A stretch of 46,244 bases of DNA from an uncultured Lachnospiraceae bacterium. GTDB lineage: Bacteria; Bacillota; Clostridia; Lachnospirales; Lachnospiraceae. The first letter of the stretch is position 1. Each line of letters begins with the position of its first letter. Shown here piece after piece: positions 1 to 46,244 of the stretch. Below the pieces are notes generated by a model. The model had not been told where the DNA came from. It made no database searches and saw nothing but the letters and a program-made list of their open reading frames with translations. A program made the position numbers and the translations under genes. The stretch lies in contig CADBIU010000015.1 in NCBI GenBank assembly GCA_902794825.1, positions 1 to 46,244 of the forward strand, given 5' to 3'.

Positions 1-410
1 CCGGTCAGCGCGTTGAAAAGGGTCGTCTTGCCGCTGTTCTGATTTCCGACAAGCGCAAACGTCAAAACAGTGCCCTTGGGCAGAGGATCCCCGCTTCCCT
101 TTGGATGATAGATTCCTTCTTCTCCCAGACCCGGATGAGGTGTCTTTTTGTGCTTTACTTCCTTTTCCTCTTCGGGAGTATGCTTGTTGATCGGCTTCAC
201 CCCGATCTTGGCGGCATCATCAAGACGCAGCGTGAGGGAATAGCCGTGGATCTGGATTTCCACCGGATCCCCTAAAGGAGCGTATTTGAGCACCGTCACT
301 TCCGCTCCGGGTATCACTCCCATATCAAGAAAATGCTGTCTCAGGGCTCCGGTGCCGCCCACCGTCTCAATAATGGCAGACTGCCCGATTCCCAGTTCCT
401 TTAATGTCAT
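1..410 (-). CDS. feoB: FeoA-FeoB fusion ferrous iron transporter (N-terminal part, runs off window)
   Basis: The reading frame starts at ATG 408-410 behind an AAGGAG site and is open to the window edge, giving about 136 residues. Residues 1-75 form a FeoA-type SH3-like domain (LGIGQSAIIETVGG, then DMGVIPGAEVTV and DPVEIQIHGYSLTLR). A charged linker rich in E and K follows. At about residue 120 the G1 motif of the FeoB G domain appears (ALVGNQNSGKTTLFN). FeoB is the membrane Fe(II) permease with a cytosolic GTPase, and FeoA is its small partner. Fusion of the two is known in Clostridia. The membrane part lies outside the window, so integrity cannot be judged. No clear Fur box was found in the short upstream gap. 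Confidence 0.93.
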   Translation of the reverse strand, partial: MTLKELGIGQSAIIETVGGTGALRQHFLDMGVIPGAEVTVLKYAPLGDPVEIQIHGYSLTLRLDDAAKIGVKPINKHTPEEEKEVKHKKTPHPGLGEEGIYHPKGSGDPLPKGTVLTFALVGNQNSGKTTLFNALT

Positions 411-447
411 TTTATTTATCTCCTTAAATAGAATAATGCACGTCCTT

Positions 448-453
448 ATTATA
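448..453 (-). promoter_or_regulatory. Candidate -10 box for feoAB
   Basis: On the minus strand a perfect TATAAT lies about 38 bases before the feoAB start. The position expected for a -35 box falls inside the terminator stem of the upstream helicase gene and does not resemble TTGACA, so this is only a candidate. Confidence 0.35.
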
Positions 454-454
454 C

Positions 455-501
455 AAAAAAAGCGTCCCTTTGGAGTATCTATTTACTCCAAAAAGACGCC
501 T
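455..501 (-). terminator. Rho-independent terminator after the helicase gene
   Basis: Read on the minus strand, GGCGTC and TTGGAGTA pair with TACTCCAA and GACGC around a short AT loop, followed by a run of seven T. It lies just after the helicase stop codon and separates the three-gene operon from feoAB. Confidence 0.8.
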
Positions 502-529
502 GAAGTCAGCCATAACTGTATTTAAAAGA

Positions 530-2758
530 TCACCTGCTCCACTGCAGGGCCCTCTTCTTCATGCCCTCTATGTCCAGCACGCCGTACGCGAATCCTTTAC
601 GCACAAGTTCCGGGGGAACAAATTCATCGTACTTCTCAAATACCGGGATTTCCCCTGGATAGACAAGTTCCAGCGGATCGAACTCTGTCTCCGCCTCTTC
701 AGCAGTTATCTTATAGAACTCTTCCTCAGAAACTGTCATGGTAAACTGCATATAGTAAGGCCTGGAGGGGCTCAGTCCCTTAAGCCCCAGCCGCTTGCCG
801 CATCGGATCTTGAGAAATCTCTCCAAAGCCAGAAATGCGTAACTTCCAAGCCATGGAAACAGAGCCCACATCTTTCCGCCAAGATGAATCAGGTATCTGC
901 CCTCCATCCCCGCTTTATAGAAAGTGTCCCTTGCGCTCTGCAGTCTTGCAGCGGCATGACGCATCAGATATGGATACCCTTTGTCCTCGCTCAGAACGCC
1001 GAACATCCTCTCCAGGATCCTGGTGTGGATATCTCCCGCCACATCGCCGAAATAAGCCGGGATATTGCCTTTTACCAAAGAGCAGTAAACTTCCCGCTTT
1101 TTGTGATCCACCTCCTCGACGATCCAGACGCGGCCGGCGATCGCTATTTTGTCCCCCGCCGGCGGGGGCTTGACGATCGTACCCAGTTCCTCGGATCCGG
1201 CATGAACCTTGTACTCGATGTTCTCCTGAAAGACCGCGTAGAACTTGTAGTTATTCGTGATCCGCTCTCCTGTGATCCCTACCACCAGCCCGCCGTTCTC
1301 CGTGCGGTTGATATGGTCGATCTCCAGCAGGTGCCGCAGTAGCAGCCGGTAATCATCTGTAGTGATCCTGTGAAAGCACGCAAGAGGCAGTACTCTTGAA
1401 GCCAGTTCTCCCGCCGTCATCTCGCCGCAGGAAGCCAGAGTGCTCATGGTCTGGTGATAGAGAAGACTGTAGGGAAGCCGGTCCATCTTAGGCGGCTCCA
1501 CAAAGCGGTCCTCGATGTAAAGCTGGATCAGCGCGATCCCCTGTATCATATACCACGGGATCAGGTCAGGCAGCATCGCTCTGGCTTCCGCATGTTCCTC
1601 CCTCATCACGAACCACATCTCGGAGGGCTCGCCTCTGCGTCCGGTACGCCCTAGCCTTTGCAGGAAACCAGACACCGTAAAGGGCGCGTCGATATGAAAG
1701 GCCCGCTCAAGCTTCCCGATATCAATGCCCAGTTCCAGCGTCGCCGTAGCGCAGACGCTCATCATCAAGTCGTCATCCTTCATCTCCATCTCCGCGCTCT
1801 CCCGGTAAGAAGCCGAGAGATTTCCGTGGTGGATCAGGAATCGCTCCGGTTCATGATTAGCCTCGCAGTACTGGCGCAAACACTGGCAGACGGATTCGCA
1901 CTCCTCGCGGGAATTCGTAAAGACCAGGCATTTTTTGCCTCGCGTGTGTTCGAAAATATAGCCAAGCCCCGGATCCGCCGCTTTCGGCGCGGTGTCCGTA
2001 GGCTCCTCCTCGTCAGGTATCTTAACTGTGATCTCCCTGCCCTCATCGGCCTGGGGATCCGTGCTGTAAAAATGCTCCATGGACAGTCGCCACACCTCTT
2101 TGCCGCCGTCGAACTTCGGTATAACAGTGGGTCTTGTGCTTCCGGACGCCAGAAATTCACCTGCCAGCTCGGGGTTTCCGATCGTCGCGGACAAGCCGAT
2201 CCTCCGGGGATCACAACCCGCCAGCCGGCACATTCTCTCGATCAGACAGAAAGTCTGCATTCCGCGGTCTCCCCGCAGCAGAGAGTGGATCTCGTCAATA
2301 ACAATGAATCGAAGATCCCCGAACAGTGAAGGGATCTCCATGTGTTTGTTGATCATCAGCGACTCCAGGGATTCCGGCGTGATCTGCAGGATCCCGGAAG
2401 GCTTTTTCAACAGTTTCCTTTTCTGCGACTGAGATACATCGCCATGCCAGCGGTAAACCGGTATGCCGGCCTCCTCGCACAGTTCGTTCAGCCGCCCGAA
2501 CTGATCGTTGATCAGCGCCTTAAGGGGCGCGATATAGAGCACTCCCACACTCCGGGCGGGCTCCTCATCCAGCAAAGTCAAAATAGGGAAAAACGCCGCT
2601 TCAGTCTTGCCGGACGCGGTGGACGCCGTCAAAAGGACATTGTCGTCAGTTCCGAAGATTGCCTCTCCCGCGGCGTTCTGCACACCGCGCAGTGTCTTCC
2701 AGCCTGACCGGAATATATAATCCTGTATGAAAGGAGCATAACGGTAGAAAACATCCAT
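530..2758 (-). CDS. sngC: Lhr/BrxHI-type DEAD/DEAH helicase, SngC of a Shango-like defence operon
   Basis: A 742-residue superfamily 2 helicase. Visible motifs are the Q-like start (TLRGVQNAAG), Walker A TASGKT at 47-52, motif II DEIH at 155-158, motif III SATIGN from 190, and motif VI QRLGRTGRRG at 367-376. The long C-terminal part resembles the extra domains of Lhr-like and BrxHI helicases. The motor should hydrolyse ATP to move along or remodel nucleic acid. It is the last gene of a minus-strand operon with a TerB-domain protein and a BrxD-type ATPase, the composition and order of the Shango anti-phage system. The start is ATG 2756-2758 with AGAGGA upstream. The helicase assignment is certain from motifs; the Shango role is inferred from the three-gene context. 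Confidence 0.88.
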   Translation of the reverse strand: MDVFYRYAPFIQDYIFRSGWKTLRGVQNAAGEAIFGTDDNVLLTASTASGKTEAAFFPILTLLDEEPARSVGVLYIAPLKALINDQFGRLNELCEEAGIPVYRWHGDVSQSQKRKLLKKPSGILQITPESLESLMINKHMEIPSLFGDLRFIVIDEIHSLLRGDRGMQTFCLIERMCRLAGCDPRRIGLSATIGNPELAGEFLASGSTRPTVIPKFDGGKEVWRLSMEHFYSTDPQADEGREITVKIPDEEEPTDTAPKAADPGLGYIFEHTRGKKCLVFTNSREECESVCQCLRQYCEANHEPERFLIHHGNLSASYRESAEMEMKDDDLMMSVCATATLELGIDIGKLERAFHIDAPFTVSGFLQRLGRTGRRGEPSEMWFVMREEHAEARAMLPDLIPWYMIQGIALIQLYIEDRFVEPPKMDRLPYSLLYHQTMSTLASCGEMTAGELASRVLPLACFHRITTDDYRLLLRHLLEIDHINRTENGGLVVGITGERITNNYKFYAVFQENIEYKVHAGSEELGTIVKPPPAGDKIAIAGRVWIVEEVDHKKREVYCSLVKGNIPAYFGDVAGDIHTRILERMFGVLSEDKGYPYLMRHAAARLQSARDTFYKAGMEGRYLIHLGGKMWALFPWLGSYAFLALERFLKIRCGKRLGLKGLSPSRPYYMQFTMTVSEEEFYKITAEEAETEFDPLELVYPGEIPVFEKYDEFVPPELVRKGFAYGVLDIEGMKKRALQWSR

Positions 2759-2806
2759 AAATCTGTTCCTCTGACATATATGGGATCCGCGCGGTTTTTA
2801 ACCGGG

Positions 2807-4138
2807 TCAGATCTCAAACTCCGCGTAATTCTTCTCCGTCTTGTCAGAAACCGCTTCCGACTTCGCGTAAGTGAATCCGTCAGACTGCATCAGTTCTTCG
2901 ATTCCCATGTCCGGATTCTGGTACAGGATATCCAGAAGCTCAATGAAGTCCCGGATAACCTCTCTGGGCGTGATATTCTGGTCCGCGCCGATCCGTCCGT
3001 ACTCCAGTTTGATAAAGGGAATGATATCCTGTGTAGTGAGCGTTCTCTGATACCCGTAGAGGTCGGCGTGAATATCCGCCAGTTTCTCGCACAGGACCAG
3101 CATTTCCTCCGCGGTGAGCGGCTCCAGCCTTATGACCGGTGCCAGAAGATCCCTTGCGCCCGGTCTTGAGAACTTACCCTCCGCGAGGCGGGATCGAAGC
3201 GCTTCATAACTGTAGATTCCCCGGCGCTTGTCCTCCAGCGCCTGAGGAGTAGCGCCCATAATGATCCCAAGATAGCGCGCCTTCCCCTGAAGTGTGTCGT
3301 TGTACATGGTCAGTATCTTCTCATAATTGTACTGGCGTGTAATACTGTTCGGGATCTTGTAGATGTTGACCAGCTCATCGATCATGATCATCAAGCCGGT
3401 ATAGCCCGCAAGGCGGAAAAATGTCGCGAACAGTTTCAGATAGTCGTACCAGTCGTCATCTGTGATGATGATATTGACTCCCAGCTCTTCTTTGGCTTCC
3501 CGTTTGAGGGCGTATTCTCCCCTGAACCATCGGACTACTTTCATTTTCCTGTCGTCGTCGCCTTCCACATAGGCGTGATAATAGATGGACAGGAGCCGCG
3601 CAAACTCAAAACCGTGCACGAGCTCGCTGACCGCCGAAGTGACCGTGTAGATCTTCTGATCCACTGCCTTCGTCAGCATCGGATCACCGGGCATAAGCCC
3701 CGTCTCCTGCGCCGCCTCCATCTGTACGTTATTGATCCAGCGATCCAGCACAAGCGTCAGGGCGCCTCCCTCAGGCCTGGTCTTCGTAGAGAGATTTCCG
3801 ATCAGTTCCCTGTAAGTGGCAAGCCCCTGCCCTTTCGTTCCCTGCAGTCTCCGCTCCGGCGACAGATCCGCGTCCGCGACGATAAATCCCCTGTCCATAA
3901 CATAATTTCTGATCGTCTGAATCAGGAAGCTCTTGCCGGATCCATATCTGCCGACAATAAAGCGAAACGACGCGCCGCCCTCCCCGATGATATCAACATC
4001 GTGTAGCAGCGCCTCGATCTCGCTCTTTCTTCCCACTGTTATATAGGGCAGGCCGATCCGCGGAACCACGCCGCCCTTCAGTGATCCGATCACAGTCTGC
4101 GCGATCCGCTTCGGCACCTTCTTCTTTCTATCTGTCAT
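2807..4138 (-). CDS. sngB: DUF2791/BrxD-type P-loop ATPase, SngB of a Shango-like operon
   Basis: A 443-residue ATPase. The preferred start is ATG 4136-4138, seven bases after an AAGGAG site; a TTG just upstream is less likely. Walker A GRYGSGKS is at about 63-70, preceded by the typical N-terminus with VGRKSEIEALLHDVD. Walker B MIMIDELVNIY is at about 250. The layout and length match the BREX BrxD/DUF2791 family of ATP-binding proteins, which in several defence loci pair with an Lhr-type helicase. It lies 48 bases before the helicase gene and 21 bases after the TerB gene, so the three are probably co-transcribed. In Shango the ATPase is required for phage protection; here that function is inferred. 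No catalytic motif is missing. Confidence 0.87.
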   Translation of the reverse strand: MTDRKKKVPKRIAQTVIGSLKGGVVPRIGLPYITVGRKSEIEALLHDVDIIGEGGASFRFIVGRYGSGKSFLIQTIRNYVMDRGFIVADADLSPERRLQGTKGQGLATYRELIGNLSTKTRPEGGALTLVLDRWINNVQMEAAQETGLMPGDPMLTKAVDQKIYTVTSAVSELVHGFEFARLLSIYYHAYVEGDDDRKMKVVRWFRGEYALKREAKEELGVNIIITDDDWYDYLKLFATFFRLAGYTGLMIMIDELVNIYKIPNSITRQYNYEKILTMYNDTLQGKARYLGIIMGATPQALEDKRRGIYSYEALRSRLAEGKFSRPGARDLLAPVIRLEPLTAEEMLVLCEKLADIHADLYGYQRTLTTQDIIPFIKLEYGRIGADQNITPREVIRDFIELLDILYQNPDMGIEELMQSDGFTYAKSEAVSDKTEKNYAEFEI

Positions 4139-4159
4139 CAACCTTCTCCTTCAAGTGTT

Positions 4160-6151
4160 CTATTCAAGTATTCTCTCCAGGTCTTCCCTGTAGTCCTCGA
4201 CCAGCATGATCTCATCCCCTTCGCAGGAGAGGACATTGTCTCCGATCTCATCGAAGAGCGCCTCATTGATCGCGTCCGCGACCACTGAGGGCATCAGCGC
4301 TTTCTGTCTGATCAGCCCCGCGACAGGCTCTCCGCGCATGACAGACAGAAGGATCTGCGTATATACATCATCCAGTTCGGGAATTTCTGTCGCAGCAGGT
4401 ATTTCCTCTACCATAGGGCCTTCCGATACTTCCAGGGTCACCGGCTGAACGAACTTCCGCTCCTTTTGCTGCGCGTCAGGACCCGCTGCCTGCTCTAATG
4501 CCTGCTCCGGCGCCTGCTCCCTCATCTCATCCTCCGTCAGAAGGCTGTCCCGGGTGATCTGCGCGTCCCGTCTTATCTTATCAAGCCCGGAGAGGTCGAT
4601 CGTGATCTTCGGCTTCGCCGCTTCTTCTGCCGCTGTCCTGTCCGCCCCGATCACCGCTTCCACATAGGGAGTGACCCACTCTTCGCCCTTTTTCTCCCTG
4701 AGGTAGTGCCCGGTCTTAAGATATCTGCGGATCTGCCTGTCCGCCTCATGTACGATCGCATGGACCCGGTATTTGTCAAAAAACAGTTCGTCATACCTGT
4801 ATTCAGACCACTCGCCGCTTTTATACACGAACTTCCGGCACTCCGTCACCTTGTACTCGGCATCTTCCCGATTTTCCGGATCCATATAGACCGCGTTTGC
4901 CAAAGGATGCCAGGGAAACTGACGCATCTTACCAAAACAGGCGTCAAAGATATCCCATCCGAGATCATCATAGTGCTCCGCCATATATCTCCATACTTCC
5001 GCGAACAGATGCATCCCCCTCTCCGGTTCCTTCATGATCGCGGAGGATTTCTCTGTTTTGCCTCCGGTCAAGGCGTTAAGGGCCCCGAATACCTCCTCAT
5101 CTGTATGCTCCAGAGGTTTGCGAAGTATCATAAGCTGTCGATCCCGCTCGATCAGTTCCGGGGCGATCAGGGACTTTACATCCTCCGATAAAGAACCGCT
5201 TAACACCGTAAATTCCATGATCCAGCGGTGCAGGTTCTCTCTCATGGACCTGTCCCCGAACCCGCTGTCCAGAAAGCCTTTCTCAAACTCTTTCATTTTC
5301 CGGATTGCTTCTTCAGGCGTATTCGCCCCGATCATATTCAGCAGTTCGTAGATATACATATACGCCAGAGATGTCGTGATCGGGCGAAACTCTCCTCTTC
5401 TGACCCTTGTCCTCCAGGCAAAATATCCCCTGAGCTGATTCAGGTTCAGATCGTGATAAGTGGCAAAATACCGCTTAACTTCACTGTTCCACGGCGCATC
5501 GTCCTCATAATCCTCCATGAATTTCCCCTGTCGGACGAAGTTCATGCACTTGTTCTCGAAAGAGCTGTTCCTGTACTCATAGAGCTGCATCATCTCGAGG
5601 ATGCGGGTCGGGATCGGACGGGGTTCATTATTCCGGAGGACATGCGTCTGCGGTCCGATCCTCCGCTTCTCTTCCTGCTTCTCACGAAAGCGGCTCTTAT
5701 CATAATTGCCGCGCATAGCTTCAAGCGGAAGCAATGTGTCTCTGAAAACTTTTCCGCCGGTACCCGGACTCTCCTCTTTTTTCTGCTCCTCCAACACGAC
5801 TGTATAACTGCCCGCTCTGCCGATCCGTATTGCCTCATCGAACAGTTTGAACACGACCTCCGGTTCCGTCCGGTCATCGAAGATGACTCCGGCCCACTTT
5901 TCTCCCCTCATCCTGAATGCGTTAGTCACGTAAGGCTCTTTGATTTCTGTCAGGATCTGCCTTCCGCACTTGATATCACATCTGCAGAGCTCGTTTCCTG
6001 TCTCATAGTCCCACTGGCGCATCATAAGAGCGACCCACTTCCTTGTCTCCGGATCGGTCAGAACCGAGAAACTGCGGAAATCATCCCACTTCTGCTCCTC
6101 GCGGATATGATATTTTTTTTCGGCGTAGGCCGTAAGCTCTGACAGGTCCAA
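4160..6151 (-). CDS. sngA: TerB-N/TerB-C domain protein, SngA of a Shango-like operon
   Basis: The likely start is TTG 6149-6151, with GGAGG six bases before it, giving 663 residues. A longer frame from GTG 6202 would begin inside the predicted promoter and adds an implausible leader. The centre, roughly residues 150-380, has TerB-N-like sequence (PTRILEMMQLYEYRNSSFE, then FATYHDLNLNQLRGYFAWRT and RRGEF). The C-terminal 80 residues have the acidic, helical look of a TerB-C domain (DDVYTQILLSVMRGEPVAG). TerB-type domains come from tellurite-resistance and stress systems and are thought to act as metal- or ligand-sensing scaffolds. It is the first gene of the Shango-like operon. No nuclease motif was found, so the effector activity is unknown. 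Confidence 0.82.
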   Translation of the reverse strand: MDLSELTAYAEKKYHIREEQKWDDFRSFSVLTDPETRKWVALMMRQWDYETGNELCRCDIKCGRQILTEIKEPYVTNAFRMRGEKWAGVIFDDRTEPEVVFKLFDEAIRIGRAGSYTVVLEEQKKEESPGTGGKVFRDTLLPLEAMRGNYDKSRFREKQEEKRRIGPQTHVLRNNEPRPIPTRILEMMQLYEYRNSSFENKCMNFVRQGKFMEDYEDDAPWNSEVKRYFATYHDLNLNQLRGYFAWRTRVRRGEFRPITTSLAYMYIYELLNMIGANTPEEAIRKMKEFEKGFLDSGFGDRSMRENLHRWIMEFTVLSGSLSEDVKSLIAPELIERDRQLMILRKPLEHTDEEVFGALNALTGGKTEKSSAIMKEPERGMHLFAEVWRYMAEHYDDLGWDIFDACFGKMRQFPWHPLANAVYMDPENREDAEYKVTECRKFVYKSGEWSEYRYDELFFDKYRVHAIVHEADRQIRRYLKTGHYLREKKGEEWVTPYVEAVIGADRTAAEEAAKPKITIDLSGLDKIRRDAQITRDSLLTEDEMREQAPEQALEQAAGPDAQQKERKFVQPVTLEVSEGPMVEEIPAATEIPELDDVYTQILLSVMRGEPVAGLIRQKALMPSVVADAINEALFDEIGDNVLSCEGDEIMLVEDYREDLERILE

Positions 6152-6192
6152 ATCATTCCTCCAACTGCCTGATCTGACAGTAACACAACATA

Positions 6193-6222
6193 AATATAGC
6201 ACATAGACCCTGTATCGAACAA
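6193..6222 (-). promoter_or_regulatory. Candidate promoter of the Shango-like operon
   Basis: On the minus strand TTGTTC (6217-6222) and TATATT (6193-6198) are separated by 18 bases. Transcription would begin near 6186, downstream of the GTG at 6202, which supports the TTG start at 6151. Confidence 0.5.
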
Positions 6223-6259
6223 GAGTTCTTAATTGTTCCTGATCAACTGATACACGGAT

Positions 6260-6302
6260 AAAAAAGAAACGCCCTCAGGCCGATCATGGCCTGAAGGTGT
6301 TC
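6260..6302 (-). terminator. Terminator after the HD-domain gene
   Basis: TCAGGCC and GGCCTGA pair around GATCAT, and the outer arms extend the stem. On the minus strand the hairpin is followed by a T-rich run. It insulates the defence operon from the HD gene behind it. Confidence 0.8.
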
Positions 6303-6318
6303 CTGTCATAATATCAGA

Positions 6319-6888
6319 TTAACTCTCCCTCTCAATTTTCTCCCTGCTCCAGTCATCGACTGCAGCCCGCAGCTCTTTCAGATAAGGGGAAAACTTCATG
6401 TTCTCCTGCCCGTAGGTAAACTGCAGGTCATATTCGAGAGGAAGCCAGGTATTGATGTCCGATTCGTTGTGGGAGATCAGCGCTTCCAGTTTGTCCAAAG
6501 CCTTATATAACTTGGCTTCTTTGGTCTCCAGCGCCTCCATCTCCGCAAGCAGTCCGGTCCATTCCGCGCGCTGCGGCTCAGGGAATGTGTTCACCCACTG
6601 GTGGAAAAGATCGTCTTCCACATCCGCGTCATCCCCGGTCTTTTCAAAAGTGGGGATGTCGCCTGTGAAGGATTCCCCCAGATCGTGGATCAGGCACATT
6701 CGGATGACCTTATCCATATCAAAGTCGCAGTATTCCTCAACGCCGGTCAGCAGCATAGCCATCAGCGCGATCCGCCAGCTGTGATCCGCGACACTCTCCT
6801 TGCGGTCCTCCTCTGTATAGCAGTGACGCGTCGTGATCTTAAGGCGTGCCGCCTGCGCCAGTATCTTTAAAAACTCTTCCGACTTCAT
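6319..6888 (-). CDS. HD-domain phosphohydrolase, YfbR/HDDC2-like
   Basis: The start is ATG 6886-6888, eight bases after a perfect AGGAGG, giving 189 residues; an in-frame ATG 18 bases upstream lacks a site. HD-superfamily metal ligands are visible: the histidine in ESVADHSWR, the HD pair in CLIHDLGE, and a later aspartate in the KALDKLEAL segment. This arrangement and length fit the YfbR/HDDC2 group of 5'-deoxynucleotidases, which remove phosphate from dNMPs in the cytosol. The lipoprotein gene ends 28 bases upstream, so the two may share a transcript. Substrate is inferred from family only. Confidence 0.8.
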   Translation of the reverse strand: MKSEEFLKILAQAARLKITTRHCYTEEDRKESVADHSWRIALMAMLLTGVEEYCDFDMDKVIRMCLIHDLGESFTGDIPTFEKTGDDADVEDDLFHQWVNTFPEPQRAEWTGLLAEMEALETKEAKLYKALDKLEALISHNESDINTWLPLEYDLQFTYGQENMKFSPYLKELRAAVDDWSREKIERES

Positions 6889-6916
6889 CCCGCTTACCTC
6901 CTGCATTCAATGATCG

Positions 6917-7948
6917 TCAGCAAAGATCGACTGTAGGGCATACTAAAAACAGATCGATGTCTTTGTCATCCCCGACTCCGTAATACACCCAGTTTTCTGC
7001 GGATGAATAGTCAACGGAAGCAGAGGTTTCAACCTCTGCTTCTTTGGTAAATTCAATTGCTTCCGGGTCTTGGGCCGCAATGTCTGTGAGATAAAGCATG
7101 TCGCCTTCTACGACATACTCATAAATCTGTTCGCCGGTCTGCGCATCAAGGACCTTGCCTTCGCGGCTGTACCAGATGACCTGAACATCGTCCTGCATGT
7201 GGATCACGCCGGTGTGGTCCTCGTTGAATTGTACATAGAATTCTGCTTTGACTTCCTGGCCATCAATCTGGTCGGTTACCTCGGCCACATACTTGCCGGG
7301 TACATTTGCGCTGTAAGTCTGAGGCTGCTGATCCTTCAGTTCTAAGCTGTCAAGGACCGCTGAAAGCGCGTCGGAAACGCCCATTCCCGTCATTTCATCC
7401 GCCTGTTTAGTCGTCGTGATCTGAACAAGCAGAGTGCCGCCGTTTCTCTCGACCGCGATAAAGTCTTCTGCGGCATTCTCTACGGTGACAGAGGTCATGC
7501 TGGTCCTAAGGGCCCACACATCTGTTCCTTTGCCAAAATATCCCTCGCTCCTGGTATGTTCAGGCAGTCCGTTTTCATCTGCCATGACATTATACAGGAC
7601 TTCATCGGGCATCTGGTCTGCGTAATACTTCACATTGATCTGATTTACACCGTCTGCCTTACCGATATAGCTGAAATAAACGCCGTCGTCCTCGATCACT
7701 TCGATGGAATTCTTTTCATATACTGCGCTCCATCCGTCAGTACTCTCATATTTCACGGTTTCAGGAGCGGCCGCTTCCTGCCCTGCTCCGGCTTCTGTCT
7801 CTGTTTTTTCTTCCACTGCGGTCGCCTCTGTCTGTGCAGCGTCCGTCTGCGTCGCTCCTGCCTGTGCTCCCGCACCTGCCTTTCCCGCACATCCTGTCAT
7901 AAGCATTGCGGCGATCAGTCCCATTGTTACAAATGCCTTATTATACAT
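6917..7948 (-). CDS. Lipoprotein ending in a truncated DUF3089 domain
   Basis: A 343-residue protein with a lipobox (AMLMTGC) near residue 20 and a low-complexity Ala/Glu/Thr linker to about residue 65, so it should be anchored to the outer face of the membrane. Residues 70-310 form an unrecognised beta-rich region. The last 28 residues (from SAENWVYYGVGDDKD to FLVCPTVDLC) look like the first residues of a DUF3089 domain, an alpha/beta-hydrolase-like family that normally continues for about 250 more residues. Here a stop follows at once, and the next gene begins 28 bases later. This suggests the domain was deleted; the remaining protein may still be made. It has its own promoter-like sequence upstream. 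Confidence 0.8.
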   Translation of the reverse strand: MYNKAFVTMGLIAAMLMTGCAGKAGAGAQAGATQTDAAQTEATAVEEKTETEAGAGQEAAAPETVKYESTDGWSAVYEKNSIEVIEDDGVYFSYIGKADGVNQINVKYYADQMPDEVLYNVMADENGLPEHTRSEGYFGKGTDVWALRTSMTSVTVENAAEDFIAVERNGGTLLVQITTTKQADEMTGMGVSDALSAVLDSLELKDQQPQTYSANVPGKYVAEVTDQIDGQEVKAEFYVQFNEDHTGVIHMQDDVQVIWYSREGKVLDAQTGEQIYEYVVEGDMLYLTDIAAQDPEAIEFTKEAEVETSASVDYSSAENWVYYGVGDDKDIDLFLVCPTVDLC

Positions 7949-8032
7949 AATCTTATGCGCCTCCGTTACAAGTTTTTATATTCTGTGTTTGAAATCCTGC
8001 CGGTCATCCCGGCTGGTTTTTATCCTGACAAC

Positions 8033-8062
8033 ATCATATACGCAAGGTGTCCGCAGTGTCCA
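8033..8062 (-). promoter_or_regulatory. Candidate promoter of the lipoprotein-HD operon
   Basis: Minus strand TGGACA (8057-8062), an 18-base spacer and TATGAT (8033-8038). It is back to back with the plus-strand box at 8080-8088. Confidence 0.5.
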
Positions 8063-8079
8063 CTGCAAATAATAAATCG

Positions 8080-8088
8080 TGGTATAAT
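8080..8088 (+). promoter_or_regulatory. Extended -10 promoter of the alpha/beta hydrolase gene
   Basis: TGG followed by a perfect TATAAT (8083-8088), about 37 bases before the gene start. There is no good -35 box, which is usual for extended -10 promoters. Confidence 0.55.
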
Positions 8089-8125
8089 GTCATAGAATCG
8101 TTCAGCAAATCAGAGGAACTATATC

Positions 8126-8890
8126 ATGAGAAAAAACATTTATATAAACGGCCGCCAGGGAAAACTTGAAATCATACTGTTCGAACCCGACGAAAGAAAT
8201 GCCGGCAAAGGCTCTTTTCTCTTTCTCCCCGGCGTTCCTGGGACTGATAAAAATGATGACCTGGCAGAAATGCTGTGTTTTGACGGGTACAGAGTACTGT
8301 GTCTGTCCTTCAGCGGCACTTGCGGAAGCGAAGGGGTCTACAGTCTGGAGCGCGCCCTGGAAGACGCCGAGACCGCTTACAGCTATCTGAGCGCCCTTGA
8401 TCCGGACGGTGTCTCCGTTTTCGGCCATAGCATGGGAGGATTTATCGCAGCACACACAGCGGCTGCGCACCCGGGTACACGGTCCCTCATCCTGATGTTC
8501 CCCTGCGACATAGGAAGGCTTCCCATTTGGGATGATGAATCGATCATGACTTCCTACATCGTGAAGGATTTCCTGGACAGCCACGCCTCTTTGCTTTCAG
8601 GCGTCTCCTCAGAGCAGCTGATCAGCGAGATTTACCTAAACTCCAAGAGCTTCTCGCTGGTAAACCTGGCGCATGCTCTCTCCCGCATTCCGACCCTTAT
8701 GATCGGCGGATCCAGAGACCGCTATGCGCCGCCCAGGCTCAACTGCTCGCCATTGTATGAGAGTCTGAAGAGTATTTCCGGTTCTTCAGTATTCTATAAG
8801 GAATTTGAGACCGGTCACTACGGCGCAGACTGCCGAGGCCTTATCAGCATAGCAATCTCGGATTTTTTACGCGGGCGCGGACGGATTTGA
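8126..8890 (+). CDS. Alpha/beta hydrolase (serine esterase/peptidase-like)
   Basis: A 254-residue soluble protein with no signal peptide. The nucleophile elbow GHSMGG places Ser102, the acid is probably Asp198 in SRDRYAPP, and the base is probably His231 in TGHYGAD, so the catalytic triad is complete. An oxyanion-type loop LPGVPGT is near residue 35. The start is ATG 8126 with AGAGGA upstream. It stands alone between a divergent promoter and a strong bidirectional terminator. It may cleave an ester or amide; the substrate cannot be read from the sequence. GC and codon use are like those of the neighbours. Confidence 0.85.
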   Translation: MRKNIYINGRQGKLEIILFEPDERNAGKGSFLFLPGVPGTDKNDDLAEMLCFDGYRVLCLSFSGTCGSEGVYSLERALEDAETAYSYLSALDPDGVSVFGHSMGGFIAAHTAAAHPGTRSLILMFPCDIGRLPIWDDESIMTSYIVKDFLDSHASLLSGVSSEQLISEIYLNSKSFSLVNLAHALSRIPTLMIGGSRDRYAPPRLNCSPLYESLKSISGSSVFYKEFETGHYGADCRGLISIAISDFLRGRGRI

Positions 8891-8921
8891 TAAAAACACC
8901 GACATATAATAATTCAGAAGC

Positions 8922-8960
8922 AAAAACACCTCATCGGCTTTGAACCGATGAGGTGTTTTG
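8922..8960. terminator. Bidirectional terminator between the hydrolase and oppA
   Basis: AACACCTCATCGG pairs perfectly with CCGATGAGGTGTT around CTTTGAA, with A- and T-rich flanks on both sides. It serves two converging genes. Confidence 0.9.
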
Positions 8961-9026
8961 TTGTTGAGGACTTTTACAGCCCTTGTTCAGCTGTTTTGTT
9001 CCGGATCGAACTTCAGTGAGGTCTAA

Positions 9027-10802
9027 TTAGCGGCCGAACTGGCAGTCGTTGTTGCCGGAATCGCTTGTCCACATCTCAAGCATGTTGATGGGATCGTTGA
9101 AGTCTGCAAGCCAGCCTTCACGAGCGAAGTCGAAGTTGCCCTGTTTTCTCTCATCCAGGAATACGTTCCACTCACGCTTATCAATAGTCATGTTGATGCC
9201 GATCTCAGCGAAATCCTGCTGCATGATCTGAGCAACACCGATGTGGCCTGTGCCATCGTTGGTCAGGTATGTGATGTTCAGAGGAGTCTCAGCGGAAAGC
9301 TTGCCATCCTCAAATTTGAAGCCCGCATACTCGAGAAGCGCGATCGCCTCGTCGATAGCCGCATCCTGAACTTCCTCAGGATAGTAGCCGTCGCCTACAG
9401 GGAATTTATAAGCGCCGTTCTCTTTGAATGTGCCGCCGTTGCCGTCAGCCATTCCTGCAGGGATGTAGGAAGTTGCAACCTTCTGGCCTGTCTGGCCGAC
9501 TGTCTCTACAATGTAAGGACGGTCGATGAGGATCGCGAAAGCCTTTCTCATAGCGATAGCCTGGTCAACAGTCTTGCCTTCGAAGATAGGGCTGTTTACG
9601 TTGAACGCCGCATAGTAGGTTCCCAGGTTGTCGATAACGTGGAAATCAGGGTTGTCCATGATAGAAGCGATCTCGTTTGTGGGAACTGTGTCAGCGAAGT
9701 CAAGGTCGCCGGAGTTGTAAGCTGAGAAAATTGCTGTGTCATCAGCAGAGAGCATCAGGTCGATCTCAGGGATGGTAACTTCATCAGCTCTCCAGTAATT
9801 GTCGTTCTTGGTCAGGACCATGGACTCTTCGTGTTTCCATGAAGTCATGGTGTAAGCGCCGTTGGTTACGAAACCGGCTTCTGCTGCCCATGCGCCGGGG
9901 TTGGTCTCCCATCCTGCCGCTGCCTCAACCTGTGCCTGGGGAACAGGAAGGTATGCAGGGAATGCTGCGAGGTCAAGGAAGTATGCGCAAGGAGCTACCA
10001 GCTTAACTGTGAGGGTCTTGCCGTCTTCAGATGCGACAACATCAAGAGCGCCGTCAGCGTTCTTTGCGATCGCGTCGAACATGTATCCGTAGTCAGCTGC
10101 TGTCTCGGGAGCTGCTGCTCTCTTCCATGCATACTCGAAATCCTTGGCGGTCAGGTCTGTGCCGTCGGACCACTTGAGGCCGTCACGAAGTGTGAAGGTA
10201 TAGGTCATGCCGTCTTCAGAGATCTCAGTGTTCTCAGCCAGCGCGGGCTGAAGGTTTCCGTCCTTGTCATAGGTGTAGAGGCCTTCAAACATGTTGACTG
10301 CGAGGCAGGCGCCGTCAACGGAAGAGTTCAGGGCGGGGTCAACCTTTGCGGGCTCGGAAGCCAGGTTGATCTTCAGAACGTCTCTGGGGCAGGTTGCGAA
10401 CTGGAAGAACTTGAATCCAAACAGGTTGGAATAGATGCCTTCCACGTCTGTCTTCTGCAGATACAGATCGTTGTAATAGTAGATCGGGATAACCGCTGCT
10501 GTGCCCATCAGGATATCTTCTGCCTTATGCATCAGAGCTACACGGTTCTCCATATCTGTTGTGGTCTTGATCTCGGTGATCAGAGCTTCGTACTCAGACC
10601 AGTCGGGAGCGGACTTACCCTCAGCGATCGCCTTGTAGGTAACGCCTTCAGGAGTGGGATAAATGGTGGATTCACCAGTTGCCTCCCCGGCCGCTTCCTG
10701 TGTCTGTGTTGATGTAGATGCGCCGGTGCTTCCGCCGCAGGCAGTCAGCAGAGACAGAGCGGTAACAACAGAAAGTACGAGTGCTAATGCGCGTTTTTTC
10801 AT
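9027..10802 (-). CDS. oppA: Oligopeptide-binding lipoprotein OppA, segmentally permuted
   Basis: A 591-residue lipoprotein (signal peptide 1-21, lipid-carrying Cys22 in LLTACGG) of SBP family 5, expected to capture peptides for the oppBCDF transporter. The order of segments is abnormal. Residues about 64-137 (DWSEYEALITEIKTTTD, then MHKAEDILM, VIPIYYYNDLYLQ and FGFKFFQFAT) are what such proteins carry at their C-terminus. The normal mature N-terminus begins only at about 141 (VLKINLASEPAKVDPALN), followed by GLKWSDG and KDFEYAWKR. The protein then stops just after LEMWTSDSGNNDCQFGR, exactly where the missing tail would begin. Each segment occurs once, so the fold may be complete. It is preceded by AGGAGG and by its own leader hairpin and promoter-like sequence. 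Confidence 0.88.
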   Translation of the reverse strand: MKKRALALVLSVVTALSLLTACGGSTGASTSTQTQEAAGEATGESTIYPTPEGVTYKAIAEGKSAPDWSEYEALITEIKTTTDMENRVALMHKAEDILMGTAAVIPIYYYNDLYLQKTDVEGIYSNLFGFKFFQFATCPRDVLKINLASEPAKVDPALNSSVDGACLAVNMFEGLYTYDKDGNLQPALAENTEISEDGMTYTFTLRDGLKWSDGTDLTAKDFEYAWKRAAAPETAADYGYMFDAIAKNADGALDVVASEDGKTLTVKLVAPCAYFLDLAAFPAYLPVPQAQVEAAAGWETNPGAWAAEAGFVTNGAYTMTSWKHEESMVLTKNDNYWRADEVTIPEIDLMLSADDTAIFSAYNSGDLDFADTVPTNEIASIMDNPDFHVIDNLGTYYAAFNVNSPIFEGKTVDQAIAMRKAFAILIDRPYIVETVGQTGQKVATSYIPAGMADGNGGTFKENGAYKFPVGDGYYPEEVQDAAIDEAIALLEYAGFKFEDGKLSAETPLNITYLTNDGTGHIGVAQIMQQDFAEIGINMTIDKREWNVFLDERKQGNFDFAREGWLADFNDPINMLEMWTSDSGNNDCQFGR

Positions 10803-10824
10803 AACTTCCTCCTTTTGCTGTTTT

Positions 10825-10857
10825 GCAGCGGATCTGATCGCAGTCCTGATCCGCTGC
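10825..10857 (-). promoter_or_regulatory. Leader hairpin in front of the oppA ribosome binding site
   Basis: GCAGCGGATC and GATCCGCTGC form a perfect 10-bp stem with a 13-base loop, ending shortly before the AGGAGG of oppA. No T-run follows, so it is not a terminator. A role in mRNA stability or processing is inferred. Confidence 0.55.
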
Positions 10858-10953
10858 CAGTTACTTTTTATTTATGTATGTCCCGCATGTACAGGTTCAA
10901 TCCCCTTCTGCCTGAAAGGAGATCTCATGCACTGCAGAAAACACATCGTATTG

Positions 10954-10959
10954 ATTATA
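10954..10959 (-). promoter_or_regulatory. Candidate internal promoter of oppA
   Basis: A perfect TATAAT on the minus strand between oppF and oppA; the -35 region is poor. It would give a leader of about 145 bases containing the hairpin at 10825-10857 and allow separate high expression of the binding protein. Confidence 0.4.
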
Positions 10960-11015
10960 CTACTTCACACGCGGTTATGCGCGTTAAAGTAATAAAATAT
11001 CATGATGCCAATGTT

Positions 11016-11978
11016 TTACTTATTCCAGCACGCGACCATGTGGCCGTTTCCTCTGTCTGTCAGCGACGGACACTCCTGCGCGCACTTTTCTGTCGCGAAA
11101 CGGCACCTGGTCCGGAAAGCGCATCCGGAAGGCATACGGAGCGGACTGGGAACATCTCCCTCGAGTATGATCCTCTTGGAGCTCTTCGCGATATTGGGAT
11201 CCGGGATCGGAACCGCGGAGAGCAGGGACTGTGTATAAGGGTGGATAGGGCTGTCATAGAGTTCATCCGCGTCAGCTGTCTCCACAACTCTTCCCAGATA
11301 CATGACCGCGATTCGGTCGGAAATATGCCTGACGACCAGAAGGTCGTGCGCGATAAAGAGGTACGCGACGCCCAGTTTCTCCTGAAGTTCTTCAAACATG
11401 TTGATGACCTGAGCCTGGATAGAAACGTCCAGCGCGGATACAGCCTCGTCGCAGACGATAAATCTGGGATCCACGGCCAGCGCTCTGGCGATACCGATAC
11501 GCTGTCTCTGTCCGCCGGAGAACTCGTGTACATATCTTGTGGCGTGCTCCGCGTTAAGTCCGACCAGCTCCATAAGACCCAGGATCTTCTCTCTTCTTTC
11601 CTTGCTGTTTGAGTAGAGTTTATGGACATCGAGGGGCTCGCCGATGATCTCTTCGACCGTCATGCGGGGGTCCAGGGAGGAATAGGGATCCTGGAAGACC
11701 ATCTGCATCTTGGGGCGGTACTTGATCATGTTCTGGTCGGTGATCAGTTCTCCGTCGTAATAGATCTCGCCGCCGGTGGGCTTATAGAGACGCAGCAGCG
11801 TACGGCCGACTGTCGTCTTGCCGCAGCCGGACTCTCCTACAAGTCCGAGAGTCTCACCGGGCTTTATGCCGAAGTTGACGCCGTCAACCGCCTTGAGGAG
11901 CGTTGTCTTCATAAAGCCGGTGCGAATAGGAAAATACTGTTTCAGGTCTTTTACTTCAACTAAGTATTCGCTGCTCAT
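11016..11978 (-). CDS. oppF: Oligopeptide ABC transporter ATPase OppF
   Basis: A 320-residue ABC ATPase: Walker [10 protein letters not shown] near residue 50, signature [16 protein letters not shown] near 150, Walker [13 protein letters not shown], and the switch histidine in FIAHDL. The C-terminal OppD/F-type extension is cysteine-bearing ([14 protein letters not shown]), probably the iron-sulfur or zinc motif typical of this family. It forms the nucleotide-binding heterodimer with OppD on the inner face of the membrane. Its start overlaps the end of oppD by four bases, implying translational coupling. Confidence 0.93.
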
Positions 11979-13003
11979 GCTTTCACCTCCGCTTCCTCAT
12001 CATGAAGATATTTGTTATCCCTTATATTGATCCAACAGGAAGCCAGATGTGTCTTATCGATCCTGACCTCCTCGGGAACCTGTGTCAGGCAGATCTTCAT
12101 GGCGTTGTCGCATCTTGCGCAGAACGCGCATCCCTTGGGCATGTTCAGAAGATTGATGGGCGTACCCGCAATGGGAATCAGCTTTTTCTTCATATTGCTT
12201 ACGGACGGGATGGAACGCAGAAGTCCTTTCGTGTACTCATGGCAGGGATTGTAGAAAATATCCTCTGCCGTTCCGCGCTCACAGATTCTTCCGCCGTACA
12301 TAACGACGATCTCATCAGACATCTGCGCGATGACGCCCAGATCGTGAGTTACGATGATGATCGCCATACCCAGCTTTTTCTGCAGTTCCATCATCAGCTC
12401 CAGGATCTGCGCCTGAATGGTAACATCCAGAGCTGTGGTGGGCTCATCGGCGATGAGGATCGAAGGCTCGGATACCAGCGCCATAGCGATCATGACACGC
12501 TGGCGCATACCGCCTGAGAGCTCATGGGGATACTGCTTGAGGCGGCGGGGCGCATCGTTAATACCTACCAGTTCCAGCATCTCCTGTGCTTTCTTTCTGG
12601 CCTCTTCTTTGCTCACCTTGTTGTGTGTGGTGATAGCTTCCATGATCTGGTTTCCCACCGTGTAGACGGGATTGAGGGAGGTCATGGGATCCTGGAAGAT
12701 CATAGCGCAGTGTCTTCCGCGAAAGTCCTCCATCTGCTTGGGAGTATATTTGGTGATATCCTCGCCCTTGAACAATACCTTGCCCTGTGTGATATGGCCG
12801 TTTCCGTCCAGGATCTGCATGATGGAATAGGCCGAGACCGATTTGCCGGAACCGGATTCGCCTACGATTCCCAGGCTCTTTCCTTCCTCCAGCGTATATG
12901 TAACACCGTTGACTGCCTTGACTTCTCCCTTATCGGTCTTGAAGGAAGTATGAAGGTCAATGACCTGCAGAAGCGGCGTGTGCTTTTCTGTATTCTGACT
13001 CAT
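11975..13003 (-). CDS. oppD: Oligopeptide ABC transporter ATPase OppD
   Basis: A 342-residue ABC ATPase with Walker A GESGSGKS near residue 50, signature [16 protein letters not shown] near 160, Walker [14 protein letters not shown], and the H-loop IVTHDLG. The C-terminus has the family extension with cysteines ([14 protein letters not shown]). It pairs with OppF to drive peptide import. oppC ends 70 bases upstream, and oppF begins within its stop codon, so it is an internal member of the opp operon. Confidence 0.93.
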
Positions 13004-13073
13004 GGTTTACCTGCTTTCCTCTTTCAATACTAACAGCGTCTTCTTGTTAACTCTCGTCGACCCGTCTCCTTGC

Positions 13074-14132
13074 TTATTTGCTTCTGAGCTTGGGATCGAA
13101 CGCGTCGCGCAGGCCGTCGCCGAGAAGGTTGAAGGCCAGGACGATCAGGACGATCAGGACCGCAGGGTAGACCAGCTGCATGGGATAAGTCTGCAGGCCC
13201 TCACGTGCGGAGTTCGCAAGAGAGCCCAGGGATGGCATGGGATCGTTAACGCCCATACCGATAAATGACAGAAAGCTCTCCGTGAAGATCGCGGAAGGGA
13301 TCTGCAGGGCTGTTGTAATGATGATGACCGAAATACAGTTGGGAATAATGTGCTTGCGGATGATATGGGCGGGCTTTGCTCCGATCGATCTGGCCGCAAG
13401 GATGTACTCATTATTCTTGATCGTAAGGATCTGGCCTCTGACAAGTCTGGCCATGCCGACCCAATACAGCAGTCCGAATACGATGAAAATACAGATCATA
13501 TTGGTGCCGAGCGCGTTTACGATCGGGTTGTTGGTATTTTCCAGGATCGGCTGCAGGACAGTTGCCAGCAGAATGATGATCAGCATGTCCGGCAGCGAAT
13601 ATATGATATCGACGATACGCATCATGATCAGATCCGTTCGCCCTCCTGTATACCCTGCTATTGACCCGTATATGACGCCGATGATCAGGACCAGGATACT
13701 GGCAAAGAGACCGACGGTCAGGGAGATCCTCGCGCCGTAGACCACACGGATAAAGTAGTCGCGTCCCAGAGAGTCCGTTCCCAGGATATGCGGGAATACC
13801 TTTCCGCCTTCCTCCATGTATTTCTGTTCCATTTCCGAATATTCGAACGCCGCGAGGTTCTTGTTGGATCTGTCACGTCTTCCGTTAACCTTGATGATCT
13901 CCGAATAAGAATAAGGAACGACCAAAGGAGCGAAAGTGATCGTGATGATGATGAGCACAAGGACAATAATAGATCCCACTGCCAGCGGGTTCTTCATGAG
14001 TTTTCTCATACCATCCTTAAAAAAGGTGGTAGATTCGCTCATGACATCCGCCTGCCGCTTTTCATCCTCTGTAGCGGCTTCAAACAGGGCGGGATCGATC
14101 TGCATGCTTAAAGGATTTTTCTTTGCTTCCAT
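13074..14132 (-). CDS. oppC: Oligopeptide ABC transporter permease OppC
   Basis: A 352-residue permease. A cytosolic N-terminus of about 45 residues is followed by a first membrane segment (VGSIIVLVLIIITITF), an external loop with LGTDSLGRDYFIRVVYGAR, and about five further helices. The EAA coupling loop is EYILAARSIGA. The LGTDxxGRD motif is diagnostic for OppC/DppC. With OppB it forms the membrane channel. The gene begins 15 bases after oppB. Confidence 0.94.
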   Translation of the reverse strand: MEAKKNPLSMQIDPALFEAATEDEKRQADVMSESTTFFKDGMRKLMKNPLAVGSIIVLVLIIITITFAPLVVPYSYSEIIKVNGRRDRSNKNLAAFEYSEMEQKYMEEGGKVFPHILGTDSLGRDYFIRVVYGARISLTVGLFASILVLIIGVIYGSIAGYTGGRTDLIMMRIVDIIYSLPDMLIIILLATVLQPILENTNNPIVNALGTNMICIFIVFGLLYWVGMARLVRGQILTIKNNEYILAARSIGAKPAHIIRKHIIPNCISVIIITTALQIPSAIFTESFLSFIGMGVNDPMPSLGSLANSAREGLQTYPMQLVYPAVLIVLIVLAFNLLGDGLRDAFDPKLRSK

Positions 14133-14147
14133 ACTTACCTGCCCTCC

Positions 14148-15059
14148 TTAGTCCAAAGTGATCCTGGGATCGACAACCTTGTAAGCGATATCGCTGAGCA
14201 GGTTGCAGATGACCATTACTACTGCCAGGAAGATGGTAGTTGCCATGATCATGGGATAGTCACGGTTATTAATGGATTTTACGAACTGCTGGCCGAGACC
14301 TCCGATCGTAAAGATATTCTCGACGACCAGGGAACCTGTCAAAATATAGGCGAGCATAGGTCCCACATATGTGATGACGGGGATCAGCGCGTTCCTGAGC
14401 GCGTGCTTAAAGATGACCTTGACCATCGGAACGCCCTTGGCCCGCGCGGTGCGGATATAGTCCTGACCAAGTGAGTCGAGCATGGACGTCTTGGTAAGAC
14501 GCGTGACATAAGCCGTCGGATATGCCGCCAGCGCTATGACCGGCAGGATCAGAGACTTACTCGACGCATCCCAGACCGGAAGCAATTGCAGCTTGATGCA
14601 GAATACCAGCATCAGGAATGTCGCGAACACGAAGGAAGGCATTGCCGTAAACAGCGTTGTGAAGAAGACGATGATACGGTCGATCGGCCCGTTCCTGAAC
14701 AGGGCCGCCATTGAACCCAGTATAATGCCGGCGAAAACTGCCAGTACAGCTGCGGTAAGGCCCAGACGCCCGGACACCTTGAAACAGGAAAGCAGTGTAT
14801 CCTTAATATCGCGGCCGGTCTTAAGCGATACGCCGAAATCTCCATGCATGAGATTCTTCAGATACAGGGCAAACTGCACCGGGACAGGCTTGTCCAGGTT
14901 GTAGCGCTGCTCCAGAACCTGCTTTGTTGCTTCTGAAAGTGCCTTTTCTGAGTTGAAGGGTCCTCCGGGAATCGCATTCATGGCAAAGAATGTGATCGCG
15001 CAGATTATAAATACACTAACGATCGCCAGAAGGACTCTTTTTACAATGTACCGAGTCAT
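14148..15059 (-). CDS. oppB: Oligopeptide ABC transporter permease OppB
   Basis: A 303-residue permease with the typical first helix (RVLLAIVSVFIICAITFF), the PGGPF loop, about six membrane helices and the EAA loop QDYIRTARAKGV. It is the first gene of the opp operon (oppB-oppC-oppD-oppF-oppA). The leader contains a good sigma-A promoter and a 14-bp palindrome. The family imports oligopeptides, or nickel and other small ligands; peptide specificity is inferred from the OppA type. Confidence 0.94.
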   Translation of the reverse strand: MTRYIVKRVLLAIVSVFIICAITFFAMNAIPGGPFNSEKALSEATKQVLEQRYNLDKPVPVQFALYLKNLMHGDFGVSLKTGRDIKDTLLSCFKVSGRLGLTAAVLAVFAGIILGSMAALFRNGPIDRIIVFFTTLFTAMPSFVFATFLMLVFCIKLQLLPVWDASSKSLILPVIALAAYPTAYVTRLTKTSMLDSLGQDYIRTARAKGVPMVKVIFKHALRNALIPVITYVGPMLAYILTGSLVVENIFTIGGLGQQFVKSINNRDYPMIMATTIFLAVVMVICNLLSDIAYKVVDPRITLD

Positions 15060-15095
15060 GGTTTTCCCCTTTCACAGTTGTAATTTCCTAAAGCG

Positions 15096-15109
15096 TTTTA
15101 AGCTTAAAA
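15096..15109. promoter_or_regulatory. 14-bp palindrome in the opp leader, possible operator
   Basis: TTTTAAGCTTAAAA is perfectly self-complementary and lies some 50-60 bases downstream of the predicted opp transcription start. It does not match the CcpA or CodY consensus well. Confidence 0.4.
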
Positions 15110-15162
15110 GTAAACAGCATCTCCATAAATGATCTACAATGGATAACTGTATACAAAAATAA

Positions 15163-15190
15163 ATTATATCATCTCAATTGCCAATTACAA
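15163..15190 (-). promoter_or_regulatory. Promoter of the opp operon
   Basis: Minus strand TTGTAA (15185-15190), a 16-base spacer and a perfect TATAAT (15163-15168). Confidence 0.6.
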
Positions 15191-15274
15191 GATATATGCC
15201 CTTTAAAACGAACGGATTTATGAATATCCGAGGATTATTTCGATTAATTTTGTGCAAATTATCAAAAAATTGTT

Positions 15275-16675
15275 TTATGCCTTCTGCCTTCTCTGTTTTG
15301 CCCTCTTTCTCATAAACCAGGAATAGTAAAAGGCATATGTGACCGACGTGACGGTCCAGGAGACAGGGAAGCAAAACAGCAGGACCCGCATGGAAGAAGC
15401 GCGCGGGAATACGAATGCCACCCACAGGATCCTCAGGACGCATACGCCGAAGAAGGTGATCAGTGTAGGGCGCAGAGACTCTCCCATCCCCCGGAGCGCA
15501 GCGAAGAACACACCGCTGGGCACATACAGGATATAGAAAGGCAATAGGTAGCGCATCATGTCCACACCGATCTCTATAACACCGGCGTCTGTAGTAAACA
15601 GTCCCAGAAGGATCGGGCAGCCCGTATACATGATCACAATAGTCATCCCCATGAAAAGATACATAATGGCGGCGCCCTGTCTTATGACCCGGCGCACACG
15701 CTCCATACGGCCGGCGCCCAGGTTCTGTCCCACAAAGGTCGTTATAGAGACAGCGAGGGCTGCCTCAAGCATCCAGTAAAAGGATTCGATCCTGACAAAA
15801 CCAGCGTAAGCCGCCACTGTATCCGTTCCAAACGTGTTGACGGCGGATGTCAATACAACGCAGGAAAACGTGTACATCAGCGTATCGAACCCCAGCGGTA
15901 TACCCAGCCTGAGCATTTTCAGGCTCATGTCCCGCTTCAGGCAGATCCTGCCGGGGCTCAGACGGGGCATCAATTCCCGGCCTGTTCCGCGGACCAGGGC
16001 GTGCAGAACCAGAAATGCGCTCAGAACCTGGCTCAGGATCGTAGCAAGCGCTGCGCCTCCGATCCCGAGTTTCAGCACTGCTACAAACAATATATCCAGC
16101 GCAATGTTCACCCCGCTGCAGATAAGAAGGAAGCGGAAGGGTCTTTTGGAGTCCCCCACTGCCCGCAGTCCGCTCGCCCCCATATTGTAGACCGCGTTCG
16201 GGATAAGTCCGCAGGAGACAACGCGCAGATAGAGCACGGATTCCCGCATGGTTTGGGCCGGCGCGCCCGCAAGCTTAAGAGCCGGACCAGCGGCGATGAT
16301 CCCCGCTGTCATAAACAGCGTTCCAAGCGCGAGCGCCAATGCGATCGCGTTATGTATGCCGCTGTCCAGCAGCTTTCTGTTTTTGGCCCCATAGGCCTGG
16401 GACAGAATCACGCCGGCGCCTCCCGACATGCCGATCATGAATTCTGTCACCATCGCATAGATCTGTCCCGCGGAACCGCCCACTGCGGTCAGCGCTGTTT
16501 TGCCGACGAAACGGCCCACGATGATCGTATCTGCCGTGTTGTAGAGAAGCTGCAGAAAGGACGCTCCCAAAAGAGGGGCAAAATACAGAAGAAGCTGCTT
16601 CCAGATCACCCCTTGAGTGATCGGATTTACAGCTTCCCGGTTCGTATTCATGGTTTCTGTACCGTCATTCCTCAT
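15275..16675 (-). CDS. MATE family efflux transporter
   Basis: A 466-residue polytopic protein with two homologous six-helix halves. The N-terminal signature is of NorM/DinF type (LLLYFAPLLGASFLQLLYNTADTIIVGRFVG), followed by GGSAGQIYAMVTEFMIGMSGG and, in the second half, LGIPLGFDTLMYTFSC and VGQNLGAGRMERVRRV. MATE proteins export cationic drugs or metabolites using a Na+ or H+ gradient. Its ATG overlaps the stop of the upstream reductase gene by four bases, so it ends the likely operon DUF4428-lipase-msrC-MATE. Substrate is unknown. Confidence 0.9.
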   Translation of the reverse strand: MRNDGTETMNTNREAVNPITQGVIWKQLLLYFAPLLGASFLQLLYNTADTIIVGRFVGKTALTAVGGSAGQIYAMVTEFMIGMSGGAGVILSQAYGAKNRKLLDSGIHNAIALALALGTLFMTAGIIAAGPALKLAGAPAQTMRESVLYLRVVSCGLIPNAVYNMGASGLRAVGDSKRPFRFLLICSGVNIALDILFVAVLKLGIGGAALATILSQVLSAFLVLHALVRGTGRELMPRLSPGRICLKRDMSLKMLRLGIPLGFDTLMYTFSCVVLTSAVNTFGTDTVAAYAGFVRIESFYWMLEAALAVSITTFVGQNLGAGRMERVRRVIRQGAAIMYLFMGMTIVIMYTGCPILLGLFTTDAGVIEIGVDMMRYLLPFYILYVPSGVFFAALRGMGESLRPTLITFFGVCVLRILWVAFVFPRASSMRVLLFCFPVSWTVTSVTYAFYYSWFMRKRAKQRRQKA

Positions 16676-17139
16676 CCGCGCAGTCCGTCAAAATCCACCT
16701 TGTCTCCAATGCACATCACAAGATCCGAAAGCCCCTTCTCGTCTTCTTCGCTGAACCTGTTCAGCACAGGGCTGTCGATATCCAGTACTCCGACGATTCT
16801 GCCGGCGCTCCTGACAGGGAGTACGATCTCAGAATTGGAAGCCGAATCACAGGCGATGTGACCTGGGAAAGCATGCACGTCTGCCACCCGCTGGATCTTC
16901 TCTTCCTTCACCGCTGTGCCGCATACGCCCTTTCCAATCTCAATCCGTATGCAGGCGGTCTTTCCCTGAAAGGGACCCACCAGAAGGCTGCCCCTGTCCA
17001 TAAGATAAAATCCCGCCCAGTTGAGACGGTCAAGAGATTCATAGATCAGCGCTGAGATATTGGACAGCGCAGCCACATAGTGCGGCTCTGTCTCGATGAT
17101 AGCCTCCGCCTGTGCCTTTATTAATGCATAATCCGTCAT
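16672..17139 (-). CDS. msrC: Free methionine-(R)-sulfoxide reductase (GAF domain)
   Basis: A 155-residue single GAF-domain protein with the fRMsr hallmarks LNWAGFYL, VGPFQGKTACIRIEIGKGVCG, DVHAFPGHIACDSASNSEI and GVLDIDSP. The three conserved cysteines are at 63, 73 and 97, matching the catalytic and resolving cysteines of the E. coli YebR/MsrC type. It reduces free L-methionine-(R)-S-oxide in the cytosol, with thioredoxin as electron donor. The start is ATG 17139 with a GGAG-like site; the lipase gene ends 24 bases upstream. Confidence 0.92.
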   Translation of the reverse strand: MTDYALIKAQAEAIIETEPHYVAALSNISALIYESLDRLNWAGFYLMDRGSLLVGPFQGKTACIRIEIGKGVCGTAVKEEKIQRVADVHAFPGHIACDSASNSEIVLPVRSAGRIVGVLDIDSPVLNRFSEEDEKGLSDLVMCIGDKVDFDGLRG

Positions 17140-17163
17140 ATTGTACTCCTTAGGTCCGCAGCA

Positions 17164-18345
17164 TCAGAACCCCCGCTCACGCAGGTCGCTCACCAGCTGC
17201 ACGTAGAATTCCCGAATATCCAGTCCCTTCAGGTTCTCTCTGTTGAGGTCGATCATATCTCCGTGGGAGATCCCGCGGCCCTTTTTCTCCAGGCGGACCA
17301 TCTGCAGAGAGGATCCCCAGTTAAAGGAATCTATACCGACCAGGCCGTCATTTTCACCGTCAAAATACTTGACCAGACGATAGGTAAAGTTGAGAGGAAA
17401 CTGCCCCGACGACGCCTCATTCATGACAGATCCGACAGACTGATAATAAATATCAGGATCATCGTGAATGATTTCGTTGCGCTCGCGGCATTTTTCCGAA
17501 GTGAGGTCGTAAACCGCCGCAAGGAAATCCGGATTTTTGTCGCCCAGTTTAGCGGCGACTGTATTGTACTGCTTCGCGATCATTTCCTGCTGCTTTTGGG
17601 GAATCTCGCCAAGCAGATAATCCGCGAATTCGCATCCCCTGTGGGGTGTGTTGATAGTCGTCAGGGAAGCAACATACTGCCTTGCAGAGGTCGTCGCGAT
17701 CGCTGTGCGGGAGTCGAGTCCCCCTTTGGAGTGGGCGATGATGTTTACCTTGCCGCATCCCGTCTGTTGGACAATCTCTTTTATCCTCTTTTCCAGCTCC
17801 AGCGCGCTGTCGTTTACTGCCGCCGCACTGTTGTGCTCACCGTAGTAGATCGTCGCGCCGTTTTTCTCAAGTTCCGCGGGGATACGCCCCCAGTAGTTGA
17901 AGTGGTCAAAATCGCGGAAGAACACGCCGTGTACTAAAAGGAGCGGATATTTTGTCTTACAGACCTGCTGCGCCGCTCTCTCCCTGTCCCGCTTAGCGAG
18001 GTTCCGCTCCACAGCCACTTCCTGCCTGCAGGTCCTGATGATCCCGGTCAGCATAAAAAGATTCACAAAGGGGATCCAGCCGCAGAGCGCGCCTATGATC
18101 CGCTTCTTCACGCCAAGCTGTACAGAAGACGTGTAGACCAGGATGATCCCGATCCAGAACAGCACAAACTCGATCAGAAAGATCGCTATTCCTGCCGAAA
18201 GCCATGCGACGGGATTTGCAAGGAAGTTCCAGGTGTGACTGATCGGTCCGAACCAAATAACACTGATCACCAGCGCAGTGCTGGTGACCAGAAAAAACTC
18301 CAGTATCTTTGTTCCTATATCGCAAATGCGAATATTCCTAGGCAT
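17164..18345 (-). CDS. Membrane-anchored lipase/esterase (alpha/beta hydrolase)
   Basis: A 393-residue protein. Residues 1-105 hold about three membrane helices (about 15-33, 48-72 and 83-103). A basic linker follows, then a hydrolase domain from about 133 (YPLLLVHGVFFRDF). The nucleophile elbow AHSKGG gives Ser206; a likely acid lies in FDGENDGLVG and a likely base in ISHGDM, as in class I.2-type triacylglycerol lipases. The HG oxyanion motif is present. The topology of the catalytic domain (inside or outside) is uncertain. It sits 41 bases after the DUF4428 gene in the same operon. Confidence 0.83.
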   Translation of the reverse strand: MPRNIRICDIGTKILEFFLVTSTALVISVIWFGPISHTWNFLANPVAWLSAGIAIFLIEFVLFWIGIILVYTSSVQLGVKKRIIGALCGWIPFVNLFMLTGIIRTCRQEVAVERNLAKRDRERAAQQVCKTKYPLLLVHGVFFRDFDHFNYWGRIPAELEKNGATIYYGEHNSAAAVNDSALELEKRIKEIVQQTGCGKVNIIAHSKGGLDSRTAIATTSARQYVASLTTINTPHRGCEFADYLLGEIPQKQQEMIAKQYNTVAAKLGDKNPDFLAAVYDLTSEKCRERNEIIHDDPDIYYQSVGSVMNEASSGQFPLNFTYRLVKYFDGENDGLVGIDSFNWGSSLQMVRLEKKGRGISHGDMIDLNRENLKGLDIREFYVQLVSDLRERGF

Positions 18346-18386
18346 TGCAGTTCCTCCCGGGCTCCTTACCGGCCGCCCTCCCGGAT

Positions 18387-19205
18387 TCAGACGAGTTTGC
18401 TTCCGCAGTACTCACAACAGCCGTTTGCGTCCGGCGTTGTCGCGGCGCCGCAGTAAGGACATGTGACAGGGCCTCTCTGCGGCTGTTCCTGTGCCGGCTG
18501 AGAAGATGCTGCTCCGGCTCCGCCTGCAGCCGCCTCACCCCTCGCAGTCCTCTGCATGTAATCTACAGCTTCCTTGATCTCATTTCCGAGATTCAGGTTC
18601 TCGTAATACTTATTCTCATTATTAATTCCGACAAAGCTCGAAGTCACCCGCCAATTGCTCTGTACACCGGTCATCGGCCGCTCGCCGACCTTGATATAGC
18701 CGTTGCTGATGGAATAATTGATATCGTCAAAATACGGACTGTTCACATCGATCTTTGCGAAGAAATTGTAGGAATACTCATAGCGAGGCGGATTATAGCT
18801 GATGAAATGGCCTTCCTTGTCCTTGGTCTTAAGCTCGGTGCGGCTCTCCTTGATCTCAAGTGAACATCCTGCGGCCTGAGAGAAATCCAGGACATCCGGG
18901 TTGGCCTTTTCAAGATTGCTCGCGCTGGTCACGATAAACTTCTGATGGTTCTCATCCAGAAGCAGTTTCATATAATTGCCGATAGACCGGGTGGTCGTAA
19001 AGTTCCTGACCGCGTTCTTATTCTCCTCGCGATAGGCGAGCTGCTCCGCGATCTCCGCCTTCGTGCTGTGCCGTCTCTCGCTGAACCAGGGCGAGAGTTT
19101 GGATGCGCACTCCTTGCACATGTTTCCGTCTTCCAGTTTCCTGTTGCCCAAAAGGCCGATCTTGCCTCCGCAGAAGTCGCAATATTTCTTATCAAATAAC
19201 CCCAT
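18387..19205 (-). CDS. DUF4428 zinc-ribbon protein
   Basis: A 272-residue soluble protein. The N-terminus has a treble-clef-like set CDFC (9-12) and CKEC (30-33), typical of DUF4428. The middle part (about 75-225) is a beta-rich domain without known function. A Gly/Ala/Gln linker leads to a C-terminal zinc ribbon (CPYCG, then CEYCG). Two zinc sites suggest a structural or nucleic-acid/protein-binding role. It heads a four-gene minus-strand operon and has a good promoter. Confidence 0.8.
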   Translation of the reverse strand: MGLFDKKYCDFCGGKIGLLGNRKLEDGNMCKECASKLSPWFSERRHSTKAEIAEQLAYREENKNAVRNFTTTRSIGNYMKLLLDENHQKFIVTSASNLEKANPDVLDFSQAAGCSLEIKESRTELKTKDKEGHFISYNPPRYEYSYNFFAKIDVNSPYFDDINYSISNGYIKVGERPMTGVQSNWRVTSSFVGINNENKYYENLNLGNEIKEAVDYMQRTARGEAAAGGAGAASSQPAQEQPQRGPVTCPYCGAATTPDANGCCEYCGSKLV

Positions 19206-19269
19206 TTGCCGCTCCTCTCTCCGATATCCGGATCGGTCGTAAAACAGTGAAAATGTCCTTCTGCCAATA

Positions 19270-19298
19270 ATTATACTGGATATCCGGACATTTGTTAA
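19270..19298 (-). promoter_or_regulatory. Promoter of the DUF4428 operon
   Basis: Minus strand TTAACA (19293-19298), a 17-base spacer and TATAAT (19270-19275). The sequence GATATCCGGA overlaps the spacer and recurs 57 bases downstream at about 19223, so it could be a repeated operator half. Confidence 0.65.
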
Positions 19299-19305
19299 TG
19301 CCGGC

Positions 19306-19935
19306 TCAGAACCCCAGATTGTCGTTCACGAGGATCACATGGATCCTACCGGGATGTCTTGAAAAGCGGGTGATCAGGAACTGGCAGCAGATCGTATCAG
19401 GCGATTTGCAGTTCATGCAGGCGCCTGTCTTGGCGCAGGGTGTATTCAGCCCGAATCTCTGCGCGTTGATCGGCGCGGCGACATTTCTTGCCCTCTTCAT
19501 AGCGCCGTCCACATCGTCGCAGATTTTGTTCATGCCCGCGATCACAATCACTTTGCGGGGTCCCTGGGCCAGAGCGGAGACTCTGTTGGAATTGCCGTCA
19601 ATGTTGACCAGAATCCCGTCTTCCGTCATCGCGTTCGCGCTCATCAGATAGAAGTCGGCGTCATAAGCCGCGAGCATTGCCGCCCTCTTGTCCTCTACGG
19701 CGTCCCTGTCGATAAAATTATAGTTTCCCTCGGTCAGGGCCTTCACGAGACCGATCTCATGGACGCTCATTCCTCCGCCCATCGTCACCGTGCTCCCCTC
19801 AGGGATCAGAGCGAGCGCCTGCTTTAACGCCGCCTCTTTATCCGCCGCATAGTACCCGGCCATGTTGCGGGACTGCAGTCCCTTGATCACCTTCTGTGCC
19901 AGAAGTTCATTGCGCTTTGTGATATTTGCGTTCAT
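19306..19935 (-). CDS. LUD-domain (lactate utilisation-like, DUF162) protein
   Basis: A 209-residue protein with LUD-domain features: GSTVTMGGGMSVHEIG in the N-terminal half, DFYLMSANAMTEDGILVNIDG, then IAGMNKI, and a cysteine cluster TPCAKTGACMNCKSPDTICC. It resembles the stand-alone LUD proteins common in Clostridia and the LutC subunit of lactate oxidation, but lutA and lutB are absent here, so a role in lactate metabolism is not supported by context. RBS GGAGGG. The cysteine set might bind a metal or iron-sulfur centre. Confidence 0.82.
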   Translation of the reverse strand: MNANITKRNELLAQKVIKGLQSRNMAGYYAADKEAALKQALALIPEGSTVTMGGGMSVHEIGLVKALTEGNYNFIDRDAVEDKRAAMLAAYDADFYLMSANAMTEDGILVNIDGNSNRVSALAQGPRKVIVIAGMNKICDDVDGAMKRARNVAAPINAQRFGLNTPCAKTGACMNCKSPDTICCQFLITRFSRHPGRIHVILVNDNLGF

Positions 19936-20087
19936 GATTCACCCTCCTTCGGTTTTTATATTTCTTTTTATGATATGATGAGAAGAGATTCTCGTAATCA
20001 TACGTTACTTCAGAGAGGCATTTAAGACTATGACTCATAATAATCAATAATCCCCAGCCTTCCCGGTATCAGTCCCGGCCCTTCGAG

Positions 20088-21293
20088 ATGGTACTGGATT
20101 TCTGCGTAGAGCTCAGCCGGCGCATGATCATGAGCGGAGCCAACGTCGAACGCGTCAATTTGGCGGTCGACCGCGTCTTAAGCACCTACGAACTTAATGA
20201 CAGCAGCATTTTTATTCTGCCCACTTATGTTTCTGTCTCAGCAAAGGACCAAAGCGGTTACAGCTCTGTCCGTCAGGCCGAGGTCCCGGCGGGCGGCATC
20301 AATCTGACCCGGCTCATGTCGCTGAACCGGCTAAGCTACACGGTCAAAGAGCAGCATCCATCTCCTGACAGACTTGGAGCGCTTTTGGAAAAAGCGTCCG
20401 ATACGAAGGACTATAGCGATTTCGTCGTACTGCTCGGCCAGATCTGCGCGATGTCCTGCCTGAGCCTGCTCTTTGGCGGCGGCCTGCGGGAAATCATATG
20501 TGTGGCAGCTGTCACTGTTTTGGCGCATTACCTGCTAGTCCTGCTCGCGATTCCCGGCGTTGACAAAATACTGACCAATGCCCTCTTAATGTGGATCGCG
20601 ACGACAGTGGTATTCCTGCTGGCTGCCGCGGGCATCACCGACAAACAGCCGGTGGTCATCGTCACGGCCCTGATGCTCGTGATCCCCGGAATTCCGCTCA
20701 CAAACGCGGTGCGCAGCATATTGTGCGGCAATGAGCTGAGCGGCGGAATGCAGACAATGCGGGTCACTGTGGAGACGATGGCGCTGGCCACAGGAATATT
20801 CCTGTCAATGGTGATGTTCTCGTCGGAGGATCTGCTCAATAACCCGGTCGGGGGAACTATCACCAATCCGTTTATACTGATCCTTCTGGCCTTTGGAACC
20901 TCGTTCTTTCTGGGCGTGGTCTTCAGGATCCTTCCCCGGGACCTGTGGCTGGCAGGCCTTGGCGGCGCGATCACAAGGATCGTCCTGCTGATCCTGACGC
21001 CCCTCTGCGCAAGACCTGTTTACGCTACAGTCGCGGCGTTTGTGGCCTCTATTTACGCGGAATTGCTCGGCAAACTGCAAAAAAAGCCATCCACTTATTA
21101 CACCTACCCGGCGATCATTCCGCTGATCCCCGGCGATCTCTTCTTCTACACGCTGATCGGGATCAACCAGAAAAACAGCGAAATGGTGAGGACCAACGGA
21201 TTCGACTGCGCGCTGACGCTGGTTTCCATGAGCGTCGGTTTCGCTCTCAGTTTCGCCATAGCGCACTACGTTCGCAAAGCGAAAAACAAGTAA
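20088..21293 (+). CDS. Threonine/serine exporter, ThrE family (both halves fused)
   Basis: A 401-residue membrane protein that joins the DUF1212-like half (cytosolic SGANVERVNLAVDRVL, then about five helices) and the ThrB_C/DUF3815 half (helices from about 255, with STYYTYPAIIPLIPGDLFFY). The family exports threonine, serine or, in anaerobes, possibly dicarboxylates. The ATG at 20088 has no ribosome binding site. The only upstream start with one (ATG 20030, GAGAGG before it) reads six codons to a stop, whereas a +1 shift would join it in frame to the exporter. The N-terminus may therefore carry a frameshift. The true start is uncertain. Confidence 0.82.
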   Translation: MVLDFCVELSRRMIMSGANVERVNLAVDRVLSTYELNDSSIFILPTYVSVSAKDQSGYSSVRQAEVPAGGINLTRLMSLNRLSYTVKEQHPSPDRLGALLEKASDTKDYSDFVVLLGQICAMSCLSLLFGGGLREIICVAAVTVLAHYLLVLLAIPGVDKILTNALLMWIATTVVFLLAAAGITDKQPVVIVTALMLVIPGIPLTNAVRSILCGNELSGGMQTMRVTVETMALATGIFLSMVMFSSEDLLNNPVGGTITNPFILILLAFGTSFFLGVVFRILPRDLWLAGLGGAITRIVLLILTPLCARPVYATVAAFVASIYAELLGKLQKKPSTYYTYPAIIPLIPGDLFFYTLIGINQKNSEMVRTNGFDCALTLVSMSVGFALSFAIAHYVRKAKNK

Positions 21294-21304
21294 TACCCCT
21301 TCAG

Positions 21305-21340
21305 GGTCTTTGAGTTTTAAGCTCAGGGTCCCTTTCTATA
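21305..21340 (+). terminator. Weak stem-loop after the exporter gene
   Basis: TTGAG/CTCA with flanking GGTC/GGTCC forms an imperfect stem, followed by a T-rich stretch. It lies between two converging genes. Confidence 0.35.
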
Positions 21341-21341
21341 T

Positions 21342-22475
21342 TTAAACACCGATTTTGCGCAGGATCACGTTCAGCCACTTTTCGTTCTCCCGTCCGGGCC
21401 TCACATCGCCTGTGATCCGGCTCGAGGCGACCTGCAGCCCTTTGCCGCCGTATTTTCCGGCAGCCGCCGCAAGGCGCTCCTGCAGCCGATCCATAGTCAT
21501 ATCTGTGAAATAGCGTCCGTTCCGCTCTCCCTCAAAGGTCCCGTACTTAAAGGAGACATATACAGCGCCGTCCTTTTTCAGAGCCCGTTCCATCTTTGCC
21601 AGAATATCGGGCAGCTCTTCAAACGGCACATGCAGGATCGAGGCGCAGGCGAAGATCCCGTCATACCTCTCCTCCTCGTCGAGCTCCTCAAAGAGCATTT
21701 TCCGCACCGGGATCCCAGCTGTCTTTGAAGCGGCGCGCACCATCTCTTCCGAACCGTCGCAGGCTTCGACCCTGAATCCCTTTGACAAAAAATACCTGCT
21801 GTCCCTGCCCGATCCGCAGCCAAAGTCCAGGATCAGCGCACCGGGCTCCAGAAACTTCAGAAACCAGTCCTGAATATCCGTGAACTCCACATCGACTGTG
21901 GTCGAGGTAAAAATGTCCGCATTGCGGTTATAGTAGTCCAGAGTATCCTTCTTTGCCGACTCCCGCCCGCGCAGCTTCTTCATCACTTCCGGCGCGCTGA
22001 TGATAAACCAGCTCGAGAACTTCTCGGGCGTTTTCACCAGAGCTTCCCCCAGCTCCTCAAGCGGAATCCATTTGATCTCCGAAGCCTCCTCCGGGTTCAC
22101 CCTTACTTCGCCGTCATAGGTGCCCGCAAAGACATGGTCGTACTCGTACTCGATCAGGTCCGGGCGGAACTGTGTGCGGTAGACGAAGCTGAACAGTTCC
22201 TCGAGTCCGCAGTCGATCCCCATCTCCTCGATCATCCGGCGATGCACCGACTCCTGCAGTTCTTCCCCTTTTCTCTGGTGAGAACAGCAGGTATTGCTCC
22301 AGAGGCCTCCGGAATGATACTTATCGGGATTTCTCCTCTGGATCAGCATCTTGCCGTTCCGCACGATAAATACGGAGAAAGCCCTGTGTAAAAGTCCTCT
22401 GCGGTGGACTTCCCCTTTTGTTTCATATCCTGTTATCCGGTCATTTATATCGACCAAAGCGATCAAATCTTCCAT
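21342..22475 (-). CDS. Isopentenyl-diphosphate isomerase type 1 fused to a SAM methyltransferase
   Basis: A 377-residue two-domain protein. Residues 1-165 are a Nudix-type IPP isomerase: HRAFSVFIV, SGGLWSNTCCSHQ with active-site Cys64, the catalytic Glu probably at 111 in IEYEYDHVFAG, metal-binding His24, and a Nudix box RRMIEEMGI. Residues about 175-377 are a class I methyltransferase with SAM motif I LILDFGCGSGRDSRYFL (about 214-230) and an acidic residue at the end of beta 2 (EACDGSEEMV). The isomerase interconverts IPP and DMAPP; the methyltransferase substrate is unknown. One open frame with no internal stop supports a real fusion. The gene has its own promoter-like sequence. Confidence 0.85.
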   Translation of the reverse strand: MEDLIALVDINDRITGYETKGEVHRRGLLHRAFSVFIVRNGKMLIQRRNPDKYHSGGLWSNTCCSHQRKGEELQESVHRRMIEEMGIDCGLEELFSFVYRTQFRPDLIEYEYDHVFAGTYDGEVRVNPEEASEIKWIPLEELGEALVKTPEKFSSWFIISAPEVMKKLRGRESAKKDTLDYYNRNADIFTSTTVDVEFTDIQDWFLKFLEPGALILDFGCGSGRDSRYFLSKGFRVEACDGSEEMVRAASKTAGIPVRKMLFEELDEEERYDGIFACASILHVPFEELPDILAKMERALKKDGAVYVSFKYGTFEGERNGRYFTDMTMDRLQERLAAAAGKYGGKGLQVASSRITGDVRPGRENEKWLNVILRKIGV

Positions 22476-22521
22476 AATATCCCTTTAGCTGTTTAATTTG
22501 TTTGAACTGCAATATAGTAAT

Positions 22522-22550
22522 AATATCACACAGCGCCGCATATCAGTCAA
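22522..22550 (-). promoter_or_regulatory. Candidate promoter of the isomerase-methyltransferase gene
   Basis: Minus strand TTGACT (22545-22550), a 17-base spacer and GATATT (22522-22527). Confidence 0.45.
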
Positions 22551-22572
22551 AATATCATCTCTCTCCACTCAT

Positions 22573-22602
22573 TTGGCACCGGGGCCCTATCCATGCTATA
22601 AT
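22573..22602 (+). promoter_or_regulatory. Promoter of the MurD-like/CapA operon
   Basis: TTGGCA (22573-22578), an 18-base spacer ending in TGC, and a perfect TATAAT (22597-22602), i.e. both a -35 box and an extended -10. Confidence 0.65.
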
Positions 22603-22671
22603 TTTCTATTGGAATTAATACATTGATCGGCTTTTACCCTGAACAACCACATGCAGGAGGCTATCCCTCAT

Positions 22672-23859
22672 ATGAAAATCACAGAAAAATTAAAAAGCAA
22701 ACGAATCCTTCTCTGGGGCTACGGTCTCGAGGGCAAGTCCACCGAGAAATTCATTAACAAATACTGCGATGTCAGCGAACTTACCGTCTTTCAAGGCAAA
22801 CGTGAAGACATCGACGAGGACGCTTATGACTACATCATCAAGAGTCCCGGCATCGTTGCCTGGGATCTCAGCGACAAGTTTACTTCCATGACCGACCTCT
22901 TTTTGAGTGAATTCTCCGGACAGGTTATAGGGATCACCGGCACCAAGGGCAAGAGCACTACTTCGTCCCTGCTCTACACAGTGCTGTCGAAATGCACTGA
23001 CCGGCCTGCGCTTCTTGTGGGCAACATCGGTTTGCCTGCGCTGGACTATTACGGCTCCATCACAGATGACACCATCATTGTCTTCGAGATGTCCTGCCAT
23101 CAGCTCGCCCATGTGGGAATTTCGCCCCATATAGCTGTTTTCCTCAATCTATATGAGGAACACCTGGATTACTACAAGACAATGGACAAGTATTTCCGCG
23201 CCAAGGCCAATATCACATTAAACCAGAAGCCCGGCGACTATCTCTTTGTCGGAGACAACGTGCCCGCGCTTGACACAAAAGCGGCTAAGACCGTGATCTC
23301 TTACGACGATCCGATGCATTTTGACATGAAGCTTAAAGGCGAGCACAATCAGTTCAACGCGCGCTTCGTCTACGCCATAAGCACGCAGCTCTTTGGCTGC
23401 GATCCCGATAAAATCCGGGAATCCCTCAGAGAATTCACCGGTCTGAAGCATCGGATGCAGTTCTCCGGCAATTACGGCGGAGTCGACTACTACGACGACT
23501 CCATTTCCACGATTCCGGAAGCGGCCATCGCGGCGGTCAGGAGCATTCCCAATGCCGGCACGATCCTTCTCGGAGGAATGGACAGAAATATTGATTATGA
23601 TATCCTGATCGATTTTATCCGGGAACACGGCGAGTATAATTATATACTCATGTACAAGTCCGGGGAGCGCATCTATAAAGAAGTCGGCACGCTTCCCTGC
23701 TGCCGCTACACTGAGGATCTGCAGGGAGCTGTCGCTCTGGCCAAAGAGATCACGCCTTCCGGTAAAGCTTGTATCCTGTCTCCTGCAGCCGCATCCTACG
23801 GCTACTTCAAAAACTTTGAGGAGCGCGGCGACGTGTTCCAGCAGCTGATCAAAGACTGA
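22672..23859 (+). CDS. MurD-like Mur ligase paralogue
   Basis: The start ATG 22672 lies after AGGAGG; an in-frame ATG 21 bases upstream overlaps that site. The protein has 395 residues, shorter than ordinary MurD (about 450). Mur-ligase motifs are clear: P-loop GITGTKGKSTTS (about 87-98), FEMSCHQLAH, the NLYEEHLDYY loop, GGMDRNIDY, and the C-terminal LSPAAASYGYFKNFEERGD that closely follows MurD. MurD adds D-glutamate to UDP-MurNAc-Ala. This copy lies outside any mur/dcw cluster and is followed by a CapA-like gene 47 bases on, so it may instead join glutamate or another amino acid to a different acceptor. The assignment to Mur ligases is certain; the substrate is not. Confidence 0.85.
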   Translation: MKITEKLKSKRILLWGYGLEGKSTEKFINKYCDVSELTVFQGKREDIDEDAYDYIIKSPGIVAWDLSDKFTSMTDLFLSEFSGQVIGITGTKGKSTTSSLLYTVLSKCTDRPALLVGNIGLPALDYYGSITDDTIIVFEMSCHQLAHVGISPHIAVFLNLYEEHLDYYKTMDKYFRAKANITLNQKPGDYLFVGDNVPALDTKAAKTVISYDDPMHFDMKLKGEHNQFNARFVYAISTQLFGCDPDKIRESLREFTGLKHRMQFSGNYGGVDYYDDSISTIPEAAIAAVRSIPNAGTILLGGMDRNIDYDILIDFIREHGEYNYILMYKSGERIYKEVGTLPCCRYTEDLQGAVALAKEITPSGKACILSPAAASYGYFKNFEERGDVFQQLIKD

Positions 23860-23906
23860 CCGGACGAATCCGGGCGCTAAAAGCCCGACCGGCGGAAAGG
23901 ACCACC

Positions 23907-25070
23907 ATGAAAGAAGCCTCGACCCTCGCCTTCACTGGCGACATAGGTTTTGACCACTATATGCAGAACAAGTGGGAGGATGAGAATCTCATCGATCCAG
24001 CGCTGCTCGATATTTTGACATCTTCCGATCACGTGATCGCGAACGTGGAAGGCCCTCTGGCAGGTGAGGACGCCGTCCGCGTCAAGGCCGCCGAGATGCG
24101 CCTGATGCACACGATCGACCCCAGAGCCGCTGTCGTACTTAAAAAGATTCACGCCGATATCTGGAACCTCGCCAACAATCACATCATGGACGTAGGTCCG
24201 GACGGACTCGCGATGACCCTGGAGGAAGCAAAAAAGCGCGGCATCAGGACGATCGGCGCAGAGATGGATCTGGATAGGGCAAAGCGCCCTGTTATCCTTG
24301 ATGAAGCGGGCGGTATCGGTCTTTTCGGCGTAGGCTACCAGCGGGGCTGCAAGCCCGCGGGCCCCGATAAAGCCGGCTGCCTTAGCTGGAGCGACATGGA
24401 CTCAATCGAGGAAGTCATAAGCGGGATCAAAAAAACATGCCGCTGGTGCGTCGTAGTCGCTCACGGCGGTGAAGAGTTTACGGCGATCCCCTCTCCTTAC
24501 ACCAGAGACCGCTATCTTAAGTACCTCGAAATGGGCGCCGACGTCGTCGTCTCCCACCACCCGCATGTTCCTATGAACTATGAGCTCGTCGGGGATAAGG
24601 CGATCTTCTACTCTCTGGGCAATTTCATTTTTGATACGCCTTACCAGCGCGCGCAGTTCAACACCGATAAGGGCATTGTCCTGCAACTGCACTTTACGAA
24701 AGACAGTTATTCCTTCACAGCTCATGGTCTTAAGATCGATCGCACCAATGAGCATATCGTGAGTGCGGATCTTCCGAAGATCTTCGTGGACATTCAGGAG
24801 GACGAGTACAACAAACTCATTCCTCTGGCCTGCAAAATGTTCATCGCCGCTACCAAGCGCCAGCAGGTCTTCCTTTATCCGGATAAATACAAAAACGCTA
24901 CTGATAAGGACTGGGAAGAGAATCTTATGAATCCCAAACGCAGCGGCCGCGTGATCGGAGAAGGTCTGGACTTTCACATTATATGCCCGATCGCCGAAAA
25001 AGCTGCTGAGGGCGCCTGGAAAGAAAGCTCTCTTGAGGAAGTGAAGGAATTCATTCTGGAGCAGATGTAA
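23907..25070 (+). CDS. CapA/PgsA-like metallophosphoesterase-fold protein
   Basis: A 387-residue protein with the CapA family motifs in order: LAFTGDIGFD, IANVEGPLAG, WNLANNHIMD, VVAHGGEE, SHHPHVPMNYE and FYSLGNFIFD. CapA/PgsA belong to the poly-gamma-glutamate machinery, where PgsB is a Mur-ligase-like enzyme. No N-terminal membrane anchor is seen, unlike classic PgsA, so it may act in the cytosol. It forms a two-gene plus-strand operon with the MurD-like ligase and ends at a strong terminator. A PgsC-like membrane protein is absent. Confidence 0.87.
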   Translation: MKEASTLAFTGDIGFDHYMQNKWEDENLIDPALLDILTSSDHVIANVEGPLAGEDAVRVKAAEMRLMHTIDPRAAVVLKKIHADIWNLANNHIMDVGPDGLAMTLEEAKKRGIRTIGAEMDLDRAKRPVILDEAGGIGLFGVGYQRGCKPAGPDKAGCLSWSDMDSIEEVISGIKKTCRWCVVVAHGGEEFTAIPSPYTRDRYLKYLEMGADVVVSHHPHVPMNYELVGDKAIFYSLGNFIFDTPYQRAQFNTDKGIVLQLHFTKDSYSFTAHGLKIDRTNEHIVSADLPKIFVDIQEDEYNKLIPLACKMFIAATKRQQVFLYPDKYKNATDKDWEENLMNPKRSGRVIGEGLDFHIICPIAEKAAEGAWKESSLEEVKEFILEQM

Positions 25071-25100
25071 AAAGATTGCCTAAAAAAAACAGATAAAAAG

Positions 25101-25137
25101 AACCGGCTCCGCACTCAGTGCGAAGCCGGTTTTTTTC
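25101..25137. terminator. Bidirectional terminator between the CapA-like gene and the ABC operon
   Basis: AACCGGCTCCGCAC pairs with GTGCGAAGCCGGTT around TCA, with a T7 run on the plus strand and an A-rich arm on the other side. It serves two converging genes. Confidence 0.92.
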
Positions 25138-25605
25138 TTACATATCCGCGCCCATGTCGAACTCGTCTGTCACGATTTCTTCATCTGTCGCTCCCGTATC
25201 GGGAACTTCAATGACGAACTCACTCAGGTACGCGTCCTGGGGAAGTCCGGCCATCAGGGCCGGAATATTGATGGTAATGCCGTCCATTCCGTAGGGAACC
25301 TTCATGCTCACCTTGTGCGCGTGGGGCTGTTCACCCTCCGCGTCAGTGATCTCCACAGTCATGGAGAGAGTCTGTCCCATGATGGAGGCCATTCCCCTGT
25401 CTCCCTTGGAGAGCTTGGCAGGCTTCTCATCACCTATAGTGACTGTGGCCTTATAGAAAGCCTCCACTGTCTGGCCGTTGTATGACGTCTCCTTATTATC
25501 AACATAAATCGTATGTCCTCGTCCGATCACAAACATCACTGCTGCGACGGCCAGGATGATCACGATGGCCGCGATCCGGAATAAAAGCTGTCTTTTGTTT
25601 TTCAT
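25138..25605 (-). CDS. Small membrane-anchored protein of the ABC operon (DUF6672-like)
   Basis: A 155-residue protein with one N-terminal membrane helix (about 9-27) and an extracytoplasmic domain starting HTIYVDNKETSYNGQTVEA. It resembles a family of unknown function (DUF6672) found at the end of similar RbsA/RbsC-type transporter operons; I recall this only from family context. Its start overlaps the end of the second permease gene by four bases, so it is translationally coupled and probably works with the transporter. No catalytic motif is seen. Confidence 0.7.
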   Translation of the reverse strand: MKNKRQLLFRIAAIVIILAVAAVMFVIGRGHTIYVDNKETSYNGQTVEAFYKATVTIGDEKPAKLSKGDRGMASIMGQTLSMTVEITDAEGEQPHAHKVSMKVPYGMDGITINIPALMAGLPQDAYLSEFVIEVPDTGATDEEIVTDEFDMGADM

Positions 25606-26744
25606 GCTTTCTCCTTTCCGGCTGCTTCTTCTGCATCCTGTGCGGCCTGAAGCTGCTGTCCTGCAGCGCTCTTAGCCCTGCGCTTGTTAGTCTCATACAT
25701 AACAAGGGCAATTGTGATGACTGCGTAGGATACGAATACACGGAAATATTCGCCGATCATGGAGTCGCCTGTGATCGCCGCGCCTGCCTTAGGTGCCACG
25801 ATGAACATCGTGTGGAAAAGGATGACACCGAGGAAAACGTTTCCGATCGAAGCGCGGTCAACGGATGCTCCGCCGACCAGAAGAGCCGCGATACAGAACA
25901 TACCGATCTGGCTGTGCGCGCTGTATGTGGCGATATTGCCCATGTTCTGCAGATAGATGATCATACCGAAGCCGGCGAGGACCGTCGACATGACGATGGA
26001 GATGATCCTCGTGCGCTCGACGTTGATACCCGCGTCCCTTGCGACGCCCATATCCTGTCCGACTGCGCGCATATCCTGGCCAAGCTTGGTCTTACTGAAC
26101 CATACAATGAACAGGCACAGAAGGGCGATGATGATAAATGTGAGCACGGGGATCTTAACTCCTGCCACATTGATGGCCAGCAGATTGTCCAGCTTCTGGC
26201 GCATGCTCAGAAGGGATACCGTATTGCGGATGCCGTAGCCTCTGGGGAGCTTGATCGCGCCGTGCTTGATCGGGATAATGCTGCCCATCAGATACAGAAC
26301 AACGAGCTGGTAAATACCGTTTACAAAGAAGCTCATGATATAGCTGGTGATCATCTCACGGCCTTTGGCCTCATTGAGGATCTTGCCGCAGAAGATACCG
26401 AGCAGTACAGAGATCGGGACTGAAACGATCGCAGCGAGAACCATTCCGGGGATCCCTACGATCTGCCAGTCTGAAACGAAGATCAGCGCGATCTCCGCAG
26501 CCATGGCGCCGAGTGTCATGCCGAAATTGAGTCCCATACCGGCCATGATCGGGATGAGCAGGCTCAGGATCAGGAACGCGTTTCTCCCAATGCGCGTGAC
26601 GATCTCGTTGATCAGCATATTTGCGGACAGACCCGAAAGCGGGATACAGATCGCGCAGATGATGATGAACATGATCGGCACAGAGAATTTTTGGACAAGT
26701 AAGCGGACGTCCGTTGAATTATTTGTTTTATTACCCTTTTTCAT
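25602..26744 (-). CDS. RbsC-like ABC transporter permease 2
   Basis: A 380-residue permease of the branched-chain/ribose type (BPD_transp_2) with about nine to ten helices. Recognisable segments are MAGMGLNFGMTLGAMAAEIAL and, in the middle, VGQDMGVARDAGINVERTRI, the coupling-loop region of this family, and LVGGASVDRASIGNVFLGV. The C-terminal tail is rich in Ala, Glu and Lys. It pairs with the permease encoded upstream (four-base overlap) and with the RbsA-like ATPase. Confidence 0.88.
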   Translation of the reverse strand: MKKGNKTNNSTDVRLLVQKFSVPIMFIIICAICIPLSGLSANMLINEIVTRIGRNAFLILSLLIPIMAGMGLNFGMTLGAMAAEIALIFVSDWQIVGIPGMVLAAIVSVPISVLLGIFCGKILNEAKGREMITSYIMSFFVNGIYQLVVLYLMGSIIPIKHGAIKLPRGYGIRNTVSLLSMRQKLDNLLAINVAGVKIPVLTFIIIALLCLFIVWFSKTKLGQDMRAVGQDMGVARDAGINVERTRIISIVMSTVLAGFGMIIYLQNMGNIATYSAHSQIGMFCIAALLVGGASVDRASIGNVFLGVILFHTMFIVAPKAGAAITGDSMIGEYFRVFVSYAVITIALVMYETNKRRAKSAAGQQLQAAQDAEEAAGKEKA

Positions 26745-27787
26745 TTGGACCCCTCCGTCTTTCTTGTCAGTGCGAACAGGATCATGCCCATGGAAGCGAT
26801 GATTCGGATAACTTCCGACATATCCATGTGGATCATGTTGTTCATGACGGTAGGCGTCATCGTGACGATACCCTGGAAGAGGATCGTACCGACAATGACG
26901 TTCATGATCGTCGCCTTGTTGACCGAAGCTCCGCCAATCAGTATCGCGGAGACCGCGGGCAGCGCCATGTAGAAAGGCGCCATATACAGCTGGATGAAAC
27001 CAAAGCCCTGTTCATAGACCAGAATGCCGATTGCCGCAAGCCATGTGGACATGATGACCGACAGCATACGGATCTTGTCTACGTTGATGCCCGCCGCCTT
27101 TGCAAAGGCAGGGTTGGAACCGACTGCCGTCATAGCTGTACCTGTCTTGGTGTGCAGGAACGCCCAGATGCAAAATGCGAGCAGGGCAAAAAACAGAAGT
27201 GTGCCGGTCGGGATCGAGATCGATCCGATGTTGATCTGCAGGAAATTGGCAAGCGCGCCGATATAATATCCCTCCAGCGAGATCGTTGTACGAAGTCCCT
27301 TGCCGGACAGACCCCAGACCATGTTCGGGCTGTGGTAAGGCAGGATCAGCCACATCATGCACATAAAGGATACCGATGAGAAGCCGACATAGGTCGCGAT
27401 CATCATCTCGCCGCCTTTGATCTTGTTGAGGAGCCATCCGTACAGTGTGCCGAGGATCAGCGCGAAAGGTGTCGCGATCAGGATCGCAGCCAGGAAGGAA
27501 AGCGGTCCTGTAAACCCAAACTCAATGGAAAGCGTGGCACCCAAAAGGCCGGAAATGATTCCCAGCGGAAGGCCGAAATTCAGGCCGCAGCCCGAATGGA
27601 CCATAGGCACCATAGCCAATACCAGGATACCGTTCCAACTGAAACGGTTGATGATATTGGAGATCTGTGTCGGCAGATCTGCGCCGACAAACGGAGCCAT
27701 GATCAGCAGGAGGAGCAGGAATCCTGCGATGATCAGACGCGGAAGGCCGAAATTTTTAAGCGCGGCTTTAACCTTTTTAGTAGTCAT
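26741..27787 (-). CDS. RbsC-like ABC transporter permease 1
   Basis: A 348-residue permease homologous to its neighbour: SGCGLNFGLPLGIISGLLG near the N-terminus, VGSNPAFAKAAGINVDKIRM in the coupling loop, and LIGGASVNKATIMNVIVGT near the C-terminus. The paired permeases resemble BMP/nucleoside- or sugar-type importers. It follows the ATPase gene by 14 bases and overlaps the next permease gene by four. Confidence 0.88.
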   Translation of the reverse strand: MTTKKVKAALKNFGLPRLIIAGFLLLLLIMAPFVGADLPTQISNIINRFSWNGILVLAMVPMVHSGCGLNFGLPLGIISGLLGATLSIEFGFTGPLSFLAAILIATPFALILGTLYGWLLNKIKGGEMMIATYVGFSSVSFMCMMWLILPYHSPNMVWGLSGKGLRTTISLEGYYIGALANFLQINIGSISIPTGTLLFFALLAFCIWAFLHTKTGTAMTAVGSNPAFAKAAGINVDKIRMLSVIMSTWLAAIGILVYEQGFGFIQLYMAPFYMALPAVSAILIGGASVNKATIMNVIVGTILFQGIVTMTPTVMNNMIHMDMSEVIRIIASMGMILFALTRKTEGSK

Positions 27788-27801
27788 CTCTTCCTCCTTT
27801 C

Positions 27802-29394
27802 TTAAATTACATTGCTCAGCATCATCGCGCCGAGATCTTCCACGGATGAGGACGCGGGAAGGATTCCCGAGATCCTGCCGCCGGAGACGATAGCAATTCG
27901 GTCGCAGGTCTGGCGAAGCTCTTCCAGCTCGGAAGAGATCATAATGACAGTTACGCCGTTCTCGCGGTTGAATTTCTTGAGTGCGTCAAGTACCAGCTCC
28001 TTGGCGCCGACATCAATTCCGCGGGTAGGTTCCGATACAAAGAGCACCTTGGGCTCCAGCGCGAAGGCCTTGGCAAGGCAGATCTTCTGCTGATTGCCGC
28101 CTGAAAGCTCTCTTGCGTTCTGTTTGGAACTCGTGCACTTGATCTTGAGTTCATCGATATATTTCTCGGTAATCTCGCGGATCGCCTTCTCATCTCTCCA
28201 CTTGACCAGGCCTCCCAGATAGTATTTCAGGAACTTATTCTGGATCTGCATAGCAGGGAAAGCTACATTCCATTCCAGAGATTCATCGAGAAGAAGTCCG
28301 ACGCCTCTTCTGTCTTCGGAAACAAAGGCAAAGGATGAATCCAGGCACTTCCTGGGACTGTTCAGAGGAATCTCGCCGCCTTCGAAAGTCACCTTTCCGC
28401 CTGCTTCATAGAGCCCCATTACGCCGTTGGGAATGCCAAGTTTACCCTGTCCGGCGAGTCCTCCGATTCCGAGGATCTCACCTTCTTTTACTTCCAGGTT
28501 TACATTCCGTACGGTCTCACCGGGCATATCCACCCAAAGTTTTTCGATCTTGAGGATCGTCTTCGCGTCGTCAAAATTCCGTGTGCTGATACCCGCTCCG
28601 CCGCCCTTCACATCGCGGCCGACCATCCAATGGGTGATCTGCTCCACACTGGTTTCGCCGGCAGGAACTTCCTGGACCAGAACGCCGTCGCGCATTACAG
28701 CGACTTTATTGCACACAGACAGGATCTCGTGCAGGCGGTGTGTGATGAAGATGACTGTGATCCCTCTGGCGGACATTCCGCGGATCGAGTCGAGGAGCGC
28801 CTCCGCTTCCTTCTCTGTCAGTACTGCGGTGGGTTCGTCAAGGATCAGTATTCGAAGCTGCTCCTTGGAGAGTTCTCTCGCGATCTCAGTAAACTGTTTG
28901 TGACCGACAGGCATGCTGTTGATCATCATATGCTGATCGATCGAAACGCCCATTATCTCGATCGCTGCCCTTGCTCTCTCGTCCATCTCCTTGCGGTCGA
29001 GGGTGTCGAGTCTGTCCCCGAACACTTCTGAGACGAGATTGCCCTTCTTGGGTTCGCGGTTGAGCAGGATATTCTCGGTCGCATCAAATCCGGGGATCAG
29101 GGAGAATTCCTGATGCACCATGCCGATTCCCGCCGCGATAGCCTCAAATGGCGAGCTGAAAGACACTTTCTGTCCGTCGATCAGAATATCGCCGCCGTAT
29201 CCGCCGGTTGAAGTGATGTCCGAGGCACCGAAGAGGATCTTCATCAGCGTCGACTTTCCTGCTCCGTTCTCGCCGCACAGACCGAGGACATCGCCCTCGT
29301 TCAGTTTCAGATTGATGTCTGTCAGCACCTGGTTGCCAAAAAAGTCTTTTTTGATATTCCGCATCTCAAGAAGCGGCGCTTTTTCATTGTTCAT
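27802..29394 (-). CDS. RbsA/MglA-like ABC transporter ATPase with two nucleotide-binding domains
   Basis: A 530-residue double ATPase. Domain 1 (about 8-260) has Walker A CGENGAGKST, a diverged signature MPVGHKQFTEIARELS, Walker B ILILDEPTA and the H-loop FITHRLHE. Domain 2 (about 285-525) has a degenerate Walker A GLAGQGKLG, signature ELSGGNQQKICLAKAF and VLFVSEPTRGIDVGAK. A degenerate second P-loop is normal in this sugar/nucleoside family. It energises the two permeases that follow. It is separated from the binding-protein gene by two hairpins. Confidence 0.92.
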   Translation of the reverse strand: MNNEKAPLLEMRNIKKDFFGNQVLTDINLKLNEGDVLGLCGENGAGKSTLMKILFGASDITSTGGYGGDILIDGQKVSFSSPFEAIAAGIGMVHQEFSLIPGFDATENILLNREPKKGNLVSEVFGDRLDTLDRKEMDERARAAIEIMGVSIDQHMMINSMPVGHKQFTEIARELSKEQLRILILDEPTAVLTEKEAEALLDSIRGMSARGITVIFITHRLHEILSVCNKVAVMRDGVLVQEVPAGETSVEQITHWMVGRDVKGGGAGISTRNFDDAKTILKIEKLWVDMPGETVRNVNLEVKEGEILGIGGLAGQGKLGIPNGVMGLYEAGGKVTFEGGEIPLNSPRKCLDSSFAFVSEDRRGVGLLLDESLEWNVAFPAMQIQNKFLKYYLGGLVKWRDEKAIREITEKYIDELKIKCTSSKQNARELSGGNQQKICLAKAFALEPKVLFVSEPTRGIDVGAKELVLDALKKFNRENGVTVIMISSELEELRQTCDRIAIVSGGRISGILPASSSVEDLGAMMLSNVI

Positions 29395-29445
29395 TCCAAT
29401 GCCTTCCTAGAATACATGTTTATAGTTGCCTTTGCATGTTCATGA

Positions 29446-29513
29446 TCAGCGCAGGCATTTTACTGCGCTGAACAACAAACAAGATGAGGAGGAACAAAGG
29501 CTCCTCCTCATCT
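29446..29513 (-). terminator. Two tandem hairpins between the binding-protein gene and the ATPase gene
   Basis: Hairpin 1: TCAGCGCAG/CTGCGCTGA (29446-29471). Hairpin 2: AGATGAGGAGGA/TCCTCCTCATCT (29482-29513). Neither has a long T-run, so partial termination or mRNA end protection, keeping the binding protein in excess, is more likely than a full stop. Confidence 0.6.
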
Positions 29514-29576
29514 GACTGATTCATTCAGTTCCGACGCCTTTCAGTGCCGGTTAATGAAAGCGGCCCCGAATATTGA

Positions 29577-30828
29577 TTACTTAACAGTAAAGTACTTCTC
29601 GGGAACTTCGACCTTGGTGGACTCCATGTAGTGTCCGGGATCGCCCATGATATAGGTATCCTGATAGATCAGGAATACGTTGTCAGACTTAACGCCGGTG
29701 TCTACATTGGTGTAATTGGAGCCGTTCCACTCTGCGCCGGGTGAGAATACACCGTAAGCTGCGGAGATTGCATCGATGTCATTGAGCTCGCTTGTGCCAA
29801 GGATGACGTTTCTTGCGTGCTCAGCAAGACCTGCGGAAACAGTGTAGCCATAGGAATATGCCCATGTGCCGAATCTGCCTGCGCCGCCCTTCTCAACGAC
29901 TGCTGCCTCAACCTTTGCGAGGATCTTCTCGAAGTCGCCTGCCTCAGCTGTCAGGTCGATTCCGAGAGCTCCGGGATAGCCCATCAGAGGAGACGGAAGG
30001 TCAGCTTCGATGAAATATCCGCCGTGCTCAAGGAGCATCTTCAGCAGGGGCTCTGTGTGAGCGTCGTTGGTGCAGAAGTAAGCGGAGTTCGTGCCGTACT
30101 TCTCGATCCACTCCGGAACGTGCTCAAGGATGTAAGCCTGTGCTCCGGGAACACCGACATCAGTTGTCGGATCGGGAGCGGTCTCCATCTCGAAATTCAT
30201 ACCGAACTCTTTGCAAGCCTCTTTCATGATCGCGACACGGCGGCTCATGGTCTCATAGGACATGTGACGAGGGAAGGAAATGTGTACGAATGTATCGCAG
30301 CCGAGCTCGTGAGCGGTGCGGATCATCAGGTATCCACGTGCTACGAAATCGTTGTTGACAACAAGGTCTGCTGCGGAACCGATCTCGGGAAGGTCCTCGT
30401 GGGACTCGCCTGCGATGCAGATGATGTCAGGTCTCTTCTCCTTGATGCGGCGGAAAGCTTCAGTTGTTCCGGGCACTGCCTGGTTAACAATGATCGCCTT
30501 CATAGCCGACGATAGTCTGGATCGTGGTCTCCTGCTCCTCTGTGAAGTTGTCGGGATAGATCGCAAGGATTACGTTCTCTTCGCCGTACTTCGCCTGGAA
30601 AGCTTCCGCTCCGCGTCTGTCGTCTTCGGACTGGGAAACCGAACCGGTAACGATACCGATGTGGAAATCCTCGCCGGCTGCGTCAGCTGTCTCTGCAGGA
30701 GCCTCAGCCTCTGTCTTCTCTTCCTTTGTCTCTGTGCTCTCGATCGTCGCGCCGGTGCTGCCGCCGCAAGCCGCAAGTGAAATAGCCATCACTGCGCCGA
30801 GAACGATGCTCATCAGTTTCTTTTTCAT
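29577..30828 (-). pseudogene. DUF3798-type substrate-binding lipoprotein, frameshifted
   Basis: The first part (from ATG 30828) encodes a lipoprotein signal (LAACGGSTGA), a spacer and the start of a DUF3798 domain (FHIGIVTGSVSQSEDDRRGAE up to ETTIQTIVG), and then runs into a stop at 30484. The rest continues in another frame from about 30507 (MKAIIVNQAVPGTTEAFRRI) to the normal C-terminus at 29577. At the junction roughly six residues expected between TIVG and MKAI are missing, so this looks like a small deletion with a frame change, not a one-base slip. DUF3798 proteins are binding proteins of RbsA-type importers, which fits the genes behind it. Without the break the protein would be about 415 residues. 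An assembly error is the main alternative. Confidence 0.85.
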
Positions 30829-30863
30829 AACTCCCTCCTTAAAAGAATAATGACATTAGAATC

Positions 30864-30892
30864 ATTATACTCACACACGTTGTATTGGTCAA
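30864..30892 (-). promoter_or_regulatory. Promoter of the DUF3798/RbsA-type transporter operon
   Basis: Minus strand TTGACC (30887-30892), a 17-base spacer and TATAAT (30864-30869). This is one of the strongest promoter matches in the window, so the broken gene is probably still transcribed. Confidence 0.75.
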
Positions 30893-31023
30893 ACATTAAT
30901 TGGCTAAACTGCACTGATTCAGCTCTCTTCCCATTTACGTATACTTTTACCATAATATTATAAGTATTTCATTTTTTATGCGTTTTGGCAGATTTTTATT
31001 CATTATTTGCCTGTATTATGCAT

Positions 31024-31050
31024 AAAAAAGACGTCACTGATGTGACGTCT
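31024..31050 (-). terminator. Terminator after the small membrane-protein gene
   Basis: AGACGTCAC/GTGACGTCT perfect 9-bp stem with a TGAT loop; a T6 run follows on the minus strand. Confidence 0.88.
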
Positions 31051-31098
31051 GATAATGCTTCCCGCAGGAATAACAATGTAACCCTTATCCGTTTCCGC

Positions 31099-31374
31099 TC
31101 ACTGCATGAACTGCAGCTTTGCATTCGTCTCTTTCATGACCCACTCGACAGCCTTCTCCTGGCTTTCGAACTCCCGGGTCATGTGGTATCCGCAGAAGCG
31201 GCCGTCCTCCACCTTGTAGAGCCGTACAGTATTTCCCTGCACTTCCGCAAAAAGGCCGTCCTCGATTACTTCTTCTCTCTCCTTCTGATCACGGATCTCC
31301 TTGTTCACGATCAGTCCCGTGACCACAAGCCCCACCGCGACACCTGCCGCGAGATATCCAAGATTTCTGGTCAT
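31099..31374 (-). CDS. Small single-pass membrane protein, unknown function
   Basis: A 91-residue protein with one N-terminal helix (about 5-23), a charged stretch (NKEIRDQKEREE) and a small C-terminal domain ending KETNAKLQFMQ. No family was recognised. RBS AAGGAGG is placed well before ATG 31374. It lies between a terminator and the lipoprotein gene, whose stop is 65 bases upstream, so it may be co-transcribed with it. Confidence 0.65.
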   Translation of the reverse strand: MTRNLGYLAAGVAVGLVVTGLIVNKEIRDQKEREEVIEDGLFAEVQGNTVRLYKVEDGRFCGYHMTREFESQEKAVEWVMKETNAKLQFMQ

Positions 31375-31439
31375 AGTGTCAGCCTCCTTTCAGGTTGTCT
31401 GAAAACAACAGGGATTCCTTTTCAGATATTTATTATTCT

Positions 31440-31997
31440 TTATGTCTCAAGCGGTCCGGCCTGCATTCCCATGAAAATGCTCTTAAGCTCATCCGCTGTC
31501 AGACCCTTGCCTTCCTGTCCGGGGTTAATGAGAACCGCAAAATGCGTTGTCTCAACATCCGCGTTCGCGCAGTTGATCAGGGTGCCGTCGCCCTTGCAAT
31601 TGACTGTGAGACCCTTGAAGTTCTCTTCCCACTCCTTGCTGTACTTGTTGTAGTCGCCATTCAGTTCTATTCCGCTCACCTGTGTGGACACGCGGATCAC
31701 GATCTCATCGTCTCCCTTTTTATAAACTGCCTCGAGCAGTTTATCCGTGTAGCGGTATGTCACAAACTCATACCCTTCCGGAAGAGAATTGTCTACAGGC
31801 GGGTCAAAATCTACCCCCGTCGCTTTCTCCGCTTCGTCAAGGTCTGCTGTCTCGCTCCAGGGATTAGGCATTTCCACTGTGCTCTGAACTGCAGTCTCTT
31901 CTGTGCCTCCGGTCTTTATGGAATTAATACCGCCGCATGCTGCCAGAGCGAGCATCGAACCTGCCAAAACAGCGATCACTATATTTTTATCTCTCAT
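31440..31997 (-). CDS. Small lipoprotein of unknown function
   Basis: A 185-residue protein with a lipobox ALAACGG at about 17-23, a Thr/Glu-rich spacer, and a C-terminal domain from about 55 (ATGVDFDPPVDNSLPEGYEF). The pattern, an acidic PxVxxxLPxGY segment followed by beta strands, resembles DUF4367-like lipoproteins of Clostridia, but this is not certain. Two cysteines (NCKGDGTLINC) may form a disulfide. The AGGAGG site lies directly after a perfect inverted repeat that could control translation. Confidence 0.7.
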   Translation of the reverse strand: MRDKNIVIAVLAGSMLALAACGGINSIKTGGTEETAVQSTVEMPNPWSETADLDEAEKATGVDFDPPVDNSLPEGYEFVTYRYTDKLLEAVYKKGDDEIVIRVSTQVSGIELNGDYNKYSKEWEENFKGLTVNCKGDGTLINCANADVETTHFAVLINPGQEGKGLTADELKSIFMGMQAGPLET

Positions 31998-32011
31998 AAT
32001 AAGTATACCTC

Positions 32012-32030
32012 CTGAATAATGGTTATTCAG
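32012..32030 (-). promoter_or_regulatory. Inverted repeat touching the ribosome binding site of the lipoprotein gene
   Basis: CTGAATAA/TTATTCAG, perfect 8-bp arms with a 3-base gap. On the minus strand it ends inside the start of AGGAGG, so it may be an operator or a small RNA hairpin limiting ribosome access. Confidence 0.35.
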
Positions 32031-32121
32031 TTATCTGTTCGATATTTCATTGTTATTTACGCTCAATAGGACGAAAATCCTCTCACCTTATTACATTATT
32101 TCTTTTTTGTTCATTTTTATG

Positions 32122-32127
32122 TATAAT
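32122..32127 (+). promoter_or_regulatory. Candidate -10 box of the HAD phosphatase gene
   Basis: TATAAT about 85 bases before the gene; no convincing -35 box. Confidence 0.3.
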
Positions 32128-32211
32128 TGCGCTATGTAAAGAAGTTATTGACCTGCCGTTCTGTATGAAAAGACCGGCTTAGCAGTGAGAAATCTGAGAA
32201 AGAAAAAGATC

Positions 32212-33045
32212 ATGATCAAATTAATCGCAAGCGACATCGACGGTACACTTGTAAAGGAAGGATCTCACGAGATCAGCCCCGAGTATTTTGAAGTCATCAA
32301 AGAGCTGAAGAAGGTCGGTATCCGTTTCTGCGCCTGCAGCGGCAGACAGTACGCCAGCATGCTGGACCTATTCAGGCCGGTAGCCGACGATATTTTCTTT
32401 ATCTCAGGAAACGGCACGGTAGTCCGCACCAAAGAGAGACTTCTCCACAGCTGGCATCTCGAGCAGGATATCATCCTCCCCATCATCGAGTCGATCCGCG
32501 GGATCGAAGGAGCCAGTTTCGTTATGGAAACGCCCGGTACCTGCTACACGGACGCGGGCGATGACAGTCAGCTCTTTCTTCTGATGCGCGACAATTATCA
32601 CTACGACATCGAGAATGTCGATGATGTAACGAAGCTGCCTTTTGACAAGGTCACGAAGTTTGCGATCTACCACCCCACTTCCATTGAGACTTCCACAGAG
32701 CAGATCCGCAAGGATCCCCGCTTTGCCCACCTCTCCATGACCATCTCCGGCGCATGGTGGCTGGATATCACGCCCCGTGAAGCAGGCAAGGGCGAGGCCT
32801 ATGCGCTTCTCCAGGAGTATCTCGGGATCAAAAAAGAGGAGACCGTCTACTTTGGCGACAACCTGAACGACCTCTCCGCTTTTAAGGAGACCGGCATTGC
32901 CGCCACTGTCGCAAATGCAAGGCAGGAGCTCAAGGAAGCCGCCGACCTGGTGGAGCGCTCCTATGCCAAGAACGGCGTTCTGCGGGAGCTGCGCAACATT
33001 CTCGGTCATGCGCGTGACTATATAGCTGCTAACTCAAACGAGTGA
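32212..33045 (+). CDS. HAD-family sugar/phosphate hydrolase, Cof type
   Basis: A 277-residue cytosolic phosphatase; ATG 32212 gives the typical MIKLIASDIDGTL start, while a GTG 27 bases upstream adds an atypical basic leader. Motif I DIDGTL contains nucleophile Asp8 and Asp10. Motif II is CSGR, a C2B cap lies at about 85-185, the motif III lysine is in AGKGEAYALLQEYLG, and motif IV is FGDNLNDLSAF. Members dephosphorylate sugar phosphates, FMN or other small phosphates; the substrate cannot be predicted. Confidence 0.9.
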   Translation: MIKLIASDIDGTLVKEGSHEISPEYFEVIKELKKVGIRFCACSGRQYASMLDLFRPVADDIFFISGNGTVVRTKERLLHSWHLEQDIILPIIESIRGIEGASFVMETPGTCYTDAGDDSQLFLLMRDNYHYDIENVDDVTKLPFDKVTKFAIYHPTSIETSTEQIRKDPRFAHLSMTISGAWWLDITPREAGKGEAYALLQEYLGIKKEETVYFGDNLNDLSAFKETGIAATVANARQELKEAADLVERSYAKNGVLRELRNILGHARDYIAANSNE

Positions 33046-33078
33046 CACCGCACTTCTTCGCGCGTCCATAATGAAAAC

Positions 33079-33121
33079 AAAAAAAGAGTCGTACTGCAGG
33101 CATGCTGTACGACTCTTTTTC
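33079..33121. terminator. Bidirectional terminator
   Basis: AAAGAGTCGTAC/GTACGACTCTTT stem, with A-run and T-run on either side, between two converging genes. Confidence 0.9.
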
Positions 33122-33132
33122 GTTTAATTGGC

Positions 33133-33759
33133 TTATCGGACAGATCCGCTTTCGTCTGCCTTTACTTTCCTGCCGCAATAGGGGCAGATCGCCGACATCC
33201 CGACGGGGACCATCAGCATCGCTCCGCAGGAAGGGCATGAAGCTCCGATCGAAGAATGGATCTTCTCCGGATCAATATCCGGGTTAAGAAGATTCTCCTC
33301 ATCCGGAAGCCGGACATCTGATACACTTCCGGGTACCAGCGCGGCTTCCCCTTCAAAAAGACTGATCGTTACAGTCGCTCCTCTGGGGAAAGCTGCCGTA
33401 TCGACCTGGCCGGTCCGGACAACAGCCTGTTTGATGATCCCGTCCTCCTTGTAACGCACGATCAGGGAGAGCGTCGGCTGCCCGTTTAAAGTCATCTGAT
33501 TATCCGGCACATAGTCGAAGATCTTGCCCATCACGGCGTAGCCCTTCTCATTGATCTTCCGCTCCCGATTCATATTATTGATGCCGGTCCACGCGAAGAA
33601 GCCGCCGATCCCGCAGAAAAGCACGAGAAAACATACTCCCATAAAAACCAGGGACCCCATGCCCGCCACAACGCCGGAAACCGCGAATCCTAAACCGACC
33701 ACAGTGCCGATGGCTACGAACAGCAGACCGAATGCCTGCATAAATTTGTTGAGATCCAT
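33133..33759 (-). CDS. Two-helix membrane protein with C-terminal zinc ribbon
   Basis: A 208-residue protein with two N-terminal helices (about 9-31 and 35-57), a middle domain of about 75 residues resembling DUF3592 (GYAVMGKIFDYVPDNQ, then LIVRYKEDG), and a C-terminal zinc ribbon (CPSCG, then CPYCGRK). The beta-rich centre probably faces the cytosol next to the zinc ribbon. No enzyme motif is seen. The ATP-grasp gene ends 29 bases upstream, so co-transcription is possible. Confidence 0.72.
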   Translation of the reverse strand: MDLNKFMQAFGLLFVAIGTVVGLGFAVSGVVAGMGSLVFMGVCFLVLFCGIGGFFAWTGINNMNRERKINEKGYAVMGKIFDYVPDNQMTLNGQPTLSLIVRYKEDGIIKQAVVRTGQVDTAAFPRGATVTISLFEGEAALVPGSVSDVRLPDEENLLNPDIDPEKIHSSIGASCPSCGAMLMVPVGMSAICPYCGRKVKADESGSVR

Positions 33760-33788
33760 ATCGATCAGAGCTCCTTATCTTGTGATCA

Positions 33789-34952
33789 TCACTTCTCGTC
33801 ATGCACGAAACTGATGAACTCGTCAACTTCCTTGAGAGTCTTAAGCTTGACGGTGTACATGACGCGGCCCATCTGCGGCCAGTTTACAGGCGGCATTTCC
33901 TCCTGCATGACCATCGCCGGTCCGTATTTTGCCATGATCTCCTCATGGGTGTGAACGTAATCATGCCCGTCTTTTCTTCCCGCGTAGACACAATAATACT
34001 TGTCGTCGGACTTGGGCAGATGTCTCTCATCGAAAGCCACCATATCCGCGTAAATCTGGTAGACATCTGTAGAGTGAGCAAAGTTCATCATGTCGGGCGT
34101 ATATCCTCCCGGCGGGCGCATGTTTACTTCAAGGCCGGCATATTCGCCCTTCTTTCCAAGACCCTTGCGGGCTTTGGTCAGGCGGAAGAACTCCAGATGG
34201 ACGAAACGGCGGTCGACGCCGCGGAGTTTTTCAGGTACGTCGGGATTCGTGTAGTACTTCAGATTAAGGTCGTCGTTTACGATCTCCATGATCGGAGTGG
34301 GCCATGTGGTCATATTCTCAAACAGAGGCTCGAACTTTGAATTCAGGATCGCCTCATAGGAGATCAGGTCGCCGACAATGAACTCCTCCATAACGTAGGG
34401 AACGTCCGGGAGATTGTCATAGAATTTGTTAAGCTGTTCGTCATTGTTCAACTTCCATGTGTCGTTCGCGCCGACGCCGATGTCGGGCTTAACGATCACG
34501 GGATAGCCCCCGATCTGGTCGATAAACTTGAGCGCGGCCTCGCGGGTCGTCACTTTGCTCTGACGGGCCGTAGGGATGCCTGCGTCCTGATAGAGCTTCT
34601 TCATCAGGGATTTCTCCTTGATAAAGCTGATGCGGTCGCTCTGAATGCCGGTCGTCACATTGAAGTCCGTGCGCAGCTGCGCGTCCTGCTCCAGCCAGTA
34701 CTCATTGAGGGACTCGATCCAGTCGATCTTGCCGTACTTAAATGAGAAGAACGCGACTGCCCTGAATACCTGATCGTAATTCTCGAGGGAATCGACCTTG
34801 TAGTACTCAGTCAGCGCACCCTTGAGTCCGTCCTCCAGACCGTCATACGGCGCGTCGCCGATGCCCAGAACATTCACGCCGTTCTTCTTGAGCCGGTCGC
34901 AGAAGTTCCAGTAAGTGTGGGGAAAGTTGGGCGAAATGAAAATAAAGTTCAT
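33789..34952 (-). CDS. ATP-grasp ligase
   Basis: A 387-residue protein with an N-terminal Rossmann-like domain (FIFISPNFP, then NVLGIGDAPYDGL) and an ATP-grasp domain from about 110: AGIPTARQSKV, GGYPVIVKPDIGVGANDTWKL, MEEFIVGDLISYEA, and the metal-binding GLEVNMRPPGGYTPDMMN. Such enzymes join a carboxylate to an amine or thiol through an acyl phosphate. It is followed upstream by an esterase gene on the same strand and a second esterase on the opposite strand, so these probably act on one small molecule. The substrate is unknown. Confidence 0.85.
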   Translation of the reverse strand: MNFIFISPNFPHTYWNFCDRLKKNGVNVLGIGDAPYDGLEDGLKGALTEYYKVDSLENYDQVFRAVAFFSFKYGKIDWIESLNEYWLEQDAQLRTDFNVTTGIQSDRISFIKEKSLMKKLYQDAGIPTARQSKVTTREAALKFIDQIGGYPVIVKPDIGVGANDTWKLNNDEQLNKFYDNLPDVPYVMEEFIVGDLISYEAILNSKFEPLFENMTTWPTPIMEIVNDDLNLKYYTNPDVPEKLRGVDRRFVHLEFFRLTKARKGLGKKGEYAGLEVNMRPPGGYTPDMMNFAHSTDVYQIYADMVAFDERHLPKSDDKYYCVYAGRKDGHDYVHTHEEIMAKYGPAMVMQEEMPPVNWPQMGRVMYTVKLKTLKEVDEFISFVHDEK

Positions 34953-35045
34953 AGTGGCACCTTCCTTATATAAATCTCTTTTTTGTCAAAATATCAATGG
35001 CGCCGCGTGAAGCAGCGAACCGGCCTGCATTCCCGCCTTCCGCTG

Positions 35046-35798
35046 TCACTGCATGCCCCATCTCTCCAGGATGATCGGGATGAAGTAGCGCATCTGCTTG
35101 AACCACCAGGGCCAGTCGTGATTGACATCATAGCCCCAGAAATCGCACCACGCGCCGATTCCCTTCTCGCGGAAAACGCTGTCGAGATATCTGAGCGAGC
35201 GGACGCCGTCCTCTTCCCAGGCTCCCTGGCCTACGCAGATGATGATCTGCTTCTGATTGTACTCGTCAATATAGGGATGATCCGGAGACATGTTGGGTAA
35301 GAAGCACTCCGGAGAATTATCGTAAAGCGTCTCGTTCATCCAGCCCTTGAAGAAGACATTGCTGTCATAGACGCCGGACAGCGCCAGGCATCCTGAAAAC
35401 AGATCAGGTCTTCTGAGCATTGTGATCACAGCATGGTTCGCGCCAAGACTGCAGCCTGTAGTCATTGGCAGCTTTCCTCCGGTTCTCTCCAGTATGATGG
35501 GCATCGCTTCATCAACGATGTAATGGAAATACAGTTCCTGCTTCCAGGCCCTGCGTCCCAGATCCCAGTCTCCCTCCGACCAGCTTTCTTTGTCGATGGT
35601 ATCTACCACGAAATACTGAATCTTGCCATCTTCCAAATAGTCACTCAGTTCATTAATCATGCCGAATTCTTCATAATTGTGGCATTTCGAATCCTGAGTC
35701 GGAAACGCAAGAAACGGCACGCCCCCGTGGCCGTAGATGCAAATGTGCATGTCTCTGCTCAGGCAATTGCTGTAATGTGTAATTTCTTCCTTATACAT
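35046..35798 (-). CDS. Esterase-fold protein 1 (putative esterase family)
   Basis: A 250-residue alpha/beta-hydrolase of the enterochelin-esterase-like group. The nucleophile elbow GCSLGANHA gives Ser117; an acid may lie in the VGQGAWEEDG region and the base His in GYDVNHDWPWW. The N-terminal IYGHGGVPFLAFPT segment is typical of a conserved subgroup. No signal peptide. The ATP-grasp gene starts 93 bases downstream on the same strand, and a second esterase gene is divergent. Confidence 0.82.
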   Translation of the reverse strand: MYKEEITHYSNCLSRDMHICIYGHGGVPFLAFPTQDSKCHNYEEFGMINELSDYLEDGKIQYFVVDTIDKESWSEGDWDLGRRAWKQELYFHYIVDEAMPIILERTGGKLPMTTGCSLGANHAVITMLRRPDLFSGCLALSGVYDSNVFFKGWMNETLYDNSPECFLPNMSPDHPYIDEYNQKQIIICVGQGAWEEDGVRSLRYLDSVFREKGIGAWCDFWGYDVNHDWPWWFKQMRYFIPIILERWGMQ

Positions 35799-35828
35799 AA
35801 GTTGACTCCTTTCGGGATACTAAAGGTA

Positions 35829-35837
35829 AGTATAGCA
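35829..35837 (-). promoter_or_regulatory. Extended -10 promoter of the esterase 1/ATP-grasp genes
   Basis: Minus strand TGC followed by TATACT (35829-35834); the -35 is weak. Confidence 0.4.
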
Positions 35838-35889
35838 TAATTTTGAAATATGAACAGAAAATGGAAATGTATTATTGCCAAAACAGCTA

Positions 35890-35918
35890 TTGATTTGTTT
35901 TTAACAAACTGATACAGT
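35890..35918 (+). promoter_or_regulatory. Promoter of esterase 2
   Basis: TTGATT (35890-35895), a 17-base spacer and TACAGT (35913-35918), divergent from the esterase 1 promoter. Confidence 0.5.
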
Positions 35919-35953
35919 ATCGGGCGTAAAAACAAAGACAAGGAGTACAGTAA

Positions 35954-36715
35954 ATGGTTATAAAAGATACGATCTGGTACGCACCCGCTGCCGAGCCCCG
36001 CGGTCTTCATATCTATCTTCCGGACAACTACGACAGCACAGACGAGCGCTATCCCGTCACTTACTTCTGGGACGGCCACAATCTCTTCTATGATTCCGAC
36101 GCCACTTTCGGCAAGTCCTGGGGTCTTAGCGAATTTCTGGACGGCTGGGACAAAGACATGATCATCGTCGGACTTGAGTGCTCCCACGAGGGCGATCACA
36201 GACTCGACGAGTACTGCCCCTATGACGCCAACCTGCTGGGTAAAAAGATCCGCGGTGAAGGCGATGAGACCCTTGACTGGGTCACCCGCAGCCTCAAGCC
36301 ATTCATAGACAGGAAGTTCCGCACCTATTCCTCAAGGGAGGCCACTGCGATCGCCGGCTCCTCCATGGGCGGGCTCATGTCCCTCTACGCTGTCACCAAA
36401 TACAATAATGTCTTCTCCAAAGCGGCCTGTGTCTCCTCTTCCATCTTCATGGTCATGCAGCCTCTCATGGATGACATTTATCACAGCGACATCGATCCCG
36501 ACACCCGCGTCTACCTCTCCTGGGGAGAAAAGGAAGGCGGAACCGATCCGGACTCCGGTTACTGCAAGTTCCTTACCAATTCAAACCGGAAGGTGGAGAA
36601 ACTTCTGAACAGAAAGGGAGCGATCACCCGCCTCTACTGCCAGCCCGACGGCGGACACTGCGAGGCTGACTGGGAGAAAGAAATCCCGGATTTCATGGAC
36701 TTTTTATGGAAGTAA
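35954..36715 (+). CDS. Esterase-fold protein 2 (putative esterase, PF00756-like)
   Basis: A 253-residue cytosolic alpha/beta-hydrolase. Visible are the YPVTYFWDGHNLF segment, the nucleophile elbow AGSSMGG with Ser137, and a probable His in QPDGGHCEADWEKEIPDF; the sequence follows the esterase D/enterochelin-esterase-like pattern. AAGGAG is placed eight bases before ATG 35954. It diverges from esterase 1 and the ATP-grasp ligase with a shared promoter region and ends at a strong terminator. The likely partner relationship is inferred from position. Confidence 0.85.
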   Translation: MVIKDTIWYAPAAEPRGLHIYLPDNYDSTDERYPVTYFWDGHNLFYDSDATFGKSWGLSEFLDGWDKDMIIVGLECSHEGDHRLDEYCPYDANLLGKKIRGEGDETLDWVTRSLKPFIDRKFRTYSSREATAIAGSSMGGLMSLYAVTKYNNVFSKAACVSSSIFMVMQPLMDDIYHSDIDPDTRVYLSWGEKEGGTDPDSGYCKFLTNSNRKVEKLLNRKGAITRLYCQPDGGHCEADWEKEIPDFMDFLWK

Positions 36716-36734
36716 ATCTGCCAAAATATATCAA

Positions 36735-36772
36735 AAAAAACGAGGCGTCCGTTACACGGCGCCTCGTTTTGC
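36735..36772. terminator. Bidirectional terminator after esterase 2
   Basis: CGAGGCG and GCCTCG arms with inner CCG/CGG, an A8 run on one side and TTTT on the other. Confidence 0.85.
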
Positions 36773-36797
36773 TATTTCTGAATCCGATAAAGCGTTC

Positions 36798-37295
36798 CTA
36801 TTCGTGAAGCAGGTTCAGCGCTTTTTTGCCGTCGATCACTACGGTAATATAGTTGACCGCCTTGCCTACAAAGTCGTCAGGGTATCTCTCTTCGATCTTC
36901 TGCTTAGTCCTCTCCAGTACTGCTGCCAGCTCGGCGTCCCGCATTTTAAGCCCAAGATCGATCGGAAACTGATAGTAGTACTTGCCCTTGATCTCGATTA
37001 CCTGCATTTCCAGCTTTTCTGCGCCTTCTCTGCGCGCGCCCTTGTCGTCCAGGATCCTCACTGCCAGCGCATCCATCCTGTCCCGAAGTTCGGAGCCATG
37101 CCGTTTCTGCGCATAACCGATCACAAATGCGTTAGCTTTCGTCTCGCTCTGGTGCTCCCGAAGTATCTTATAGTAAGAGAGGATCATCTTGATCTCCGAA
37201 TCCTTCGACCCGGCTTCAACACCCTTTTTAGTCATCTGCTGCTGCAGAGCGATCATCGCGAAAAACGCCATCAGAACGAGAATAACAAAGGCCAT
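36798..37295 (-). CDS. Single-pass membrane protein, unknown function
   Basis: The start ATG 37295 follows an AAAGGA site and gives 165 residues; an in-frame ATG 24 bases upstream has no site. There is one N-terminal helix (about 1-20, AFVILVLMAFFAMIAL), then a charged, mostly helical cytosolic or external domain with ILSYYKILREHQSETKANAF and a C-terminal part IERYPDDFVGKA-like in character. No domain was recognised. It stands alone, with no partner gene in the same transcript apparent. Confidence 0.62.
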   Translation of the reverse strand: MAFVILVLMAFFAMIALQQQMTKKGVEAGSKDSEIKMILSYYKILREHQSETKANAFVIGYAQKRHGSELRDRMDALAVRILDDKGARREGAEKLEMQVIEIKGKYYYQFPIDLGLKMRDAELAAVLERTKQKIEERYPDDFVGKAVNYITVVIDGKKALNLLHE

Positions 37296-37383
37296 AACAA
37301 ACCATCCTTTCAAAATCAATCTTCAAACAGGATACAATAATTTTCCGAAATAGTCGATACTTTGCCCAACTCCTTCCGCAGCC

Positions 37384-37845
37384 TCACATGCCGAATTCCC
37401 TGCAAAGCGCCTCAAATCTGACTTTCTCCTTGTCCTTCACCGCCTTCGAGAGATCGTTCATGCAGTGATGGATCACATCGGCGTCCTTGAGCACTTCATC
37501 CATCGGACCGTCCACGACCAGCTTGTCATCGTGGTGATAGATCGCCGAACAGATCAGATCGGTCTCATCAGAACTGGTCTGCCCCAGTTCCGCCAGAATT
37601 CCTCTCGCCAGTTCAGCTCCCCTGTGGGCATGATCGTCATAAGACCCGGATTTATAAGCCGCCAGGTCGTGCATCATCGCGGCCATCGCGGCCAGTTCCG
37701 GATCCAGCCCGCGCTTTTTCGCGATCATTGTCGCCGCCAACGACACTCCGTACAGATGATTGACCGCGCCGATCCGCTTGTCCGGACTCTCCATTTTATT
37801 GAGTTCCGCGTCCACAACTTTTCTCAGTTCCTTGAGTCTGCTCAT
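37384..37845 (-). CDS. HD-domain protein, uncharacterised
   Basis: The start ATG 37845 lies five bases after GGGGAGG and gives 153 residues. HD-superfamily ligands are visible: His of NHLYGVSLAA, the HD pair in AAMMHDLAAYKSG, histidines in DDHAHRGAELARG and AIYHHDDK, and Asp in KDADVIHH. It probably binds one or two metal ions and hydrolyses a phosphoester. It follows bcp by 64 bases on the same strand. No closer family name can be given from motifs alone. Confidence 0.78.
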   Translation of the reverse strand: MSRLKELRKVVDAELNKMESPDKRIGAVNHLYGVSLAATMIAKKRGLDPELAAMAAMMHDLAAYKSGSYDDHAHRGAELARGILAELGQTSSDETDLICSAIYHHDDKLVVDGPMDEVLKDADVIHHCMNDLSKAVKDKEKVRFEALCREFGM

Positions 37846-37909
37846 AATAACCTCCCCTGGTTTTTCATCCCTCTTCCGGCTCATCTAAATCAAAACTGTG
37901 TTTTATCCG

Positions 37910-38368
37910 TTACTCCGAAAGCGCGTCCAGCATCTGCTGCGGATTGTCCGCCGCCTTCACCTTGCCGATCGCCTTGACGATCATCCCCTCTTCATCGATC
38001 AGATAAGTCGTCCTCACAACTCCCATAGAAACCTTCCCATAGTTCTTCTTCTCTTTCCAGACGTCATACGCCTCGATCACCGCGTGATCCGGATCCGAGA
38101 GAATTGTGAACGGAAGGCTGTATTTTGTCTCAAAATTCTTGTGCGACTTCACGCTGTCCTTGCTGATCCCGAGCACAACCGCGCCCTTCTCCTGAATCTG
38201 GGGATATCTCTCCGCGAATCCGCATGCCTGCTTCGTGCAGCCGGCCGTGTTATCTTTCGGGTAAAAATACAGAATTACTTTCCTTCCTCTGTAGTCTTTT
38301 AGTGAATGCATCTCTCCGTTCTGATCCGGCAGGGTGAATTCAGGTGCCTTGCTTCCGGTTTCCAGCAT
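37910..38368 (-). CDS. bcp: Thioredoxin-dependent thiol peroxidase (Bcp/PrxQ)
   Basis: A 152-residue cytosolic peroxiredoxin with the motif FYPKDNTAGCTKQACGF: Cys44 is the peroxidatic cysteine and Cys49 the resolving one, as in the PrxQ type with a five-residue gap. GISKDS and the WKEKKNYGKVSMGVVRTTYLID segment are also typical. It reduces hydrogen and alkyl peroxides with thioredoxin. RBS AGGAGG precedes ATG 38368. The HD gene follows on the same strand. Confidence 0.95.
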   Translation of the reverse strand: MLETGSKAPEFTLPDQNGEMHSLKDYRGRKVILYFYPKDNTAGCTKQACGFAERYPQIQEKGAVVLGISKDSVKSHKNFETKYSLPFTILSDPDHAVIEAYDVWKEKKNYGKVSMGVVRTTYLIDEEGMIVKAIGKVKAADNPQQMLDALSE

Positions 38369-38449
38369 AGTTTTTCCTCCTCTGCTTCTGGTAGTTCTAT
38401 TGCGTTTATTATTGTCGTAATTTACTGTTTTCGAAAATTCTCAATTCTC

Positions 38450-38467
38450 TGTACAGACAAATGTACA
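38450..38467. promoter_or_regulatory. TGTACA dyad upstream of the nuclease gene
   Basis: Two copies of the palindrome TGTACA separated by GACAAA. The site lies just upstream of a -10-like TATAGT/TAGAAT and 46 bases before the gene, so it could be a repressor operator. It is compatible with, but not diagnostic of, a BlaI-type TACA...TGTA site. Confidence 0.35.
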
Positions 38468-38512
38468 CATTCTTATAGTAGAATACATTTGATTTTTTAT
38501 AAAGGAGCCGCC

Positions 38513-39742
38513 ATGTACCCGCCGATCCACGAAAAGCCGACAATCACATATTCCTACGACCGCCTCCGGATGCTCTGGGATCGTTATCCTCAGTATCACG
38601 AAATGACCACCTTCTCCACTCTCGATGCTCTGCTCGAGGAACATGAGTCCTATCAGAAGGATTTTGAGGACCTCCGGGAGGAATATACTTCCAACGACTA
38701 TGAGCGTTTTCTCGTTCAGCTGTCCTGGTCAGACCTTTCTTACCGCTACGCGACGATGAAGCTGATTGAAAATGATGAGTTCCCTTCCAATCCCTATGTG
38801 GACGCCTTCCTGAGCCAGTTCGAAGACATCGACACTGACCGAAAGGCCTGTTTCCTCTTTCCGGAGAGCTTTGTCTCTCAATTTTTTGTCATAACAGAAG
38901 TCTGCCGGCAGGCAGAGGTCTTCCGCCCGGTCAACAGCCTTTTCCCCGATGAGGAGAAGGTTCATTACCTGGCAGTCTTTGACAAGGAGAATATGGATAC
39001 CGTGCTCCTGATGTACCATCTTCTCTACACGAACACGTCTCAGGAAGTTTTCGGCGGTTATTCGCTATATGATTATTCTCTGTCCTGGTATCAGACGCAC
39101 CTATGGCAGGACGGAATCGTGCTGCGCTCGCCGTATCTGCCCGACCGGCTGGCGAAGTTTCAGGGAAACCTTCCCTTTCATCACAATCCGGTCAAGACAG
39201 TCCATGTAAGGCGCAATATCGAACACATTCTGGAGTGCGGTTATTTCAAGTCAGAACTTGATTTCTTCCAGAGCCTTACCAGAGTCATTATGCCCTTCTT
39301 CCAATGGTGGTACACCGATCTTGCTCTCTATGAGGAGAAGGACGGCCTGCGCGCGAACTGGCGCCTCGCGCGTACGAAGATCCGGACAAAGCTCACGGCA
39401 GAGGGCGTCATCAAACCCAAGTGGAAGCATGAGCTGAGCCTGTTCCATGCCGTGCGCGGACTCTACCCTGATACTCTTTACCAGTACAGGCCTGACTGGC
39501 TCGGCAGGCAGAGCCTCGATCTATACATTCCCTCCCTCAGCACGGCGATCGAGTATCAGGGGGTCCAGCATTATCTGCCGGTGGAGTTCTTTGGCGGAGA
39601 GGAGGCGCTCTCCCAGCGCAGGGACCTGGACCGCGTCAAAAAAGAGCTCTGTGAGGCAAACAGCGTCCGGCTGATCGAATGGCCGTACAGCGTCGATCCC
39701 ACTGACAAAAATGTAAGGAAAATGCTCTGCGAGGGCGCCTGA
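38513..39742 (+). CDS. Protein with C-terminal PD-(D/E)XK-like nuclease domain
   Basis: The start ATG 38513 follows AAAGGAG and gives 409 residues; a longer in-frame reading would overlap bcp and is rejected. Residues 1-290 are an all-helical/mixed region of unknown family. The last 90 residues show a Vsr/DUF559-like restriction-endonuclease fold: SLDLYIPSLSTAIEYQGVQH (acid pair), EFFGGEEALSQRRDLDRVKKEL and SVRLIEWPYSV. The likely metal ligands are Asp in LDLYIP and Glu in IEYQG, with Gln in the third position. A DNA repair or defence role is possible but not shown. It stands alone. Confidence 0.75.
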   Translation: MYPPIHEKPTITYSYDRLRMLWDRYPQYHEMTTFSTLDALLEEHESYQKDFEDLREEYTSNDYERFLVQLSWSDLSYRYATMKLIENDEFPSNPYVDAFLSQFEDIDTDRKACFLFPESFVSQFFVITEVCRQAEVFRPVNSLFPDEEKVHYLAVFDKENMDTVLLMYHLLYTNTSQEVFGGYSLYDYSLSWYQTHLWQDGIVLRSPYLPDRLAKFQGNLPFHHNPVKTVHVRRNIEHILECGYFKSELDFFQSLTRVIMPFFQWWYTDLALYEEKDGLRANWRLARTKIRTKLTAEGVIKPKWKHELSLFHAVRGLYPDTLYQYRPDWLGRQSLDLYIPSLSTAIEYQGVQHYLPVEFFGGEEALSQRRDLDRVKKELCEANSVRLIEWPYSVDPTDKNVRKMLCEGA

Positions 39743-39817
39743 TCATTCCTCCTGTAAAACCTTCCCTTCCATGTTATCTCATTTCGTGCACAAATATCAA
39801 CTGCCGCGCAGATGCTA

Positions 39818-39826
39818 TGGTACAAT
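39818..39826 (+). promoter_or_regulatory. Extended -10 promoter of the large membrane-protein gene
   Basis: TGG plus TACAAT (39821-39826), about 87 bases before the gene; weak -35. Confidence 0.35.
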
Positions 39827-39912
39827 GAGAACGGGACCGGCCCAAAGCCGGATCTCCGGATACAGTTTCCCTATTTTCAGGAGTGCCCGAGTACTCCGCA
39901 AGGGTGTTTCTC

Positions 39913-41859
39913 ATGGAAAAAGATCGAGACGCGAACTATTCAGAAAAAATGTATACGAACGGATGGCCGTATGAGGATCTGACAGGTACATCTGCGCCAG
40001 GGCAGGATATGTCCTATTTCAGGGACGATGATTCCAAGACCTGGGAGCGGAGGCTCATGGCCCCCGATCTGGGTCTTGACGAGTCTGCTCTGCAGTTATC
40101 AAAAGAGACCCGCAGCTTTCTATGGAAAGCCGGTTTGGTTCCTTACGTCTCAGATCAGCCGCTCACCGGAGTACTTCCGGAGAATTCAGACGCTGAGATC
40201 GAGCGCAAAGACAACGGCTCCGATCAGACAGGTGAGAACCTTGACCGGTCAGGCAGCCGCAGCTCCCGCCCCGCCGCGAGCCATGCCTCGAACAGGACTT
40301 CCAGGCGCAGCGAGGCCTGGGATATCCTGAGCGGGCAAGGCCCCACCAGCTATGCCGGCAGTACAGGCTCCGGCACCCGGTCAGGCGCAAGCTCCGGCAG
40401 CCGGTCACGCTTCAAACGAAAAGACGGCACAACCCGTTCCCGTTCCGCAGTATCCGCCGGCGTCAAGAAGGCCACTTCCACCTACGAGAGCGTCCGCAGA
40501 TCAATGCAGGCCAAGCCGGCAGTCCGCAGTAAGGGAAGCCCTGTTCTCATCCTTTCTCTTGTGATCTTCATTACGCTCTGCATCACTGCAGGCACTTTCT
40601 TCTTTATCAGGAAGTCCGCTCCCGGACCTGACAATATCCCGATCGATCCGCCCGTCTTTGTCGGCGGAGATGACAGCGGGAAAGGAAATTCGGGAAGCGA
40701 TATTTTGGCAGACTACGGATATGATTACAGTGACTTCTATACGCCGAAGTATATTGCTTCCTGCGAACAGCCCGGAGATTCTGACCGATATAATGAGCTG
40801 TGTGTGATCGATCCGGAAGCCTTATTCGGAACTGCGGATCAGCCGGCGGATGAGAGAAAGCGGCTCTTCTACAGCAGCGTGTATCCCACATGGATCACTC
40901 TCGGTTACATGAGCACGGACTCCTACCGGGATTTTGGCTATACGATCATGTACGCTGATCCCGAGGATGACAATCCTTACGGCATGCCGGATATCATGCT
41001 CCCTCCTCAGATGGCCGATCAGGGCGAATTCTTCGAAGCTGTCATTCACGGTTTTACCGATCCGGAATCTGATTTCCTGGATGATTACAGTGATTTTAAG
41101 ATCGGCAAAATACAGAGAGCCCTCATCGAAAAGCACTTCGTCATGTACCTGACGGTCACTTATAAAGACAGCGCGGGCCTCGAGATCCTCGATGTGTATT
41201 CCTTTGAACAGAAACCCTGTGAAACAGCTTTCATTACGGAGTGCCGCTGCGAAAGCGATGACGTCACGGATGGTAAAGAAGTTCTTTCGAATCTCTACAA
41301 AATGCTGGCTTTCCATACTGACGACTTCGAGAACATAGATGCCGGCAGGCACCTGTTCACCAAGTCGCGCGTCTACAGCAGCCGGAACAGTTACTCCGCC
41401 GAGATTGACATCTCCGACCTCGGTGATCTCAAATACAGCAGAAATTTCTACAAGAATCTCGCCGCTTTCGGCATCGGTGAGTACGACAGTTCCGGCAATC
41501 CCTTAATACAGGTTGATCTTAACTATCTGGCTTACAGTTCTGTGGAGGACCTCGGTGGCTATGAAGAATGGATCGATTATGCCCTTGAAAATGAGAATGA
41601 CCGCGGGAACTATATAGAGCCTGCCGTGGAAACTGGCCGCGCGCAGTTCTTATTGGAAGACAACACTGTCTATTTCCTGTCGATGGCAGGCACCGGGAAA
41701 ATGCGCAAATCCGTCGAAGATATCGCTCTCTTCATGTACCGGATCGAGACTCCTGATGGAGAAGTCACATTGGATCTTCGTTTCGAACATGAGATCCCTG
41801 AAGATTGGGATCCCGAAGGATTCCTCAGGGAGCACATTAATATAGAAACAACGAACTAA
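39913..41859 (+). CDS. Large single-pass membrane protein with Ser/Arg-rich linker, unknown function
   Basis: The start ATG 39913 with an AAGG-like site gives 648 residues; an in-frame ATG ten codons upstream is less likely. The N-terminal 85 residues are acidic and soluble. Residues 95-210 are a low-complexity Ser/Arg/Gly linker. One helix follows at about 213-232 (PVLILSLVIFITLCITAGTFFFI). The remainder, about 400 residues, is an external, acidic, beta-rich domain with two cysteines in ITECRCESD. No domain family was recognised. No signal peptide; topology N-in, C-out is inferred from the basic residues before the helix. Confidence 0.65.
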   Translation: MEKDRDANYSEKMYTNGWPYEDLTGTSAPGQDMSYFRDDDSKTWERRLMAPDLGLDESALQLSKETRSFLWKAGLVPYVSDQPLTGVLPENSDAEIERKDNGSDQTGENLDRSGSRSSRPAASHASNRTSRRSEAWDILSGQGPTSYAGSTGSGTRSGASSGSRSRFKRKDGTTRSRSAVSAGVKKATSTYESVRRSMQAKPAVRSKGSPVLILSLVIFITLCITAGTFFFIRKSAPGPDNIPIDPPVFVGGDDSGKGNSGSDILADYGYDYSDFYTPKYIASCEQPGDSDRYNELCVIDPEALFGTADQPADERKRLFYSSVYPTWITLGYMSTDSYRDFGYTIMYADPEDDNPYGMPDIMLPPQMADQGEFFEAVIHGFTDPESDFLDDYSDFKIGKIQRALIEKHFVMYLTVTYKDSAGLEILDVYSFEQKPCETAFITECRCESDDVTDGKEVLSNLYKMLAFHTDDFENIDAGRHLFTKSRVYSSRNSYSAEIDISDLGDLKYSRNFYKNLAAFGIGEYDSSGNPLIQVDLNYLAYSSVEDLGGYEEWIDYALENENDRGNYIEPAVETGRAQFLLEDNTVYFLSMAGTGKMRKSVEDIALFMYRIETPDGEVTLDLRFEHEIPEDWDPEGFLREHINIETTN

Positions 41860-41863
41860 AAAA

Positions 41864-41915
41864 AGCCCTCTGAGGTAGTTTGCAGACAGGCATCTGCAAA
41901 CTGCTCCAGAGGGCT
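41864..41915. terminator. Long bidirectional terminator hairpin
   Basis: AGCCCTCTG/CAGAGGGCT outer arms and AGTTTGCAGA/TCTGCAAACT inner arms, preceded by an A-run, between two converging genes. Confidence 0.88.
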
Positions 41916-41920
41916 CTTAT

Positions 41921-42844
41921 TCACTCATTTGGTACATCCGCAAGAAATTTCTCCCTGTAAGTCTTTCTGTATTTTGCCGGCGACATTCCCTTCGCCTTCC
42001 GGAACATCCTGCTGAAGTACATCGGATTGTCGTAGCCGATCACTGCCGCGATGTTGGCTATGGAATAGTCCGTCGTCTCCAGCAACACCTGCGCATTGCG
42101 GATCCGGATATCCAAAATATACTTCATTGGTGATGTGCCCACAGCGCCGCGGAAGCTCCGATTGAACCAGCTGGTCGACATACTGCGGGACGCCGCATAC
42201 TGCTCGATGCTGATCTCCTCGTTATAGTGTTCCTCGAAATAGTCCTTCGCGCGCTCGATCTCCTCCTGGATGAATCCCGAGACCTGCGGCATAGCCTCTG
42301 TCATCCGCCGGTGAATCAGCAGCATCAGCTCCCGGAAAAGGTACGTCAGCATCTCCTCGTACCCCCAGGAGCACTTGATCAGCTCATCCCGCATCTTGCG
42401 GAAACAGTCCTCGTACTCCCGTGAGATCCCCGTGTGCAGGATATATCCGTCCAGCGGGATCTCATAGTGCTTCAGAATACTCTTCACCTGCCTTCCCGTG
42501 AAATGCACAAACCACACCTGCGTGCGGTCTTTCCCGTAGTAGAAATACTTCTGCTGCTGTTTGGGCTGGTACAGTACCATGTTGCCGGCAGGCACGACGA
42601 CCTCCTGGCCGTTCAAAATGAAGTGTCCTTCCCCGGCCGCGATATAGATGATCTGCCAGTCCACTCTGCCCTTGGGTCTCCAGGTCGGAAGCTTAGGCCA
42701 GGTGAACAACTGATAAGTTCCCGCGCTCAGGATGCGCAGAGGCAGTTTTTTCTCCTTAAACGGCACTCTGGTATTGAACAGATAGCCCGAATTCACATAC
42801 AGATCTTTTCCCAGAACCTCATTTTCTTTCTTATTTTCTTCCAT
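41921..42844 (-). CDS. AraC-family transcription regulator
   Basis: A 307-residue regulator. The N-terminal half is a cupin-type ligand pocket (VDWQIIYIAAGEGHFILNG, PAGNMVLYQPKQQQKY). The C-terminal half holds two helix-turn-helix units: first ISIEQYAASRSMSTSWFNRSF, second YSIANIAAVIGYDNPMYFSRMF, followed by GMSPAKYRK. Such regulators usually bind a sugar and activate the neighbouring gene. It diverges from a beta-galactosidase gene, and the region between carries two direct repeats 21 bp apart, a classic binding layout. No good ribosome site precedes its ATG. Confidence 0.93.
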   Translation of the reverse strand: MEENKKENEVLGKDLYVNSGYLFNTRVPFKEKKLPLRILSAGTYQLFTWPKLPTWRPKGRVDWQIIYIAAGEGHFILNGQEVVVPAGNMVLYQPKQQQKYFYYGKDRTQVWFVHFTGRQVKSILKHYEIPLDGYILHTGISREYEDCFRKMRDELIKCSWGYEEMLTYLFRELMLLIHRRMTEAMPQVSGFIQEEIERAKDYFEEHYNEEISIEQYAASRSMSTSWFNRSFRGAVGTSPMKYILDIRIRNAQVLLETTDYSIANIAAVIGYDNPMYFSRMFRKAKGMSPAKYRKTYREKFLADVPNE

Positions 42845-42937
42845 GTTTCTATTACCCGTATTTGATCAAAACATATCCATACTTACTGTGTTCCCCTAGT
42901 CTTTATTTTATTACTCTTTCTGCCCTTTTCCATACCT

Positions 42938-42978
42938 GTGCAGGTCCTGTATCGGTTAGTGCAGATTTTGAGTCGGTT
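42938..42978 (+). promoter_or_regulatory. Direct-repeat operator of the AraC regulator
   Basis: Two copies of GTGCAG-N8-TCGGTT at 42938-42957 and 42959-42978, 21 bp apart start to start. They end six bases before the expected -35 position of the beta-galactosidase gene. Tandem half-sites two helical turns apart match how AraC-type dimers bind next to an activated promoter. Confidence 0.6.
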
Positions 42979-43007
42979 CGTTTATATGGTTCTGAATTCC
43001 TTTTCGC

Positions 43008-43013
43008 TATGCT
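43008..43013 (+). promoter_or_regulatory. Candidate -10 box of the beta-galactosidase gene
   Basis: TATGCT with a poor -35 region, as expected for a promoter that needs an activator. Confidence 0.4.
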
Positions 43014-43034
43014 TTTTAATAGGGGAATTAGTAA

Positions 43035-46166
<3,132 letters not shown>

Positions 46167-46176
46167 GGAGAATACC

Positions 46177-46244
46177 ATGGACGAGAATAAAGAAATCAAA
46201 GATAAGAACGAACAGCACAAACATGAAGAAAAGACCTATCTGAC
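46177..46244 (+). CDS. Start of the next gene in the beta-galactosidase operon (partial)
   Basis: ATG 46177 lies after AAGGAG; 22 hydrophilic residues (MDENKEIKDKNEQHKHEEK and a few more) are visible before the window ends. A hydrophilic cytosolic start before TYL is compatible with a sugar:cation symporter of the MelB type, often found next to lacZ, but that is a guess. Confidence 0.55.
   Translation, partial: MDENKEIKDKNEQHKHEEKTYL

Follow-up and report, generated by a model that had tools for sequence, protein, structure and literature searches.

To our knowledge, most of the natural circular permutations described so far separate distantly related pairs of proteins. The textbook examples, the DNA methyltransferases and saposin/swaposin, illustrate permutation by duplication, a route of tandem duplication, fusion and trimming for which duplicated intermediates are predicted (PMC3320104, in the parts consulted). 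Among binding proteins, Tp0684 (MglB-2) of T. pallidum is a natural circular permutation of a tethered protein, designated 'Type Ic / Cluster Bc'. In the consulted parts of that report, Cluster Bc relatives occur in Gram-positive, often gut, bacteria, binding and closure are kept, and the authors guess that tethering favoured the permutation (PMC4990184). Among the papers listed in searches of the open literature we found no permuted OppA, none bringing circular permutation together with oligopeptide and OppA, and nothing on reversible permutation in such binding proteins. An earlier note on this DNA, which a model had made from the sequence alone, held that natural permutation in this family is undescribed; this stands for the OppA family among the open-literature papers listed, but not for substrate-binding proteins (SBPs) at large, since another SBP type is permuted (PMC4990184, as far as consulted). 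With permuted SBPs already known, the unusual part of the present case is its recurrence within one operon slot.

The window, meaning the whole stretch of DNA that was analysed, comprises 46,244 nucleotides from an uncultured Lachnospiraceae bacterium (assembly GCA_902794825.1, contig CADBIU010000015.1). It carries an open reading frame of 591 amino acids on the minus strand (9027..10802, stop included) that starts with ATG, has AGGAGG upstream, and encodes a lipobox, LTAC (Cys22). We consider it highly probable that its product, a peptide-binding lipoprotein of SBP family 5 (Cluster C), serves the OppBCDF importer encoded next to it and has a permuted chain (signal peptide, tether, old C-terminal segment, joint, old N-terminus, body), with the usual fold and function, and that chain order in its family has changed at least three times. 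The features are as follows.

8925..8957, no strand assigned: perfect hairpin of 13 bp, followed by T-rich sequence (read in the sequence; absent from the list of a simple scan)
9027..10802, minus strand: permuted oppA gene (open frame with ribosome-binding site and lipobox; Pfam SBP_bac_5 match)
10737..10802, minus strand: lipoprotein signal peptide, residues 1–22, lipobox LTAC (read from the translation)
10614..10736, minus strand: tether, residues 23–63, low-complexity and then ...IYPTPEGVTYKAIAEGK (from the translation; front linkers of relatives are akin and end ...YNEAAPDW)
10392..10613, minus strand: moved C-terminal segment, residues 64–137, two helices and a long strand (alignment to OppA 8are 455–520 and DppE 8ay0 451–514)
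10383..10391, minus strand: new joint CPR, residues 138–140, from old C-terminus to old mature N-terminus (junction table)
9030..10382, minus strand: body, residues 141–591, last residues QFGR (alignment to OppA 8are 20–450)
11016..11978, minus strand: oppF ATPase (ABC_tran and oligo_HPY; its tree repeats the mixing of orders)
11975..13003, minus strand: oppD ATPase (ABC_tran and oligo_HPY)
13074..14132, minus strand: oppC permease (BPD_transp_1, OppC_N)
14148..15059, minus strand: oppB permease (BPD_transp_1 and the N-terminal domain of BPD_transp_1)

The hairpin lies between converging genes and is a probable two-way terminator. Elsewhere in the window, two genes on the minus strand at 2807–6202 match PADLOC SngB (631 bits) and SngA (222.7 bits), which we take to represent the Shango defence system; a 742-residue open reading frame at 530–2758 may be a candidate third gene beside them.

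At the level of sequence comparison, the window protein was confirmed as a circularly permuted chain of the OppA/DppE type. When the PDB was searched with phmmer, OppA 8are matched in two stretches (query residues 141–587 with chain residues 20–450, and 69–134 with 455–520, the latter at an i-Evalue of 1.6e-4), as did DppE 8ay0 (137–583 with 18–442, and 69–132 with 451–514; 1.4e-9). A profile of 30 permuted proteins improved the second 8are stretch to 8.4e-9, and none of the best 60 of its 113 PDB matches was a chain whose best stretch crossed the joint. The separate alignments of body and moved segment that the earlier note had proposed are non-collinear, pairwise for 8are and 8ay0 alike and by profile for 8are; a collinear profile alignment, which it had named as counterevidence, is absent. 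It had placed the moved segment at residues 64–137: the end at FQFAT is where it was claimed to be, while the start is better set at about residue 67, with CPR (138–140) as the joint. Its further observations hold up as well, in that each segment is present once and the protein stops after SGNNDCQFGR, where the moved segment would come and where canonical L116 goes on ...QLGK-GSSSAAPDWKAYDEKI.... This order differs from that of solved members of SBP family 5, in which the body is followed by the C-terminal segment.

The sole Pfam domain matched in the window protein is SBP_bac_5 (PF00496), at residues 184–585 (profile positions 2–367 of 368; 264.7 bits against a cut-off of 32.4), a call that looks ordinary because the Pfam model lacks the C-terminal segment; in canonical L150 the same domain lies at residues 90–488 of 574 (profile 5–367). 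Within the motif WLADFNDP, residues W564, D567, D570 and P571 are invariant in all 30 permuted rows, and the Asp of this motif presumably contacts the amino end of the peptide.

The structure predicted by AlphaFold (AF2, with the 30 permuted proteins as input alignment) was well formed, with a pLDDT of 85.7 and a pTM of 0.82, and the moved segment scored 87–94 in ten-residue blocks. Its elements (H69–80, H84–100 and E104–116) match those of the canonical L150 model (H504–515, H519–535 and E539–551; overall pLDDT 87.0) in order and length. Foldseek respects chain order and its totals are given here as columns: the permuted model aligned with OppA 8are over 470 columns (TM by target 0.72), approximately the length of the body, and the L150 model over 554 (0.88), while across six B. 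subtilis OppA/DppE chains the permuted model gave 462–470 columns (TM 0.72–0.74) and the canonical one 538–554 (0.82–0.91). Such a deficit should be expected of a permuted chain with an unchanged fold. Judged by title, the 50 structure matches listed bind peptides, nickel, glutathione or opines and belong to the Cluster C type. The models suggest that the moved segment occupies its old place in the OppA fold, and the usual two-lobed fold appears likely because the old ends are close enough for a joint of a few residues and because even canonical relatives have an extended loop at the cut point.

The neighbouring oppBCDF genes are intact, as judged from the Pfam domains of all four products, and the permuted gene encodes the only binding protein of this operon, both in agreement with the earlier note. 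The genome has at least one further family-5-like binding protein (L002), which lies on a different contig and is 36% identical over residues 162–264. In the named-genome scan, oppF was the nearest opp gene upstream of 81 of 83 permuted genes, and the exact order oppB-C-D-F was in view at 59 of those 81 (opp genes alone were scored). The close canonical loci share this arrangement: 16 of 17 lie behind oppD-oppF, with L151 having no opp gene in its stretch, and canonical L116–L121 have bodies 52–62% identical to that of the window protein. A cognate importer of the OppBCDF type adjoins the permuted gene, and an ordinary job is to be expected of its product, namely peptide capture and delivery to OppBCDF. 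A permuted OppA would still close on peptides and dock on OppBC.

The permuted order is shared by close relatives, as the earlier note had suggested looking for. A scan of named genomes of bacteria and archaea, which favours relatives of the query and is no census, confirmed 474 relatives, and all 80 loci kept as the best of these carry the permuted order. Among the permuted records not labelled as metagenome bins are Eisenbergiella porci, Eisenbergiella tayi, Proteiniclasticum aestuarii and Lachnospiraceae bacterium COE1, as well as Murimonas intestini (whose record bears a contamination flag), and the order is also found in Lachnospiraceae bacterium CE91-St56, for which the genome is complete. 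When ten genomes from the named records were searched as a whole, the four isolate or complete ones each gave a single match (E<=1e-60), the permuted copy. Within the window's own genus the permuted gene is present in 17 of 37 genomes (the G016 copy being split over two frames), and in a sample of its family an orthologue was detected at E<=1e-150 in 38 of 397 genomes. The match to a canonical query ran over its full or almost full length in 12 of these 38 and over the body alone in the other 26; 24 of the latter were read as permuted, and G579 and G949 were classed from match range alone. A sample of 299 genomes from the phylum (E<=1e-110) returned the window gene itself, one canonical match and nothing more, and genus searches for further relatives of G458 and G367 (1 and 2 genomes, respectively) found none. 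The fetched loci together hold 124 permuted and 52 canonical segments, counting halves of doubles separately and some genomes twice. The window gene is thus no isolated oddity but one member of a whole family of permuted proteins. Lachnospiraceae appear to be the main holders of this form, which is scattered elsewhere (Chloroflexota, Erysipelotrichaceae and Clostridiaceae, by record title). In the genomes of L076, L079 and L094 (G996, G995 and G997), the copy at the locus is accompanied by a second one, which aligns collinearly with the permuted query (69–72%), and by a binding protein that matches the body alone (38–40%).

Canonical-order orthologues occupy the same operon slot as permuted ones, and the two orders are mixed on the trees of two genes, OppA and OppF. 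In the first tree, built from 90 bodies, canonical L116, L118 and L121 fell among the permuted proteins and a single permuted clade was not rejected (AU p=0.48), a result that was reversed after more canonical relatives had been sampled and the columns of the moved segment added. A quick tree of 61 rows then had 3 forced order changes, a careful tree of 42 rows needed 5 changes, with well-supported branches forcing 4 of these, and a quick tree of 83 rows had 5 changes with 3 forced. On the 42-row set, a single change of order was seen in 0 of 200 bootstrap trees, and holding the permuted rows as one clade was rejected (AU p=0.001) at a dlnL of 198, where likelihood gaps are heuristic-search values. 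L170 was tried as an extra order change and dropped (p=0.60); the free search there overlooked a tree of slightly higher likelihood in which the clade was held together.

Two conflicts carry this result. Permuted L149 falls among canonical relatives, with its body and its moved segment each placing it there, and one clade was rejected without L146 and L150 (p=0.00017) and also when L170 was removed with them (p=0.0325). Canonical L146 and L150 fall among permuted proteins (p=0.0005 without L149 and L170; p=0.0044 when L015 was left out too). Of all bodies, that of permuted L015 comes nearest to canonical L150; the L015 body is 76–78% identical to those of L146 and L150 (78% for L150), in the same operon slot. 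When L149, L170, L146 and L150 were all removed, the permuted rows formed one side of a branch with support 22. L015, one of the deciding rows, was a manual addition made once its resemblance to L150 had been noticed, and the deciding lineages (L146, L150, L015 and L149) are draft genomes, three of them 81–83% complete.

The tree of OppF, whose own gene is free of the permutation, repeated these placements. It required 6 changes (3 forced), gave a single change in 0 of 200 bootstrap trees, placed L149 inside a canonical clade (100/100), and recovered ((L150, L015), L146) at 89/87 and 90/79. One clade was rejected (AU p=0.0006, and p=0.0004 without L146 and L150), with a borderline value when L149 was left out (p=0.056). 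From the two trees we infer, as a conservative count, that chain order changed at least three times, in every case at the one loop that the search for cut points covered.

In canonical proteins the loop at the cut reads ...NND.Q(F/L)GK, followed by 8–12 residues through the W of ..AP.W, and several of these loops resemble each other ([DN]P[ST]..AAP[DE]W). Five canonical proteins (L022, L027, L123, L127 and L128) have about 26 largely conserved residues inserted in it, before the W. Permuted proteins stop exactly at QxG[KR] in 103 of 120 cases, L149, L015 and L170 among them; their front linkers end ...YNEAAPDW in distant clades (L011, L044 and L065), and 1–7 residues separate the profile-defined segments at the joint. 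Duplicated forms were also found. L075 and L079 each encode a fused pair of permuted units, with about 1300 residues in a single frame, and the middle of such a double (N1-E1-linker-C2) is a canonical unit, so that both orders are held in one protein at once. These two are Chloroflexota genes, with units linked by some 80–90 Ala/Val/Glu-rich residues. L073 has two intact tandem genes in permuted order, and the intact gene of L103 is preceded by a decayed tandem copy (3900–4360), likewise permuted, that has a frameshift and has lost a large internal part. Leftover pieces of the old C-terminus were sought beside 163 genes: L108 has another, distant binding protein, and L055, L077 and L102 gave short weak matches. 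Downstream of the L110 gene, 38 residues (3488–3601) match the beginning of the body with 50% identity (E 3e-7), perhaps a remnant or a second copy.

Order changes most likely proceeded via tandem duplication, in-frame fusion and loss of outer pieces. In such a route, tandem duplication of oppA would be followed by in-frame fusion into a double, [C-N-E]-[C-N-E], holding both orders, and loss of its outer pieces would leave a single unit in the other order.

Several other explanations of these data were weighed. A misassembly or binning artefact that fused pieces of two tandem oppA copies would produce the observed order in a single contig, and the window contig does come from a genome in 127 contigs that is 84.6% complete, with tandem copies known in relatives L073 and L103. 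The same order is found, however, in separate assemblies, isolates and a complete genome among the 80 of 80 kept loci (the best 80 of 474), which excludes the misassembly that the earlier note had offered as its refutation; this explanation is already refuted for the family as a whole, no second copy lies beside the window gene within the fetched stretch (L001), and we regard it as having next to no chance of being correct even for this contig. The moved segment might alternatively be swapped between two molecules in a domain-swapped dimer, or lie outside the fold. Domain-swapped dimers do occur in the family, according to the title of 8qlh (AliC), but the single-chain model is confident, with the moved helices and strand formed, and a joint of merely 1–7 residues between profile-defined segments leaves us thinking either very unlikely.

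The mixing of orders could also be only apparent, with a single permutation after which permuted and canonical paralogues recombined or were transferred. Binding-protein genes are frequently duplicated and exchanged, and Chloroflexota have permuted members alongside others that match the body alone. Recombination within the gene or transfer of the gene by itself is nonetheless a poor explanation, because the neighbouring OppF yields the same placements and itself rejects one clade, and because body and moved segment concur in placing L149 with canonical relatives; the L150 body, likewise, is nearest to that of L015. Movement of whole operons would keep the operon tree intact and still require the order changes, and we judge transfer unlikely as the source of the mixing. 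More probable than these is a course in which the family was permuted once, at its base, and then reverted several times via fused tandem copies, with no second permutation. The shared QxG[KR] stop favours this course over repeated gains, and the similar front linkers of distant clades and the canonical unit inside the fused doubles point the same way; the likeness among canonical loops favours repeated gains and fits an unbroken canonical line, and one gain with reversions needs about six changes on the 42-row tree against five (our own count). We hold a single gain with reversions to be a real possibility, with a chance somewhat short of even.

With a flexible tether, the two orders may have almost the same fitness, leaving order free to drift. 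We give roughly even odds to the broader proposition that chain order is here a drifting, reversible character: that the same slot was switched several times within one bacterial family, at one pre-adapted loop and via fused tandem copies, and that the cut frees the N-terminus for very long tethers or for secreted, non-lipidated forms. The cut loop should belong to domain III of OppA, and the membrane tether would exit there rather than at domain I.

The tether of the window protein is about 40 residues long. Among proteins scoring above 620 bits, a simple lipobox pattern was found in 15 of 15 canonical ones, with tethers of 10–36 residues, and in 92 of 120 permuted proteins, for which the median tether was 51.5; the maximum of 772 and tails of 616–620 come from halves of fused doubles and are not true values. 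Of the 28 permuted proteins lacking the lipobox, some are cut by contig ends or are misses of the pattern (L045 and L161, for example) and several plainly have an ordinary signal peptide. The contrast in tether and lipobox is a lead, as the lineages are correlated and the motif test is crude. L087, L094, L102, L160, L172 and others are permuted proteins whose signal peptide looks ordinary and in which the pattern finds no lipobox, and in L087 and L102 the moved segment comes almost directly after the likely cleavage site. In L044 (an open reading frame of 1263 residues) some 660 Ala/Glu-rich residues resembling a long helical stalk precede the moved segment; L045 has an Ala/Glu-rich tether of several hundred residues in a frame that runs off its contig.

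Close orthologues with opposite orders make both the route of permutation and its effect on fitness directly testable. They also expose a blind spot of annotation, in that permuted and ordinary proteins get one label while the Pfam model omits the moved segment, and for studies of transport they provide natural variants whose membrane tether exits the binding protein at another place.

Compared with described systems, the window protein is closest to OppA and DppE of B. subtilis (8are and 8ay0), which are its best sequence matches and among its best structure matches and which share the OppBCDF-type operon partners and the lipoprotein signal; it differs from them in that its last ~70 residues come first and its tether exits at another loop. 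With Tp0684 it shares being a naturally permuted, tethered SBP (PMC4990184, as consulted). Tp0684 is, however, a Cluster B sugar-binding protein in which three N-terminal strands moved to the end, whereas the window protein is of Cluster C with a different cut (PMC4990184, same parts); a Cluster B sugar-binding fold was not found in it, SBP_bac_5 being its sole match and its structure matches being of the Cluster C type. Unlike the window family, Tp0684 has no mixing of orders among close orthologues reported in the consulted parts of PMC4990184. The methyltransferases and saposins are unrelated proteins for which the same route is predicted (PMC3320104, in the parts consulted), and in the family described here the duplicated forms are present.
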